Shown here: positions 1 to 64,000 of the stretch, one piece after another | How positions within the stretch are numbered: position 1 is the stretch's first letter | Layout of the letters: every line of letters begins with the position of its first letter | DNA from: Roseobacter sp. MH60115 | Lineage (GTDB): Bacteria; Pseudomonadota; Alphaproteobacteria; Rhodobacterales; Rhodobacteraceae | Length of the DNA stretch: 64,000 nucleotides | Reading direction: 5' to 3' | NCBI RefSeq assembly: GCF_015644665.1 | Contig: NZ_JADOBQ010000003.1 | Coordinates: 124,001-188,000 of the forward strand | The notes under the pieces: model-generated | Databases searched by the model: none | Seen by the model: only the letters and a program-made list of their open reading frames with translations | What the model was told of the DNA's origin: nothing | Translations under genes and position numbers: made by a program

Positions 1-232
1 GGCGCACCCGCATCTCCCCTTCGGCGGCGCGCACCACCGGGATGCCGGAGACATCGCGCACCATCAGCTTGTAGCCCCAGACGCCAATCCCCGCGATCAA
101 CGCCAGAGAGACCACGGCGCCAGCCACATTTGTCATCATTGTCAGGGCGTTGGGCGACAGTTCTTCATCACCCGGCGCCTCGCGCTCGCGCCCATACGCG
201 CCCATACCATGGGAAAATTCAACGTCCGCCAT
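1..232 (-). CDS. Inner-membrane protein, probably SPOR-domain protein (partial, C terminus beyond window)
   Basis: Only the first 77 codons are in the window. The reading frame starts at an ATG at 230-232, preceded by a GAGG-like ribosome site, and runs off the left edge without a stop. The visible protein has a short acidic cytoplasmic N terminus, then one hydrophobic membrane segment (about residues 38-55), then the beginning of a periplasmic part. In Rhodobacteraceae the gene just downstream of argS usually encodes a SPOR-domain (peptidoglycan-binding) protein with this architecture. The SPOR call rests on that synteny and the topology, because the SPOR domain itself lies outside the window. 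Confidence 0.6.
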   Translation of the reverse strand, partial: MADVEFSHGMGAYGREREAPGDEELSPNALTMMTNVAGAVVSLALIAGIGVWGYKLMVRDVSGIPVVRAAEGEMRVR

Positions 233-310
233 CGTCGCCTCGCTGCCGATGGGATACGATGCCCCGTCGGTCTGTCTATGACTGCCTGCTCGGGCGAAGG
301 TCGCGATTTG

Positions 311-2053
311 CTACCGCATTTCCTGCGCCGGTGTAACGCCAAGAATACCAAGACCGGCTGCAATTACAACGCTCACGGCCTTTGCGAGGGCGATTTTCGC
401 CGCTGTGACTTTTGGGTCATCCTGCACGAAGCGCAAGGACGGAACCTCGTTGCCCTTGTTCCACAGCGCGTGGAAAGTTCCGGCCAGCTCATAGAGATAA
501 AAAGCCACCCGGTGCGGCTCGTTGCTGCGCGCGGCGGTTTCCACCAGACGCGGCCATTCGGCCAGCTTGGCCGCCAACCCCAGCTCCGCCTCGTGATCGA
601 GCAGGCTCAGGTCCGCCGCCTGCAGCGTTGCGTCGTCCACAGGAATATCCGCTTCGGTGGCCTTGCGCAGCACCGAGGCGACCCGCGCGTGGGCATATTG
701 CACGTAGAACACGGGGTTCTCGCGGCTCTGCTCCATGACCTTGTCGAAGTCGAAATCCAGCATCGCGTCATTCTTGCGTGTGAGCATGACAAACCGTGTC
801 ACGTCCGGGCCCACCTGATCGACCACATCGCGCAGGGTCACAAAGGTCCCTGCCCGTTTCGACATTTTGAAGGGCTCGCCGTTCTTGAAGAGCTTCACTA
901 ACTGGCAGAGCTTGATGTCGAGCGGCACGGTGCCGTCCGAGAGCGCGGAAACCGCCGCCTTCATCCGCTTCACATAGCCGCCGTGGTCGGCCCCAAAGAC
1001 ATCGATCAGGGTGTCGAAGCCCCGGTCGATCTTGTCGTAGTGATAGGCGATATCAGGCGCAAAATAGGTCCAGCTGCCATCGGATTTCTTGACCGGGCGG
1101 TCGACATCATCCCCGTGTTCGGTGGACTTGAACAGCGTCTGTTCACGCGGTTCCCAGTCCTCGGGCTTCTTGCCCTTTGGCGGCTCCAGCACGCCTTCGT
1201 AAATCAGGCCTTTGTCCCGAAGATCATCGATTGCCGCTTCGATCCGGCCCGTCCCGTAGAGCGATTTTTCGGAGTAGAAGACATCCATCTCAACGCCGAG
1301 CGCCTTGAGATCGGCGCGGATCATCTCCATCATCGCATCCATTGCGAAAACGCGAAGATCCTCAAGCCAGTACTGCTCGCCCTTGTCGAGATAGGCGTCG
1401 CCCACCTTGTCTTTCAGCGCCTCGCCCACGGCGATCAGATAGTCGCCCGGATAGGTGCCATCGGGGAAGGCCACCCCCTGCCCATGCGCCTCTAGATACC
1501 GCAGATACACCGACCGGGCGAGCACATCGACCTGTGCGCCGCCGTCATTGATGTAATACTCCCGCGTCACGTCAAAGCCCGCGAAATCCAGCAGGGAGGC
1601 CAGCGCGTCGCCAAAAACGGCACCGCGCGTGTGACCCACGTGCAAGGGGCCGGTGGGGTTGGCGGACACATATTCCACATTCACGCGTTTGCCCTGCCCC
1701 AGCTGCGCGCGGCCAAAATCCGGACCTGCCGTGAGAGCGGCGGCAACGACGGACTGCCACACCGCTGGCGCCAGCCGCAGGTTCAGGAACCCCGGTCCCG
1801 CCACATCTGCGGAAACGATCCGATCATCCTCGGCCAAGCGGGCGGCCAGCGCCTCGGCAATGTCGCGCGGTTTCTGACCGGCAGGTTTTGCCAGCACCAT
1901 TGCCGCATTGGTCGCCATGTCGCCATGGGCCGCATCGCGCGGCGGCTCGACCGTCACGTTGTCCATGGCCAGCCCGGCGCGCAGTTGCCCGGCGGTCTCC
2001 ATGTCCTGCAAGCACCCCAAAACAAGCGCGCGGATATCGGCAAAAAGGTTCAT
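311..2053 (-). CDS. argS: Arginine--tRNA ligase
   Basis: This is a cytoplasmic class I aminoacyl-tRNA synthetase that charges tRNA-Arg. The 580-residue protein has the usual family length. It has an N-terminal additional domain, an HVGH version of the HIGH signature at residues 138-141 within [11 protein letters not shown], a KMSKR loop near residue 395, and a C-terminal helical anticodon-binding domain. The start ATG at 2053 is followed by a typical ArgS N terminus. The downstream membrane-protein gene begins about 80 bases after the stop on the same strand, so the two are probably co-transcribed. Confidence 0.97.
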
Positions 2054-2143
2054 GTCAGCGTCCTTCGGCAGAGATTGGCGCGGTGTATCACGCCCAAGGC
2101 GCGGGTCAACCGGACACCGCGCTGCCGCAGGGTTTAGGCGATC

Positions 2144-3286
2144 TTACCCGCCCGAAATCAACCGCTCATGTTCCTGCAGCGCAAAGCGGTCCGTCATGCC
2201 GGAAATATAGTCCGACACGATGCGCGCCAGATCGATTTCGTCAGACACCTCCTGCACATCCTTGCGCCACTGCTTTGGCAATTGATCCGGATGCGCCATG
2301 AAGTAGGGAAAGAGCTCCTCCACCACCTGCGTGACCTGCGCGCGCATCTTCACGACGCTGGGCGCGCGGTACATGCGGTCAAAGAGGAAAGACCGGATCA
2401 CCTTGAGATCAGAGAAGACATCATCTGAAAAGCGGATGATGGTACGCCCGGCGCCCCGGACATCATCCACCGACTGGGGCTCCAGTTCACGCAGCCTTTC
2501 CTGCGCAAAATCAATCACATCCTCGACCAGAATACCGAAGAAGCGGCGCAGGGCCTCGTGCCGCCTGCGGTAGTAGTTCAGTCCCGGATAGGTGCCATCC
2601 ACTTCCTCGAAACAGGCGTTCAGGATCGGCAGCGCGGCCAGTTCGTCGGTGGAAAACAGCTCCGCCCGCAGACCATCGTGCAGATCGTGATGGTTGTAAG
2701 CCACATCGTCGGCAATCGCCGCAACCTGCGCCTCCGCACTGGCATAGGTGTAGAGTTCGAGATCGTGTTGATCGTTGTACGCCTTCAGCGCCCAGGGCAC
2801 CGGACCGACGACCGGCCCATTGTGCTTGGCGATGCCCTCCAGGGTCTCCCATGTCAGGTTCAGACCGTCGAAATCCGCGTAGTGCCGCTCCAGATGGGTG
2901 ACGATGCGGATCGCCTGCGCATTGTGGTCGAACCCGCCATAGGGCGCCATGAGCACAGAGAGCGCGTCCTCGCCTGTATGTCCGAAGGGGGTGTGACCCA
3001 GATCATGTGCAAGGGCCACCGCCTCCGTCAGCTCGCCATTCAGCCCGAGGGCCCCCGCGATCGTGCGGGCCACCTGCGCCACCTCGATCGAATGGGTCAG
3101 CCGCGTGCGGTAGTAGTCGCCTTCATGCTCGATAAAGACCTGGGTTTTATGTTTGAGCCTGCGAAAGGCGCTGGCGTGAATGATCCTGTCCCGATCCCGC
3201 TGGAAGCAGGACCGAAACGTGCTTTCCTCTTCCCGTACACGCCGGCCGCGGGCGTGGTTCGGATCGGAGGCATATACTGCCGTCAT
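2144..3286 (-). CDS. dgt: Deoxyguanosinetriphosphate triphosphohydrolase-like protein
   Basis: This is a 380-residue HD-superfamily dNTP triphosphohydrolase, which hydrolyses dNTPs to nucleosides and triphosphate. The metal-binding HD signature is visible: His65 in TRLTHSIEV, His94-Asp95 in ALAHDLGHTPFGH, and a later Asp in ADDVAYNHHD. It lies upstream of argS on the same strand with a 90-base gap. It is divergent from the Fe-S gene at 3370, with an 83-base shared promoter region. The exact nucleotide preference of alphaproteobacterial members is not evident from sequence. Confidence 0.92.
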   Translation of the reverse strand: MTAVYASDPNHARGRRVREEESTFRSCFQRDRDRIIHASAFRRLKHKTQVFIEHEGDYYRTRLTHSIEVAQVARTIAGALGLNGELTEAVALAHDLGHTPFGHTGEDALSVLMAPYGGFDHNAQAIRIVTHLERHYADFDGLNLTWETLEGIAKHNGPVVGPVPWALKAYNDQHDLELYTYASAEAQVAAIADDVAYNHHDLHDGLRAELFSTDELAALPILNACFEEVDGTYPGLNYYRRRHEALRRFFGILVEDVIDFAQERLRELEPQSVDDVRGAGRTIIRFSDDVFSDLKVIRSFLFDRMYRAPSVVKMRAQVTQVVEELFPYFMAHPDQLPKQWRKDVQEVSDEIDLARIVSDYISGMTDRFALQEHERLISGG

Positions 3287-3369
3287 GACGTGCTGGTCCT
3301 TGTCGCCTGTCCCGAGAGTTTCTATATTGCACGCGAAGACTTAATGAAACCGCTTGACGGAGCACGCAG

Positions 3370-3693
3370 ATGCAACTCCCGCCCAAGGTCACGCCCCGCG
3401 CGTTTGACAGACTGGCTGAAATCGGTGCCGCCACTGACGGCAAAGCCTTGCGCGTGGCTGTCGAAGGCGGCGGATGTTCCGGGTTTCAGTATGAAATCGC
3501 GCTCGATGAACCCCGGGCGGATGATCTGGTGCTCGAAGGCGCCGGTCAAAAGGTGGTTATTGACGCAGTATCGCTGCCCTTCCTCGGCGACGCGGTCATC
3601 GATTTTTCCGAAGAGCTGATCGGCGCGCGCTTCATCATTGAAAACCCCAATGCCTCAAGCTCCTGCGGGTGTGGCACCTCGTTCTCGATGTAG
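3370..3693 (+). CDS. erpA: A-type iron-sulfur cluster carrier (HesB/IscA/ErpA family)
   Basis: This 107-residue protein belongs to the A-type carrier family, which delivers Fe-S clusters to target enzymes. The three conserved cysteines are present: Cys36 in GGGCSGFQY, and Cys99 and Cys101 in the C-terminal CGCG motif. GGAG lies 7 bases before the ATG. The gene stands alone and is transcribed divergently from dgt. ErpA and IscA cannot be separated with certainty on motifs; the isolated position away from an isc/suf operon favours an ErpA-like role. Confidence 0.85.
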   Translation: MQLPPKVTPRAFDRLAEIGAATDGKALRVAVEGGGCSGFQYEIALDEPRADDLVLEGAGQKVVIDAVSLPFLGDAVIDFSEELIGARFIIENPNASSSCGCGTSFSM

Positions 3694-3731
3694 ATTAACA
3701 TCGGCACGTATATCTTTGGTTTTATATATCT

Positions 3732-4781
3732 TTAGACGTCGGCACGCGCGAAGCTTTCAAAAAACGCATCGAAGCGGTCAGAGGATTGTTCTGCGCCGCT
3801 GAGGATGTCTTCCCCGTCCTGGCCAACCGCATCCGTCATCGCTGCCCGCATCTGGCTCCAGTCATTGCTGCGTGCCGGTCCAAGGTGGAACATATACTCC
3901 GACATTGCCCGCAACGGCCCCTTGCGCGCCGCATGCCGTGCGACGTAGAGCCCGGTGGAACATGCCTCACCGGGAAAGCTGGGACGATCCGCAAACTGCG
4001 CCCACCAGCAGGTCACCAGATACTCATGATAGGCATCAGAGCCTTTCGGGCCATCCGCTTTCAGCACGAAGCCGCCCATTTCCTGCGCAATCCAATCTTC
4101 CCAAATCGCACTTGGCCGCTTCCCGGAAAAGCGCATGGCCACGCAGATTTCCGCAAGTAAATCAATGTCCTGATCCAGATAGGCCAGCAGGCCGGCAAAC
4201 TCGAGACTGGCAGTGGCCGCGTCCTCCAGATGTGGATCAACCAGGCCATAGTCCGACAGGTAGAATACGATATGGGTCAGCTCGTAGGCGGCCTTCTTGT
4301 TCGGCAGCGTGAAGGTTTCGGAGCGGTTGATGAACCGGTGCAACCGTTCTGTCAGCATGACATCTTCGCTGCCCACGCCGCGTCTCTTCAGCAATCGCTG
4401 CGCCTCGGCGCGTTGCAGATCGGAAAGCTCGGCTTCGACAAGCCCCATTTTCGCGACCCAACGGCAGAGTTCCGTGCCCTTGCCGCTGCCCAGCCCGAGA
4501 TCTTCAAGGTCGAGACAGATTGACAGCAGGAACCGGTAGTATTGGGGGAAGAACCGCAGCCGCTCGTCGAGACCGTCGTAGACACGGCGATAAGGGGCCA
4601 ACGCGCTCTCCGGCAGCATCGCACCGCTGCTCGCCAGCACATTCAGAACTTCGGCATTTTCCTTCAGCCAGAACACATCGTCCGGGCTACGCCTGTTGCA
4701 GGCAAAATTTCCGATCAGTACGGTCTGGCGTTCTGCCAGATCCAATCTACGCGGCAGACCCAAAGAGACGACGTTAGACAT
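3732..4781 (-). CDS. Uncharacterised helical protein, partner of the upstream repeat peptide
   Basis: This is a 349-residue protein of unknown function. The start at 4781 is chosen because AGGAAG lies upstream; a longer in-frame extension to about 5018 would run through an intercistronic hairpin and the neighbouring gene. The sequence looks mostly alpha-helical, without a signal peptide or membrane segment. A distinctive stretch is ELTHIVFYLSDYG near the middle, and there are several tryptophan- and cysteine-containing segments. I do not recognise a catalytic motif. It may correspond to a Rhodobacterales family of unknown function (DUF6902, from memory and unverified). It follows the peptide gene by 88 bases on the same strand, which suggests one transcript and a shared role. 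Confidence 0.75.
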   Translation of the reverse strand: MSNVVSLGLPRRLDLAERQTVLIGNFACNRRSPDDVFWLKENAEVLNVLASSGAMLPESALAPYRRVYDGLDERLRFFPQYYRFLLSICLDLEDLGLGSGKGTELCRWVAKMGLVEAELSDLQRAEAQRLLKRRGVGSEDVMLTERLHRFINRSETFTLPNKKAAYELTHIVFYLSDYGLVDPHLEDAATASLEFAGLLAYLDQDIDLLAEICVAMRFSGKRPSAIWEDWIAQEMGGFVLKADGPKGSDAYHEYLVTCWWAQFADRPSFPGEACSTGLYVARHAARKGPLRAMSEYMFHLGPARSNDWSQMRAAMTDAVGQDGEDILSGAEQSSDRFDAFFESFARADV

Positions 4782-4825
4782 GGGGGTTCTTCCTTTGTCC
4801 GATGGATCTGCCGCGCAAGGCTCAT

Positions 4826-4855
4826 GACCGGGCGAGATGGGTGTCGGGCCCGGTC
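4826..4855 (-). terminator. Intercistronic hairpin between repeat peptide and partner gene
   Basis: The arms GACCGGGC (4826-4833) and GCCCGGTC (4848-4855) are exactly complementary, with a 14-base loop. No T-run follows, so it is more likely a partial terminator or an mRNA-stabilising structure than a full stop. Such structures commonly let a small upstream peptide be expressed in excess over the downstream gene. Confidence 0.6.
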
Positions 4856-4869
4856 CAGAAGCCCTGTGG

Positions 4870-5151
4870 TTACATGGAGGTCGTGAACAGACCGGTTGCA
4901 TCACCCGAGAGCGCGTCGCGGCCTGCGACCATGCTGGTGGTGAACTGACCGGTTTCAGCACCGGACAGGGTGTCTGCTTCGGGGGCCATCGACGTGGTGA
5001 AAAGCTCGGTGGCCTCACCGCGCATCATGTCGCCGCTTGCCGGGCCCATGCTGGTGGTGAAAAGTGCGGTACCTGCGCCGCTGTGCAGGTCTGTTTCAAC
5101 GGCAAATGTGTCTTCGAGTGCGGGTGTCGCAAACAGTACGTTCGTCTTCAT
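4870..5151 (-). CDS. Repeat peptide with four C-terminal-type FTTSM units (possible multi-core precursor)
   Basis: This is a 93-residue peptide of unknown function. The start at 5151 has AAAGGGAT upstream. Residues 1-20 form a leader-like segment without repeats. Four copies of a 15-residue unit follow at residues 21-35, 41-55, 60-74 and 79-93. Each has the pattern D-x-x-(S/R)-G-x-x-T-x-(L/Q)-F-T-T-S-M. The units are separated by 4-5 small or charged residues, and the last ends exactly at the C terminus. There are no cysteines and no hydrophobic signal peptide. The organisation resembles a multi-core modified-peptide precursor. A repetitive structural or secreted peptide is the alternative. 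It may match a Rhodobacterales family of unknown function (DUF6749, from memory and unverified). Confidence 0.75.
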   Translation of the reverse strand: MKTNVLFATPALEDTFAVETDLHSGAGTALFTTSMGPASGDMMRGEATELFTTSMAPEADTLSGAETGQFTTSMVAGRDALSGDATGLFTTSM

Positions 5152-5499
5152 CGCATATCCCTTTCAAATGAAGTTTTTCGCCCTTTCACGCTTGCCCGTT
5201 TAAGGAGAGTTTCCAATAAATTTTCACGTTAAGAATGTGTTAACCACTAGTTATCCACAATAGGGTCGCGCCCTACCGACTGACGGTGCCGCGAAACTCA
5301 CTTTGGTAACCTTGGTTAATTTTTTTTTATCCACAGTGGATAAATATGTGGATATTAACTTATAACTGCCGTTTTTCGTTAACCGTTAACGAGAATCACT
5401 GGAATCACCTCCAGTCCGGCGGAAATTTTGGCCCCACTGCGGCGCTTGCTCTGACCTTCTGATTGCGCGATAGCTTGCACATATCTCGGGAGGGCCGAC
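5152..5499. other. AT-rich intergenic region with DnaA-box cluster
   Basis: This 348-base gap separates the divergent repeat-peptide gene and xthA. It is clearly richer in A+T than its surroundings, with runs such as eight or more T near 5321 and several TTAAC/GTTAAC words. It contains the DnaA boxes annotated separately and two GANTC (CcrM methylation) sites at 5393-5397 and 5402-5406. No protein-coding gene is apparent. It must contain both divergent promoters. Confidence 0.7.
5251..5355. promoter_or_regulatory. Cluster of four DnaA boxes
   Basis: Two perfect TTATCCACA boxes occur on the plus strand at 5251-5259 and 5327-5335. Two one-mismatch boxes occur on the minus strand at 5335-5343 (TTATCCACT) and 5347-5355 (ATATCCACA). 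The last three lie within 29 bases, next to T-rich DNA. This could be a DnaA-controlled promoter region or part of a replication origin. The sequence alone does not decide. Confidence 0.65.
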
Positions 5500-6282
5500 A
5501 TGAAGATTGCCACCTTCAACATCAATGGCATCAAGGCACGGATCAACGCACTACCTGAATGGCTGGACGATGCCCAGCCCGATGTCGTGGTTCTGCAGGA
5601 AATCAAATCGATCGATGAGGCTTTTCCCACCGAACTCTTTGAAGAACGCGGGTACAACGTGGCCACCCACGGGCAAAAGAGCTTCAACGGCGTTGCGATT
5701 CTGTCGAAACACCCGCTGGAAGACGTCACGCGCGGTCTGCCCGGGGATGAGAGTGACGAGCAGGCGCGATGGATCGAGGCCACGGTCGTGGGCGCCTCCC
5801 ATGCGCTGCGGGTCTGCGGGCTGTATCTGCCAAACGGCAACCCCGTGCCCGGCCCTAAATACGATTACAAGCTTGCCTGGATGGCCCGGCTCAAAGCACG
5901 GGCGGAGACGCTTCTGGCCGAAGAGACCCCCTTCCTGATGGCCGGGGACTACAACATCATCCCACAGACCGAAGATGCCGCCGCGCCCGACAGTTGGCGG
6001 GAGGACGCCCTGTTCCGGCTCGAAAGCCGCACAGCTTTTCGCGCGCTGATCAATCTGGGGCTGACGGATGCGTTTCGCGCCCGAACGCAAGGGCCGGGAC
6101 ATTATAGTTTCTGGGATTATCAGGCCGGTGCGTGGAACAGAAACCAGGGGATCCGAATCGATCACCTGCTGCTTTGCCCGCAAACGGCTGACATGCTGAC
6201 GGACTGCGTGATCGACAAGGATGTGCGCGGGCGCGACAAGCCCTCTGACCACGTCCCCGTCTGGATTGATCTCGCCGCCTGA
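5500..6282 (+). CDS. xthA: Exodeoxyribonuclease III (AP endonuclease)
   Basis: This is a 260-residue EEP-superfamily nuclease for base-excision repair, acting at abasic sites and on 3' ends. Conserved residues include Asn7 in TFNINGIKAR, Glu34 in LQEIKS, the AGDYNI motif near residue 150 and the terminal SDH (Asp250-His251). GGGAGGG lies 7 bases before the ATG. It is transcribed away from the DnaA-box region and the repeat-peptide unit. Confidence 0.95.
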   Translation: MKIATFNINGIKARINALPEWLDDAQPDVVVLQEIKSIDEAFPTELFEERGYNVATHGQKSFNGVAILSKHPLEDVTRGLPGDESDEQARWIEATVVGASHALRVCGLYLPNGNPVPGPKYDYKLAWMARLKARAETLLAEETPFLMAGDYNIIPQTEDAAAPDSWREDALFRLESRTAFRALINLGLTDAFRARTQGPGHYSFWDYQAGAWNRNQGIRIDHLLLCPQTADMLTDCVIDKDVRGRDKPSDHVPVWIDLAA

Positions 6283-6394
6283 CACCAGGCGCACAGGCTG
6301 TCCGACCCCACCGGACCGGACGACGGGCGCCGCACAGAATCAGTATCAGCCGTCTCAGCGACCAGATCCACCGGTCACCTGATGTGCACTTCTG

Positions 6395-7762
6395 ATGAAA
6401 GACCCCTTTGTGCGATACCCGCTGATTGCGTACCTCTTGCCGCTGATCTTCCTGTTTGCAGGGCCCGCCACCTGGGCGCAGGCCGATATCATCGGCGCGC
6501 AACGGCTGGTGTTGTCCAGCCCGGATCTGATCGATGACCTGACCCCGAAGATGCAGGAGATTCTGACCCGCGCCAATGGACGCCGCGACAGAGATCTGAT
6601 GGTGCGCATTTGGTATCCGGCACGGGCCCCACTGGATGCGGACAGCCGAAAGCACTACGGGTTTCACAGTGACGCGGTCGATTTTGCCATCGATCCGGAT
6701 GGCAGGCACAATATTCTGGACAAACTGCAGAACCGCAAACGGCGCAGCAATACCTATCAGAATGCCATACCAGACACGTCGCGGGCCTTGCCGGTCATCC
6801 TTTATTCGCACGGAAACGGCAACGCGGCAGAGGCGAATGAACCCTATTTCGAAGCATTGGTTGCGCGTGGGTATATCGTGGTCTCCATCGGCCACAGCTA
6901 TTCCGCCAGCCTGGTCACGCTGCAAAACGGCCGCGTCGCCAAGGTCGACAGCGCGCTGCAGGACTACGTCGACAGCGAAATCCCGGAGGAGGCGCGAGAT
7001 TCGGCCCTTACCTTTGATCAGGCCAGTGCCGATGCCCTCGCCGCCTTGCCTCTAGGGGCCGCGCCACGCGACGATCTATTGGACCGGTATCACTATAGCG
7101 TTTCCGGCGCGCGGATGGGCGCCCGCGCACAGCTTGCCCTCTGGGTTGCCGATATCCGGTTTGTTCTCTCGGCGCTGGCGGACATCAACGCGCCCGGCGG
7201 TGCAGAGGGGTTGAGCGGGCTGTTTGATCTGTCCCGCATCGGTGCGGTCGGCCATTCCTTTGGCGGGGCGGCCTCCCGGCATTTTTGTGACCGCGAGCCG
7301 CGGTGCAAGGTCTCCATCAACATGGACGGGACCGACCCGACGCAGCGAGGGGAACGCATCCGCGACCCCCACATGCGGTACTATTTCGACGTCAAGGCAC
7401 AGGTCGCGCAGGAAGTCCGCGATGGCGCCCACAGGGACCGGGAGTTTCTGCGCCTTGTGCGCAAGCTTTTCCACCAGAGACAGGTGCATGAGACCCATGC
7501 GATGATCGCGGCAGCGGACAGCGACCTCGTTGTCCTGAGCCCGCGGAAGATTTCGCATCTGGATTTCACCATCGGCTGGCTGAACCTGCACCGCTACGGG
7601 CCCGGCAAACGCATTTGGCAGCGGGTGATCCGGCAAACCTCCCTGCCCTTTCTCGATCTGCACCTGAAACCCGACACGACGGGTGAGGCGCCAAAGGAGA
7701 TCTGCGAAACCCTCGAAAAACCGCGCGGATTTCGGCTGATCTATACAAATCTATGTGGCTAG
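6395..7762 (+). CDS. Secreted alpha/beta hydrolase (dienelactone/PAF-acetylhydrolase-like)
   Basis: The 455-residue protein begins with a basic N terminus and a hydrophobic segment ending at an AQA-type cleavage site near residue 30, so export is likely. The alpha/beta hydrolase features are the oxyanion region YSHGNGN and the nucleophile elbow GHSFGG with Ser288. Substrate is unknown. It resembles predicted dienelactone hydrolase or platelet-activating-factor acetylhydrolase-like proteins. No strong ribosome site precedes the ATG, so the exact start is less certain. A second secreted hydrolase of the same general class lies at 8608. Confidence 0.8.
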   Translation: MKDPFVRYPLIAYLLPLIFLFAGPATWAQADIIGAQRLVLSSPDLIDDLTPKMQEILTRANGRRDRDLMVRIWYPARAPLDADSRKHYGFHSDAVDFAIDPDGRHNILDKLQNRKRRSNTYQNAIPDTSRALPVILYSHGNGNAAEANEPYFEALVARGYIVVSIGHSYSASLVTLQNGRVAKVDSALQDYVDSEIPEEARDSALTFDQASADALAALPLGAAPRDDLLDRYHYSVSGARMGARAQLALWVADIRFVLSALADINAPGGAEGLSGLFDLSRIGAVGHSFGGAASRHFCDREPRCKVSINMDGTDPTQRGERIRDPHMRYYFDVKAQVAQEVRDGAHRDREFLRLVRKLFHQRQVHETHAMIAAADSDLVVLSPRKISHLDFTIGWLNLHRYGPGKRIWQRVIRQTSLPFLDLHLKPDTTGEAPKEICETLEKPRGFRLIYTNLCG

Positions 7763-7815
7763 ACGGATCAGGCTATGAGCGATCATGCCCGCCCAAAGTG
7801 TCAGGACCGAAACGC

Positions 7816-8412
7816 CTAGGCTTCGAGTTCCGCATCCCAGTAGAGGAAATCCATCCAGCTTTCGTGCAGATGGTTGGGCGGGAACTTGCGGCCCATGTTG
7901 CGCAGCTCTTCCGCACCCGGCTGGCGTGGCGGTTTGCGCAGGGAAAGACCCGTGCGGTGCAGCGGTTTAGACCCTTTCTTGAGGTTGCAGGGCGAACAGG
8001 CCGCCACCACATTCTGCCAACTGGTCACACCACCAGAGGCACGCGGTACCACGTGATCGAAGGTCAACTCCCCCTTGGCGCCACAATACTGACAACGAAA
8101 TTCATCCCTCAGAAATAAATTAAAGCGCGTGAAGGCCACGCGCTTTTGAGGTTTTACATAGTCTTTCAGAACGACGACCGACGGAATTCTGATTTCCGTA
8201 CTGGGGCTTCGGACGATGTCGTCATATTCGGCGACGATGTCCACCCGGTCGAGCCAGGCCGCCTTGACCGCCTCCTGCCAGGGCCAGAGCGATAGCGGGT
8301 AGTAACTCAAGGGGCGATAATCCGCGTTCAGCACCAGCGCGGGTCGGTGCCTCAGGCTCGCAGGGTTGCGGGTAAAATCCGTTCTGAAATCGCCGTCCAT
8401 GATTACACGCAC
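7816..8412 (-). CDS. HNH endonuclease
   Basis: This is a 198-residue HNH nuclease of the type common as a single housekeeping-like gene in alphaproteobacteria. Two CxxC pairs are visible (Cys107/Cys110 and Cys139/Cys142), bracketing the DH of the catalytic core (Asp119-His120) and Asn134. They match a zinc-stabilised beta-beta-alpha metal finger. The start may be GTG at 8412 or ATG at 8400; the AAAGGG upstream suits the ATG slightly better. There is no adjacent methylase, so it is not an obvious restriction system. Its biological role is unknown. Confidence 0.85.
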   Translation of the reverse strand: MRVIMDGDFRTDFTRNPASLRHRPALVLNADYRPLSYYPLSLWPWQEAVKAAWLDRVDIVAEYDDIVRSPSTEIRIPSVVVLKDYVKPQKRVAFTRFNLFLRDEFRCQYCGAKGELTFDHVVPRASGGVTSWQNVVAACSPCNLKKGSKPLHRTGLSLRKPPRQPGAEELRNMGRKFPPNHLHESWMDFLYWDAELEA

Positions 8413-8554
8413 CCTTTGCCGTTCCGCGTCCGGTCCAGCGGGCCAGTCCCGCCGATAGGCCGACTATATCTCGTGGTTTGCGTCTTGCAAGCCCCTGTTT
8501 GACCACAACATGTCGCAGGATGCATAGGGTAACACGGTAACGGTTAAGTGACAG

Positions 8555-8563
8555 TTATCCACA
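8555..8563 (+). promoter_or_regulatory. Single perfect DnaA box upstream of HNH gene
   Basis: TTATCCACA lies in the 195-base gap upstream of the HNH gene, within an AT-richer stretch that also has repeated GGTAAC/GGTTAA words. A perfect 9-mer is expected by chance at intervals of tens of kilobases or more at this base composition, so regulatory meaning is plausible but unproven. Confidence 0.4.
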
Positions 8564-8607
8564 AGGTCCGGCACAACCCTGAAACGGCGGAACCGGACCT
8601 TGTGTCC

Positions 8608-9663
8608 TTAGTGCTGAGCCACAACGCCAGTGGCCCGCAGATGCGTGATGATCAGATCATAGATGCGATCGTGCTGGGCAATCCGGGCGTCCTGCCCTTT
8701 GACACAGACGATCTCATCTCCCGGCTCTTCGCGCTTGAGCAATTCGTATCCGCCTTCGACACAGACGCCCATGAAATCGAAGTGACCGGCATCTTCCACC
8801 TCAACATGGGTGACAAGGTTTTCCGGCAGGTTAGCCACCAGAGCACGGGATTCGATGGTCTGGTCCAGCATGTCCTGACGTCCGGAGCCGAGGACCAGCA
8901 CGGGGATGTCGATCTCCGCAAGGCTGTCGGGCGCAAATGTCTGTGTGCCCCCCAGATCAAGCGGGATCACGGTGCGCAGGCGCGGATCGGACCGATCGCT
9001 TTGCAGGTCTTCAAGGTCATCGGGGCTGTGCCCCACCTTCCACATCTCCAGCGCCGCGCAATCCGGCCGCGCCGCGGCATCCGCACAACTTTGATTGAAG
9101 TGGGCCACATCGTGCCGGGCCCCGGCGGCGGCCATGACCGTGTAGCCGCCCAGCGAATGGCCCGCGGCGGCCACCCGCGTCGGGTCCATGTGGTCGGCAA
9201 ACCGCGGGTCGGTCAGCAGTTGGTCAAAGCTAACGCTGAGATCGGTGGCGCGCAGCCACAGCTGGCGCGCCTGATCGGGGTCACGCCCGAAGCTTGTGGT
9301 GCCGGGGTGGTTGGGCTGCACAACGATGATCCCGTCAGCAGCGAGCCGTTTGGCCAGCCAAGCCTGGTTCATCGAGTTGCCGTACATGCCGTGTGACATC
9401 ATCACCACCGGAAAGACACCGGGTGCAATGCGGGCATCGAGATGGCCGGAAATGTTGCGCCAGACGGCGCTGCCCTTGAGCAACCGTTCCGGCTCTTGCG
9501 ACAGCGACGGGTACCACACATGCCCTTCCAGCACGCGATCCGTCTCCCTATGCGCCGCGCGGTATTCGGCGACGGCGGGGGCGAAATCGGCGGCATCCGC
9601 CGTCGCTGCAAATCCCAGAATAATGGCCGCCGACAGGCAGAATTGGCGAAGATTGGTGTTCAT
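8608..9663 (-). CDS. Secreted alpha/beta hydrolase
   Basis: The 351-residue protein starts at the ATG at 9663, which has GAGG 6 bases upstream; an upstream in-frame start exists but lacks a ribosome site and would place the signal peptide internally. The N terminus has a signal peptide ending in ATADAADF. The catalytic elbow is GHSLGGY with Ser170, and SHGMYGN fits the oxyanion region. An Asp and a His in the C-terminal third (EDAGHFDF) complete a likely triad. The divergent AraC-type regulator next door is its probable regulator. Confidence 0.8.
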   Translation of the reverse strand: MNTNLRQFCLSAAIILGFAATADAADFAPAVAEYRAAHRETDRVLEGHVWYPSLSQEPERLLKGSAVWRNISGHLDARIAPGVFPVVMMSHGMYGNSMNQAWLAKRLAADGIIVVQPNHPGTTSFGRDPDQARQLWLRATDLSVSFDQLLTDPRFADHMDPTRVAAAGHSLGGYTVMAAAGARHDVAHFNQSCADAAARPDCAALEMWKVGHSPDDLEDLQSDRSDPRLRTVIPLDLGGTQTFAPDSLAEIDIPVLVLGSGRQDMLDQTIESRALVANLPENLVTHVEVEDAGHFDFMGVCVEGGYELLKREEPGDEIVCVKGQDARIAQHDRIYDLIITHLRATGVVAQH

Positions 9664-9790
9664 GTCAGACCTCATGAATTGGTGTTGCGATGATCCTGAC
9701 TTGAGCAAAGAGCCGTTTTCGGGCAATGCCTTGACTGTCCTGAAACGGCTTTCAGGACAGCTCTACGCAATCGAGGACAGGCCTGCCCCC

Positions 9791-10789
9791 GTGATCTCCG
9801 TCCCCCTCCCCCTGTTTCTGACCGGATTGGCCGCGATTTTTGGTGTCATGGTGCTGACGCGGGCCTGGCTGCCGGGGCCTGCCAAGGCGCTTTTCACAGC
9901 GCTCGCAGGGCTGATCGTGGTGGAAACGATCCTGGTCGCTCTGCGGTTCGCCTATCAGGTCGACGCGGTGCTGGTGGTCCAGCGGCTGCTGCCATTCTGG
10001 ATCGGGCCGTTGATCTATCTTGGGTACTTTGCCCTGTCGGACCGCGCGGCACGCCTGCAAACAGCGCTCCTGTTGCATCTCGGTTGCGCTGCCGCTGCGA
10101 CAGCCGTCGTGGCCGCTGTCCCGAACGTCCGGGTGGCGCTCGATCTGATGATCGGGCTCAGCTACGCCATCTACGCGCTGCTGCTTCTAAGGCTCTGGCG
10201 CGGCGGGCCGGACCGCCTGTCACAGTTGGCGGTGGCCCATGTGGGGTTCATGCGCCGTTTGATCCTGATCGGGGTCGGCCTGCTCGTGATCACCTGCGTG
10301 ATGGACACGCTGATTGCCATCGATTTTGCCCGCAATGAGGGCGCCAACGTCGGCTGGCTCCTGTCGCTGGCCAGTCTTGTGATGATTGCCATGATGGGCG
10401 TGGCGGTTGCGGCGACAATCCGCAGCGGCGATGCGCTGCCCAAGCAGAGCCAGCAAAACAGCCAGGATGCGGAGATCGCGGAACGGGCCCGCGCCTTTCT
10501 GGAAGAAAGCCGCCTCTTCGTTGATCCGCAGCTGTCGCTGACCCGGCTGGCGCGGCGGTTGGGCGTGACGGATCGGGCGCTGTCCGAGGCCATCAACCGA
10601 ACCGGGGGCAAGAATGTCTCACAGTTCATCAACGAATTCCGCGTCGCCGAAGCCGCACGGCTGCTGCATAGCACATCCGACCCGGTCGGCGCCGTGGGCG
10701 AAGCCGCCGGCTTCCTGACCCGGTCGAACTTCTACACCGAGTTCAAGAGGGTCATGGGCCAAAGCCCGGGCGCCTATCGCAAGACCTGA
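9791..10789 (+). CDS. Membrane-anchored AraC-family transcriptional regulator
   Basis: The 332-residue form starts at a GTG at 9791, directly before the first hydrophobic segment. The frame is open upstream, and an ATG at 9662 would overlap the divergent hydrolase start, so the start is uncertain. The N-terminal two thirds contain about six or seven membrane segments. The C-terminal 100 residues form an AraC/XylS double helix-turn-helix, ending in the typical NFYTEFKRVMGQSPGAYRK. Transmembrane AraC regulators sense a signal in or at the membrane. Its position suggests control of the divergent secreted hydrolase, which is an inference from context. Confidence 0.8.
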   Translation: MISVPLPLFLTGLAAIFGVMVLTRAWLPGPAKALFTALAGLIVVETILVALRFAYQVDAVLVVQRLLPFWIGPLIYLGYFALSDRAARLQTALLLHLGCAAAATAVVAAVPNVRVALDLMIGLSYAIYALLLLRLWRGGPDRLSQLAVAHVGFMRRLILIGVGLLVITCVMDTLIAIDFARNEGANVGWLLSLASLVMIAMMGVAVAATIRSGDALPKQSQQNSQDAEIAERARAFLEESRLFVDPQLSLTRLARRLGVTDRALSEAINRTGGKNVSQFINEFRVAEAARLLHSTSDPVGAVGEAAGFLTRSNFYTEFKRVMGQSPGAYRKT

Positions 10790-10887
10790 ACACACCCACC
10801 GCGCTGTCTTTCATGGAAAGGCTACTGGCTGCGCCCCGCTCTTGCGCTCATTGCGCATCAGAAATGGCGGCCTCGTGCAGGATCACA

Positions 10888-11991
10888 TCAAGCGATTTTT
10901 TGAGCCGAAGGAGCCTCTGTCACGCGCCGACCTGGAAGGGTGAAGGCAATGACAGCGCCCTGTCTATCCGCTCGGTTGGAGACCGTCAGGGTGCCGCCCC
11001 GGGCATGTATCAGGCGCCTGACGCCAAACAGGCCAAAGCCGCTGTCGACGCGCAGTTGACCGGTGTCAAGAAAGAGCAGCGCCGGATCGGTGAAACCCTG
11101 CCCATTGTCCGTGATCGTGACCTCGAAAAAACCGTCTTCCAGCTCTGCCAGATCGATGGTCAGTTCAAGGGCCTGCTGGTCGGCGGGCGCCGCCGCCGTA
11201 CCGCATAGAGTCCAATGTTTTATGGCATTGTCCATCAAGTTGCGCAGAATAATCTGGGTGGCCGTGCGATCGCCCTCGACAATTCCGTCGGCTTGCCGGA
11301 TCACGCAGTTGCCCATTGGGTCCAGTACCGTGGAAATTTCCTCCACCAGCCCGGCAAAGTCGAAATGCACGGTCTGATTGGCCAAAGACGTTGCCTGCGC
11401 ATGTGACAGCACGTCGCTGATGAGCCGCATGGCGTTCTTGCCAATGTCCTCCAGCGTATTGATCAGATCCAGCTTGCCATCGCCGAGATCTTCAAAATCC
11501 TCGCGCAGCATTTCGGCGATGAAGGACACATTGCGCATCGGTGTGCGCAAGTCATGGGCTGCGAGATTGATAAAGTCCTCCATCTCGCTGGTCAGGGTGG
11601 CCATTTCAGTCCGCGCCTCGCGCAGGCCATGACCACCGGAGATATCGGTCGAACTTCCGATGATCCGCACCACCGCACCGCTGTCGTCACAAACGGGCCG
11701 TAGCGTGGTGCGCAGCAGCCGCTGCACCCCGTCCAGTGGCAGTAGGATTTCATAGATCAACGGCTTGGCCGATGTCATCGCGGTCACATGATGCGTGTAG
11801 GCGACCTCGCCCAGACGCCCCGGATAGAGTTCGGCAGCGGTGCACCCCAGTATCTCGTCCAGGGGGCGGCCCAGCACATTGCGGGCATAGGCATTGAAGG
11901 CCGCGTAGCGCGGCACGCCATCTGCATCCGGTTCCAGAACGAATACCGGGTGCTCCACCATATCCAATAAATCCGACTCGACGTCCTGCAT
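10888..11991 (-). CDS. Soluble PAS-domain sensor histidine kinase (orphan)
   Basis: The 367-residue kinase has no membrane segment or signal peptide. Residues 1-120 form a PAS/PAC sensor module. Residues 135-205 are the dimerisation domain with phospho-acceptor His146 in AAHDLRTP. The C-terminal ATPase domain has the N box LMDNAIKH, the G1 box DNGQGF and the G2 box GFGLFGV. GGAGAAGG precedes the ATG. No response-regulator gene is adjacent, so the partner is unknown. Confidence 0.88.
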   Translation of the reverse strand: MQDVESDLLDMVEHPVFVLEPDADGVPRYAAFNAYARNVLGRPLDEILGCTAAELYPGRLGEVAYTHHVTAMTSAKPLIYEILLPLDGVQRLLRTTLRPVCDDSGAVVRIIGSSTDISGGHGLREARTEMATLTSEMEDFINLAAHDLRTPMRNVSFIAEMLREDFEDLGDGKLDLINTLEDIGKNAMRLISDVLSHAQATSLANQTVHFDFAGLVEEISTVLDPMGNCVIRQADGIVEGDRTATQIILRNLMDNAIKHWTLCGTAAAPADQQALELTIDLAELEDGFFEVTITDNGQGFTDPALLFLDTGQLRVDSGFGLFGVRRLIHARGGTLTVSNRADRQGAVIAFTLPGRRVTEAPSAQKIA

Positions 11992-12053
11992 GGGCCTTCT
12001 CCAGCCGGCACCATGCCCCGTCCGCGTTAAAGTAGTATTGATCTCGCTTGCGC

Positions 12054-12719
12054 TCAGAGCCCCAGCTTGTCGCGCATGAAGGCGAGCGCCACGGAAAGAC
12101 CGTCCGGCGCGATGCCGTGGCCCGTGCCCTTCATGATATGGGCGTAGACGTCCTGCCAGCCTGCTTCCTGCAGGGCCTCGGCGGCCTGTGGCAGGGATTG
12201 CGGCGGCACGACATCATCGGCGTCGCCATGCACCAGAAGCACCGACGGGCGCACGACCACTTCATCCGCAAGGGTTTCGGGGCTCAGCAACCGACCGGAA
12301 AAGCCGACCACACCGGCCACCGTGTCTTCGCGGCGCGGCGCCACATGCAGCGCCATCATCGTGCCCTGGGAAAAGCCAAAAAGCACCACCTGCTCGGGCA
12401 GCACGTCTTCATCGACCATCAGCGCGTCCAGAAAGGCGTTGAGATCGTCGATGGCCTGCATCATGCCGCGCATGCTCTCTTCTTCCGACGAGCCATCGAT
12501 CCACGGGATCGGAAACCACTGAAATCCCATGGGCGCGCCCGCACAGGCCTCGGGCGCATCGGGGGCCACAAAGAGCGTATCGGGCAGATGTTCGGCCAGC
12601 GGGTCCGCAAGCCCCAGAAGATCGGCGCCATTGGCCCCGTAGCCGTGCAGAAACACCACGACGGACCGCGTATCCCCCGACACCGGCGCGCGGCGGCCTG
12701 CATTCAAAACCCGTGTCAT
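12054..12719 (-). CDS. Phospholipase/carboxylesterase family hydrolase
   Basis: The 221-residue cytoplasmic serine hydrolase belongs to the alpha/beta-hydrolase carboxylesterase family related to EstB and acyl-protein thioesterases. The triad is visible: Ser117 in GFSQG, Asp168 in HGDADDVVP and His201 in GTGHGI. The N-terminal FLHGYGANGADL is the oxyanion loop. Its ATG overlaps the stop of the upstream glycosylase by 4 bases, so it is translationally coupled as the third gene of a cobK operon. Confidence 0.9.
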   Translation of the reverse strand: MTRVLNAGRRAPVSGDTRSVVVFLHGYGANGADLLGLADPLAEHLPDTLFVAPDAPEACAGAPMGFQWFPIPWIDGSSEEESMRGMMQAIDDLNAFLDALMVDEDVLPEQVVLFGFSQGTMMALHVAPRREDTVAGVVGFSGRLLSPETLADEVVVRPSVLLVHGDADDVVPPQSLPQAAEALQEAGWQDVYAHIMKGTGHGIAPDGLSVALAFMRDKLGL

Positions 12720-13348
12720 GTGATCCCGTCCCTCTGTTTGGCCACCCGGTAGTACGCAAAGAGCAACCGCGCTGCAACCGACCGCCAGGGCGACCAGCTT
12801 TCCGCCCTTTCCCGCAAGGCCCGTTCCCTGGGGCGCTCGGGCAGATCGTAAAGAAGGCGCGCCGCTTCCTGCAGGGCAAGATCGCCGGGGGCAAAGATAT
12901 CCGCGCGGCCCAGCGAGAACATGGCGTAGATTTCCGCGGTCCAGACACCGATGCCGGTGACACCGGTCAGCACCCGGATGACCTCCTGATCAGACGCCGA
13001 TCTGAGGGCAGCAAAGTCGATCTCTGCCGCGGCAAGCGCATGCGCGTAACGCGCCTTCTGGCGGCTGAGACCCAACGATCGCAAGGCCTCTGCGCTCAGG
13101 GCCTGAACAGCGGCAGGCTCCGTCGCGTCCGCCTCCTCCAGCCGCGCCCAGAGCGCACGGGCCGAGGCGGTGGAGACCTGCTGGCTGACGATGGCACTCA
13201 ACAATTGTGCAAAGCCATCCGGCCTGCGGCGCAGCGGCAAGGGGCCGGTTGCCTGCAGCGCTGACGCCAGGCGATCATCCTGGCGGGCGAGCCAAGCCGC
13301 CCCCTCCGCCACATCCGCATCGGTTTCAATAATCCGCCCAACGCTCAT
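12716..13348 (-). CDS. DNA-3-methyladenine glycosylase II-type (HhH-GPD superfamily)
   Basis: This 210-residue base-excision glycosylase removes alkylated bases. It has the helix-hairpin-helix LTGVTGIGVWTA at about residues 127-138 and the downstream catalytic Asp156 in FAPGDLAL. There is no Fe-S cluster motif, consistent with the AlkA/MAG branch rather than the EndoIII/MutY branch. The full E. coli AlkA N-terminal domain is absent, as in many short alphaproteobacterial members. It overlaps cobK by 4 bases upstream and the esterase by 4 bases downstream. Confidence 0.88.
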   Translation of the reverse strand: MSVGRIIETDADVAEGAAWLARQDDRLASALQATGPLPLRRRPDGFAQLLSAIVSQQVSTASARALWARLEEADATEPAAVQALSAEALRSLGLSRQKARYAHALAAAEIDFAALRSASDQEVIRVLTGVTGIGVWTAEIYAMFSLGRADIFAPGDLALQEAARLLYDLPERPRERALRERAESWSPWRSVAARLLFAYYRVAKQRDGIT

Positions 13349-14088
13349 GCGTCAGCTTCCCAGGCCAGCGCCTCGGTCACGGTTTCAACGATCTGCATAC
13401 CAACGGGCGGGTCCGGCCGCGCAACCATGGCCACGCGAAGCCCCAGGCGCCGGGCGGCCAGCAGTTTGGAGATGCTGGCCGATCCCCCGACATTGCGGCA
13501 GATCAGGCGCGAAATCCGCAGGGTCTGAAAGAGCGCCTCTTCGCTGTGTTGAGAGAACGGCGGCGTGCCGGTGACGTAGCGTACAAAGTCATAGGGCGGT
13601 GGCGCTTTCTGGGCCTGTGTCTGGCGCAGAAACAGCACCTGCCCGGCAAATGTCTCGAACTCCGGCAGCGAGGCCCGCCCGGTATTGCTGAACACACGCT
13701 CGCCCGCCGGGATGTCTTCGGATGCCTTGCGCACGGTGCGGTAGTCCGTCCAGTAATCCTGCCCGGAGGCGCGCCACGGCGGGCGCAACACCCGCAGATA
13801 CCGCAGGTTCAGACGTGTCGAGACAAGCGCGGCGCGGCGCGAGACCTCCGCGTCAAAGGCATGGCTGGCATCGAGCACACAGACCACGTTGTTCGTGTCC
13901 ACCCAGGCCTCGAAACTCGCGTTGTCCTCAAAAGCCCCCACCCGCGTCGGCACCGGTAATGGCTCAAACACCCGTTCGGGCTCTGGCAGGCTGGCGACAA
14001 CCGAGCGACCACGTGATTTAAGACGGGATACAAGGCCATGCGCCTCACGCGCGCCCGCCATGACCAGAATCGAACCCGCATTTCTCAT
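13345..14088 (-). CDS. cobK: Precorrin-6A / cobalt-precorrin-6A reductase
   Basis: The 247-residue enzyme reduces precorrin-6A in corrin-ring synthesis with NADPH. Family features include the N-terminal ILVMAGAREA nucleotide-binding region, the DASHAFDAEVS segment and the IxxLICRNVGGSAS-type segment near residue 195. The gene lies away from a large cob cluster and heads a three-gene overlapping operon with DNA repair and esterase genes. The same window carries the B12-dependent reductase NrdJ, so cobalamin is clearly used by this organism. Confidence 0.93.
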   Translation of the reverse strand: MRNAGSILVMAGAREAHGLVSRLKSRGRSVVASLPEPERVFEPLPVPTRVGAFEDNASFEAWVDTNNVVCVLDASHAFDAEVSRRAALVSTRLNLRYLRVLRPPWRASGQDYWTDYRTVRKASEDIPAGERVFSNTGRASLPEFETFAGQVLFLRQTQAQKAPPPYDFVRYVTGTPPFSQHSEEALFQTLRISRLICRNVGGSASISKLLAARRLGLRVAMVARPDPPVGMQIVETVTEALAWEADA

Positions 14089-14163
14089 ATCGCGACTTTA
14101 GGCCACAAGCCCCCGGTGGCAAGGGGACTTGCCCCGACCCGGCAAGCAGATTACCCAAGGCGC

Positions 14164-15387
14164 ATGCACGCAACAGATGATAGTCGCGCCAAGCGCAATG
14201 TGATGGTTCTGGTCATGGCGCAGGCGTTTCTGGGCAGCCAGATCACGATGATTTTTGTGATTGGCGGATTGGCGGGACAGCAGATGGCGGTCAACGCCTG
14301 TCTTGCGACATTACCCATTTCGATGATCGTTTTCGGGTCGATGACCACCGCGCCCTGGCTCTCGAGCCTGATGCAGCGGTTTGGCCGGCGCGCGGGCTTT
14401 CTCGTCGGCGCCGTTGGCGGGCTGATCGGTGCGGCCATCTGCGCCTATGCACTGACGCTGGACAACTTCTGGATCTTTCTGGTCGGCAGTTATCTGACCG
14501 GTATCTATATGTCTTCCCAGGGTTTCTTTCGATTTGCGGCGGCTGATACAGCCTCGGACAGCTTCCGTCCCAAGGCAATTTCCTATGTCATGGCAGGCGG
14601 GCTGTTGTCGGCCATCATCGGGCCGCAGCTGGTGGGCTATCTGACCAGTGCAAATCCCGATGCCACGGTCATGCGGTTCTTCCCGGTCTATATGGCGGCG
14701 ATGGCGCTGAACGTGCTGGGCATGCTGCTCTTTGCCTTTCTCGACATCCCCAAGCCGCCGAAACCTTCGGCAGAGGCGCCGCGGGGACGGTCGGTCATGG
14801 AATTGTTGAAGACGCCGCGCATCGCGGTTGCCGTGATCTGCGCGATGGTGTCCTACGCGCTGATGAACCTGGTGATGACCTCCACGCCCCTGGCCGTTGT
14901 GGGCTGTGGGTTCGCGGTGGCGGATGCCTCCAACGTCGTCACGGGCCATGTTTTGGCGATGTTCGCACCGTCGTTTTTCACCGGCCACCTGATCGTCAGG
15001 TTCGGGGTGGAGCGGATCATGGGGTTGGGGCTGCTGATCCTTGGTGCCGCGGGGGCCGTGGCGCTGTCAGGCGTGGCGCTTGCGCATTTCTTCGTCGCCC
15101 TCATTCTTCTGGGACTGGGTTGGAATTTCGGGTTCATCGGGGCCACCACGATGCTGGCGGGTGCGCATGAACCGCATGAGCGCGGACGCATCCAAGGGGT
15201 AAATGATCTCTTGGTCTTTGGTGGGGTTACACTGGCCTCGCTCGCCTCGGGGGGGTTGATGAACTGCTCCGGCGGGTCCGCCGAAGAGGGTTGGGCCGCC
15301 GTCAACATCGCCATGATTCCCTTTCTGGTGCTGGCGGGCTGTGCTCTGATCTGGTTGGTGATGCGGCCCAAGCCGCAGACGGCCTAG
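14164..15387 (+). CDS. Major facilitator superfamily transporter
   Basis: The start is taken at the ATG at 14164, with AAGG 4 bases upstream; the open frame to 14038 overlaps cobK and is not membrane-like. The 407-residue protein shows about twelve membrane segments in two halves, and a loop of the MFS type (QRFGRRAG) after segment 2. Substrate cannot be predicted. It is divergent from cobK and convergent with the synthase-fold gene at 15446. Confidence 0.85.
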   Translation: MHATDDSRAKRNVMVLVMAQAFLGSQITMIFVIGGLAGQQMAVNACLATLPISMIVFGSMTTAPWLSSLMQRFGRRAGFLVGAVGGLIGAAICAYALTLDNFWIFLVGSYLTGIYMSSQGFFRFAAADTASDSFRPKAISYVMAGGLLSAIIGPQLVGYLTSANPDATVMRFFPVYMAAMALNVLGMLLFAFLDIPKPPKPSAEAPRGRSVMELLKTPRIAVAVICAMVSYALMNLVMTSTPLAVVGCGFAVADASNVVTGHVLAMFAPSFFTGHLIVRFGVERIMGLGLLILGAAGAVALSGVALAHFFVALILLGLGWNFGFIGATTMLAGAHEPHERGRIQGVNDLLVFGGVTLASLASGGLMNCSGGSAEEGWAAVNIAMIPFLVLAGCALIWLVMRPKPQTA

Positions 15388-15423
15388 AGGGCTCTGCCCT
15401 CGGCGCGTGCCGCGCCTCACCCG

Positions 15424-15445
15424 GGATATTTGCAGCCAGAAGAAG
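15424..15445 (+). repeat. Dispersed 22-base repeat, copy A
   Basis: The sequence GGATATTT, two variable bases, AGCCAGAAGAAG matches copy B at 36980-37001 in 20 of 22 positions. Both copies lie on the plus strand a short distance after the stop of a plus-strand gene and follow a CTCGGCG/TTCGGCG word. From memory, similar sequences are scattered through Rhodobacteraceae genomes; this was not checked. Confidence 0.6.
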
Positions 15446-16216
15446 TCAGATGCGTCTGGTCAAACGGGCGCGGATCAGGGTGAGACTGCGCTGCAGCTCC
15501 GGGGTGACGAGCGCGCCGCGCGCGACGCGCCCGGGCTGGCGCGCGGTGGTTTTCAGAATGTGACGGGCACGCCAGCCGGAGAGCAGAACCAGACGCGACG
15601 CGCGGCCGAGGGCGGATTGCGCCTTGAGGTCGCGGAGGGCGGTTTTGGCCAGGGCGGCCAAGGTTTCGGGCCGTCCATCGTGCATCGGACGCTTGCCCCG
15701 CGCTTCGAGCTCAGGCAGGGCCTGCAACCAGTTGGCCAGCGCCACGGCGCGGGTGGTTTTGAGAAACGCGGCCTGCTCGGCGGGCGCGGCGCCCAGAGCT
15801 TGCGCAGCGGTCCAGAGCAGTGTACCTGTTGTCGCCCGAAGATAGCGCCACATCTCCGCTTCATCCTCAAAGGGATCCGCGCCGATATCCCACCGGCGGG
15901 CATCGATCAGTTCGTCCAGCGCGCGGGCCTGATCCGGCGTCAGAAAACCCGCCAGCGGGGTGACCACCTCGTGTCGTCGCACCGGGCGGCTTTCGGCGAT
16001 TTCCTCAAGCGCATCCCGCCACCATTGCAGGCGCATCTCGGCGATCATCGGTTCCTGCGTCACCCATGGCGCGCGCGTCACTTCGATGTTGAAGGCGTAG
16101 AGCGGAAAGAGGATGTGGCGTGCTGAAACAGGGCTTGCCATGGTGGCGGTAAAGCGGTCCGCGTCGCCCTGTTCGACCAGCGCGGCGCAGGCATTCAGAT
16201 CGGCGTCAAATCCCAT
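15446..16216 (-). CDS. Squalene/phytoene synthase-fold family protein
   Basis: The 256-residue protein has the all-helical squalene/phytoene synthase fold, with the region FPLYAFNIEVTRAPWVTQEPMIAEMRLQWWRDAL at its N terminus. The Asp-rich substrate motifs of true phytoene synthases are degenerate. This and the absence of other carotenoid genes make a role in prenyl-chain condensation doubtful. Proteins of this subgroup include the mitochondrial complex I assembly factor NDUFAF6. It overlaps the methyltransferase gene upstream by 11 bases. Confidence 0.8.
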   Translation of the reverse strand: MGFDADLNACAALVEQGDADRFTATMASPVSARHILFPLYAFNIEVTRAPWVTQEPMIAEMRLQWWRDALEEIAESRPVRRHEVVTPLAGFLTPDQARALDELIDARRWDIGADPFEDEAEMWRYLRATTGTLLWTAAQALGAAPAEQAAFLKTTRAVALANWLQALPELEARGKRPMHDGRPETLAALAKTALRDLKAQSALGRASRLVLLSGWRARHILKTTARQPGRVARGALVTPELQRSLTLIRARLTRRI

Positions 16217-16937
16217 CCGGGCGCACCACGCTCAGCAGGTAGCCAAAGCTCTCCGGGTGCACGCGCCAGACATCCGCCTCTCGGCGCGCTTCGGCGAGTA
16301 CCTGCTGCAGTTCCGGTGTGTTGCCAGGTGAGAGTGCCGCGATCCGCTTGTCCATGGGGCCGTAGTAGTTTTCCCATGCCGCGGCAGAGAGCTTGCGGGT
16401 GCCCAATGTGGTGTAGCCCGCCGCCTGCACCTGCGCGTCGATCCCCGCCGCATCGGTCATTGCGGGATACTCCTCTGCCCAAAGGTCGGCGGCCTGTTGT
16501 GGCCGGGCATCGGTGAACCAGCAGGGTTCGGAAAAGGCAACGGCCCCGCCCGGCGCCAGTGCCGCGCGCCACGTCTTCAGCCCCGCGGTGATGCCGAGAA
16601 AGTAGAGCGCGCCTGCACACCAGATCAGATCGAAGGGGCCGGTGATCTGGCCCATGTCGCCGGTGGCGATGGTCACGGCCGGGTCACCGCCGTGCAGCGC
16701 CTGCGCCTGAGCCGTGAAATGCGGGTATTTGTCGAGTGCGATCACATGTCCGTCCGGGGCGACCCTTCGCAGCGCCGCAATATCGGCGCCCGGCCCACAG
16801 GCCGCGTCACAGATGCGCCCGGTCCGTGGTGTCCCCGCGACACCTGCCGCCCAGGTGATATCTGCAGGCTCACCAGGCCCTTCGCGCGGCAGATCGCGGT
16901 GCAGCGTGAAGAAGGCCTCCCGATAGGCGTCGCTCAT
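16206..16937 (-). CDS. Class I SAM-dependent methyltransferase
   Basis: The 243-residue protein has SAM-binding motif I, DAACGPGADIAALRR, near residue 45, followed by the acidic loop (IALDKYP) and a motif II region (FDLIWCAGALYFLG). The substrate is unknown. Its start overlaps the cimA stop by 4 bases, so it is probably translated from the cimA mRNA. Confidence 0.88.
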   Translation of the reverse strand: MSDAYREAFFTLHRDLPREGPGEPADITWAAGVAGTPRTGRICDAACGPGADIAALRRVAPDGHVIALDKYPHFTAQAQALHGGDPAVTIATGDMGQITGPFDLIWCAGALYFLGITAGLKTWRAALAPGGAVAFSEPCWFTDARPQQAADLWAEEYPAMTDAAGIDAQVQAAGYTTLGTRKLSAAAWENYYGPMDKRIAALSPGNTPELQQVLAEARREADVWRVHPESFGYLLSVVRPDGI

Positions 16938-18553
16938 GACGACCCTCTCGTGTCCCGCAGGATTTTCCAGCGGATCGCGTCGAGCAAAGCCTCGAAGGAG
17001 GCATCGACTATGTTCGGGGACACACCCACGGTGGACCAGCGCCGCCCCTGGCCGTCTTCGCTGTCGATGATCACGCGTGTGACCGCCTCGGTGCCCCCTT
17101 GGGTGATGCGCACCTTGAAGTCCACCAGGCGCATGTCGTCTATGATCTGCTGATATGGCCCGAGGTCCTTGGCCAGCGCCTTGGCGAGTGCATTCACAGG
17201 GCCTCGGTCGGAGCCGCTTTCATCCATGGATTCGCTGACGGAGAGCTTCTTGTCGCCGTCGATTTTCACCACCACGACCGCCTCGGAGAGGCTGATCATC
17301 TTGTCGTATTTGTTTTTGCGCCGCTCGACGGTGACGCGGTAGCGTTTGACCTCGAAGAACTCCGGCATCTGGCCCAGCGTGTCGCGCGCCAGCAGTTCGA
17401 AACTGGCCTGCGCGGTATCGTAGGAATACCCTTCCGCCTCACGCGCCTTGATCCGGTCGAGGATCAGTCCCAGCGCAGGGTCGCCCTTGGCGACGGTGAG
17501 GCCGGCACCCGCGAGCCGTTCGCGCAGGTTCGACTGGCCCGCCTGATTGGACATCGGGATGACACGGGCGTTACCCACATCCGCCGGGTTGATGTGTTCG
17601 TAGGTCGTGGGGTCTTTCAGGATGGCGCTGGCGTGCAGCCCGGCCTTATGTGCAAAGGCCGAGGACCCGACGAAGGCGGCTTGCCGGAAAGGCACCCGGT
17701 TGAGGATTTCGTCCAGCATGCGGCTGATCCGCGTGAGCCCTGTGAGCGCGTCACGCGTCACGCCGATCTCGAAGCGGCTGGCGTAGGGCTCTTTCAGCAG
17801 CAGGATCGGAATGAGCGCTGTCAGATTGGCATTGCCACAACGCTCGCCAAGCCCGTTGAGCGTGCCCTGGATCTGTCGCGCGCCCGCATCGACGGCGGCC
17901 AATGTGCAGGCAACCGCGTTTTCCGTGTCGTTGTGCGTGTGAATGCCAAGGTGATCGCCGGGAATACCGGCGGCGATGACCTCTGATGTGATCCGCCCCA
18001 CCTCCTCCGGCAGGGTCCCGCCGTTGGTGTCACAGAGCACAACCCAGCGCGCGCCCGCGTCATAGGCGGCCTTCACAGCCTCCAGCGCATAGGCGGGATT
18101 GGCACGGTACCCGTCAAAGAAATGCTCGGCGTCGAAGAGCGCCTCCCGACCGATGGATGTGAGGTAAGCGATGGAGCGGGAGATGTTGTCTGTATTCTCC
18201 GCATTGGAAATCCCCAACGCCGCACTGACATGAAACTCATATGTCTTGCCCACGAGGCATACGGCTTTGGTCTGCGCGTTCAAAACGGCAGCCAACACGT
18301 CGTCGTTCTCAGCCGACATCCCGGCCCGCTTGGTCATGCCGAAAGCGGTCATGCGCGCGCGGGTTTTGGGGGCTGCGTCGAAAAAGGCGCTGTCGGTGGG
18401 GTTCGCCCCAGGCCAGCCGCCTTCGATATAGTCGACGCCCAGCGCATCCAGAGCTTCGGCGATGGCGCGCTTTTCCTCGGTGGAGAACTGCACGCCCTGC
18501 GTCTGCTGACCGTCGCGCAGGGTGGTATCATAAAGGTACAGGCGCTCGGTCAT
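16934..18553 (-). CDS. cimA: Citramalate synthase
   Basis: The 539-residue enzyme condenses acetyl-CoA with pyruvate to give citramalate, a route into isoleucine. The start at 18553 gives the family N terminus MTERLYLYDTTLRDGQQTQG; an open extension to 18736 runs through a repeat element and is not used. The DTTLRDG catalytic loop, the metal-binding HTH in GIHTHNDTENAV and a C-terminal LeuA-type regulatory domain (from about residue 390) are present. That makes CimA more likely than a lyase, and the N-terminal sequence makes it more likely CimA than LeuA. Confidence 0.9.
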   Translation of the reverse strand: MTERLYLYDTTLRDGQQTQGVQFSTEEKRAIAEALDALGVDYIEGGWPGANPTDSAFFDAAPKTRARMTAFGMTKRAGMSAENDDVLAAVLNAQTKAVCLVGKTYEFHVSAALGISNAENTDNISRSIAYLTSIGREALFDAEHFFDGYRANPAYALEAVKAAYDAGARWVVLCDTNGGTLPEEVGRITSEVIAAGIPGDHLGIHTHNDTENAVACTLAAVDAGARQIQGTLNGLGERCGNANLTALIPILLLKEPYASRFEIGVTRDALTGLTRISRMLDEILNRVPFRQAAFVGSSAFAHKAGLHASAILKDPTTYEHINPADVGNARVIPMSNQAGQSNLRERLAGAGLTVAKGDPALGLILDRIKAREAEGYSYDTAQASFELLARDTLGQMPEFFEVKRYRVTVERRKNKYDKMISLSEAVVVVKIDGDKKLSVSESMDESGSDRGPVNALAKALAKDLGPYQQIIDDMRLVDFKVRITQGGTEAVTRVIIDSEDGQGRRWSTVGVSPNIVDASFEALLDAIRWKILRDTRGSS

Positions 18554-18569
18554 AGTGATCTTTCGCAAA

Positions 18570-18627
18570 GGTGGCCTGAAGCCCACCCTACCTGTGGGCT
18601 GGCAGGTAAGGTGGGCCTTGGGCCACC
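18570..18627. repeat. REP-like palindromic element, copy 1
   Basis: The element is a long inverted repeat. Its left arm consists of GGTGGCC, a 4-base spacer, GCCCACC, one base and TACCTG. The right arm mirrors it: CAGGTA, one base, GGTGGGC, a 4-base spacer and GGCCACC. It lies upstream of cimA. Nearly the same arms recur at 25362-25435 with a different loop, which marks it as a dispersed element rather than a gene-specific structure. Confidence 0.75.
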
Positions 18628-18767
18628 GGTGCACGGGTTTCCGATAGTGCCGCAGCCTGTGTGACAGAATTCGTCTGTGCCGCTTGCGGCACGGACAGCG
18701 CCCGACCGCCCCCGCGGGCGGGCGCTTCGCTTCCACCCGCGGTCGGGCACTATCCTCTGTTGGGAGA

Positions 18768-20258
18768 TCATTTCAAAGCCTCGAGCTTCCCAGGGTCGAA
18801 GTTACTTTGCCGCTCCCATTTCGTACCGCTCGGTGTATTCTTAACAATCACACCGGCATCAACCAGCCCGCTGCGCAGTCGATCCGCCTCTTCGAAGTTT
18901 TTCTCTGCTCGAGCTTGATCAAGCTGATCGACCAAGAGCTGTACCGCATCCACTGTTCCGAACACTTTGGTAAATACTCCTCTGCGCTCATCTCTAGCTC
19001 GAGCCGCATCTTCCGCAGTCACTGATGCCTTTAGATCGAAGCCAAGCAGTAACTGACTAGAGTAGTTCTTGGCTAATTCGGCGACCCTTGCATCTGGGTC
19101 GGCAGGCAGCGCCTTCAGGTGTTTGCGGATTGCAGCAATTGCTCTTGGCGTGTCCAAATCGTCTTTAAGAGCGGACAACACCTCGGGAAGCGCATCCGTT
19201 TCCTCGAGAAGATGCAGCGAAGCCAGCCCGCCTCTTCCAAGACCCCTCGCAAACTCGTTAACCACCACACCAGCTTCGTGGCGCCGCTGAACCCCAAGAT
19301 CCATAACAGAGCGATAGTGCGAAAGTAGGAACGCGGCGCGTATCTCTTCGCCGCTCATTCGGACAGACATTCTGGCATTGAAGTTCTTATGAGCAATCGT
19401 CAGACCGTCCAAGACTTCGCGCACGGTGAAGAAATTGCCCAGAGACTTGGACATCTTCTTACCCTCGACCTGCAGCATCTCGTTGTGCATCCAGACATTG
19501 GCAAACCCGTGGCCCGCGCAGCGCGATTGGGCGATCTCGTTTTCATGGTGCGGGAACTGCAGATCGATCCCACCGCCGTGGATGTCGAAACGCTCTCCCA
19601 GCAAATCACGCGCCATGGCGGAGCATTCGATATGCCAGCCCGGTCGGCCTCTCCCCCATGGGCTGTCCCAGCCTGGCAGATCCTCCGAAGAGGGCTTCCA
19701 GAGCACGAAATCCATGGGGTTGCGCTTGTAGGGCGCCACTTCGACCCGCGCGCCGGCGATCATGTCGTCCACGGAACGACCGGACAGCGCGCCATACTCA
19801 GCATAACTCTCAACGGCAAAGAGCACATGGCCCTCGGCCTCATAGGCGTGACCTTTCGCAATAAGGTCTTCGATCATCGCCACCATCTGCGCGATATACT
19901 GCGTCGCACGTGGCATGGCCGTGGGCTCCAGCGCGCCGACAGCCGCCATATCGTCGAGGAACCACTGGGTGGTCTCGGCGGTGATCTCGCCAATGGCGCG
20001 CCCGCTCTCTGCGGCCCGCGCGTTGATCTTATCGTCCACATCCGTGAAGTTGCGCACATAGGTCACGTGTTCTGCACCATAGACGTGACGCAGCAACCGA
20101 AAGAGCACATCGAACACAATCACCGGCCGCGCATTGCCCAGATGCGCGCGATCATAAACGGTCGGCCCGCAGACATACATGCGCACATTCTCTGGGTCGA
20201 TGGGCTGAAACACCTCTTTCGACCGGGTCTTCGTGTTGTAGAGCTTCAATGTCGTCAT
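18768..20258 (-). CDS. cysS: Cysteine--tRNA ligase
   Basis: The 496-residue class I synthetase charges tRNA-Cys. The start at 20258 has AGGACG upstream and gives the usual N terminus. It has the zinc ligand Cys in YVCGPTVYD, the HLGN version of HIGH in [12 protein letters not shown], and KMSKSLGN. The C-terminal third (18768 to about 19380) has distinctly lower GC and different codon use from the rest. By hand count it is 57 of 120 bases G+C at 18961-19080, against 37 of 60 at 19561-19620. The reading frame is intact throughout. Confidence 0.95.
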
Positions 20259-20478
20259 GACAGGCGTCCTTGCGCAGGTGTGGCGCGGGCTTAGCAATCT
20301 TGTGACAGGTTGAAAACGACCTAAAACCGCCCGCTGGGGGAGTTCAGCAAATAGTACAGCAAATGGGCGTGGTTCTGGTCATGCCCCATCCCTAGCCCGA
20401 CGCAGAGGCGCCGGTCAAGGCCGATTGACGAATCGTGCCACCTCTGCGCCCCTGCGCAAGAGACTGACGGAGGCAGCC

Positions 20479-21651
20479 ATGCATCAATCCACGCGAATAA
20501 CGGGCCTCACCGGGGGCGGATCAGACGGCTGGGACGTTTTCCTGAAAGCGCGCCGCATGATTGCCGATGGCATTGCGGTCACGGAACTGACGATTGGCGA
20601 ACATGACATCCGCACCGCCGCACCGATCCTGCAGAAGATGCATGCCGCCGCGATGTCGGGTCACACAGGATACGCTGCGGTACCCGGCACGGACACCCTG
20701 CGTGACACGGTGGCGGCGCGGGTGCAGGCGCGCACGGGCGTGCCCACCACTCGCAACAATGTCGTGATCACACCCGGCGGGCAAGCCGCGCTCTTTGCCG
20801 CGCATATGGCGGCCTGCGACCCGGGCGACACAGCGCTTTATATTGACCCCTACTACGCGACCTACCCCGGTACATTGCGGGGCGTGGGGGCCATCCCCCA
20901 AGCGATCAAGACCCACGCGGCGGAAGCGTTTCAACCGCGTGCAGAAGAATTGCGCGCGCATTCCCGCAACGCATCCTCCTTGCTGATCAACACACCGAAC
21001 AATCCCACCGGCGTGGTCTATTCCGACGCGACCCTCGCCATGATCGCGGAGACATGCCGGTCCGATGATCTGTGGCTGATCTCGGACGAAGTCTATGACA
21101 CCCAGGTCTGGGAAGGACGCCACCTATCCCCCCGCGCCCTGCCGGGCATGGCAGAACGCACGCTGGTCGTGGGCTCCATGTCCAAATCGCATGCCATGAC
21201 AGGCTCGCGCTGCGGTTGGATCGTGGGGCCGGAGGCGGTGATTGCAAACCTGATTACGCTGGCCACCCATACCACCTATGGGGTGCCCGGATTCATTCAG
21301 GATGCCAGTGATTTTGCGCTGAAACAGGGAGCCGCCTTCGAGGCGGAGATCGCCGCACCCTTCCAGCGGCGCAGAGCCTTGGCCAAGCAGGTGATCGCCC
21401 GCCAAAACACCGTCGGGCTCGTACCGGCGCAGGGGGCGATGTATCTGATGCTGGACATCCGGGCGACCGGGATGACCGGTGAGGCCTTTGCGTATGACTT
21501 GCTGGAGACACACCATATCGCCGTCATGCCCGGCGAGAGCTTTGGCACCTCGGCTGCCGGTCATATCCGCGTGGCCATGACCATCGAAGACCGAGCGTTC
21601 GAGCAGGCCCTGAGCAAGCTCTGCACCCACGCGGAAAAACGCGCGGCATGA
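20479..21651 (+). CDS. Class I/II pyridoxal-phosphate aminotransferase
   Basis: The start at 20479 has a perfect GGAGG 6 bases upstream and gives 390 residues. Fold type I features are PGGQAAL (cofactor phosphate region), NTPNNPTG, the Asp/Tyr pair in SDEVYD and the Schiff-base lysine in SMSKSHAMTGSRCGW. The final Arg region is HIRVAM. The substrate is not evident. It resembles aspartate/aromatic-type aminotransferases. It is convergent with the outer-membrane protein gene. Confidence 0.9.
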   Translation: MHQSTRITGLTGGGSDGWDVFLKARRMIADGIAVTELTIGEHDIRTAAPILQKMHAAAMSGHTGYAAVPGTDTLRDTVAARVQARTGVPTTRNNVVITPGGQAALFAAHMAACDPGDTALYIDPYYATYPGTLRGVGAIPQAIKTHAAEAFQPRAEELRAHSRNASSLLINTPNNPTGVVYSDATLAMIAETCRSDDLWLISDEVYDTQVWEGRHLSPRALPGMAERTLVVGSMSKSHAMTGSRCGWIVGPEAVIANLITLATHTTYGVPGFIQDASDFALKQGAAFEAEIAAPFQRRRALAKQVIARQNTVGLVPAQGAMYLMLDIRATGMTGEAFAYDLLETHHIAVMPGESFGTSAAGHIRVAMTIEDRAFEQALSKLCTHAEKRAA

Positions 21652-21656
21652 ATATG

Positions 21657-21684
21657 GGCCCGGCGCCTTGCGACAACCGGGCCC
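21657..21684. terminator. Bidirectional hairpin between convergent genes
   Basis: GGGCCCGG (21657-21664) pairs perfectly with CCGGGCCC (21677-21684). It sits between the aminotransferase stop and the outer-membrane protein stop, so it can end transcription from both sides, although no long T-run follows. Confidence 0.6.
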
Positions 21685-21705
21685 GTTCCGGGGAGGAAAC
21701 TTAGA

Positions 21706-22314
21706 TCAGAACTGCCAGGACGCCCGGACCGTGAAGGTATCCGCTTCCGCGTCCACGCCAGCGGCACCGCCGATGTCGCTGAAGTCATGCATCAGGTACT
21801 CGCCCGACACGATGAACTGTTCTGTGGCTTTGTAGGAGACGCCGACACCGTAGAATTCACCGGTGTCGCTGCCGACAGATGTATCCAGATCGGCAAAACC
21901 GGCAGTGGCGTAAACCAGCGTGCGGCCGAAGTCATAGCCGCCGCGCAGTTTGGCGCGCCAGACGGAATCGACGGAGGCACCGTTGGATAGATCCACGCTG
22001 GCATCGTCATAGTCGAGTTCACCACCCACAACCCAGGTGCCGAAATCGTAGTTGTAACCGGCGTGCAAACCGTAGGTGGTGTCATCGCCACCAACGCCGG
22101 CCAAACCGTTTTCACCGTCCACGTCCAAGTTACCGATTTGCGCACCGGCGTAGAAACCGGTCCAGTCACCCCCTGTGTAGACGGGTGCAGGCGGTGGCGC
22201 GGTGGGTACGGGCGTTACGACGGGTTCATCCAGTGCTCCGGCAAATGCGGGCACGGTCATCAGGGCTGTCGCGGTCACCGCGGCTGCTGCACTCAAAATC
22301 TTTTTCATTGTCAC
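21706..22314 (-). CDS. Outer-membrane beta-barrel protein (Omp31/opacity-like)
   Basis: The 202-residue protein has a signal peptide ending in PAFAGA near residue 26 and a short Pro-rich linker. An eight-stranded-type barrel domain then begins at DWTGFYAGAQIG and ends with the C-terminal aromatic residue in SWQF. This is the architecture of small alphaproteobacterial outer-membrane proteins. Pore function or ligand is unknown. The start has GGACGTGAC upstream. Confidence 0.88.
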   Translation of the reverse strand: MTMKKILSAAAAVTATALMTVPAFAGALDEPVVTPVPTAPPPAPVYTGGDWTGFYAGAQIGNLDVDGENGLAGVGGDDTTYGLHAGYNYDFGTWVVGGELDYDDASVDLSNGASVDSVWRAKLRGGYDFGRTLVYATAGFADLDTSVGSDTGEFYGVGVSYKATEQFIVSGEYLMHDFSDIGGAAGVDAEADTFTVRASWQF

Positions 22315-22582
22315 GTCCTTGTCTTGGGTTGCGAACGTCTTTTTGTGACGTCCTCTGCGGGATAACTGTGGATGCTGCGATTTGGTTCAATGCCCAGACG
22401 ATCAATGAAACGTGAGGCGGCGGAAATGGGCTCAAATCGCCTTCTTTCGGGCGCAAAGGTCGGCGGGTCTTTGCTGCGTTCATCTGTCGCTCTCAAAAAG
22501 TCCAAAAACGACGTGGGGTCGCAAACAGGCTTGACCGGTTCGGCAACAGCAACGCAGGCTGGGATCAGGAGAGGACATTTCG

Positions 22583-22675
22583 ATGCAGGACGATCTGAGC
22601 AAGATCAACATCGTGATCCGCACCATCGGTGCGGAACGGGGCCGCGCGGCGCGGGGGCGACCGGCGATGGTGTGA
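22583..22675 (+). CDS. Possible 30-residue leader ORF upstream of MttB-like gene
   Basis: A short frame starts at an ATG with AGGAGAGG 6-13 bases upstream and encodes 30 residues rich in Ile, then Arg and Ala. It ends 37 bases before the MttB-family start. The strong ribosome site is the main evidence. It could be a leader peptide or a small protein, or a chance frame. Confidence 0.3.
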   Translation: MQDDLSKINIVIRTIGAERGRAARGRPAMV

Positions 22676-22712
22676 GCCATATCCACCCCCTTCTTCTTCT
22701 CAGGACGACCCA

Positions 22713-24251
22713 ATGACACAAAAAACACAATCACGCAGCGGCGGGCGCTCTGCGCGCCGGGCCGCGCGCGCGGCACCTCTGGCCACCCACCTGCGCCCGA
22801 TCCGACCCGGCATGTCGGGCGGCATGTACAAACCTTTCTCCCCCGCCGATATGGACAAGATCCACGGCGCTGCCCTTGAGGCGCTGGAAGAGATCGGCCT
22901 CGCCGACGCGCCCCCCTCCGGCATCGCATATCTGACCGGCGCGGGTGCCCTTCTGGGCGACGACGGTCGCATCCGCTTTCCCCGCGCGCTTGTCGAGGAC
23001 ACGATTGCGCGGGCCAACCGGTCTGTCACCCTGATGGGCCGGGATCCGGCGCATGATCTGGAGCTATCCGGTCACCGCGTGCATTACGGCACGGCGGGGG
23101 CCGCGGTACATCTGGTCGAGGTGGATGGCAGCAGCTACCGCGAATGTGGTGTGCAGGACCTGCATGATGCCGCGCGCATCGCCGACCAGCTGGACAATAT
23201 CCATTTCGTGCAGCGCCCCATGGTCTGCCGCGATATCTCCGACAATTTGGAGATGGACCTCAATTCCATCTACGCCTGCTGCGCGGGCACCAGCAAACAT
23301 ATCGGCACCTCCTTCACCGAACCGGGTTTCGTGAAACACGGCGTCGAATTGTTGCATATGATCGCTGGCGGCGAAGAGGCCTGGCGGGCGCGGCCTTTTG
23401 TCAGCAACACCAATTGCTTTGTGGTGCCGCCGATGAAATTCGCAACGGAATCCTGCGAGGTCATGGAAGAATGCATCAAGGCAGGCATGCCGGTCCTGTT
23501 GCTTTCCGCTGGTATGGCGGGGGCCACGGCGCCCTCGACCATCGCCGGGGCCATCGTGCAGGCGGTGGCGGAATGCCTTGCGGGGCTGGTCTACGTGAAT
23601 GCCGTGAAACCCGGCCATCCCGCGGTCTTTGGTACATGGCCCTTCGGGCTCGACCTGCGCACAGGTGCGATGACCGGCGGCTCCGGCGAACAGGCGCTTT
23701 TGACCGCAGGCTGCGCCCAGATGCACAAATACTATGATCTGCCGGGCGGGGCGGCTGCGGGAATTGCCGATGCAAAGCTGCCCGACATGCAGGCCGGATG
23801 GGAGCAGATGTGCTCCAACGTGATGGCCGGGCTTGCCGGGCTCAACATGGTCTATGAGGCCGCGGGCATGCATGCGTCATTGCTGGGCTTCTGTCATGAA
23901 TCGTTGATTTTGGGCGATGATCTGATCGGTCAGGCGATGCGCTGCGTGCGCGGGATCGAGGTGACGGATGAAACCCTGGCCGTCGATCAGATCCGAGAGG
24001 TCTGTCTGGGCGGACCAGGACATTACCTTGGCACCGAACAAACGCTGGGGCGCATGCAGCAGGACCACGTCTACCCGACGTTCGGGGACCGTACATCGCC
24101 AAAGGAATGGGTGGAACGGGGAAAACCCGACCTGATCGAAAAGGCCACCGCGCGCAAGGATGAGATCTTGGGGCGACGCGCCACAGCACGCTTTGATCCG
24201 GTTCTGGATGCGCAGATACGGGCGCGGTTCAACATCCACCTGCCCGATTGA
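22713..24251 (+). CDS. Trimethylamine methyltransferase (MttB) superfamily protein, non-pyrrolysine type
   Basis: The start at 22713 has AGGACG upstream and gives 512 residues, the usual size. MttB-superfamily enzymes move a methyl group from quaternary or tertiary amines to a corrinoid protein. The frame has no internal UAG, so this is a non-pyrrolysine member like the glycine betaine enzyme MtgB. Conserved stretches include HYGTAGAAVHLVEVDG and the C-terminal GGPGHYLGTEQTL with HVYPTFGDR. No corrinoid-protein gene is beside it, so the true substrate and partner are unknown. Confidence 0.88.
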   Translation: MTQKTQSRSGGRSARRAARAAPLATHLRPIRPGMSGGMYKPFSPADMDKIHGAALEALEEIGLADAPPSGIAYLTGAGALLGDDGRIRFPRALVEDTIARANRSVTLMGRDPAHDLELSGHRVHYGTAGAAVHLVEVDGSSYRECGVQDLHDAARIADQLDNIHFVQRPMVCRDISDNLEMDLNSIYACCAGTSKHIGTSFTEPGFVKHGVELLHMIAGGEEAWRARPFVSNTNCFVVPPMKFATESCEVMEECIKAGMPVLLLSAGMAGATAPSTIAGAIVQAVAECLAGLVYVNAVKPGHPAVFGTWPFGLDLRTGAMTGGSGEQALLTAGCAQMHKYYDLPGGAAAGIADAKLPDMQAGWEQMCSNVMAGLAGLNMVYEAAGMHASLLGFCHESLILGDDLIGQAMRCVRGIEVTDETLAVDQIREVCLGGPGHYLGTEQTLGRMQQDHVYPTFGDRTSPKEWVERGKPDLIEKATARKDEILGRRATARFDPVLDAQIRARFNIHLPD

Positions 24252-24255
24252 AAAA

Positions 24256-24292
24256 GAGATGCCCGGCTCTTGGGGGAGAAACCGGGCATCTC
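24256..24292. terminator. Hairpin terminator between MttB-like gene and EF-hand gene
   Basis: GAGATGCCCGG (24256-24266) pairs perfectly over 11 bases with CCGGGCATCTC (24282-24292) across a 15-base loop, 5 bases after the MttB-family stop. It lies between convergent genes and can serve both directions. Confidence 0.7.
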
Positions 24293-24348
24293 GACCTGAG
24301 CGCCTGCCATTAAAATCGAAAGGCGGTAGTCTCAGGCCTGTTGGCCGC

Positions 24349-24585
24349 TTAGGCTGGCATCAGGCCAGCTTCCTGCGCGGATTGCACTTCGGCTTCATCC
24401 AGCGCGCCGTCCGCATTGAGATCCATCGTGCTGAAGGACTCGGCGGTGATGTCAGGGTAAACTGCCTGGACCTCATCGATTGTCAGAACGCCATCGCCAT
24501 TCGCATCCGCCGCCAGCTGTGCGAAGGCCGCAGAGGCCGACAGAAGAGCGATGGTTGCAACTGTGGTTTTGGTGATCAGTTTCAT
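24349..24585 (-). CDS. Secreted EF-hand calcium-binding peptide
   Basis: The 78-residue protein has a signal peptide ending in AFAQ near residue 22. Two EF-hand loops follow: DANGDGVLTIDE (27-38) and DLNADGALDEAE (55-66). Both have acidic or Asn residues at positions 1, 3, 5 and 12, so calcium binding in the periplasm or outside is expected. The start at 24585 has GGGAG upstream; the longer open frame to 24864 would bury the signal peptide. It is divergent from an ECF sigma factor gene. Confidence 0.85.
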   Translation of the reverse strand: MKLITKTTVATIALLSASAAFAQLAADANGDGVLTIDEVQAVYPDITAESFSTMDLNADGALDEAEVQSAQEAGLMPA

Positions 24586-24800
24586 TTGGGTACTCCCATT
24601 AAGGTTTGAACATAAGTGTCCAAGGCGCAACTCTCGCGCCTCAGTTGGGTAGATGCGCAAAACGGCTGTTTCGTCCCTGCTGCGGTGCGGCACCGGCAGA
24701 TCGCGCCATTCCCCGCCGATTGGGCCATGGGCAGGTGGCGGCGGCTCGCCGAAAAAGGCCTCAAAACCGCGATCGGCAAAAAGCCCCCGTCTGGCACCCC

Positions 24801-24825
24801 GGAACAGACCTGCGATGCTGGTGTT
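24801..24825 (+). promoter_or_regulatory. Candidate ECF-type promoter
   Basis: GGAAC at 24801-24805, 17 bases, then GTT at 24823-24825 matches the general form of ECF sigma promoters and lies about 25 bases before the sigma-factor start. It may mark autoregulation, but the match is short. Confidence 0.3.
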
Positions 24826-24849
24826 GGTCCCAATCAAAAGGAGCCCGAC

Positions 24850-25353
24850 ATGTACCCGACACACGACATGCCTTCCGATCTGGACGCCCTATTGCCCCGC
24901 CTTGCCGGGCGCGCCCGGCGCCTCAGCGACAGCCAGAGTGACGCCGACGATCTGGCGCAGGAAACCGCGCTGAAACTCTGGGCAGCCCTGCGCAAGGGTG
25001 CAGAGGTCGACGATCTCGACCGCTATGCCATGACCATTCTGCGCAATCTCGCCCGACAGCGCTGGCGGTCGGACAAGCCGACCGATCCGCTGGAGGAGGA
25101 AAGTGCCGCGGTCCCGCCGACAGCGCCTGCGCGCATGGCCTGTGCCGATCTCGCGGCTGCGGTCGAAAAACTGCCTGAGACGCAGGCCTTGCTGATCAAC
25201 ATGATCGCGGCCGGTGAAACCAGCCCGACCGTCCTGGCGCAACGCACCGGATTGCCGCTGGGCACGGTGATGTCACGCCTCGCCCGTGCGCGCTCCAAAC
25301 TGCGCGCAGAGATGGGGATTGCCCAGAAAGCCCCGGTCTCCGATCTCTTCTGA
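24850..25353 (+). CDS. ECF-type RNA polymerase sigma factor
   Basis: The start at 24850 has AAGGAG upstream and gives 167 residues. Region 2 is recognisable at DADDLAQETALKLW. Region 4 follows at LPETQALLINMIAAGETSPTVLAQRTGLPLGTVMSRLARARSKLR, a helix-turn-helix typical of sigma-70 family ECF factors. No anti-sigma gene is adjacent, which is unusual for the group. It is divergent from the EF-hand peptide gene (264-base gap). Confidence 0.9.
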   Translation: MYPTHDMPSDLDALLPRLAGRARRLSDSQSDADDLAQETALKLWAALRKGAEVDDLDRYAMTILRNLARQRWRSDKPTDPLEEESAAVPPTAPARMACADLAAAVEKLPETQALLINMIAAGETSPTVLAQRTGLPLGTVMSRLARARSKLRAEMGIAQKAPVSDLF

Positions 25354-25361
25354 TCTGCAAG

Positions 25362-25435
25362 GGTGGCCTGAAGCCCACCCTACCTGTTGGGGTCAAGCAG
25401 TGCATCCGGCAGGTAAGGTGGGCTTTCAGGCCACC
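25362..25435. repeat. REP-like palindromic element, copy 2 (acts as terminator)
   Basis: The left arm has the same pieces as the element at 18570: GGTGGCC, GCCCACC and TACCTG. The right arm is CAGGTA, GGTGGGC and GGCCACC, with a longer loop. It is followed directly by a run of T, and it begins 8 bases after the sigma-factor stop, so it probably works as that gene's terminator. Confidence 0.75.
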
Positions 25436-25472
25436 TTTTTTGAAGTCCTTGTGGATCATGCGCGACAAAATA

Positions 25473-25492
25473 CGGGGGGCCTGAGCCCCCCG
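25473..25492 (-). terminator. Terminator for minus-strand transcription
   Basis: CGGGGGGC and GCCCCCCG form an 8-base stem with a 4-base loop. On the minus strand TATTTTG follows. It lies downstream of the GIY-YIG gene and so probably ends the nrdJ/GIY-YIG transcript. Confidence 0.6.
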
Positions 25493-25591
25493 TTGAGTTT
25501 CGCCGTTCAGGCTCAATATGTTAACCGCTCGGTATTTTTCTGCCTGCGGCCTGAACGTCGTCGGGGGCGAGCGCACCCGCCCCTTGTACGC

Positions 25592-25648
25592 GCGGGTTTT
25601 CACGGAAAACCCGCCGGGTTGGATAGAGCGGGTTTCGCAGAAACCTGC
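25592..25648. repeat. Tandem pair of similar small hairpins
   Basis: GCGGGTTTTC/GAAAACCCGC (25592-25614, perfect 10-base stem, 3-base loop) is followed 13 bases on by GCGGGTTTC/GAAACCTGC (25628-25648, one mismatch). The two units are clearly related. Their function is unknown. Confidence 0.5.
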
Positions 25649-25770
25649 GGAGTCCAACTCTGTCCCAATTGAAGAGGCCAAGGTCCCACCCTGCCCCGCT
25701 CCAATTTCGTCGGGGTGCGGCCTGCTCGTGGGCAGAACCGCCACCCCTACACGTCCCCAGGGACGCGTTT

Positions 25771-26169
25771 TCAGTAGTGCTCCAAGGCGTTCGTCCCAAA
25801 GACCCCACCCATGGCGTGCTGGGTGTTGAGCAGCGGGCGAAACTCTTGGATCAACTGCTTTTCGTTGTCTTCGAACAGTTCAGACAGCAGGCCTCCTGGC
25901 GAGTAGACGAGCAGCGTCGTAGCGCCATATCTCTTGGCCTCGTCACGGCGCTCATGACCGCTCAGACGACTGTTTAAGTCGGTTGCCTTGCCTATGTAGA
26001 TCGGGCTGTAGCCGAAAATCCCGCAAGCGCAAAAGAGATAGATGTCACGATCACCCTCCGGCTTGTAGTCTATCGGATACTCCGAGAACACAAACTGTCT
26101 ACCTGCTGAGTTTGTCCAGGTGCACTTTCCGTAATTCTCGGATAGTGCATTTGTATTTTTCAGTATCAT
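25771..26169 (-). CDS. GIY-YIG nuclease-like protein
   Basis: The 132-residue protein starts at the ATG at 26169 with GAGGAG upstream, overlapping the end of nrdJ. It carries a GIY-YIG-like core: an YLFCACG strand, then SPIYIGKATDLNSRLSGHERRDEAKRYG, with the expected Tyr-Ile-Gly and Arg residues and a downstream Glu region. Base composition is lower in GC than its neighbours, which suggests recent acquisition. It could be a homing-type or repair nuclease; the target is unknown. Confidence 0.7.
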   Translation of the reverse strand: MILKNTNALSENYGKCTWTNSAGRQFVFSEYPIDYKPEGDRDIYLFCACGIFGYSPIYIGKATDLNSRLSGHERRDEAKRYGATTLLVYSPGGLLSELFEDNEKQLIQEFRPLLNTQHAMGGVFGTNALEHY

Positions 26170-26180
26170 CAACCCGCTCC

Positions 26181-29100
26181 TCAGCTACACCCGGACGTCC
26201 CGCCGCAGGTGTTGCACTTCATACACGTCCCGTTGCGCACCAGCGTGTAGTTGCCGCATTCGCCGCAGGCTTCACCCTCGTAGCCCTGCATCTTGGCCTT
26301 GGTGCGGGCGTCCATGCTGACCGATCCGCTGGTGACCGCCGTGGTGGCCATGGCCACCGCGACGCTGCCCTCGGAGACCGGGGCGAGCCCGTCGAAGGCA
26401 ACCGCTTCCTCCGCAAAGCCCTGCTGGCCACCCTGAAGCACCACCAACTCTTGCGGCAGACGTTTGCGCAGGTACCCGGTGGAGCTGATTTGTTTCAGCA
26501 CTTCCAGTGACTTTGTTGCAGCAGTTTCAGAGAGTTCCGAGACGTTGCTCACCCCTTCTTCTTCGCCGCGCCCCAGATCGTCGAAGGTATGCCCCTCAGG
26601 CTGAACATGCGCCAGATCGGTGCGGTCGAGGTAGGAGACGGCCAATTCCCGGAACACGTAGTCGAGGATCGAGGTCGCGTTCTTGATGGTCTCATTGCCC
26701 TGCACCATGCCCGCAGGCTCGAATTTGGTAAAGGTGAAGGCATCGACGAACTCCTCCAGCGGCACGCCGTACTGCAGACCCACCGAGACGGCGATCGCGA
26801 AGTTGTTCATCATTGCCCGGAAGCCCGCACCCTCTTTGTGCATGTCGATGAAGATCTCGCCCAGGTTGCCGTCTTCGTACTCGCCCGTACGGAGATAGAC
26901 CTTGTGGCCGCCAACGATGGCCTTTTGCGTGTAGCCCTTGCGCCGTTGCGGCATCTTCTCGCGGTGCGATTTGACGATTTCCTTGACCACAACTTTTTCG
27001 ACGATCTTTTCAGCGAGCACGACCGCCTTTTCCTGCTGCGAGCCGCTTTCCAGCACCTCCTGCGCGTCGTCGTCATCCTCGACCAAGGCTGCCGCGAGCG
27101 GTTGGCTGAGCTTCGAGCCATCGCGGTAGAGCGCGTTGGCCTTCACCCCCAGCGACCAACTGAGTTCATAGGCTTTCTGGCAGTCCTCGATGGTCGCGTC
27201 ATTCGGCATGTTGATCGTCTTGGAGATCGCCCCCGAAATGAAGCTCTGCGCCGCGGCCATCATGGTGATGTGGCTGTTCACGGAAAGGAAGCGCTTGCCT
27301 TGCTTGCCGCAGGGGTTGGCGCAGTCGAAGATCGGCAGGTGCTCCTCCTTGAGGAAGGGCGCGCCTTCCAGCGTCATGGTCCCGCAGACGTGATCATTGG
27401 CCGCATCAATGTCCGCTTTCGAGAAGCCCAGGTGTTTGAGCAGATCAAAGGTTGGATCGTTCAGTTTTTCGGCAGGGATGCCAAGCACTTGCGTGCAGAA
27501 CTCTTCGCCGAGCGTCCACTGATTGAAGACAAAGCGAATGTCAAAGGCCGAGGCCAGTGCCGCATCCACCTTGGCCAATTCATTGGCGCCGAAGCCGTGA
27601 CCCGCAAGCGAGGTGTGGTTGATCCCCGGCGCATTGCCGATGGTGCCGTGACCTACCGCGTAGGAGACGATCTCCTCGATTTGCGCGGACCCATAGCCCA
27701 ACTTTTCAAGGGCGGCAGGCACCGACTGGTTGATGATCTTGAAGTAGCCACCACCGGCCAGCTTCTTGAACTTCACCAGCGCGAAGTCGGGCTCGATGCC
27801 TGTGGTATCGCAGTCCATGACCAGACCGATGGTGCCGGTGGGTGCGATCACGGAGACCTGCGCATTGCGATAGCCATGCTTCTCGCCCAGCTCCAGCGCC
27901 TGATCCCAGGCACCGCGCGCCACGTCGATCAACCGATCATCGGGGCAGTTCTTGTAGTCGAGCGGGACCGGCATGACGGAGAGGTCTTCGTAGCCGCCCA
28001 CTTTGCCGTTTGCCGCGTTGCGGTGGTTGCGGATGACCCGCAGCATGTGCTGCGCGTTCTTGGCATAGCCCGGGAAAGCGCCCAGCTCGCCCGCCATTTC
28101 GGCGGAGGTGGCATAGCTCACCCCGGTCATGATGGCGGTCAGGGCGCCACAGAGGCTGCGGCCCTCATCGCTGTCGTAGGAATAGCCCATGTTCATCAGC
28201 AGGCCGCCGATGTTCGCATAGCCCAGACCCAGTGTCCGGAAGTCGTAGGAGCGTTGCGCAATCTCCTTCGACGGGAACTGCGCCATCATCACGGAGATTT
28301 CCAGCGTCACGGTCCAGAGACGCGTGGCGTGCATGTAATCTTCGACCTGGAACGTGCCGTCCTTGAGGAAGGTCAGCAGGTTCATCGACGCCAGGTTACA
28401 GGCCGTGTCGTCGAGGAACATGTACTCCGAGCAGGGGTTGGAGCCGCGGATCGCCCCATCTTCCGGGCAAGTGTGCCAGTCGTTCACTGTGTCGTGATAC
28501 TGGATGCCGGGATCGGCACAGGCCCAGGCGGCGTGGCCGATCTGCTCCCACAACTCGCGGGCCTTCACAGTCTTGGTGACCTTGCCATCGACCCGGTTGA
28601 TCAACTCCCAATCGGCGTCCTTTTCGACGGCGGTCAGGAAAGCGTTTGTGACGCGGATCGAGTTGTTGGAGTTCTGCCCGGAGACGGAGTTATACGCCTC
28701 GGAGTCCCAATCGGTGTCGTATGTTGGGAACTCGATGGAAGTGTGGCCCTGCTTGGCATAGTCCAGCACGCGCTTGACGTAAGTCTCTGGGATAGATACT
28801 TTTTTCGCCGCGCGGATCGCTGTTTTCAGCGCGTCATTCTTGGCGGGGTCATAGGCATCGGCTTCCGCCCCGTCCCATGTCTTGATCGCCTCGAAAAGAC
28901 CGTTGAGCTTCTGCTCGTGCATCTTGGAGCCCGCGACGATGCTCGCCACTTTCTGCTCTTCGATGACCTTCCAGTTGATGAAATCCTGGATGTCCGGGTG
29001 ATCCGCGTCGACGATCACCATCTTGGCGGCCCGGCGCGTGGTGCCACCCGATTTGATGGCCCCCGCCGCACGGTCACCGATTTTCAGGAAGCCCATCAGC

Positions 29101-29834
29101 CCGGATGAACGGCCCCCACCGGACAGGCTCTCTCCCGCAGCCCGCAGGCTGGAGAAATTGGTGCCGGTGCCGGAGCCGTATTTGAACAGACGCGCTTCCC
29201 GCACCCACAGATCCATGATGCCGCCGTCGTTTACGAGGTCGTCTGAGACAGACTGGATGAAGCAGGCATGCGGTTGTGGGTGCTCGTAGGAAGATTTGGA
29301 TTTGGTCAATTTGCCGGATTTGTAATCGACATAGTGGTGCCCCTGGGCCGGGCCGTCGATGCCATAGGCCCAATGCAGGCCGGTGTTGAACCACTGCGGG
29401 CTGTTGGGGGCCGCGCGCTGGGAGGCCAGCATGTGGCGCATTTCGTCAAAGTAGGATTTGGCGTCGCTCTCGGAGGTGAAGTAGCCCCCCTTCCAGCCCC
29501 AATAGGCCCATGCGCCTGCCAAACGGTCGAAGACCTGTTTGGAGGAGGTTTCGCCGCCCATCTCCGCGCCCTCTGCGGGCACCGAGCGCCACAAGAATTC
29601 AGGCACGCCCTTTTCTTTCACCCGACGGGTTTTCGAGGGGACGCCCGCCTTGCGGAAATATTTCTGAGCAATGACGTCGCTGGCGACCTGGCTCCAGGAA
29701 CCGGGCACTTCGACCTCATCGAGGCGGAACACAACGGTGCCGTCCGGGTTGCGGATTTCCGATGCAGTCGTGACGAAATCGAGCTCTGCGTAAGCGTCTT
29801 GCCCGGCCTTGGTGAATTTACGTTCGATTTTCAT
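26181..29834 (-). CDS. nrdJ: Class II (adenosylcobalamin-dependent) ribonucleoside-diphosphate reductase
   Basis: The 1217-residue enzyme makes deoxyribonucleotides using adenosylcobalamin and does not need oxygen. The N-terminal half has the conserved RNR barrel, with [15 protein letters not shown], the [21 protein letters not shown] active-site loop and the [24 protein letters not shown] segment. The C terminus has a zinc-type cluster CGECGNY...CMKCNTCGG. Length and domain order fit the long alphaproteobacterial NrdJ. Upstream palindromes and a DnaA box suggest cell-cycle or NrdR control. A GIY-YIG gene begins 11 bases after the stop. Confidence 0.96.
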
Positions 29835-30032
29835 TTTGTCGCTGCCTCATTTCCAGCAATTTCATCTTCAGACCAACGCCGTCATTGCCGCGTTACTCCA
29901 GCCTCGCGCCGTGGGTCATAGGCACAATCTCCTTGTCCGGAGCTGCCGCGTTCAGCGCTCCGGCCTTGGATCAGATCGAAAAAAGTGTCGTCTGTCGGCC
30001 CCTGTCCCGTCGATCCGCCCCTGAGCGTTAAA

Positions 30033-30048
30033 CCACTACATGTTGTGG
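30033..30048. promoter_or_regulatory. Palindrome in nrdJ leader
   Basis: CCACTACATGTTGTGG is an inverted repeat with CCAC/GTGG ends and one mismatched pair (T37/T44), about 200 bases upstream of nrdJ. It shares the CCACTA half with the palindrome at 30465-30480. It may be a third operator site. Confidence 0.35.
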
Positions 30049-30294
30049 CGTCATCGTCGGCCTCCACAAACTGACGTATCTTGCCCTACCCGGTCAACGA
30101 TATTTTTAAGATTTTTTAAAGTTTACGGACTTGACGCATCCGCTGATTTGGTCTGCCCGGAGTGCGTTGTGATTCAAATCATTAACACCCGGTTAATATC
30201 CCCAAAGGACTGTTTACAAGTTGCCGTAACCGCCGGATGCAATAATCAAATGGTTTGGCTGATTTAGCTTGTCTGGCTTATGCAATGCTTGAAA

Positions 30295-30303
30295 TTATCC
30301 ACA
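30295..30303 (+). promoter_or_regulatory. Single perfect DnaA box upstream of nrdJ
   Basis: TTATCCACA occurs in AT-rich DNA about 460 bases upstream of the nrdJ start. Ribonucleotide reductase genes are controlled by DnaA in some bacteria, so a regulatory role is reasonable but unproven. Confidence 0.4.
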
Positions 30304-30422
30304 GGGTGAGAAGGTTAAGAAACGGTTACCTCCGGCAAAGGCCGACCTTTTTGCGACTCGCGCGCTGTACTCACGCAATGTTACATTTTTGTGTCGCACC
30401 CCGACTGTTTGGCGCGGGCGGT

Positions 30423-30480
30423 CTCCCCATATATGGGGAGGAGGCCGATATTCGAGCCGCGGCACCACTAGATATAGTGG
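30423..30480. promoter_or_regulatory. Tandem NrdR-box-like palindromes
   Basis: The palindrome CTCCCCATATATGGGGAG (30423-30440, perfect) and CCACTAGATATAGTGG (30465-30480, one mismatched pair) have centres 41 bases apart, close to four helical turns. The AT-rich core with flanking C/G blocks resembles NrdR boxes, which occur in phased pairs upstream of ribonucleotide reductase genes. The distance to the nrdJ start (about 590 bases) is long. Confidence 0.55.
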
Positions 30481-30826
30481 CACAGCATCGGCATGATTTG
30501 GCGGAGATCCGCGCGTGCGCAGCCCGATTCCATCTGTGCATTTGGGGGCAGCATCGACTTTCGGTGGGATGATTCCTGCAGATGTCATTGCCGACCGGCA
30601 GGGTCGTGACTGTTTCCGGCGAAACCAGCATTGGCTGGCATTGACGTTTCAACGGATCACAGAGAAACCTGAAATCGCCGCGCGCTTGGCCTACGCCTGA
30701 ACCCGGCTCGTCACCACAGTCAATCGTGCCCTGACGCTTTGCGCGACAATAACACTGATGCGCCGCACCGTCGGGCGGGTCTCAGCACATCGAAAGGGGC
30801 AATGTCCTGCTGCCCGCCGAGGGCAA

Positions 30827-30880
30827 GACAAGACGCAGCAGCTGGTCGGGAACCGACCGTGAAGGCTGCTGCATCTTGTC
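30827..30880. terminator. Large branched hairpin at the 3' end of the RidA gene
   Basis: A 15-base stem with one mismatch pairs 30827-30841 with 30866-30880, and the loop holds an inner GGTCGG/CCGACC stem. It begins 5 bases after the RidA stop on the minus strand, so it is probably its terminator, although the T-run is weak. Confidence 0.6.
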
Positions 30881-30885
30881 TCGGT

Positions 30886-31302
30886 TCATGCCGCGGCGGT
30901 GGCTTCGATTTCGAACAACAAGCCCGGAATCGCGAGACGGGTCACGCCAAGCAAGGTCATCGGCGGGGCGCATCCAATCGGTCCGAACCGCATGCCAAGC
31001 AGATCGAAGTTCTTCAAAGCTTCATCCACGTCCGTGGCAAAAACCCCAAGACGTATGATGTTGCCCAATCCCATGTTCGCCTCGGACAATACCGCCTCCA
31101 GATTGTCCAATGCCAGGCCAATCTGACCGCGCATGTCCCCGGGGTGCTGTGGATTGCCTTCGCCGTCTACCGCCGTTTGGCCCGCGCAGATCAACTGCCG
31201 CGACGGGCCTTCGATGATTTCTGCCTGATTGTAGCCAAGTTTCAGGGACCAGTCCCATGGGTTTACCGCTGTGCGTTGCATCGTCAGAATCTCCTTGTTC
31301 AT
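30886..31302 (-). CDS. RidA (YjgF/YER057c/UK114) family protein
   Basis: The 138-residue protein belongs to the Rid family of enamine/imine deaminases. Typical segments are QLICAGQTAVDGEGNPQHPGDMRGQIGLALDNLEAVLSEA and a GVFATDVDEAL stretch. The catalytic Arg expected in RidA proper (near residue 105) is not clearly conserved, so it may be one of the Rid subgroups without deaminase activity. It is divergent from a WYL-domain regulator with a palindrome between them. Confidence 0.85.
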   Translation of the reverse strand: MNKEILTMQRTAVNPWDWSLKLGYNQAEIIEGPSRQLICAGQTAVDGEGNPQHPGDMRGQIGLALDNLEAVLSEANMGLGNIIRLGVFATDVDEALKNFDLLGMRFGPIGCAPPMTLLGVTRLAIPGLLFEIEATAAA

Positions 31303-31329
31303 GTGCCTGCACCCTGACTAAGGCAAAAA

Positions 31330-31348
31330 GGTGCCATATTTTGTCACC
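31330..31348. promoter_or_regulatory. Candidate operator between RidA and WYL regulator genes
   Basis: GGTGCCA, five A/T bases and TGTCACC form an inverted repeat with one mismatch, 21 bases before the regulator start and 28 bases upstream of the RidA start. Its position suits a site bound by the regulator to control both genes. Confidence 0.45.
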
Positions 31349-31368
31349 AAAAGTGCTAGTATTACAGA

Positions 31369-32091
31369 GTGAGCATTCGCCTTCGTCATGACGCCATCGT
31401 GCGCAGCCTGCGCCGCAATGGCACATCCACCGTCAACGACCTGGCCGAGGAGGTCGGGACCTCCCGTCGGACGATCCTGCGCGACATCAGCGCCCTGCGC
31501 GATCAGGGCTTTGTCATCCACTCGGAAGCCGGGCGCGGCGGGGGCCTGCAACTTGATCCGCAATCGGTGCAGACAACGGCCCGCCTGTCGGTGGATGAAG
31601 TGTTTGCGCTTCTCATCAGTGTTGCGGCAATGCGCGCGGCGCGCAGCCTGCCGTTTTCGGATCTTGCCGACGCGGGGCTTGCCAAGATCGAGAAGGCGCT
31701 GCCGTCAGACAAGATCCGCGATCTGCGTCAGTTTCTGGATTGCCTGCACATCGGAGAATTATCGCCGCATCAGGACATATCGGACATGGGCTCCATGGAT
31801 CCCGCGCTGTTGCCAGCCTTCGAGGCGGCCTTTCTCAAGCGGATGCATCTGCGTTTTCGCTACCGCGATGCAAAAGGCCGTGAGACAGACCGCGCGATCG
31901 AACCGCAAGCCATGCTGATCCTGCCGCCGCTCTGGTATCTTGTCGGCTGGGATCCCGCGCGCGATGATTTCCGGCATTTCCGCATGGACCGGATCCGGCA
32001 TCCGGAAGTCATCGAAGGGACACAGTTTCGGCGCCGACATGTGCCGTTTGAGGATGACGTCTGCCCATTTCGCGAAATGTCGCGGCAATAG
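31369..32091 (+). CDS. HTH/WYL-domain transcriptional regulator (YafY type)
   Basis: The 240-residue protein starts at a GTG at 31369. An N-terminal winged helix-turn-helix of the DeoR/HTH-11 type (residues 5-55, with TVNDLAEEVGTSRRTILRDI) is followed by a WYL domain with Trp189-Tyr190-Leu191 in PPLWYLVGWD. WYL domains sense small ligands or nucleic acids. The divergent RidA gene is its probable target. Confidence 0.88.
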   Translation: MSIRLRHDAIVRSLRRNGTSTVNDLAEEVGTSRRTILRDISALRDQGFVIHSEAGRGGGLQLDPQSVQTTARLSVDEVFALLISVAAMRAARSLPFSDLADAGLAKIEKALPSDKIRDLRQFLDCLHIGELSPHQDISDMGSMDPALLPAFEAAFLKRMHLRFRYRDAKGRETDRAIEPQAMLILPPLWYLVGWDPARDDFRHFRMDRIRHPEVIEGTQFRRRHVPFEDDVCPFREMSRQ

Positions 32092-32267
32092 TGCGTTTCC
32101 CGGACGCTCGATACGAGGCGCTAGACAGCGCTTTCGCCAAGACCCGGTTGATCAGGCGTGTCGCGGATTTCGACCGTCCGGCAGATCCCTTCCTGCGCCA
32201 TCATTTGGTCAGCAGACCGCTGCGATCCCATAACACCGCAGCCCATGCATACAGATATTTTTGAAAG

Positions 32268-32344
32268 TGGTCGGAGCGAGAGGATTCGAACCTCCGACCC
32301 CCTGTACCCAAAACAGGTGCGCTACCAGGCTGCGCCACGCTCCG
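32268..32344 (-). tRNA. tRNA-Pro (anticodon UGG)
   Basis: On the minus strand a complete cloverleaf is visible. The 7-base acceptor stem is CGGAGCG/CGCTCCG. The D-arm runs GCGC..GCGC, and the anticodon stem is CCTGT/ACAGG with loop TTTGGGT (anticodon TGG). The T-arm is GGAGG/CCTCT with TTCGAAT, then discriminator A. The 3' CCA is encoded at 32268-32270. Total 77 nt. Confidence 0.97.
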
Positions 32345-32385
32345 ACGAAGCACTCCTTAAACGGGGCGTGCGGGTTTGAAAACCC

Positions 32386-32847
32386 CTAACAGGGCCAACG
32401 GGCGTCTGTCGCTGAAAATGTTGGGTGGCGCAGCACGGTTCCGGCCGTGATCCCCAGCGCCTTGGCCAGCCCGCCGTTGATTTCCAGCACATGTGTCAGG
32501 CCGGAGCCGCCGGGAATCGGTGTCTCATCGAGCGGCTGTGCGGAATGATGGATGGTCCGGACGGTGCCGGTTTGGTCAATGAAGATGAGATCGAGCGGGA
32601 TCAGCGTGTTGCGCATCCAGAACGACAAGGTCTGCGGGCGGTCATAGACAAAAAGCATGCCCGCCGAACTCGGCAGATGCTCCCGGTGCATGAGCCCCTG
32701 CGCGCGCTCCCGGTCATCATCGGCGATTTCAACGGCAAATCGCGCGTCGCCCCAATCGCCTTTCAGGTACACCGTGTCGTCGCGGCAGGTCTCGGCCGCA
32801 GCCGCCTGCGCCAGTGCGCACATCAGCACCGCGGCGCGCAGGATCAT
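32386..32847 (-). CDS. Secreted DUF192 family protein
   Basis: The start at 32847 gives 153 residues with a signal peptide ending in AAAAE near residue 19, whereas the longer open frame to 33054 overlaps the cold-shock gene and lacks one. The DUF192 core is clear: RAQGLMHREHLPSSAGMLFVYD, followed by SFWMRNTLIPLDLIFID and LEINGGLA. Function is unknown; such proteins are exported. It overlaps the cold-shock gene by 4 bases (ATGA), so the two are translationally coupled. Confidence 0.88.
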   Translation of the reverse strand: MILRAAVLMCALAQAAAAETCRDDTVYLKGDWGDARFAVEIADDDRERAQGLMHREHLPSSAGMLFVYDRPQTLSFWMRNTLIPLDLIFIDQTGTVRTIHHSAQPLDETPIPGGSGLTHVLEINGGLAKALGITAGTVLRHPTFSATDARWPC

Positions 32848-33416
32848 GCCTCCGAGACGTCCAGCGCTGCTTCCCAGGCAAAGACTTCCGCGGCCATATG
32901 CCCGCGCTTGCCCTCGATGACGCGCAGCGCCAGTGCTTCGCCCGGGGCCAGATCGGAGAGGCCCGACCGGCGCAGCACCTCCATGTGCAGAAAGATGTCT
33001 TCGCGCCGGCCAAAGACATTGGCAAAGCCAAAACCCTTGCCCTTGTCGAACCATTTGACACGTGCAGGTTCCAAGGGTGCGGCGGCCACAATGGACGGAT
33101 CCAGTGCCGCGATATCCGACAACCCCACCGACTCGCCCGCCTGCGGCGGCAAGAGGGCCAGCACCTGCGTCGCCTGAACGCCCCGTTCCGTGCGCTGCAC
33201 TTCCAGCTCGACCCGTGCGCCATCGGCGACGGAGCTTTGCCCGAAGTTCCGCAAAACGTTAACGTGCAACAGAATATCCGGACCGCCTTCGTCGGAAACG
33301 ACGAAGCCAAACCCCTTTACCGGATCAAACCATTTAACAAGCCCCTTCACGGGGGAAGATATTTCTTCGGTCTCGCTCACTCGTCTTCTTTCAGCCGTCG
33401 TAAGGTCTTCTAACAC
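32844..33416 (-). CDS. Double cold-shock-domain protein
   Basis: The 190-residue protein has two cold-shock domains. The first, at residues 24-90, has VKWFDPVKGFGFV; the second, from about residue 117, has VKWFDKGKGFGFA. Each has the RNP1-like KGFGF and an RNP2-like region (DILLHV, DIFLHM). A linker with PPQAGES joins them. It binds single-stranded nucleic acid. The upstream 243 bases (33417-33659) are AT-rich and probably include a long 5' untranslated leader. Such two-domain proteins are common in Rhodobacteraceae. Confidence 0.9.
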   Translation of the reverse strand: MLEDLTTAERRRVSETEEISSPVKGLVKWFDPVKGFGFVVSDEGGPDILLHVNVLRNFGQSSVADGARVELEVQRTERGVQATQVLALLPPQAGESVGLSDIAALDPSIVAAAPLEPARVKWFDKGKGFGFANVFGRREDIFLHMEVLRRSGLSDLAPGEALALRVIEGKRGHMAAEVFAWEAALDVSEA

Positions 33417-33659
33417 AGTCTTGCGCGAATTAACTTTCTTCTTTCAAGTTGAAACAAAAAAGTTGAGACGAATTTCTTCGCGTACATCGCAAAAGGCGCT
33501 CGCACAAGCATCACACATTCGCGATTTCTCAGGTCATTCTAGCCACAGTTGAATTCCACCTCATAAATGACTGAAAAATCAAAACTCCCCCGATGTATGC
33601 ACAATATTATGTGCGCTGACAAACAGTGAATTATTGAGACTCGCGCTTTTTTTCGCCCC

Positions 33660-34265
33660 TCACGGGTTCAGGCGCGTGATCGACCAGGTCTCGTCGAAAG
33701 ACGCCCGGCGCCAGACAAACCGGTCATGCAGGCGAAACTCGCCATCCGCCCAGAATTCGATCTCCAGCGGCTTGATCCGAAACCCGCCCCAGAACGGCGG
33801 GCGCGGCGGGTTTGTGCCCTTGGTCGCGGTCACTTTCGCCACCTCGGCCATCAGTGCCGCACGGCTGGACAGCGGGCGGGACTGTTTCGAAGCCCATGCC
33901 CCCAACCGGCTTTTCAGCGACCGCGTGGCAAAATAGGCGTCCGCGTCCTCCGGGTCGCCCCGTTCCGCAAGGCCCCGCACGCGTATCTGACGGCGCAGGC
34001 TTTTCCAGTGCATCACAAAGGCCGCCTTGCCCGCGCCGTCAAGCTCGCCCGCCTTGGCGCTGTCGTAATTGGTGTAAAAGACAAAGGCATCCGGCTCGAT
34101 CGCCTTCAGCAGGACCATGCGCACGTTTGGCAGGCCGTCCGCATCCACCGTGCTCAACGCCATGGCGTTGGGGTCATTGGGTTCGGTTTTCCCCGCTTCG
34201 TCCAACCAGATCTGTGCCAGATCAAAGGGATTGTCGCCCGCGAATTTTCCACTTCTGCTATCCAT
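33660..34265 (-). CDS. pdxH: Pyridoxamine 5'-phosphate oxidase
   Basis: The 201-residue FMN enzyme makes pyridoxal 5'-phosphate. The start at 34265 has GAGG upstream, and the longer frame to 34313 is not needed. Conserved features are [19 protein letters not shown], the phosphate-binding region [15 protein letters not shown], the QIRVRG motif and the C-terminal [17 protein letters not shown]. It is divergent from fabI. Confidence 0.95.
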
Positions 34266-34410
34266 GGCATCCTCACATGTCTTTCCCCGCAGCAAGTGGC
34301 GGAACCAGCGCAAAGGTCAAGGGGGTGTATTGACCTACCTTGATGGGCCTGCCGCAATCGCCTAAAGGACGGAAAGGACAAAAACACCACATGACAATCG
34401 AGGGACCTTT

Positions 34411-35217
34411 ATGGGAAACGATCTTCTGGCGGGCAAGCGCGGGCTCATCATGGGCCTGGCCAACGACAAATCCATCGCCTGGGGGATCGCAAAGGCCTGC
34501 GCCGATGCGGGCGCAGAGCTGGCATTCTCCTACCAGGGCGATGCGCTGAAAAAACGCGTCGATCCGTTGGCCGCGCAACTGGGCAGCGACATCGTCCTGC
34601 CCTGCGACGTGGGTGATGAGGCGTCGATTGATGCGCTGTTCGAGGCGCTCAAGGAGCGGTGGGGTACACTCGATTTCATCGTGCATGCCATCGGGTTTTC
34701 CGACAAGAACGAGCTGCGCGGCCGCTATGTCGACACCAGCCGCAGCAACTTTGCCCTCTCCATGGATATCTCGGTCTACTCCTTTACGGCCGTGGTGCAG
34801 CGCGCCGAGAAGATGATGACAAATGGCGGTTCCTGCCTGACGCTCACCTACTACGGAGCGGAAAAAGTCATGCCGCATTATAACGTGATGGGTGTCGCCA
34901 AGGCAGCGCTCGAGGCCTCGGTGCAATATCTGGCCGAAGATCTGGGCAAGGACGGCATCCGCGTGAACGCGATTTCTGCCGGGCCGATCAAGACGCTGGC
35001 CGCCAGCGGCATTGGCGATTTTCGCTACATCATGAAGTGGAACGAGTACAACTCGCCGCTGCGTCGCAATGTGACCACCGAGGATGTCGGCAAGGCCGCA
35101 CTCTTCCTGCTCTCTGATCTCGGCTCCGGCACCACCGGTGAGAACCTGCATGTGGATGCGGGCTATCACGTGGTCGGCATGAAGGCGGTGGATGCACCGG
35201 ATATGGCCAAGGAATGA
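34411..35217 (+). CDS. fabI: Enoyl-[acyl-carrier-protein] reductase [NADH]
   Basis: The 268-residue short-chain-dehydrogenase-fold enzyme carries out the last reduction of fatty acid elongation. The cofactor region is GLANDKSIAWGIAKA near residue 16. The catalytic Tyr-x6-Lys is Tyr157 and Lys164 in YNVMGVAK, preceded by LTYYG. The family segments ISAGPIKTLAASGI and GYHVVGM are present. Its stop overlaps the start of a LysE-type transporter gene by 4 bases. Confidence 0.96.
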   Translation: MGNDLLAGKRGLIMGLANDKSIAWGIAKACADAGAELAFSYQGDALKKRVDPLAAQLGSDIVLPCDVGDEASIDALFEALKERWGTLDFIVHAIGFSDKNELRGRYVDTSRSNFALSMDISVYSFTAVVQRAEKMMTNGGSCLTLTYYGAEKVMPHYNVMGVAKAALEASVQYLAEDLGKDGIRVNAISAGPIKTLAASGIGDFRYIMKWNEYNSPLRRNVTTEDVGKAALFLLSDLGSGTTGENLHVDAGYHVVGMKAVDAPDMAKE

Positions 35218-35825
35218 CCCTCTCCGCCCTCGCAGGTCTGGCGCTCTTGCAACTCATGCTCGCCATGAGCCCCGGCCCTGCTGCGGTGCTCACCATTCGG
35301 ACCGCCGCGAGCGAGGGGCTGCGCCCGGCCTTGCTGCTGAACCTTGGTCTGACATGTGCCGTACTTGTGTGGGCCGTGGCGGCGCTCGCCGGGCTGTCGC
35401 TGGTGTTTGAGCTGATGCCCTGGGTGCAGACGGGCCTGCGCATCATCGGCGGGCTTTTCCTGGTCTGGATTGGCATCTCTCTCTGGCGCCATGCCGCGGA
35501 ACCGATGCCCGAGCCGGGCGCCCTGCCCCCACGCAGCACGCTCGGGGCTCTCTGGCTCGGTCTCTTGACCAATCTGGCAAATCACAAGGCGCTCGCCTAT
35601 TTCGCAGCCGTCTTCACCGGGATCATCCCACCGGGCATGACCTGGCTGGATGGGGCCATGATCCTCGCGGTGATCTTCGTGGTCGAGACCGGCTGGTACG
35701 CCTGCCTGGCCCTTGTCTTTTCCCGCAGCGGACCGCGACAGCTCTATGCCCGGATCAAGGCGCGTGTGGAGCGCTGTTTCGGCGTCATTCTGGGCCTTTT
35801 CGGGGCACGTATCGCAGCGGGGTAA
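35214..35825 (+). CDS. LysE/RhtB family exporter
   Basis: The 203-residue inner-membrane protein has about six membrane segments and the family N-terminal signature MSPGPAAVLTI. LysE family members export amino acids or related metabolites; the substrate is unknown. It overlaps fabI by 4 bases and is followed by a second LysE family gene after 3 bases. The pair probably arose by duplication, though the two have diverged strongly. Confidence 0.88.
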   Translation: MTLSALAGLALLQLMLAMSPGPAAVLTIRTAASEGLRPALLLNLGLTCAVLVWAVAALAGLSLVFELMPWVQTGLRIIGGLFLVWIGISLWRHAAEPMPEPGALPPRSTLGALWLGLLTNLANHKALAYFAAVFTGIIPPGMTWLDGAMILAVIFVVETGWYACLALVFSRSGPRQLYARIKARVERCFGVILGLFGARIAAG

Positions 35826-35828
35826 CAT

Positions 35829-36434
35829 ATGACTTTTGACTCTCTGATCGCCTTCAACCTCGTGCTGCTCGCGGCGCTTGCCAGCCCGGGCGCCGCCCTG
35901 CTCTATGCCATCAAGACCTGCGTGGCCTCCGGGCGTGCTGCGGGGTTTGCTACCGGCATTGGCCTGGGATTTGCCGCAGCCCTCTGGACGCTCGCCGCCC
36001 TTCTGGGGCTCGAAGGGCTCTTTCGCCTCTTCCCCTGGACCTACACGGTGCTGAAATTTGGCGGCGCGCTCTATCTGATCTGGCTCGCGATCCAGACGTG
36101 GCGGCACGCGAAATCTCCCGTTGGCGACGCAAGCCGTCCGCACGGGCGCGCGTTTCTCTCCGGGATGCTGATCAACGCGGGCAATCCCAAGTCCATGCTG
36201 TTTGCAGCCGCCGTGATTGTCGTGGTTTTCCCCCAAGGGTTGGCCGCGACGGAGATCGCGATCATTGTTGCGAACCACTTCGTGCTGGAGGTCTGTTTTT
36301 ACGGGGTCGTCGCCCTGCTGCTCTCCAGCGCCCCGGCGCGTCGTGGATACCTTGGCGCGAAACCCATCCTGGACCGTATTGCCGCGACACTGCTGGGCGC
36401 TTTGGGACTGCGCCTGCTGACTGAAAGGAACTGA
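35829..36434 (+). CDS. LysE/RhtB family exporter (second copy)
   Basis: The 201-residue protein has the LysE topology of about six segments, with [17 protein letters not shown] replacing the usual ASPGP motif and a central [18 protein letters not shown]. It is the second of two adjacent LysE genes and is followed one base later by gpt, so all belong to one fabI-LysE-LysE-gpt transcript. Confidence 0.87.
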
Positions 36435-36435
36435 G

Positions 36436-36948
36436 ATGAGCAAAGATCCAAGCCGCTTGCCCCATGAGAAGGGCTTTCACATCAGCTGGGACCAGATCCA
36501 CCGTGACAGCCGTGCCTTGGCGTGGCGGCTGGATGGCCGCGGGCCCGATGAGGGCGCCTGGCGCGCGATTGTGGCGATCACCCGCGGCGGCATGGCGCCA
36601 GCCATGATCGTGGCGCGCGAGCTTGACATCCGCACCGTCGACACGATCTCGATCAAATCCTACGACCACCAGCAGCAGTCCGAGGCCAAGGTGCTGAAGG
36701 CGCCGGATGACGCCTTGATGGGTGACGGCACCGGCATTCTGATCCTCGACGATCTGGTCGACAGCGGCAAAACGCTCGAAGTGGTGCGTGCGCTCTATCC
36801 CAATGCCCATTTTGCGACCGTCTATGCAAAGCCCAAGGGCGAGCCGCAGGTCGATACCTTTATCACCGGGGTCAGCCAGGACACCTGGATTTTCTTCCCC
36901 TGGGATATGGCGCTGCAATACGTGGAACCCTATCGCGGGACGGAGTAG
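36436..36948 (+). CDS. gpt: Xanthine(-guanine) phosphoribosyltransferase
   Basis: The 170-residue purine salvage enzyme has the PRPP-binding signature [15 protein letters not shown] at about residues 98-112. It also has the [22 protein letters not shown] segment and the Gpt-type C terminus [16 protein letters not shown]. The start has GGAAC-TGAG upstream. It ends the operon with the two LysE genes. Confidence 0.93.
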
Positions 36949-36979
36949 CCTGCCAAAAGAGTTTTCTTGCCTTCGGCGA

Positions 36980-37001
36980 GGATATTTTGAGCCAGAAGAA
37001 G
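36980..37001 (+). repeat. Dispersed 22-base repeat, copy B
   Basis: GGATATTT, two variable bases, AGCCAGAAGAAG matches the copy at 15424-15445 in 20 of 22 positions and again follows a plus-strand gene's stop after a short spacer and a TTCGGCG word. It overlaps an open frame that could start the next gene early at a TTG, which is why that start is not used. Confidence 0.6.
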
Positions 37002-37031
37002 CCGGAGCCGCCAGTTGACCAGAGCCGCCAC

Positions 37032-38213
37032 ATGATCTTGACACGCACCGCCGCCACCTTTGCCCCGCCCGTGATGGAAGCCCGGCGCTGGCTGGAAGGT
37101 GTCGCCTTTCCTGCGGACAGGCCGTTGATCAATGTCAGTCAGGCAGCCCCTGTCGATCCGCCCCCCGATGCTCTGCGGCAGGTGATGGCAGAGGTGGCGC
37201 TGGCGCGGGATGATGCGCATCTTTACGGGCCGGTGCTGGGCTTGCCGGAACTGCGCGCGGCACTGGCGCAGGAAACGGGGCGGATCTACGGGGGCGCGGT
37301 CTCGACGGATCAGATCGCCATCACGTCGGGCTGCAATCAGGCCTTTGCCGCCGCCATCGCCACGCTTTGTGCCGAAGGCGATGAGGTTATTCTGCCGACC
37401 CCGTGGTACTTCAATCACAAGATGTGGCTGGACATGTCCGGCGTGCGGACGGTGCCGCTGAAGACGGATGCAGCGCTGCTGCCCGATCCGGAGATGGCAG
37501 AGGCGCTGATCACCTCCCGCACCCGCGCAATGGCCCTGGTGTCGCCCAATAATCCCAGCGGCGTGGAGTATCCCGCAGAGCTGCTCCGTGCCTTTTACGA
37601 TCTGGCGCAGCGGCGCGGCATCGCGCTGATCCTCGACGAGACTTACCGCGATTTTCATGCGCAATCGGGGGCGCCACATGGTCTGTTCGAGGACCCGGAG
37701 TGGCCCGATACGCTGATCCACCTATATTCCTTTTCAAAGGCCTACCGGCTGACCGGCCACCGCGTGGGTGCCATGGCAACCGGGCAGACCCGATTGGCCG
37801 AAGTTGAGAAATTCCTTGATACCGTGGCCATTTGCCCGGGACAGATTGGACAGCACGCGGCCCTCTGGGGCATGCAGAACCTCGGTCAATGGCTGGCCGG
37901 GGAACGTGCGGAAATCCTGGCGCGCCGGGCGGCCATCAGTGACGGGTTTCCGGTTCTGGCCGAACAGGGCTGGGCGTTGCTGGGACTGGGTGCGTATTTC
38001 GCCTATCTGCGGCATCCCTTTACGATGCAATCGGACGATCTGGCGCGACATCTGGTGCGCGATCAGAGCATTCTGTGCCTGCCCGGCACAATGTTCTACC
38101 CCCAGGACGACCCCGACGGCGCGCGTCAGCTACGCATTGCCTTTGCCAATCTGGATCAGGACGGGATCGGCGTGCTCTTTCAGCGCCTAGCGGGGATGGA
38201 CAAGAGCCTGTGA
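37032..38213 (+). CDS. Class I/II pyridoxal-phosphate aminotransferase
   Basis: The start at 37032 gives 393 residues; an upstream TTG at 36987 lies inside a repeat element and is rejected, though the ribosome site before 37032 is poor. Fold type I features are GCNQAFAAA, SPNNPSGVEYP, LDETYRDF and the Schiff-base lysine in YSFSKAYRLTGHRVG. The C-terminal Arg region is RQLRIAFANL. The substrate is unknown; the family includes aspartate, alanine and aromatic aminotransferases. Confidence 0.9.
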   Translation: MILTRTAATFAPPVMEARRWLEGVAFPADRPLINVSQAAPVDPPPDALRQVMAEVALARDDAHLYGPVLGLPELRAALAQETGRIYGGAVSTDQIAITSGCNQAFAAAIATLCAEGDEVILPTPWYFNHKMWLDMSGVRTVPLKTDAALLPDPEMAEALITSRTRAMALVSPNNPSGVEYPAELLRAFYDLAQRRGIALILDETYRDFHAQSGAPHGLFEDPEWPDTLIHLYSFSKAYRLTGHRVGAMATGQTRLAEVEKFLDTVAICPGQIGQHAALWGMQNLGQWLAGERAEILARRAAISDGFPVLAEQGWALLGLGAYFAYLRHPFTMQSDDLARHLVRDQSILCLPGTMFYPQDDPDGARQLRIAFANLDQDGIGVLFQRLAGMDKSL

Positions 38214-38290
38214 GGCCCCTTGCCCCCCGGGGCGGCTGCGCATAGACAGAGCGGCAAAACGTGACAGGCGCGCCAGCGCAAAGGGGTGAT

Positions 38291-40132
38291 ATGGCCAAGG
38301 GCTCATCAAGCATTTCGAAAACCGCCGTCTGGATCCTGTTGGGTCTGCTCATCCTCGGGCTCGGCGGCTTTGGCGCCACCAGCCTGACCGGCAATATCCG
38401 CACGATTGGCACCGTGGGTGACATGCCTGTTTCCGTCGACAATTACGCCCGCCAGTTGCAGCAGGAAATCCAGGCCGTGCAGCAGCAGACCGGACAGGTT
38501 CTGCCCTTTGCGCAGGCCCAGCAGATCGGGCTCGACCGCGCCGTGCTGCAGCGGATCATCGACACCCGCGCGCTGGACCACGAGGCCGCGCAAATCGGGC
38601 TGTCCATCGGCGACAGCAACCTGCGTGACCGTATTCTGGAAATCGGTGCATTCCGGGGTATCGATGGTGCGTTTGACCGCGAAGGTTACCGCTTTGCGCT
38701 GGAGCAGAGCGGCATTTCCGAGGCACAGTTCGAAACCCAGCTGCGCGAGGAAGTGGCGCGCACGCTGATGCAGGGCGCCATCCTCAGCGGCGTGGTGATG
38801 CCTGATGCCTTTGTCGAAACACTGGTCAACTACGTGGGCGAGCAGCGCAGCTTTACCTGGGCGCGGCTTTCCGAGGCCGATCTGGAAACGCCGATTGAGG
38901 CGCCGGAAGATGCTACCCTGCAGGCGCATTACGAGGAGAACATCGCCGATTTCACCCTGCCGGAGACCAAGCAGATCACCTATGCGCTGCTGAGCCCGGA
39001 TGCGATGGTGGATCAGGTAGAGATTGCCGAGGCCGACCTGCGCGAGGCCTACGATCTGCGCAGCGAGGAATTCAATCAGCCTGAGCGCCGCCTGGTGGAA
39101 CGTCTGGCCTATCTGGACGCGGAAAGTGCGGCCACCGCTGCCGCCGCGCTGGAAACCGGCACCGATTTCGAAACGCTGGTGGAAAACCGTGGGCTGACGC
39201 TGGCCGATATTGATCTGGGGGATGTGACCCTGGCGGATCTGGGGGCTGCAGGCGAAGGTGTTTTTGCCGCCGAGGTGGGCGCGGTTGTTGGCCCCCTGCC
39301 CAGCTCGCTAGGGCCGGCGCTTTTCCGGGTGAACGCGGTGCTGCCGGAACAGTTCACCTCTTTCGAGGATGCACAGGCCATTCTGCGCCCCGAGGTTGCC
39401 GCTGATCGTGCCCGCCGTCTGGTCGAGGCGCAGGCGGAAAACCTCGATGACCTGCTGGCGGGCGGTGCCACCTTGGAAGAGTTGGCCGCAGACACCGATA
39501 TGGTGCTGGGCAAGGTCGACTGGAGCACCGACAGCGCCGAGGATATCGCCGCTTACGAGGCGTTCCGGCGCGCCGCGCTGGCTGTGACCGCAGAGGATTT
39601 CCCGCAAATCGGCCAGTTGGAAGACGGCGGGCTGTTTGCCCTGCGACTCGATGCGGTATTGCCTCCGCGTCCGGCCCCTTTTGAGGATGTCCGTGAGGAT
39701 GTACTGGCGCATTGGCAGGCTGCGGAGGTGGAATCGCGCCTCGCGGCTCAGGTCGACGCGCAGATGCCGCAACTGACCGAGGGCACCCCCTTTGCGGAGC
39801 TTGGTTTGGATGCGGTGCGGGAAGAGAACCTGCTGCGCAGCGACTTTGTCGGCGGCACCCCGCCCGGTTTCCTGTCGGAGGTGTTCGATATGGCCGTGGG
39901 TGATATCTCCGTGCAACCGCATGACGGCGCAATTGTCGTGGTCCGGCTCGACGGGATTTCTGGCCCTGCAGACGATGAAGAGACGGCAACCATGCGTGCG
40001 CAGCTGGCCGAACAGGCCGATCAGGCACTGGCGCAGAATGTCTTCGAGATTTTCGGCACCGATGTCAGCCGACGCGCCAATCCGCAGATCAACCCGCAGG
40101 CGCTTCAGGCCGTGCATGTGAACTTCCCCTGA
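38291..40132 (+). CDS. PpiD-like membrane-anchored peptidyl-prolyl isomerase/chaperone
   Basis: The start at 38291 has AAGGGGTG upstream and gives 613 residues. A single N-terminal membrane anchor (about residues 12-32) places the rest in the periplasm. Residues 40-190 form a SurA-N-like chaperone domain. Residues about 240-360 correspond to a parvulin-like isomerase domain. Family members help fold proteins at the inner membrane. It is followed 3 bases later by trpE, so the two share a transcript, as in other Rhodobacteraceae. Confidence 0.87.
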   Translation: MAKGSSSISKTAVWILLGLLILGLGGFGATSLTGNIRTIGTVGDMPVSVDNYARQLQQEIQAVQQQTGQVLPFAQAQQIGLDRAVLQRIIDTRALDHEAAQIGLSIGDSNLRDRILEIGAFRGIDGAFDREGYRFALEQSGISEAQFETQLREEVARTLMQGAILSGVVMPDAFVETLVNYVGEQRSFTWARLSEADLETPIEAPEDATLQAHYEENIADFTLPETKQITYALLSPDAMVDQVEIAEADLREAYDLRSEEFNQPERRLVERLAYLDAESAATAAAALETGTDFETLVENRGLTLADIDLGDVTLADLGAAGEGVFAAEVGAVVGPLPSSLGPALFRVNAVLPEQFTSFEDAQAILRPEVAADRARRLVEAQAENLDDLLAGGATLEELAADTDMVLGKVDWSTDSAEDIAAYEAFRRAALAVTAEDFPQIGQLEDGGLFALRLDAVLPPRPAPFEDVREDVLAHWQAAEVESRLAAQVDAQMPQLTEGTPFAELGLDAVREENLLRSDFVGGTPPGFLSEVFDMAVGDISVQPHDGAIVVVRLDGISGPADDEETATMRAQLAEQADQALAQNVFEIFGTDVSRRANPQINPQALQAVHVNFP

Positions 40133-40135
40133 CCC

Positions 40136-41647
40136 ATGGCTTTGACACCGGATTTTGAAACCTTCGACGCGGCCTATGCAGAGGGTCGCAACCAGATCGT
40201 CTATACGCGGCTGGCCGCAGATCTGGACACGCCCGTTTCCCTGATGCTGAAGCTGACGGGGGCGCAAAAGGACGCCTTTGTGCTGGAATCGGTCACGGGG
40301 GGTGAAATCCGCGGGCGCTATTCCATCATCGGCATGAAGCCGGACCTGATCTGGCGCTGCCGAGGCGAGACCAGCGAGATCAACCGCACAGCGCGCTACG
40401 ATGCAGATGCCTTTACCCCGCAGGACGGCAATCCGCTGGACACGCTGCGCGCCCTGCTTGCGGAAAGCCGCATCGCCCTGCCCGATGACCTGCCGCAGGC
40501 GGCCGCCGGGCTCTTTGGCTATCTGGGCTATGACATGGTGCGGCTGGTGGAGCATCTGCCGGACATCAACCCCGATCCGCTGGGCCTGCCCGATGCGGTG
40601 ATGCTGCGCCCTTCGGTGATTGCCGTGCTTGACGGGGTCAAGGGTGAGGTCACCGTGGTCTCCCCCGCCTGGGTGTCGGAGGGTCAATCCGCCCGCGCGG
40701 CCTATGCGCAGGCCGCCGAACGGGTGATGGACGCGGTGCGCGATCTGGAGCGCGCCATGCCCGTGGCCACCCGCGATCTGGGCGAGGCGGAAGCCCCCGG
40801 CGCGCCGGTCAGCAACTTCACCCACGAGGGCTATAAGCAGGCCGTCGAGACCGCCAAGGATTACATCCGCGCGGGCGATATCTTTCAGGTGGTGCCAGCG
40901 CAACGCTGGGCACAGGATTTCAAGCAGGAGCCCTTTGCGCTCTATCGTTCGTTGCGGCGCACCAACCCCTCGCCCTTCATGTTCTATTTCAACTTCGGCG
41001 GCTTTCAGGTCATCGGGGCCAGCCCCGAAATCTTGGTACGCGTCTTTGGCAATGAGGTGACGATCCGCCCCATCGCGGGCACCCGCCCCCGCGGCGCCAC
41101 GCCGGAAGAGGACAACGCGCTGGAGGCCGATCTGCTGGCCGATCAGAAGGAGCTGGCGGAACATCTGATGCTGCTTGATCTGGGGCGCAACGATGTGGGC
41201 CGCGTCGCCAAGATCGGCACCGTGCGCCCCACCGAAGAGTTCATCGTCGAACGCTACAGCCACGTGATGCACATCGTCTCCAACGTGGTGGGCGAGCTGC
41301 AGGACGACAAGGACGCGCTGGATGCGTTTTTCGCGGGCATGCCTGCGGGCACTGTCTCAGGCGCGCCCAAGGTCCGCGCGATGGAAATCATCGACGAGTT
41401 GGAGCCTGAAAAACGCGGGATCTACGGCGGCGGTGTCGGCTACTTCAGCGCGGGCGGCGATATGGATATGTGCATTGCCCTGCGTACGGCGGTGGTGCAG
41501 GACCAGACGCTCTACATCCAGGCGGGCGGCGGTGTCGTCTACGACAGCGACCCCGAGGCGGAGTTCCAGGAGACGGTGCATAAATCCAACGCCATCCGCC
41601 GGGCCGCCGCAGATGCCGCGCGTTTTTCGGGTCAGGGCAACAGCTGA
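40136..41647 (+). CDS. trpE: Anthranilate synthase component I
   Basis: The 503-residue chorismate-using enzyme starts tryptophan synthesis with TrpG. Typical features are the tryptophan-sensing ESV segment near residue 58 with GRYSIIG, and the catalytic region ASPEILVRVFGNEVTIRPIAGTRPRG. The LDLGRNDVGRVAKIG, SHVMHIVSNVVGEL, AGTVSGAPKVRAMEIID and QAGGGVVYDSDPEAEF segments follow. The TrpG partner is 5 kb away, so the trp genes are split. No leader attenuator can fit in the 3-base gap upstream. Confidence 0.96.
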   Translation: MALTPDFETFDAAYAEGRNQIVYTRLAADLDTPVSLMLKLTGAQKDAFVLESVTGGEIRGRYSIIGMKPDLIWRCRGETSEINRTARYDADAFTPQDGNPLDTLRALLAESRIALPDDLPQAAAGLFGYLGYDMVRLVEHLPDINPDPLGLPDAVMLRPSVIAVLDGVKGEVTVVSPAWVSEGQSARAAYAQAAERVMDAVRDLERAMPVATRDLGEAEAPGAPVSNFTHEGYKQAVETAKDYIRAGDIFQVVPAQRWAQDFKQEPFALYRSLRRTNPSPFMFYFNFGGFQVIGASPEILVRVFGNEVTIRPIAGTRPRGATPEEDNALEADLLADQKELAEHLMLLDLGRNDVGRVAKIGTVRPTEEFIVERYSHVMHIVSNVVGELQDDKDALDAFFAGMPAGTVSGAPKVRAMEIIDELEPEKRGIYGGGVGYFSAGGDMDMCIALRTAVVQDQTLYIQAGGGVVYDSDPEAEFQETVHKSNAIRRAAADAARFSGQGNS

Positions 41648-41650
41648 TCC

Positions 41651-42688
41651 ATGCCGCGCCAGCCCTTTGAAATCGCGGGACAACACATCGGGCCCGGCAA
41701 TATCGAAACAGTCCACCTGCCTGTCTCCATCCTGCCCGATCATACGCCGGTGAACCTCTCCGTGCAGGTCCATCACGGCAAACGCGCGGGGCCGGTGATG
41801 TTCATCTCGGCGGCTGTACATGGGGATGAGGTGATCGGGGTTGAAATCGTGCGGCGTCTGCTGCGCGCGCCGCAACTCAAATCCCTGCGCGGCACGCTGC
41901 TGGTCGTGCCCGTGGTGAACACCTTTGGCTTTCTCAACCGCTCCCGCTACCTGCCCGACCGGCGGGATCTGAACCGCTGCTTTCCCGGCCACCCGTCGGG
42001 CTCGCTCGGCTCCCGTCTGGCGCATATCTTTCTCAACGAGGTCGTCTCGCGCTGCGATGTCGGGATCGATCTGCATTCCGCGGCGATCCACAGAACGAAC
42101 CTGCCGCAAATCCGTGTCTCGCCCGGTGATGCAGGAACACGGGACATGGCCGCAGCCTTTGGCGCCCCGGTTGTTCTGACATCGCCCTTGCGTGACGGGT
42201 CCCTGCGGGCGGAAGCCGCCGCGCGCGGCACGCCGGTTCTGCTTTATGAGGCGGGCGAAGGCCTGCGCTTTGACGAAATGGCCGTGCGGGCCGGGGTCGC
42301 CGGGATCCTGCGCGTGATGCGCAGCATGTCGATGCTGGCGGCGAAGGGCATCGCCAAGGCCAAGGCCAAACCCTATGTCTGCACATCCTCCACCTGGCTG
42401 CGGGCCCCTGCCGGGGGCCTCTTGCGCACCTTCCGCGCAGAGGGTGAAACCGTTGTCGCAGGGGAGGTGTTGGCGACGATCTCGGACCCCTTTGGTGGCT
42501 TTGAAACCGATCTGGTCGCCCCCTCGCCGGGCATCCTGATCGGGCGCGCGATCCTGCCGCTGGTGAATGAGGGAGACGCGGTCTTTCACCTTGCCGCCCT
42601 CAGCCCCAGCGTTGCCGACGACACCGTGGAAGACCTCGCCGCACAGCTGGAAACAGACCCGCTTTTTGATGAAGACGAGATCATCTGA
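41651..42688 (+). CDS. Succinylglutamate desuccinylase/aspartoacylase family protein
   Basis: The 345-residue predicted zinc deacylase has HGDEVIG with the metal-binding His-x-x-Glu, and NRCFPG downstream. A DLHSAAIHR segment supplies the third ligand and further active-site residues. The C-terminal half has a beta-rich domain. The substrate is unknown; this subgroup differs from AstE and is widespread in marine alphaproteobacteria. It begins 3 bases after trpE. Confidence 0.85.
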   Translation: MPRQPFEIAGQHIGPGNIETVHLPVSILPDHTPVNLSVQVHHGKRAGPVMFISAAVHGDEVIGVEIVRRLLRAPQLKSLRGTLLVVPVVNTFGFLNRSRYLPDRRDLNRCFPGHPSGSLGSRLAHIFLNEVVSRCDVGIDLHSAAIHRTNLPQIRVSPGDAGTRDMAAAFGAPVVLTSPLRDGSLRAEAAARGTPVLLYEAGEGLRFDEMAVRAGVAGILRVMRSMSMLAAKGIAKAKAKPYVCTSSTWLRAPAGGLLRTFRAEGETVVAGEVLATISDPFGGFETDLVAPSPGILIGRAILPLVNEGDAVFHLAALSPSVADDTVEDLAAQLETDPLFDEDEII

Positions 42689-42875
42689 GGTCGGAAACTG
42701 CGTCGGATTTTCCCTAAATCTGTCTTAATTACGGGCTAAAAACCGGGCTGCGCGCCGCCTGAACCCCGTTTTCTTGAGGGTATCGAAACTCCAACAGGTC
42801 ATTTTGCCGCAATAAGCAGGGAATATGATCCGTGGGTGGTCGCCTTGCATCGAGCAATGACGTCTGGGGCCCCGG

Positions 42876-44942
42876 TTGACTGGCACTTTCAAAAGGCTGA
42901 CGCGCGGTTTTATCCGCCACGTGTGTATCACCAAGCCACAATCCTTGTGGAAACGATACGCTCTCGGCCTGAGTATTGTCTGCATCACGATCCTGGGCGC
43001 GCATTACGCCTCCATCGTTGCCATCTCTGAATCGGAAGCGGATTCCGAGGCAAGCCGCATCAGCACCAGACAGGTCATGCTCAGCCAGCGCATTCTTTTC
43101 CTGATGCGCGAGAGTGAACGTAACCCGTCGGCGGAGACCGAAGCGCGGTTGCTGTCCGCCATCAAGCTGTTTGAGGATTCGAATGTCTGGCTGACGACAC
43201 GCAGGGATCTGTCACAAAAGCTCCGGCATCTCTACTTTGACCATCCGGACTTCCCGCTGGACTACTTCTCCCGCAGATTTGTTTCTACGGCGCGCTATAC
43301 GATTGAGGCCTCGGGCGAGGTGAAGGCGAACATGCAGAACCAGCTGGTGGCGATGGGCCAGCTGAACCTGCTCTCTGCACTGAACAGTGCGGCCAGTCTG
43401 CACGAAGCGCAATCCATTGCGCAGACACGCTGGCTGCACCGGCTGGAAACGATCGCGCTGGCCATCGCCCTGGTGATCCTGATGATGGAAGCCCTGTTTA
43501 TTTTCCTGCCCGCGCAGGTCTCTGTCAGCCGGACAATTCATCGGTTCGAACGGCGGGGAAGGCAGCTGAACGCTTCCTTCGAAGCCATTCGTCAGCGCAA
43601 CAAGGAGCTGGTCGCGGCGCGCAACAATCTGACCCACGCGGCCAATCACGACGCGCTCACCGGTCTGCTGAACCGGCGGGCGCTTTATGACTATCTGTCC
43701 GGTATCGAAACCGGATCCAGTGGTGATGTCGCGGTCAGCGTGATGAAGATCGACCTTGATCGCTTCAAGGCCGTCAACGACAGCCTCGGGCACAAGGCCG
43801 GCGACGATGTCCTGGTCGAGGTGGCCCGGATCCTGCTGGCGCACGCGCGGTCGGACGATCTGGTGGCGCGCATCGGCGGCGACGAGTTCGTGATTGTGGT
43901 GAAAGCGCCGAAATCAATCGATGATCTGGAACATCTGGGGGAGCGCCTCGTCGCGGCCATTAGCCAGCCCATGACCATTGACGGCGCCCCTTGCGAAATC
44001 GGTGCCAGCATCGGCTTTACGCTGGCAACGTCATCGGCGGCGACACCGGATCAATTGCTGATCGAGGCTGATCTTGCGCTCTACAAGGCGAAACGGGATG
44101 GCCGTGGGCAGGTCTGTGCTTTTTCCGGCGATCTGCGGGACGAAATCAACGATCGGGAGGCGCTCTTTGCCCAGATCACCGACGCCCTCGAGGCCGAACA
44201 GTTCGAGCCGCATTTCCAGCCGCAGGTCTGCACCGAGAGCGGCAAGCTATTCGGATGCGAGGTGCTGGCCCGCTGGCGGCATCCGGCGCGCGGCATCATT
44301 CCACCCGCCACCTTCATCGCAGCGGCAGAAGAGGCCGGGCTGATCCGGCAGATCGACCTGATGATGCTGGAGAAAGGGCTGGATACGCTGGAAGACTTCC
44401 GGGCCCGCGGCATTGATGTGCCGACCATCTCGATCAACGCCTCGCCCGCGACCCTGCGCGATCCGAACCTGCCGGACCGCTTGCTGCAGGAGGTGCTCGC
44501 CCGCGGCATGGCGCCCACCGATCTGACAATCGAAGTGCTCGAAAACACGCTCATCGAAAGCGATGATGACAACGCCATCCAAACCGTTGAGAACCTGACC
44601 AGAGCGGGCTTTTCCGTCGTGCTGGATGACTTCGGGACGGGTTATGCCTCCATGTCGAACCTGTCCCGCCTGCGCATCGACGGGATCAAGCTCGACCGAT
44701 CCATCGTGCTGCCGGTGCCGAATGTCCGCGCTGAAAGCATCATTTCAGCATTGGTGGCGCTGTCCCGAAACCTCAACATGCGCGTTGTGGCCGAGGGGGT
44801 GGAAAACCAAGCGCTCTTTACCCGCGTGACCGAATTGGGATGCGATGCGGTGCAAGGATACGCCATCGGGCACCCGATGGCCGCCGAAGACTTCGCCCTG
44901 TGGTATGCTGATTTCGTCGAAGAACCGGCGCGACGCGCCTGA
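42876..44942 (+). CDS. Membrane GGDEF/EAL cyclic-di-GMP regulator
   Basis: The 688-residue protein uses an uncertain start (TTG at 42876, alternatively GTG at 42921). Two membrane segments, at about residues 28-48 and 192-212, enclose a periplasmic part with a PilJ-like SRISTRQVMLSQRILFL region. The diguanylate cyclase domain has an intact GGDEF (residues 334-338). The phosphodiesterase domain has EVL (462-464) in place of EAL, still followed by the DDFGTGY and EGVENQAL motifs. It may synthesise, degrade or only bind c-di-GMP. Confidence 0.88.
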   Translation: MTGTFKRLTRGFIRHVCITKPQSLWKRYALGLSIVCITILGAHYASIVAISESEADSEASRISTRQVMLSQRILFLMRESERNPSAETEARLLSAIKLFEDSNVWLTTRRDLSQKLRHLYFDHPDFPLDYFSRRFVSTARYTIEASGEVKANMQNQLVAMGQLNLLSALNSAASLHEAQSIAQTRWLHRLETIALAIALVILMMEALFIFLPAQVSVSRTIHRFERRGRQLNASFEAIRQRNKELVAARNNLTHAANHDALTGLLNRRALYDYLSGIETGSSGDVAVSVMKIDLDRFKAVNDSLGHKAGDDVLVEVARILLAHARSDDLVARIGGDEFVIVVKAPKSIDDLEHLGERLVAAISQPMTIDGAPCEIGASIGFTLATSSAATPDQLLIEADLALYKAKRDGRGQVCAFSGDLRDEINDREALFAQITDALEAEQFEPHFQPQVCTESGKLFGCEVLARWRHPARGIIPPATFIAAAEEAGLIRQIDLMMLEKGLDTLEDFRARGIDVPTISINASPATLRDPNLPDRLLQEVLARGMAPTDLTIEVLENTLIESDDDNAIQTVENLTRAGFSVVLDDFGTGYASMSNLSRLRIDGIKLDRSIVLPVPNVRAESIISALVALSRNLNMRVVAEGVENQALFTRVTELGCDAVQGYAIGHPMAAEDFALWYADFVEEPARRA

Positions 44943-44947
44943 GCCCC

Positions 44948-46639
44948 CTATTGCTGCGTGGTCAGCGCCGCCGATACCGGCACCAGCGCCACCTGTTCGG
45001 CACGGTCCTGCAATCCCCACAGTAACAAGGCGGAAATCGTGTCTTCGCGCAGACGGCCCAGCATGATCACCGACCCATCCCGCCCGGCCCTGAAAGCGGC
45101 CTGATCCAGAAATCGTCGGATCACGACGGGGGTCTGGTCGCTACTGTCGAAATCCCGAAAGACGACGGCGGACGGCACGCCAGCCTTGGCGGCAAGCTTC
45201 TGCACGGTGTTGAGCCCCTTGTTCTGGGTCACGAATCCATGCCCCGAGGCGGCCAGAATTTCCGTCACCTGCTGGGCCGCATCCCGCGAGGTCTGCACCC
45301 CCTCTCCGACACCTTCCAAGACGCCAATGGCTTCCGGGACGGCATCCAGCGCCACGGCCAACGACACCTCGGCATCGCCCGCTTTTGCCCCCTGCGGGAG
45401 GTTGACCGTGGCCAGCACTTCAAACCCCTCTGCGCGGTATGCCGCCATCCGCTCCTTGGCATCCGGCAGGCCACTGTCGACCGCAAAGCTAATCGGATAG
45501 GGGAAACTGCGCAGAGCGGGCAACCCTATGGTATCGCGAGACAAATCAACGCCGTCATCCATTAGCACAATGGCCATCACCGGCTTCCCGTTGAGGTTGC
45601 CATGAGGCACGGCAAAGCGGTCCACAGGGCGGTCGGAGGCCTCCGGCCCGCCGTCCACCGCCTCTTTCGCATTGGGCAGAAGCACGTCCTGAGGGGTTTG
45701 CGTGGCAGGGTCGCTCAACGTGGGCAAGCGGTTGATCTGAACATCGGGCGCCAGGTTACCGAAAGTCCCGACAGGCGCGCCGATGCCTGCCAACACGTCG
45801 TCCGAGGCAAGTTCCGGTGCATTTTCGCTGTCCTGCGGAAGGGCCTGCGGGCGCGCTTCAGTCGTTTCTGTGTCCTCGGGCGTGCGTGGTGTCGGCGCCG
45901 CCACGGCCGTCTGCACCGGTTGCGGCGCTGGCGCATCTTCCGCCGTTGCAGGCGTTTCAGCGGGCACAGGCGCCTTTACCACCGGCTCGAAGGCCTGCGT
46001 CTCGGAGGGAACCTCCGGCAGCGGCGGCTGCACCGGGTCCGCGGAAATGGAGGCGTCTGTAGGCTCCGCGCGCGGTGCCGGGTCGGCGGCAAGACCCGAC
46101 GGCTCGGTACTCACCAGAGGTGACGCGGGCTGTACCGGGTCCTCGCTGAGGGCAAGGTCCTGACCGGCCTTTGGCGTGATCTTTGGCGGGCGCGGCTGGG
46201 CAGGGTCGGTGGAGACGTTGATGCCCGCATCGACAGCGGGGGCTTTCAGTCCCAAGGCTTGCGCATTGGCCACGACCGGTGTTTCCGCTGCACCCGCCTC
46301 GATGCCCGATTGGTCACTGCCCAGTCCCGGAGCCGCCAGGAGCGCCGCGGTCCCCGTTTCCGGCTGCGCCGCGGACCGGACAGTTTCCTCGCGCACCGCG
46401 GCAAGCGTATCGGGTTGCGGGGCGGGCGCTTTCGGCGCCTGCTGGCCGGTCACCGGCACGCGGTCCCCGCTTGTCGTCGTCGCATCGGTCGCTACCGGCT
46501 CCGGCGCGTCATTTGCTGCAGGCGCCGAGGCTTTGACCACCGGGGCCGCCGGTCCCTCCGCGATTATGGATGCGCCGCCCGCCACACAAAGGCTGGCGAC
46601 CGTGCCCCACAAAGCGCCTCTCAGAAATCCTCGTGCCAC
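44948..46639 (-). CDS. Divergent polysaccharide deacetylase family protein with Pro/Ala-rich linker
   Basis: The start is taken as GTG at 46639 with AGAGGTGAG upstream, giving 563 residues; an ATG at 46723 is possible. An N-terminal membrane segment (ALWGTVASLCVAGGASII) is followed by about 320 residues of low-complexity Pro/Ala/Thr sequence with irregular DPVQP-type repeats. The C-terminal 220 residues form the divergent polysaccharide deacetylase domain (VMAIVLMDDGVDLSRDT, GFEVLATVNLPQGA, FVTQNKGLNT). It is probably a periplasmic or wall-associated protein. It is divergent from trpG. Confidence 0.82.
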   Translation of the reverse strand: MARGFLRGALWGTVASLCVAGGASIIAEGPAAPVVKASAPAANDAPEPVATDATTTSGDRVPVTGQQAPKAPAPQPDTLAAVREETVRSAAQPETGTAALLAAPGLGSDQSGIEAGAAETPVVANAQALGLKAPAVDAGINVSTDPAQPRPPKITPKAGQDLALSEDPVQPASPLVSTEPSGLAADPAPRAEPTDASISADPVQPPLPEVPSETQAFEPVVKAPVPAETPATAEDAPAPQPVQTAVAAPTPRTPEDTETTEARPQALPQDSENAPELASDDVLAGIGAPVGTFGNLAPDVQINRLPTLSDPATQTPQDVLLPNAKEAVDGGPEASDRPVDRFAVPHGNLNGKPVMAIVLMDDGVDLSRDTIGLPALRSFPYPISFAVDSGLPDAKERMAAYRAEGFEVLATVNLPQGAKAGDAEVSLAVALDAVPEAIGVLEGVGEGVQTSRDAAQQVTEILAASGHGFVTQNKGLNTVQKLAAKAGVPSAVVFRDFDSSDQTPVVIRRFLDQAAFRAGRDGSVIMLGRLREDTISALLLWGLQDRAEQVALVPVSAALTTQQ

Positions 46640-46824
46640 GCTCCACTCACCTCTTTGTCTCACACCCGGCTCCGCTGCTGCGTCGAAGACCGGGTCCACT
46701 GCGCGGTTCAGACCACAGCTCACCTTTGCGCCCCTTGACGCAGCGCTGCAAGCCTGAACATGTATGCGCGATATATACCGTGCTAGAGCCCCTCGCCTCC
46801 AGCCCCGAATTCAAAGTTTTGGAC

Positions 46825-47406
46825 ATGCTGCTGCTGATCGACAACTACGACAGTTTTACCTACAACCTTTTGCATTATCTGGGCAGTCTTGGGGCGGATG
46901 TAGTGGTCCACCGCAATGACGCACTGGATGTGCAACAGGCAATGGCCATGAAACCCCAGGGCATCCTGCTCTCGCCCGGCCCCTGTGACCCGGATCAGGC
47001 AGGAATTTGCCTAGGCCTCACCCTTGCAGCGGCGGAAACCGGCATCCCCCTGATGGGCGTTTGTCTGGGGCACCAGTCCATCGGGCAGGCTTTTGGCGGC
47101 AAGGTTGTCCAGGCCAAGGACATCGTGCACGGCAAGCTGGGTCAGATCAGCCACACGGGCAAAGGCCTCTTTGCCGGGCTGCCCTCCCCCTTTGCTGCCA
47201 CGCGCTACCATTCGCTGATCGTGGATCGGGAAACGCTGCCCGACACGCTGGAGATCACTGCCGAGCTCGACGACGGTACCATCATGGGGCTGCAGCACCG
47301 GCACCTGCCGCTCCACGGCGTGCAATTCCATCCAGAATCGATCCGGTCCGAGCATGGCCACGCGCTCTTGCAGAACTTCATCGACGAGATGAAGGTACCG
47401 GCATGA
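46825..47406 (+). CDS. trpG: Anthranilate synthase component II (glutamine amidotransferase)
   Basis: The start at 46825 gives 193 residues with the standard N terminus [15 protein letters not shown]; the ribosome site is weak. The glutaminase triad is visible as Cys in [10 protein letters not shown] and His/Glu in GVQFHPESI. The stop overlaps the trpD start by 4 bases. It supplies ammonia to TrpE, encoded 5 kb upstream. Confidence 0.96.
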
Positions 47407-48422
47407 GTGACGCATTGAAGCCGTTGATTGGCGCGGCAGCCACCGGCCCCTTGACCAAGGAGCAGGCTGAAACGGCGTTCTCCATTCTGTTCGAGGGCGA
47501 GGCCACGCCGAGCCAGATCGGCGGGCTTCTGATGGCACTGCGCACACGCGGCGAAACCGTGGATGAATACGCCGCCGCCGCCGCCGTGATGCGCGCCAAA
47601 TGCAACGCCGTGCGCGCGCCCGAGGGGGCGATGGATATCGTCGGCACCGGCGGGGACGGCAAGGGCACGCTGAACATCTCCACCGCGACGGCCTTTGTGG
47701 TGGCGGGGGCCGGTGTGGTTGTGGCCAAACATGGCAACCGCAACCTCAGCTCCAAATCCGGCGCGGCGGATGCGCTGACCCAGATGGGGCTAAACGTCAT
47801 GGTGGGCCCGGAGATCGTGGAAAAGGCGCTGAACGAGGCCGGGATCGGTTTCATGATGGCCCCGATGCATCACCCGGCGATTGCTCATGTCATGCCGACG
47901 CGGGCGGAGCTTGGGACGCGCACGATTTTCAACATCCTCGGCCCGCTGACAAACCCGGCCGCTGTAAAACGCCAGCTGACCGGCGCGTTTTCCCGTGATC
48001 TGATCCGCCCCATGGCTGAAACGCTGGGCGCGCTGGGGTCGGAGAAGGCCTGGCTGGTGCATGGCTCGGACGGCACGGACGAGCTGACCATCACCGGGGT
48101 GTCCTGGATAAGTGCGCTGGCGCCGGACGGGACGGTCTCTGATCTGGAGGTGCACCCCGAAGATGCCGGTCTGCCCGTGCATCCCTTCGAGGCGATCATC
48201 GGCGGCACACCGGAGGAAAACGCGCGCGATTTCAATGCCCTGCTGGATGGGGAAACCTCCGCCTACCGTGATGCCGTTTTGCTGAATTCCGCCGCAGCGC
48301 TACTGGTTGCCGATGCAGTCGCCGACCTCAAGGAAGGGGTCGAAAAAGCCGCCATGTCCATCGACAGCGGTGCTGCGCGGGCCAAAATCGACGCGGTCGC
48401 GAAAATCACGCAAGCCGCGTGA
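47403..48422 (+). CDS. trpD: Anthranilate phosphoribosyltransferase
   Basis: The 339-residue enzyme attaches PRPP to anthranilate. Family motifs are [17 protein letters not shown] near residue 80, [17 protein letters not shown] and [10 protein letters not shown]. The start overlaps trpG by 4 bases; the stop overlaps the GTG of ung by 4 bases, so three genes are coupled. Confidence 0.96.
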
Positions 48423-49090
48423 GCGCCTATTCGCTCAAGGCCTTGGGGCAATGGCGCACCCTGCCCTTTTTCACGCAGACATGGCCCGACGTCGAACAGC
48501 GGCTGGCGGCAGATCCGCGCCAGATCCTGCCCCCCGCGCCCCAGGTGTTCCGCGCTCTGGAACAGGTTCAACCCGATGAGGCGCGGGTCATTATCCTTGG
48601 GCAGGACCCGTATCCGACGCCCGGACACGCCCATGGGTTGGCGTTTTCCGCTGATGCAGGCACGCAGCCGCTGCCCCGCTCCTTGAACAATATTTTCAAG
48701 GAGATGCAGGAGGATATCGGCACACGCCCACGCACCGCAGACCTTGGGTTTTGGGCCGATCAGGGCGTTTTGCTGCTCAACACCGTGCTCACGGTCCCCG
48801 CAGGTGAGGCCAAGGGGCACGACAAGCTCGGATGGCAGGCGCTGACGACACAAGTGCTGGACCGTTTGTCTGATCAACCCCGCGCCTATCTGCTTTGGGG
48901 GGCGGGCGCGCATAAAGCGGCGCTGGAGGTCGATGCGGACGTCAATCTCAAGATCGAAACGGCCCATCCGTCGCCTCTCTCCGCGCGGCGTGGTTTTTTT
49001 GGGTCCCGCCCGTTCAGTCGCACCAATGCGTGGTTGCAGGCCCGCGGTCACCGCGCCATAAACTGGGCCAACCCGCCGGAGGCACCATGA
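48419..49090 (+). CDS. ung: Uracil-DNA glycosylase (family 1)
   Basis: The 223-residue repair enzyme starts at a GTG overlapping the trpD stop. Motif A GQDPYP (residues 61-66, with Asp63), the [16 protein letters not shown] region and motif B HPSPLSA (His183) are intact. Its position between trpD and trpC, with 4-base overlaps on both sides, is unusual and couples uracil repair to the trp transcript. Confidence 0.95.
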
Positions 49091-49899
49091 CTGAAACCAT
49101 TCTCGATAAGATCAAGGCCTACAAGCTGGAGGAAGTGGCCGCCGACAAGGCCGCCAAACCGCTTGCAGAGGTGGAGGCCGAAGCACGCGAAGCACCCCCC
49201 GTGCGCCCCTTCGCCGATGCGCTGCATCACGCCTCGATCCATGGCTATGGGCTGATTGCGGAAGTGAAAAAAGCCAGCCCGTCCAAAGGGTTGATCCGGG
49301 AGGATTTCGACCCCGCTGCCTTGGCGCGGGCCTATGCCGAGGGGGGAGCAACCTGTCTTTCCGTGCTGACCGACACGCCGAGTTTCCAGGGCGCCAAGGA
49401 GTTTTTGGTGGCCGCACGCGGTGCCTGTGACCTGCCCGCGCTGCGCAAGGATTTCATGTACGATCCCTATCAGGTCGCCGAAGCGCGCGCGCTTGGCGCC
49501 GATTGCATCCTGATCATCATGGCCTCGGTCAGCGACGAGCAGGCCGAGGAATTGGAAGAGGCCGCGACCGAATGGGGCATGGATGCGCTGCTTGAAGTCC
49601 ACGACGAGGCGGAACTGGACCGGGCCGGTCGGCTGAAAAGCCGCCTCATCGGCATCAACAACCGCAACCTCAAGACCTTTGAGACATCCCTGGATACGAC
49701 GCGCACCCTGTCCCGCCGGGTGCCGGAGGATCGGTTGATCGTCGCGGAATCGGGCCTGGGTACGCCCGCGGACCTGGCGGATATGGCCCAATATGGCGCG
49801 CGGATTTTCCTGATCGGAGAAAGCCTGATGCGGCAGGAGGATGTCGAACAGGCCACGCGCGATCTTCTGGCCAACCCGATCACGGCCGGAGGCATGTAG
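49087..49899 (+). CDS. trpC: Indole-3-glycerol-phosphate synthase
   Basis: The 270-residue TIM-barrel enzyme closes the indole ring. It starts at 49087, overlapping ung by 4 bases. Conserved segments are [10 protein letters not shown] (catalytic Lys), [25 protein letters not shown] and [12 protein letters not shown]. It is monofunctional with no TrpF fusion. Confidence 0.96.
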
Positions 49900-49900
49900 C

Positions 49901-50380
49901 ATGGCCGGCAAGCTCACCCATTTTGACGGCAAGGGCGACGCGCATATGGTGGATGTCGGCGAAAAGCCGATCACCGACCGGATTGCGACGGCACGCTGCA
50001 ACATTAAGATGGCACCAGAAACCTTTGATATCATTTCAGAAGGACGCGCCAAGAAGGGTGACGTCCTCGGGGTGGCGCGTTTGGCGGGGATCATGGCGGC
50101 CAAGCGCACCTCCGATCTCATTCCGCTCTGTCACCCGCTGCCGATCACAAAGGTTTCCGTGGAATTTGCGCCCGATCCTGCGCTGCCCGGCTTTGAGATC
50201 GAGGCGACGGTGAAGACAACCGGCCAGACCGGAGTGGAGATGGAAGCGCTGACAGCCGCCTCCGTCACGGCGTTGACGATCTATGACATGGCCAAGGCCG
50301 TCGACAAGGCCATGCAGATCACCGACCTGCGTGTGGTTCTGAAAGATGGCGGCAAATCCGGCCGGTTTGAGGCGTCATGA
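49901..50380 (+). CDS. moaC: Cyclic pyranopterin monophosphate synthase
   Basis: The 159-residue molybdenum cofactor enzyme starts one base after the trpC stop. Family motifs are [42 protein letters not shown] (catalytic His/Lys region) and [23 protein letters not shown]. It overlaps moeA by 4 bases, so the molybdenum cofactor genes extend the trp transcript. Confidence 0.95.
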
Positions 50381-51549
50381 TACCTGTTGCCGAGGCGCTG
50401 GCGCATCTGTTTGCTCTGGCGGACCCGATGGGCACGGAAACCGTGCCGCTGCGCGTGGCGGCGGGCCGTGTTCTGGCGCAGGATGTTCAGGCCAGCCGCA
50501 CGCAGCCGCCCTTTCATGCGTCTTCCATGGATGGCTATGCGCTGCGCCGCGCAGAGGTTGAACCGGATGCGATGTTCAAAGTCGTCGGCGAAGCGGCGGC
50601 AGGGCACGCGTTTGACGGCAAGGTCGGCCCCGGCCAATGCGTGCGTATTTTTACTGGTGCCCCGGTGCCCGACGAGACGGATTTCGTTGTCATTCAGGAG
50701 GATGTCACCCGGCGCGGCGATCTGATCACGCTGAACCGCGACATGGGAAATAAGGACAATATCCGCCCCGCCGGCGTCGATTTCAAAGCGGGGGACAGCA
50801 TGACAGCGCCCCGGCGTCTTGGCCCCTCCGATGTGGCCTTGCTGGCGGCGATGAACATCGCGCAGGTACCGGTGATCCGGCGTCCCTCGGTGGCGATCAT
50901 GGCCACGGGCGACGAGCTTGTCATGCCGGGAGAGACACCCGGCCCCGATCAGATCATCGCCTCCAACACCTTTGGGCTTGCCGCGCAACTGGAGGCCGAA
51001 GGCGCCGACGCCCGCCTCATCCCCATCGCGCGGGACACAGCGGCCTCGCTGAAAACGGCGTTTCAACTGGCCGCCACCGCCGATCTGATTGTCACCATTG
51101 GCGGGGCGTCCGTGGGTGATCATGATCTGGTAGCGCCTGTTGCCGAAGAGCTTGGCATGCAGCAATCCTTTTACAAGGTTGCGATGCGCCCCGGCAAACC
51201 GCTGATGGCGGGGCGGTTGAACGGTACGCCGATGATCGGCCTGCCCGGTAATCCGGTGTCCGCCCTAGTCTGCGGCACCGTCTTTGTCACGCCGGTGATC
51301 CGCGCCATGCTGGGCCTTGGGGCGCATCCCGCCGCCCAGAGGCAGACAACACTTGCCGCTGCCCTGCCCGCCAATGGCCCGCGCGAACACTACATGCGTG
51401 CGACCCTCAACGCCGACGGGCTGCGCGCCTTCGATCAGCAGGACAGTTCCCTGCTCAGCATTCTGGCCCGCGCCGACGCGCTTTTAGTCCGCCCGCCACA
51501 CGACCCAGCCCGCGTCGCGGGTGAGCGGGTTTCCTACCTGCCCCTGTGA
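50377..51549 (+). CDS. moeA: Molybdopterin molybdenumtransferase
   Basis: The 390-residue enzyme inserts molybdate into molybdopterin. It has [11 protein letters not shown], the beta-barrel domain with RIFTGAPVP, the TGDEL motif, the catalytic-domain loop [11 protein letters not shown] and [11 protein letters not shown]. It overlaps moaC by 4 bases. A gap of 77 bases with its own promoter separates it from lexA. Confidence 0.95.
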
Positions 51550-51565
51550 GATCCTTGTGACACCG

Positions 51566-51594
51566 TTGACACAAAACGGGAACATCTCTAGAAC
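51566..51594 (+). promoter_or_regulatory. lexA promoter
   Basis: TTGACA at 51566-51571 and TAGAAC at 51589-51594 are separated by 17 bases, giving a good sigma-70 promoter about 33 bases before the lexA start. The -10 overlaps the SOS box. Confidence 0.7.
51580..51594. promoter_or_regulatory. LexA operator (SOS box)
   Basis: GAAC, seven bases, GAAC at 51580-51594 is the alphaproteobacterial LexA recognition form and covers the -10 of the lexA promoter, so LexA probably represses its own gene. Confidence 0.9.
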
Positions 51595-51626
51595 AAATGT
51601 TAATTCAGGCGTCGGAGGACCATAAG

Positions 51627-52328
51627 ATGCTCACCAAGAAGCAGTTGGATTTACTGGAATTCATTCACAAGCGCGTGCAACGCGATGGCGTGCCGCCCAG
51701 TTTCGATGAAATGAAGGAAGCCCTCGACCTGCGGTCGAAGTCCGGCATCCATCGGTTGATCACGGCGCTGGAGGAACGCGGCTTCATCCGCCGCCTCGCC
51801 CACCGCGCGCGCGCCATCGAGATTGTCAAATTGCCCGAAAGCCTCGGCGGGGCTGCAACCACCGGGTTCGCGCCGCGTGTCATCGATGGCGACAAGCCCG
51901 ACGTGCCCATGCCTGCCAATGCGCAACCGGTCAGCCCCGTGGCTGCGACAGAGGTGCCCTTGATGGGCCGGATCGCCGCTGGTGTGCCCATCGAGGCGAT
52001 CAACCAGCGCTCGCACAGTGTGGCCGTGCCGGGCCAGATGATATCAGGATCCGGCGAGCATTACGCGCTGGAGGTCCGGGGCGATTCCATGGTCGACGCC
52101 GGGATCAATGATGGCGATGTGGTTGTGATCAAGGAAACCAATGTGGCGGACAATGGCGACATCGTCGTGGCGCTGGTCGAAGACCACGAGGCGACCCTGA
52201 AACGCTTTATGCGCAAGGGCAGCACGATCGCGCTGGAAGCGGCCAACCCGGCCTATGAAACCCGTATTTTCAATGATGATCAGGTCAAGGTGCAGGGCAA
52301 GCTGGTCGGGCTGATCCGCACCTACTGA
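51627..52328 (+). CDS. lexA: SOS repressor LexA
   Basis: The start at 51627 has GGAGG upstream and gives 233 residues. The N-terminal winged helix (residues 1-65) is followed by the self-cleavage domain with the AG site in RIAAGVPI, catalytic Ser154 in RGDSMVDAG and Lys192 in ATLKRF. The long linker is usual in Rhodobacteraceae. The 3' end overlaps the convergent comEC gene by 7 bases. Confidence 0.97.
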
Positions 52329-54370
52329 CGCCGCATCTTGTCACGGTACCACGGGGTCCAGAGCCTGTCGCCCGTCCTGTCGCGGACGGAACTCAGGCGC
52401 ACCCCGTCTCCGCTCTGCATGATGGCGACGGCCCCCATGTCCTGCAGACGTTCCGGGTCAAGCAGAATGCAAGCTGACGCGCGTTTCGGCAGGTCCTGAT
52501 TGGCGACGACAATCTGCCCCTCGGCGCATCCGTCAAAAGCCGCAACCGCCTTTTTGCCGGACAGATGGGTCACACCGATGCCACCCGGCAGAGGGGCAGC
52601 AGGTGTCTCGGGCCAACGCGCGGCCGCTGTGAACTGATCGGTCGCATCGCCGTCATTCTCAAGCCAGTTCTGCGCGATAAAGCCCGCACCCTTGGCCTTG
52701 CTGAGCGCGCGGCCCTGATCCGTCATCACCCCCACAAGCGCGCCATTCTCGGCGATCAGCCCCACAGGCCGGTCCGTTGTCGCCCAGAGCCAGAAGGCGG
52801 CGAGCACAGGTGCCACCCCGATCAGCCGCGTACGGCCCTGCCACAGGCAGAGCCACAAAAACCCAAGGGCAATCATCGGCAAAACAATGACTTCGGGCCC
52901 GTGCACAAAAGAACGTGCGCCATCCAGATTGGCGACGAAACTGCCCACCCAGAGGATCCAGCGCAGCCCGACCCCCATGATCCACAACCCGATCCAGTCC
53001 AGTCCGAGAGGGGCCAGGATCAGCGCCAGCACTGCGGCGGGGATCACCACCGTGCCCATCATCGGCACCGACGTGAGGTTGGCCAGCAGCCCGTAATGCG
53101 AAATCGCGTTGAAATGCGCCGCTCCAATGGGCGCCGTGGCGAGCCCGGCAACGCCAGAGGAAATCAGCACAGCCACCACCGGTTTCGCCCATTTCGGCCC
53201 CATGCCGATGCGGTGATCGCGCATGTAGCCAAAGACCGCTACCAAGGCGGTTGTCGCGGCGAATGACATCTGGAACCCCGGGCCCAACAGGGCTTCGGGC
53301 CGCAAGAGCAAGACAATCGTGGCGGCGATGGCAACGGCACGCAGGGAAATCGCCCGACGGTTCAGCATCAGCGCCGTCAGCGCCACGGCCACCATGATAA
53401 ATGCCCGTTCGGTTGCGACATTGCCGCCTGACAGGGCCAGATAGCCGGAGGCCACGATCAACGCGCCGCCCGCTGCCAGTTTGCGCGCGGGCACCCGCAG
53501 CGCCAAAGGCGGGACCAGCGCAATTGTCAGGCGCAGCAGGGCAAAGACAAACCCGGTCAACAGCCCCATGTGCAGCCCGGAGATTGCCAGCAGATGCGCC
53601 AGATTGCTGGCGCGCAGATCATCGAGCGCTTCCTGGCTGATCGAACTGCGCGCACCGGTGGTCACCGCGACGGCAAATCCCCCAACATCACCGGGCAGAA
53701 TATCCAGCATGCGTTTGGCAACGGCCATCCGCACCCGGAACACGGCCAGTTCCAGTTGATCATCCTGCGGCGGCGCGATTGCCAGCAGGGGCACCCGCGT
53801 GTAGCCGACCCCGCCCAATTGCCCGAACCAGGCGTGGCGCTGGAAATCAAAACCTCCGGGTTCCACAGGCCCGCCCGGCGGCGACAGATGCGCGGTGGTC
53901 ATGACACGCAGGCCCGGTGCCGGGGCGATGCTGAGGCTCTGATCACCGTGCAGCGAGATGCGCACCCGCTCCGGCGTGCGTTGGGGTGAGACCCGTTCCA
54001 GCACCACCTGATCCAATGTCACGCGCAGCGCGTCGGAACTGCTGCGGTCCAGATTGACGACACGCCCCTCCACGGGGCCGTAGTAGCGCCAGCCCATGAC
54101 CGGGCTTGCCACGTCATGCGCCCGGTAGGCCGCCAGCAGGAAACCGGAGGCGACAAGGACAAGGGCGATGGCCAGCGGGCTGAACGCCTCCCCCAGCCAC
54201 CTGCCCAGCAGCAGGGTCAGAAAGGCCCCGAGCCCCACGCTGGCCAGAAAAACCGTGGAGGGCTCAAAACGCAGCAGAAAATAGAGACCAATGCCAATGG
54301 CCAGACACACCGGCACCCACTCAAAGAGGGACCCGCGCTGATCGAGCAAAATGGTCCGGATCCGTGTCAC
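52322..54370 (-). CDS. ComEC/Rec2 family competence-type membrane protein
   Basis: The 682-residue inner-membrane protein has an N-terminal DUF4131-like region, an OB-type domain and the Competence domain. The Competence domain begins at [22 protein letters not shown] (about residues 255-276), and many membrane segments follow. ComEC transports DNA strands in competent bacteria. The C-terminal metallo-lactamase-like domain of ComEC appears reduced, as in many alphaproteobacteria. Whether this organism is naturally competent cannot be seen here. It is divergent from gltX. Confidence 0.88.
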
Positions 54371-54459
54371 GCAGCACCTCCTTGCCCCCGGTTAGCGCAC
54401 TGGATAGACAGACACTCTAGATTTACGCCCCTCATGGTTACTGAAAGGTAAACACCTGC

Positions 54460-55881
54460 ATGTCCGCGCCCGTTGTCACCCGTTTCGCGCCCTCTCCCAC
54501 CGGTTTCCTGCACATTGGGGGCGCACGTACGGCGCTCTTTAACTGGCTTTATGCGCGGGGACGCGGCGGCAAATTCCTGCTGCGGATCGAGGATACGGAT
54601 CGCGCCCGCTCCACCCCCGAAGCCACCGCCGCCATCCTGCAGGGCATGGCGTGGCTGGGCCTCGATCACGATGGCGAGATTGTTAGCCAGTTCGAAAACG
54701 CGCCCCGTCACGCCGCCGTGGCCGAGGAATTGCTGGCCGCTGGCAAAGCCTACAAATGCTTTGCCACACAGGAAGACATCACCGCCTTTCGTGAAGCCGC
54801 GCGCGCCGAAGGCAAAAGCACCCTCTACCGTTCTCCGTGGCGCGATGCGGACCCAAGCACCCATCCCGATGCGCCCTATGTGATCCGGATCAAGGCACCG
54901 CAATCGGGCGAAACCGTGATCCGGGACCGCGTGCAGGGCGATGTGACGATCCGTAACGACCAACTCGATGACATGGTGCTGTTACGTTCCGATGGCACGC
55001 CCGTCTACATGCTGGCGGTTGTTGTCGATGACCATGATATGGGCGTGACCCATGTGATCCGGGGGGATGACCACCTCAACAATGCCGCGCGCCAGATGAT
55101 GATCTACGAGGCGATGGGCTGGGATGTGCCGGTCTGGGCGCATATCCCGCTGATCCACGGGCCGGACGGTAAGAAACTGTCGAAACGCCACGGCGCATTA
55201 GGCGCACAGGAATATCAGGCAATGGGTTACCCGGCAGCGGGCATGCGTAACTACCTCGCCCGGCTGGGGTGGAGCCACGGTGATGACGAATTTTTTACCG
55301 ATGCGCAGGCCCGCGACTGGTTCGATCTGGATGGAATCGGCAAAAGCCCGGCACGGTTCGACCTAAAGAAGCTCGAAAACCTGTCGGGCCAGCATATTGC
55401 ACAATCCGATGATGCCGCGTTGCAGCAGGAAATTGCGGAATACCGCGTTGCGGCAGGAGAGCCTGCCTTGACGGATGCACAGTCAGACGCCTTGCTGCGC
55501 GCCATGTACTGCGTGAAGGAACGCGCGAAGACCTTACCTGAACTCCTTGATAAAGCACAGTTTGCACTAACCTCTCGCCCCGTAGAGCCGGACGAGAAAG
55601 CGGCAAAGGCGCTTGATACGGTATCCCGTGGTATACTCAAGGATTTGACGCCGCAGTTGCAAACTGATAGCTGGGTCAGAGAAAATCTGGAGGATATCCT
55701 GAACCGCTTTGCCGAGAGCAAGGACACCAAGTTCGGGAAACTGGCCGGGCCCCTGCGTGCAGCGCTTGCAGGTCGGGCGGTCACACCTTCGGTTTTCGAC
55801 ATGATGCTGGTTCTGGGCCAAGAAGAGACCCTCGCCCGTTTAACAGATGCAGCTGAGGATGCAGGGGGACCCTCTGCATAA
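54460..55881 (+). CDS. gltX: Glutamate--tRNA ligase
   Basis: The 473-residue class I synthetase has the HIGH variant HIGG at residues 18-21 in [17 protein letters not shown] and the KLSKRHG loop near residue 240. A C-terminal helical anticodon-binding domain completes it. The C-terminal third (from about 55420) has somewhat lower GC and more AT-rich codons than the first part. Alphaproteobacteria often have two glutamyl-tRNA synthetases, so this copy's tRNA specificity is not certain. Confidence 0.95.
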
Positions 55882-55956
55882 CGAATTGGCCCGATGCACC
55901 CCGCATCAAGAGCCGGATGGCGGGTGCGCCCGCGAGCAAGACAGGAAGGACCTCCC

Positions 55957-57252
55957 ATGGCTGAAAGCACGAAATCTGCAAAGCTGAGCATTGATGGTAA
56001 GGAGTATGATCTGCCGATCTTCTCCCCGACTGCCGGGCCGGACGTGGTTGATATCCGCAAGCTCTATGCTCAGGCCGGGGTGTTTACCTATGATCCCGGC
56101 TTCACCTCCACCGCAAGTTGCGACAGCACCATCACCTTCATCGACGGTGACAAGGGTGAGCTGCTGCACCGGGGCTATCCCATCGACCAGCTGGCCGGCA
56201 TGTCGCATTACCTGGAGGTCTGCTACCTAATGCTCTACGGCGAGCTTCCCTCGCCCGCGCAGCTGGAGGATTTCGAGAGCCGTGTGACCAATCACACCAT
56301 GCTGCACGAGCAGATGATGAATTTCTTCCGCGGCTTCCGCCGGGATGCGCACCCCATGGCCGTTATGGTCGGCGTGGTCGGCGCGATGTCCGCCTTCTAT
56401 CACGACAGCACCGATATCGCCGATCCATGGCAGCGCGAGGTCGCCTCGATCCGCCTGATCGCGAAGATGCCGACGATTGCCGCGATGGCCTATAAATACA
56501 CGATCGGACAGCCCTTCGTGTATCCGCGCAATGATCTGGACTATGCCTCCAACTTCCTGCGCATGTGCTTTGCGGTGCCCGCCGAGGATTACGAGGTCAA
56601 TCCGATCCTCAGCCGCGCGATGGACCGGATCTTTACCCTGCACGCGGACCATGAGCAGAACGCCTCCACCTCCACGGTGCGGCTCGCCTCCTCTTCAGGC
56701 GCGAACCCCTTTGCCTGTATCGCCGCCGGTATCGCCTGCCTCTGGGGTCCGGCGCATGGCGGGGCAAACCAGGCCTGCCTGGAAATGCTGAACGAGATCG
56801 GCACCGTGGACCGCATCCCCGAATTCATCGCCCGCGCAAAGGACAAGGAGGACCCCTTCCGCCTGATGGGCTTTGGCCACCGGGTCTACAAGAACTTCGA
56901 CCCGCGCGCCAAGGTGATGAAGCAATCCGCCGACGAGGTGCTCGACCTGCTGGGTGTGGAAAACAACCCGATCCTGCAGGTCGCCAAAGAGCTGGAAGCC
57001 GCCGCACTTGCCGACCCGTATTTTGCGGAGAAGAAGCTCTTCCCGAATGTGGATTTCTATTCCGGCATCATTTTGGAGGCGATGGGCTTCCCCACGTCGA
57101 TGTTCACGCCGATCTTTGCGCTGAGCCGCACGGTGGGCTGGATTTCCCAGTGGAAGGAAATGATTGCCGATCCACAGAACAAGATCGGTCGTCCCCGCCA
57201 GCTTTACCTTGGCGAGACATCGCGCGACTATGTGGATATCGAAAACCGCTGA
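55957..57252 (+). CDS. gltA: Citrate synthase (type II)
   Basis: The 431-residue TCA-cycle enzyme starts at 55957 with AGGAAGGA upstream. Catalytic-site segments are [26 protein letters not shown] (His/Arg) and [17 protein letters not shown] (with the catalytic Asp region upstream). Length fits the hexameric Gram-negative type II enzyme. It follows gltX by 75 bases; a strong GC hairpin lies after the stop. Confidence 0.96.
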
Positions 57253-57629
57253 TCCATACCGCCCCGCGCCGGTTCTTTCCGGCGCGGGGCGAATCACACG
57301 GCAAGGCCCAGGTGGACAAAGCCGCTGTTCCGGCAGGATTGCGGATGGTTGCGATCCGGACTGTCTCCGATCCCCTCCGCGAATTATGGTTGAAATGTGT
57401 CATTGTTTCGGACCCCGGCATAATGACCCGCATTTCTTGACCCTTTTAACCACGACCCTTTAGGTAGAACCAGCAGCCGTGCAAGCGGGGCGCTGATCCC
57501 CGCCCGTGTCGCGGTGGGACAATAGGCACCAAGGTTTCTGCTTTGGATGGAACAGGTTACGCGGGGCGACGGTGCATTGGGCATGTGCAGGATGATCGTC
57601 GCAAAGTGAAAAAGTGTTGTGAGGCGCGA
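57253..57629. other. Intergenic region after gltA
   Basis: This 377-base gap contains a strong hairpin at 57260-57291 and a possible -35 TTGACC at 57437-57442 with a poor -10. I see no gene in it. Confidence 0.5.
57260..57291 (+). terminator. GC-rich hairpin after gltA
   Basis: CGCCCCGCGCCGG pairs perfectly over 13 bases with CCGGCGCGGGGCG across a 6-base loop, 8 bases after the gltA stop. No T-run follows, so termination may be partial or need Rho. Confidence 0.65.
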
Positions 57630-57941
57630 ATGACGGGACAGATCGACAGTTCTCACCGGGAAGGCGGACCGCTGGCGCAGCGCATGCCGGTCGCGAGCCA
57701 CCCCTGCAGCGGCCCGGAAGGCGCCATCATCCCCGATGTGGCCGAGGATGAAGACAAGATCGCCGTCATCTATGACAGGGGCCAGACACCGCCCACCATC
57801 ACCATCACCGACATTGCGGGCGGGGTGCAGACCGTACATGCGAACGGCGTGGCCGTGGCGGTCGTCGCCTGTGCGGATGGTCCTCGGCTGACCGTGGACG
57901 ATGTCTTGCTGGTGGAACGCTTCGTGACTGCCGGGGGCTGA
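57630..57941 (+). CDS. Hypothetical 103-residue protein
   Basis: The ATG at 57630 has GAGG upstream and the frame is open for 103 codons, ending at a stop 3 bases before the convergent enoyl-CoA hydratase gene. The product has no signal peptide or membrane segment and no motif I recognise. Residues about 45-95 have a beta-strand-like pattern with VAVAVVACADGPRLTVDDVLLVERF. The antisense frame is also open, so coding potential is moderate. It is more likely real than not, because of the ribosome site and the upstream candidate promoter. Confidence 0.55.
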   Translation: MTGQIDSSHREGGPLAQRMPVASHPCSGPEGAIIPDVAEDEDKIAVIYDRGQTPPTITITDIAGGVQTVHANGVAVAVVACADGPRLTVDDVLLVERFVTAGG

Positions 57942-57943
57942 TC

Positions 57944-58720
57944 CTAGCGGCCTTCGAACTGCGCGGGTCGTTTTTCGGTGAAGGCCAAAACGCCCTCCTT
58001 GAAATCCCGTGACTTGCCACAGTGGCCCTGTTGTTTGGCCTCTAGCGTCAGCTGGTCTTCCATCGAATTATCCCAGCTGCCACGGATGACCTTCTTGATC
58101 GCCGCATAGGCCGCCGTCGGACCTTGCGCCAGATGTGCTGCACGGGCCTTCCAATGCGCGTCGAATTCCGCATCCGGCACCGCTTCCCAGATCAGGCCCC
58201 AGTCATCAGCCTGCCGGGCGCTGATCTTATCGGCAAAAAGCGCGGCCCCCATGGCCTTGGCCATGCCCATGGTGCGCGGCATCACATAGGTGCCACCCGC
58301 ATCCGGGATCAGGCCAATGCGCGCAAAGGCCTGCAGGAAATAGGCGCTCTCCGCCGCAATCACCACATCCGCCGCCAGCGCAAGGTTCGCCCCTGCCCCT
58401 GCCGCCGGGCCGTTCACCGCCGCAATGGTGGGCACCGGGCATTCGATGATCGCGTGCAGCATCGGCTGGTATTCATCACGCAGGGTGCGTTCCAGATCGA
58501 GGTTGGCGGCACTGACCCGGTCGCCCAGATCCTGACCGGAACAAAAGGCCTTGCCCGCGCCGGTGATCACCACCACACGCGCGGTCTTGCCCGCCTCGGA
58601 CACGGCATAGGCGATCTCCGCCCGCATCTGCGTGCTGAGCGCATTCATCTTCTCGACCCGGTTCAGGGTGATCGTCGCCACGCCATCCTGCAGCGTGTAG
58701 ATCAGCGTCTGATAGTCCAT
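57944..58720 (-). CDS. Enoyl-CoA hydratase/isomerase family protein (PaaG-like)
   Basis: The 258-residue crotonase-fold enzyme starts at 58720 with AGGAAG upstream. Oxyanion-hole segments are GAGKAFCSGQDL and VNGPAAGAGANLALAADVV. The GLIPDAGGTYVMPR region carries the acidic residue position (Asp) found in isomerases such as PaaG of phenylacetate degradation. No other paa genes are visible in the window, so the pathway is not established. Confidence 0.85.
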   Translation of the reverse strand: MDYQTLIYTLQDGVATITLNRVEKMNALSTQMRAEIAYAVSEAGKTARVVVITGAGKAFCSGQDLGDRVSAANLDLERTLRDEYQPMLHAIIECPVPTIAAVNGPAAGAGANLALAADVVIAAESAYFLQAFARIGLIPDAGGTYVMPRTMGMAKAMGAALFADKISARQADDWGLIWEAVPDAEFDAHWKARAAHLAQGPTAAYAAIKKVIRGSWDNSMEDQLTLEAKQQGHCGKSRDFKEGVLAFTEKRPAQFEGR

Positions 58721-58789
58721 GTGGCTTCCTTTTCTTACCGCGCCCCCTGTCATAGCAAACTGAACGGTTCAGAAAAGAGCAACGAGGCG

Positions 58790-59242
58790 TCAATCTTTCA
58801 GGATTTCACGCAGGCGCGCCTCTTCCTCCGCTGACAAGGCCGCTTCCTGCGGCGCCTTGGCATGGGATCGCCCGCGCAGATATCCATAGCCCACGCCCAG
58901 AGCCAGCAGCAGCATCGCCGGCCCCGCCGCCCACAAAAGCCAGGTCGACCCGCTGGCCCGCGGTGACATCAGGACAAACTCGCCGTATCGGGCCACGAAG
59001 AAATCCAGCACCTCGGCATCGCTGGCCCCGTCAGTGATCAGCTCGCGCACGGTGCGGCGGGCGTCCTCGGCCCAGTTGGCGTTCGAAAAAGCCACCGATT
59101 CCGACTGGCACACCACACAGCGCAGGGCGTGATCAATCGTGCGGGCCCGCGCCTCCAGCACCGGATCGTCCAGTGCCGTAGACGGGTCCAGCGCCCAGAG
59201 CGGGCTGGCCAGCAGCATCAGGATCAACGCGAGGCGGATCAT
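58790..59242 (-). CDS. ccmH: Cytochrome c maturation protein CcmH (CycL)
   Basis: The 150-residue thiol-redox protein helps ligate heme to apocytochrome c. It has a signal peptide (LALILMLLASPLWA), the LRCVVCQ motif with Cys42 and Cys45 and a C-terminal membrane segment. It overlaps ccmF by 4 bases. Fused CcmI-type repeats are absent, so this is the short CycL form. Confidence 0.93.
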   Translation of the reverse strand: MIRLALILMLLASPLWALDPSTALDDPVLEARARTIDHALRCVVCQSESVAFSNANWAEDARRTVRELITDGASDAEVLDFFVARYGEFVLMSPRASGSTWLLWAAGPAMLLLALGVGYGYLRGRSHAKAPQEAALSAEEEARLREILKD

Positions 59243-61203
59243 TCCGCAGGCACCGGAACAGCGCCCTTGCGCGCGCCGGCAGCAACGCGGAACCGCCGAT
59301 CCGAAAGGCTCAGCAATCCGCCTAGGGCCATCAGGCCGGAGCCGATCCAGATCCAGTTGGTCATCGGCTTGATGTAGGTCCGCACCGCCCATCCGCCATC
59401 GTTCTGCCGATCGCCGATCACCACGTAGACGTCGCGCGCCAGATCATAGTCAATCGCCGCCTCGGTGGTGGGCATCTGGGCCACCGGGTAGATGCGTTTT
59501 TCAGGCCGCAGCTGTGCAATCTCGCGCCCATCCTGTGCCAGCGTGATAAACCCCGTGGTGGAGAGGTAATTCGGTCCCTCGCTGTTCACCACATCATCCA
59601 GCGTGATCGTGTAGCGCCCGATGCTGTAGGGCTCGCCAAACTGGGCAACGCGGATGTCCTCCTGCTGCCACGCCATCAGGCCCGACACACCCATCATCGT
59701 GATGCCAAGACCCGCGTGAGCAACCATCTTGCCCCAATCGGCGCGGGGCAAGCGCATCAAGCGGCCCAGGCGCCCGGACCCACGCCCGGTGCGTTGTGCC
59801 AGATCGACAATGGTGCCCATGACAACCCAGGCCGCAAGGAACATGCCGATGGGCCCCAGCAGGGTCCGCCCCGATTGCATCGCATAGGCCAACCCGCCAA
59901 CCGCCAGCGCCAGCACGAAGACGTAGCGCAGGGGGCGCATGGCCCGCATGATCCGCGCGCGCTTCCATGGCATGGCCGAGCCGATGGGCAGGATCAGCCC
60001 CAGCACGAGCATGAAAGGTGAAAACGCCATGTTGAAGAAGGGCGGGCCGACGCTCAGCTTGCGGTCAAAGAACATCTCCGCCACCAGCGGCCACATTGTT
60101 CCCACGAAGACCACGAAACAGGCCACGGCGAGCAGCAGGTTATTGGCGAGCAGCGCGCTTTCGCGGCTCACGAGGCCAAAGACGCCCTTGGCTTCCATTG
60201 TGCTGGCCCGCAGCGCAAAGAGCATGAGTGCGCCGCCCATGAAAAAGCCCATGATCATCAGGATGAACACACCGCGTTCGGGATCATTGGCAAAGGCGTG
60301 CACGGAGGTCAGCAGGCCGGACCGCACGATGAAGGTACCGATGAGCGAGAAGCCAAAGGCAAGAATGGCCAGCAGGATCGTCCAGCTTTTCAGTGCCTCG
60401 CGCTTTTCCACCACGATGGCGGAATGCAGCAGGGCCGCAGCCAGCAGCCAGGGCATGAAGGAGGCATTCTCCACCGGGTCCCAGAACCAGAAACCGCCCC
60501 AGCCCAGCTCGTAATAGGCCCACCAGGAGCCCAGAGCGATGCCGATGGTCAGGAAAATCCAGGCCGCCAGCGTCCAGGGCCGGACCCAGCGGCCCCAGGC
60601 TGCATCGACGCGGCCCTCGATCAGCGCGCCGACGGCAAAGCTGAACGCCATGCTCAAGCCGACGTAACCGAGATAGAGAAAGGGCGGATGGAACGCGAGG
60701 CCCGGATCCTGCAGCAGCGGGTTCAGGTCCTGCCCGTCGAAAGGCGGCACCGCCAGCCGCAAAAACGGGTTCGACGTGAAGAGGATAAAGGCGAAAAACG
60801 CCACCCCGATGGCAGATTGCACCGCCAGCACCCGCGCCCGCAGGGTCGGTGGCAGGTTGCCTCCGAACCATGCGGCCATCGCGCCGAAGAGTGTCACGAT
60901 CAGCACCCAGAGCAGCATGGAGCCTTCGTGGTTGCCCCATGTGCCACTGATTTTATAGATCATCGGCTTGGCCGAGTGGCTGTTCAGCGTGACCAGACGC
61001 AGGCTGAAGTCAGAGGTGATGAAAGCATACATCAGCGCAGCGAAGGAGAAGGCCGTCAGCAGAAACTGCGCGGAGGCAGCGGGTTCCGCCACCGCCATCC
61101 ACGCGGGCCAGCGCTTGTGCGCGCCGACCAGAGGTACCACCATCTGAACAATGGCCACCAGGAAGGCCAGGATCAGCGCGAAATGTCCAAACTCTGTGAT
61201 CAT
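59239..61203 (-). CDS. ccmF: Heme lyase subunit CcmF
   Basis: The 654-residue inner-membrane protein has many membrane segments and the WWD heme-handling motif in WGGFWFWDPVENASFMPWL near residue 235. It starts at 61203 with MITEFGHFALILAF; a longer frame to 61245 lacks a ribosome site. It joins CcmH and CcmE in System I cytochrome c maturation. Confidence 0.95.
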   Translation of the reverse strand: MITEFGHFALILAFLVAIVQMVVPLVGAHKRWPAWMAVAEPAASAQFLLTAFSFAALMYAFITSDFSLRLVTLNSHSAKPMIYKISGTWGNHEGSMLLWVLIVTLFGAMAAWFGGNLPPTLRARVLAVQSAIGVAFFAFILFTSNPFLRLAVPPFDGQDLNPLLQDPGLAFHPPFLYLGYVGLSMAFSFAVGALIEGRVDAAWGRWVRPWTLAAWIFLTIGIALGSWWAYYELGWGGFWFWDPVENASFMPWLLAAALLHSAIVVEKREALKSWTILLAILAFGFSLIGTFIVRSGLLTSVHAFANDPERGVFILMIMGFFMGGALMLFALRASTMEAKGVFGLVSRESALLANNLLLAVACFVVFVGTMWPLVAEMFFDRKLSVGPPFFNMAFSPFMLVLGLILPIGSAMPWKRARIMRAMRPLRYVFVLALAVGGLAYAMQSGRTLLGPIGMFLAAWVVMGTIVDLAQRTGRGSGRLGRLMRLPRADWGKMVAHAGLGITMMGVSGLMAWQQEDIRVAQFGEPYSIGRYTITLDDVVNSEGPNYLSTTGFITLAQDGREIAQLRPEKRIYPVAQMPTTEAAIDYDLARDVYVVIGDRQNDGGWAVRTYIKPMTNWIWIGSGLMALGGLLSLSDRRFRVAAGARKGAVPVPAE

Positions 61204-61263
61204 AGCCCTGAGTATACGGGGCCATGCAGAGGCTTCCAATGACAATCGCGCCAGCCAAGGCGA

Positions 61264-61854
61264 TCACTTTGTCGCGGCTGGACCTTTCCGGGCGCGCCAG
61301 TCGACAAGGGCGGAGTTGTCATCCGGCAGGACCGACAGGCTCGCCAGGCGCGCATCGTGACCGGTATCGGCAAGACCCGGCGAGGTGGGTCGCAACGCGC
61401 GGAGCGTGGAGAGATTTTCCGCCACCTTCGGCGCCAGCGACATGGTTTGCGCAATGGACCGTTGGAATTGCTGGCTTTTGACCTGATGCCGCGCGCCGAA
61501 GTAGAAGGACACCACCACCCCCAGCAGCCACCACAAAGGTTCCGGCACCAGTGCGATGCCCTGCATGCGCGCGGAAAACCAGATCGGGTCAATCATCGCC
61601 GCAAGGAAAAGCCCCAGCGTACCCAAGGCCAGCGCCGGACGTGGTATCCGGTTGACGCCATCCATCACCTGATCGAACCAGCCCTGTTTGGAGGCTTCGA
61701 ATTCGCGGGCGAACTGTTTCATCGCCTCGAGGCGCAGCTCCTGCGACCGCTCCGCTCCCTCTTCGGTGTTCTCCCGAAAAACCTCTGCGGTCTCCAGTAT
61801 CACGTTGCGATCATTTCCAAAAATGATGTTGAGAAGTCCTGAGATCAGACCCAT
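61264..61854 (-). CDS. Holin family protein (3-TM type, gene-transfer-agent release)
   Basis: The 196-residue protein has about three membrane segments in its middle (about residues 75-125), with hydrophilic ends and a helical N terminus. It matches the three-segment holins linked to gene-transfer-agent release in Rhodobacterales. It overlaps the upstream lysin gene by 10 bases. In Rhodobacter capsulatus the GTA holin and endolysin are encoded together away from the main GTA cluster, which fits this position. Confidence 0.8.
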   Translation of the reverse strand: MGLISGLLNIIFGNDRNVILETAEVFRENTEEGAERSQELRLEAMKQFAREFEASKQGWFDQVMDGVNRIPRPALALGTLGLFLAAMIDPIWFSARMQGIALVPEPLWWLLGVVVSFYFGARHQVKSQQFQRSIAQTMSLAPKVAENLSTLRALRPTSPGLADTGHDARLASLSVLPDDNSALVDWRARKGPAATK

Positions 61855-62456
61855 CCTGCCACCCTTTGCTTAAATTGCTGCTCTGTCATGTGATATTGCC
61901 GGGAGATGAACTCCTCGGCCCGCTTGATCCAACCGCCTTTGCCGCCTGCGCGTGTACGGGCATATTTTCGGCTGGCCACACGTCTGTCCGCGATGCGGAA
62001 ATAGTAGTTCCGCCGGGCAATCCCGTAGGCGTCGGCCAGATGATTTGGCGCGTCAAGATAGGCTGCCTGTGCCGCCGCAATGCTCTTGGGCCCCAGAATG
62101 CCATCCACGGCGATCTTATGCCCCATATCGCGCAACAGCCGCTGCAGGATTTTCACCGCATTGGCGCCCGCGTTGACATACATGTCAAAGACCGAGGCTT
62201 GCAGCACCGGTGGCAGCAAAGCGATCAGCGGTTTCTCGAAATAGTGTTTTTCGAAGATTTCAATTGCATGCTCCCGGGTGAGCGCGCGCACATCGGAGAT
62301 CGTCACCGCCCCATCCCGGTCCAGATCGATTCCCAGGGCCCGCATTGTATGGATCGTCACGCCGTAGTTGGTGGCCCCACCCGGGTCGTCGGGGTCGTTC
62401 ACGAAGCCCCCTTCGCGTGCAACGATTTCCGTCGCGATCTCTCTGACCGTTTGCAT
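61845..62456 (-). CDS. Holin-associated N-acetylmuramidase (GH108-type endolysin)
   Basis: The 203-residue protein has the GH108 catalytic segment at its start, AREGGFVNDPDDPGGATNYGVT, with Glu15 as the acid residue. It is followed by a helical peptidoglycan-binding-type region with GAVTISDVRALTREHAIEIFEKHYFEKPLI. No signal peptide is present, so it needs the holin to reach the wall. GGAGGG precedes the ATG at 62456. It is the lysin half of a lysis module inserted between ccmE and ccmF. Confidence 0.88.
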   Translation of the reverse strand: MQTVREIATEIVAREGGFVNDPDDPGGATNYGVTIHTMRALGIDLDRDGAVTISDVRALTREHAIEIFEKHYFEKPLIALLPPVLQASVFDMYVNAGANAVKILQRLLRDMGHKIAVDGILGPKSIAAAQAAYLDAPNHLADAYGIARRNYYFRIADRRVASRKYARTRAGGKGGWIKRAEEFISRQYHMTEQQFKQRVAGWV

Positions 62457-62501
62457 ATTGACTGCCCTCCGCTCGCATCACGTCGCGGCGGATAAAGTCA
62501 A

Positions 62502-62549
62502 TTAATGGTAAACATGGGCTAACGGTGCGTTCTTAACCACCGTACGGTG
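62502..62549. promoter_or_regulatory. Candidate regulatory sites upstream of the lysis module
   Basis: TTTACCATTAA on the minus strand (62502-62512) and TTAACCAC on the plus strand (62533-62540) resemble CtrA half-sites. The perfect palindrome CACCGTACGGTG lies at 62538-62549, ending next to the ccmE stop. They sit in the 93-base gap before the lysin start and may carry the lysis module's own promoter control. Confidence 0.35.
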
Positions 62550-62993
62550 CTAGCCGTTCGGGTCCTGATAGACCCCTTGCTCCTTGAGCGCATCCACAAC
62601 CTCTGCAGGCATGTAAGTCTCGTCATGTTTTGCAAGGATTTCATGGGCTTCGAAGACGCCGTCAATGTAACGCCCGGTGCCGACCATCCCCTGATTTTCC
62701 TCGAAAAGATCGGGTAAAACGCCGGTATAGGTCACCGGAACAACGGCGCCACCATCGGTCACGCTAAAGCGGATCGTCTCGCCCTGACCACGCACGATGG
62801 AGCCTTCCTCGACCAGCCCGCCGATGCGGAAGACCTCAGATGGTCCCGGGGGTTCGGCCACGATCTGGCTGGGCGCGCGGAAGAAATTGATACCATCGCG
62901 CATCGCATAACCGATCAGCGCCGTCGAGAGCGTCAAGGCCACCACCGCCACGGCGATGACCTGAATACGGCGCTGTTTCTTGAGACTTTTCAT
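62550..62993 (-). CDS. ccmE: Cytochrome c maturation chaperone CcmE
   Basis: The 147-residue heme chaperone has an N-terminal anchor (VIAVAVVALTLSTALIGYAM) and a beta-barrel periplasmic domain. The heme-binding His123 and Tyr127 lie in KHDETYMP. It starts 6 bases after the argC stop. It passes heme to CcmF and CcmH, whose genes lie beyond the inserted lysis module. Confidence 0.95.
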   Translation of the reverse strand: MKSLKKQRRIQVIAVAVVALTLSTALIGYAMRDGINFFRAPSQIVAEPPGPSEVFRIGGLVEEGSIVRGQGETIRFSVTDGGAVVPVTYTGVLPDLFEENQGMVGTGRYIDGVFEAHEILAKHDETYMPAEVVDALKEQGVYQDPNG

Positions 62994-62999
62994 CCATCC

Positions 63000-64000
63000 T
63001 CACGGGAAAAGCGGGGCCATCATCAGCCCTTCGGTCTCTTCAATATCTAACATCAGGTTGGCATTTTGCAACGCCTGCCCGCTGCTACCTTTTGTCAGGT
63101 TATCAAGCGCACCAATGATGATCGCCCGGCCCTCGATGCGGTCCGCCGCAACGCCGATATGACAGAAATTGGAGCCACGGACATGGTGCGTGCTGGGCGT
63201 TTCGCCAAAGGGCAGCACCTCGATGAAGGGCTCGTTCGGATAGGCATCCACCAGCGCCTGATGGATCGCATCTGCCGCCCCCTTGACATAGGCAGTCGCC
63301 AGAATGCCGCGATTGGCCGGGATCAGATGGGGCGTGAACTGTATCTTGACCGGCCTGCCTGCCAGGGCGCTGAATTCCTGATCGAATTCACCCAAGTGCC
63401 GATGCGTCCCACCCACGGCATACCCGTGGTAGCCTTCAGACAATTCGGCATGCAGCAGGTTTTCCTTCAGGCTCCGCCCTGCCCCGGACACGGCGCATTT
63501 GAGATCGAGGATGATCTCGTCGAGGTCGATCAACCCGGTCTGGATCAGGGGGCGCAACACAAACTGCCCGGTCGCCGCATTGCACCCGGTGCCAGCGACA
63601 AGCCGCGCCGCCTTGATCTGCGCGCGGTAGAACTCGGTCAACCCGTAGACCGCTTCCTTCTGATGCGCCACCGCGGCGTGTTCATTGCCATACCACTGCT
63701 TGTAGGCCTCCGGGTCCCGCAGACGGAAATCCGCACTCAGATCGACGATCTTCAGATCAGCGGGCAATTTGGCGATCACCTCCTGGCTGGTCTTATGCGG
63801 CAGGGCGCAAAAGCACAGATCGATGTTTGCAAAGTCGATGTCACCTATTTGCAAAAGCGTGGGCAGGTCGAGATGACGCAGATGCGGGAACACCTGTGCC
63901 ATGGACTGCCCGGCTTTGGAATGCGCGCCAAGCGCGGTAATGTTCAGATGAGGATGCTCGGCGATCAGCCGAATGAGTTCTGCGCCCGTGTAGCCAGAGG
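63000..64000 (-). CDS. argC: N-acetyl-gamma-glutamyl-phosphate reductase (partial, N terminus beyond window)
   Basis: The frame is open to the right edge of the window, and the residues just inside the edge ([12 protein letters not shown]) are the usual NADP-binding start of ArgC. So the gene begins outside the window, and the internal ATG at 63902 is not the start. The catalytic Cys lies in [14 protein letters not shown]-terminal segments [12 protein letters not shown] and [17 protein letters not shown] are typical. It makes N-acetylglutamate semialdehyde in arginine synthesis. Confidence 0.93.

Follow-up and report, generated by a model that had tools for sequence, protein, structure and literature searches.

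Multi-core RiPP precursors, such as those of graspetides or cyanobactins, consist of a leader and several core copies separated by variable spacers. The yeast alpha-factor precursor likewise encodes one pheromone several times. MslH is a metal-dependent enzyme with a metallophosphatase-like fold. Titles in reference lists name MslH as the epimerase of the lasso peptide MS-271. A 2026 article cited by PMC13352647 (Shi et al., ACS Catal 2026) assigns, again according to its title, an epimerase role in the modification of lasso peptides to a DUF6895-family protein.

We analysed a 64,000-nucleotide stretch of DNA from Roseobacter sp. MH60115 (the window), which carries a repeat peptide gene and, downstream of it, a gene for a partner protein of the Pfam family DUF6902. 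Like the multi-core RiPP precursors, the Roseobacter peptide has a leader and core copies parted by variable spacers. Unlike in those precursors, the core here is mostly uniform per genome and is replaced wholesale between species, each unit joins a conserved recognition stretch to a free four-residue tail, and there is a single partner protein. As with alpha-factor, the product would be repeated in the precursor and have a lineage-specific sequence, but the system described here is bacterial, its peptide has no signal peptide by eye and its partner is a probable modifying enzyme. The peptide epimerisation that we propose would resemble that by MslH in acting at the C-terminal end of a ribosomal peptide, whereas DUF6902 is predicted to be all-alpha. 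With the DUF6895 lasso epimerase the likeness extends to the proteins themselves: the window partner passes the DUF6895 cut-off and has seven residues in common with four DUF6895 proteins, and four of the five DUF6895 genes read follow small precursor-like genes. In contrast to the lasso system, the peptide here is multi-core, DUF6902 is a separate Pfam family, and no lasso B protease or C cyclase genes lie beside the window pair. In the literature searched, which took in few subscription journals, we found neither an earlier description of the repeat-peptide system nor a publication naming DUF6902. Of the papers searched, PMC13352647 alone named either of the two Pfam families. The matches listed for the tail strings of the peptides were all unrelated.

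A repeat peptide gene precedes a DUF6902 gene in the window

The initial annotation of the window had reported two open reading frames, and both were found on the minus strand, each with an ATG start and a TAA stop. The repeat peptide gene (93 aa) is located at 4870..5151 and the gene for the partner (349 aa), a candidate peptide-modifying enzyme, follows at 3732..4781 after a gap of 88 nt. The peptide has a leader of about 20 residues and then four 15-residue units, and the 15-residue pattern first described for these units holds in all four. They read D-L-H-S-G-A-G-T-A-L-FTTSM, D-M-M-R-G-E-A-T-E-L-FTTSM, D-T-L-S-G-A-E-T-G-Q-FTTSM and D-A-L-S-G-D-A-T-G-L-FTTSM. The corresponding FTTSM copies are encoded on the minus strand at 5047..5061, 4987..5001, 4930..4944 and 4873..4887 (from peptide residues 31, 51, 70 and 89, respectively), the fourth forming the C terminus, and are written with three different codon spellings. 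In 20,000 shuffles of the window peptide no pentamer occurred four times, and a pentamer occurred three times in 2 shuffles. The repeat-peptide feature is real and is conserved among relatives. The closest named loci among the matches listed are from uncultured Roseobacter, with partners 95-98% identical to that of the window.

The window peptide is predicted to be disordered (model mean pLDDT 41), and no signal peptide was seen in it by eye. NCBIfam and PHROGs gave nothing informative for the pair. Pfam matches to four repeat peptides were of low complexity and were discounted, including T6SS_Vgr, which passed its cut-off (24.4 vs 22.4 bits). A pattern scan detected no sigma-70-like promoter, and one terminator-like site compared to 2.0 in shuffles.

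The peptide and its partner co-occur

Co-occurrence of the two genes had been proposed as a check, and it was borne out in a search of 196 genomes of the order. Using a peptide profile built from 14 close peptides, peptide and partner were both detected in 52 genomes, the partner only in five, the peptide only in none, and neither in 139 (Fisher 4e-42); the DUF6902 partner was present in 57. In three of the partner-only genomes (G097, G180 and G189), the script detected repeats that the profile had missed. In another (G073) we read by eye a divergent two-unit peptide with a C-terminal AQSFSAP. The last (G117) has no peptide, and its partner lacks otherwise conserved residues, with R at both Y166 and H170.

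These 57 loci were combined with 80 more, the best 80 of 370 and thus the closest relatives, which partly overlap the 57 genomes, giving 137 partner loci of which some come from the same genomes. A repeat ORF was found upstream by script at 132 of them. At the remaining five, repeats were found by reading in L164, L167 and G073, were decayed in G150 and were absent from G117. Decay in G150 (locus L088) is joint: stops interrupt the DUF6902 gene, and the two tails of the peptide now disagree. At L160, from Roseovarius litorisediminis, the partner (4001-5050) has an internal stop, on account of which L160 was omitted from alignment A2, yet the peptide keeps four clean TSSM tails. Peptides without the partner, and repeats that are not conserved among relatives, were both searched for, and neither was found.

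Tails are mostly uniform within a peptide and differ between peptides

Units were located with a finder that used only the seven positions up to the Phe. This gave 673 units, 2-15 per peptide, across 121 distinct peptides, which remained from 132 once identical repeat regions had been merged; entry required two agreeing tails (found at 132 of 137 loci), so the count leans slightly towards uniformity. The consensus unit is G-[DE]-[AG]-[TV]-x-[ML]-F followed by four tail residues and then usually A-P, and 480 of the 552 gaps between units measure 20 or 21 residues. Over the 121 peptides, identity at tail positions 1-4 was 0.98/0.95/0.92/0.90 within proteins compared to 0.48/0.53/0.42/0.27 between proteins, and the within-protein values were similar in the 90 peptides with at least four units (0.98/0.93/0.91/0.91). 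Within-protein identity at spacer positions -11 to -7 was just 0.19-0.33, a small excess over the between-protein level. All tails were identical in 97 of the 121 peptides, one tail was dominant in 11 and tails were mixed in 13; the last tail was the C terminus in 100.

We counted 36 tail strings, including SSGS, TSGS, TTSM, TTSC, TSSL, TSCA and TSWS; four of the 36 occur once and are probably misparsed. The first two tail positions are 98% Ser or Thr, and position 4 varies freely among relatives. The expectation that repeat number would vary around a fixed FTTSM was thus half right: the number varies, and it is uniformity within each protein, rather than FTTSM itself, that is kept. The initial annotation had also excluded thioether chemistry for want of cysteines. 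The window repeats are indeed Cys-free, but the tails of 27 of the 121 relatives carry Cys. Thioether chemistry as a family rule was rejected, since 48 of the 121 peptides have no Cys anywhere in the repeat region. On these sequences cysteine is dispensable family-wide, rather than thioether chemistry being excluded.

Among pairs of units with identical tails, 3783 of 7392 codon positions (51%) differ synonymously, indicating that tail identity is maintained at the protein level. Wholesale replacement is illustrated by L119, with FSSGS in 6/6 units, and L120, with FTSGS in 7/7; their spacers and partners are near identical and their codons differ. On a tree of 67 partners, comprising the named loci and the window with duplicates and short ones left out, a quick method found that the dominant tail had switched 21 times or more. 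The uniform tails would be explained by selection for a single product, by gene conversion confined to the tails, or by both together. Doubled tails were seen at two loci, L130 (MFSSCSVELFSSCS) and L068 of genome G148 (FTSGLTQMFTSGL); here a second copy of the tail follows eight or nine residues later, with no new recognition stretch before it.

The regular pitch of 20 or 21 residues is what one might see in a structural or adhesive repeat protein (a solenoid, or a protein of the surface or of biofilms) encoded next to DUF6902 by chance. We regard this explanation as highly improbable, given that the peptide has no signal peptide by eye and no predicted fold, that it co-occurs with the partner, and that its spacers vary while its tails are fixed.

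The partner matches DUF6902 and DUF6895 and is probably an alpha/alpha toroid

Contrary to the initial annotation, in which the partner had no recognisable motif, it matches two Pfam families. The match to DUF6902 covers residues 1-347 (E 7e-141, 469.6 bits vs a cut-off of 27), and that to DUF6895 covers residues 30-261 (E 3e-21, 76.6 bits vs a cut-off of 23.8). Structure prediction, proposed at the same time, proved informative: the AlphaFold model is all-helical over the first 260 residues (mean pLDDT 93.4). In VIA-align the leading match was the class II terpene cyclase 5bp8 (rmsd 4.2, 232 aligned, resting on model residues 13-266), with a Z of 11.9 that was the best obtained and lies in the range, below ~13, where matches between helical proteins can be mere arrangement. 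RabGGTase beta, squalene-hopene cyclase, complement thioester domains, transcobalamin and linalool dehydratase isomerase were also among the leading structures, which we take to be alpha/alpha toroids. The 50 VIA-align matches listed did not include LanC cyclases, an absence that excludes nothing. Foldseek with the partner model gave no match at E <= 0.001, and a profile search of PDB sequences gave one match, at E 0.57.

Conservation was then mapped onto the first twelve long helices, each taken with its four preceding residues. Conserved columns of alignment A1 (invariant or 90%) made up 58 of 109 positions on even helices compared to 13 of 108 on odd helices (p 6e-11). This suggests that the even helices form the inner ring of the model, and the partner is probably an alpha/alpha toroid. 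Y166, H170, F173, G179, D207, E211 and H252 were invariant in four DUF6902 and four DUF6895 proteins, a comparison of 8 sequences only, in which the two families are just 16-20% identical. Together, these features suggest that the DUF6902 partner is an enzyme, in which Y166, H170, D207, E211 and H252 may be catalytic. Judged by homology, epimerisation to D-residues would be its likeliest chemistry.

DUF6902 may instead modify the cores by other chemistry: it might, for instance, dehydrate, acylate or isomerise them, or cleave them where the Phe meets the tail. In favour of this are the Ser/Thr content of tail positions 1 and 2, the many chemistries that alpha/alpha toroids host (in terpene cyclases, prenyltransferases and a dehydratase-isomerase), and an identity to DUF6895 of just 16-20%. 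However, the sole function that we found reported in the superfamily, in an article title, is that of an epimerase, and the free variation at tail position 4 is easier to reconcile with a reaction on the backbone than with one specific to the side chain at that position. We therefore consider other chemistry possible but doubtful, and continue with epimerisation as the preferred proposal.

Small peptide genes also precede DUF6895 genes

DUF6895 was searched for in 289 genomes of the class and 398 of the phylum, two overlapping sets. Outside the DUF6902 set it scored above the cut-off in five genomes (G198, G572, G642, G787 and G018), while matches below the cut-off (G229, G248, G353, G545 and G555) were left out as members. 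A small peptide gene lies directly upstream of the DUF6895 gene, on the same strand, in G198, G572, G642 and G787, and none was seen beside the DUF6895 gene of G018. The peptide of L200 (143 aa; 8437-8868) has two copies of a sequence like G-x-E-L-x-GPW-x-x-x-KE, and that of L201 (138 aa; 7269-7685) has two copies of DWTFxSxNYVYKG. L199 encodes two peptides of 65 aa (7107-7703), one of which ends LVGPWFVLAGDQT, and the peptide of L183 (78 aa; 8462-8698) contains AWAFIVKGKFVFKD. By eye, these peptides have a common leader like LxxxGIIN-x-x-x-TLxxL, and their ends are aromatic (GPWFVL, DWTFxSxNYVYKG). None scored above a Pfam or NCBIfam cut-off, and from their sequences they are possibly a second undescribed precursor family. 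Having a peptide neighbour thus appears to be a habit of the DUF6895/DUF6902 superfamily, and this supports the view that DUF6902 acts on a peptide.

The operon has steady flanks and, in about half of loci, a coupled transporter gene

In the window, the neighbours of the pair are xthA, an erpA-like gene, dgt, argS and an ORF without an NCBIfam match, and most relatives have the same neighbours. The erpA-like gene is so called as it narrowly missed the ErpA model and passed that of a broader iron-sulfur accessory family. xthA is divergent upstream at 132 of the 137 loci and the erpA-like gene convergent downstream at 128, with both in place at 123. xthA is missing from five loci, but four of these are cut off before it could be seen, leaving L116 as a real absence; at least five of the nine without erpA are real departures (L128, L133, L141, L180 and G039/G066, with 3 kb read). 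We also inspected xthA in 20 partner-free genomes, hand-picked from the 139 among the better xthA matches. No DUF6902, repeat, DnaA box or TTAA-N7-TTAA was found upstream of xthA in these genomes, and the xthA start lies no more than ~510 nt from the end of erpA in 16 of them. A mobile or phage origin of the operon was rejected on the basis of the steady xthA/erpA flanks and of a tblastn search of 50,697 phage and 72,556 plasmid records, in which nothing matched at E <= 0.01.

A gene for an EamA-family transporter (PF00892) lies downstream of DUF6902 at 67 of the 137 loci; 2 of the 70 others are too short to tell. At 66 of the 67, the EamA start overlaps the DUF6902 stop (ATGA, GTGA or TTGA). 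The genus of the window is without this EamA gene, the closest homologue in the window's genome being just 32% identical. None of the neighbourhoods read showed a gene for a dedicated protease.

These observations bear on the proposal that the peptide is not a precursor at all but a multivalent, disordered scaffold that docks through its repeats to the toroid or to some other protein. A single docking pocket would yield uniform tails, the peptide is predicted to be disordered, toroids also bind ligands (transcobalamin, complement C3d/C4d), and no protease gene was seen nearby. A wholesale tail change between near-identical partners, as in L119 and L120, is harder to reconcile with a docking site, and the conservation of polar residues on alternate helices is cavity-like. 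The coupled transporter in half of the operons and the homology of the partner to a family with an epimerase reported by title also argue against a scaffold, which we consider rather unlikely.

The promoter region carries DnaA boxes and CtrA-like sites

Upstream of the peptide gene in the window lie a TTAA-N7-TTAA motif (5229..5243), which is a CtrA-like site, and TTATCCACA on the plus strand (5251..5259), with a second TTATCCACA at 5327..5335 (plus strand) that belongs to a second position class. We take TTATCCACA to be the perfect DnaA box consensus and TTAA-N7-TTAA to be the CtrA consensus. A perfect DnaA box has a shuffle mean of 0.14 per 64 kb for the window. Box positions were counted in 116 distinct upstream regions out of 126. 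A perfect DnaA box was found within 400 nt upstream of the peptide at 83 of these 116 operon loci compared to 0 of the 20 partner-free genomes (Fisher 5e-10), and the boxes fall into two position classes ~80 bp apart. TTAA-N7-TTAA was found in 26 of 118 upstream regions, compared to 0.85 expected from base shuffles; binned by distance from the start, the exact motif falls at -100 to -91 in 20 of 116 loci and in the next bin in 1 more. From these motifs, DnaA and CtrA may bind at the promoter boxes, and the operon is probably under the control of DnaA and, in some lineages, CtrA, and hence tied to the cell cycle.

A replication origin behind the DnaA boxes is disfavoured, as none of the 20 hand-picked partner-free genomes has a box at the xthA site. 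GC skew has no clear switch in the window. In the seven searched contigs longer than 3.8 Mb the locus is located at 33-67% of the contig, which, given undefined contig starts, is weak evidence against an origin; the locus can lie anywhere in smaller contigs (e.g. 95% in G170). In the window, the two sites recur together just once more, at 30182-30303, where TTAA-N7-TTAA and a perfect DnaA box lie ~100 bp apart upstream of a B12-dependent ribonucleotide reductase gene (26181-29834, minus strand). A further perfect DnaA box (8555-8563) lies between the minus-strand ORFs 7816-8412 and 8608-9726.

A proposed multi-core RiPP-like system

In the initial annotation the pair was read as a multi-core precursor and its partner. 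That reading has gained from the co-occurrence, the 2-15 repeats, the mostly uniform tails and the DUF6895 homology, and modification by the partner is what we infer from them. In the proposed mechanism, the small gene would give rise to a disordered precursor with a short leader and 2-15 units of ~20 residues. Each unit would comprise the recognition stretch G-[DE]-[AG]-[TV]-x-[ML]-F and a four-residue variable tail. The central cavity of the putative DUF6902 toroid would grip the recognition stretch, and DUF6902 would modify the Phe/tail segment of every unit, probably by epimerisation. Cleavage may then release the modified units as short peptides, all identical and each with the tail at its end, which, in about half of lineages, the coupled EamA transporter may export. 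The short peptides could finally act as a lineage-specific compound or signal.

Taken with the observed pairing, unit anatomy, within-protein uniformity, DUF6895 homology, helical fold prediction, transporter coupling and promoter boxes, we hold the whole reading, a multi-core RiPP-like system in which DUF6902 modifies, and perhaps epimerises, each core, with slightly more confidence than doubt. A fuller version, in which a new multi-core RiPP class is timed by DnaA/CtrA and a toroid epimerises each four-to-five-residue core into a D-peptide signal that is replaced in lockstep, is unlikely to hold in every part.

DUF6902 is present in 57 of the 196 sampled genomes of the order, which come from an abundant marine group, and the tail rule predicts the product sequence species by species. 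The lockstep replacement of one residue in all repeats between close relatives is an unusual evolutionary pattern. If the proposal is true, the operon would represent peptide modification free of an obvious cofactor domain and linked to a cell-cycle-type promoter.
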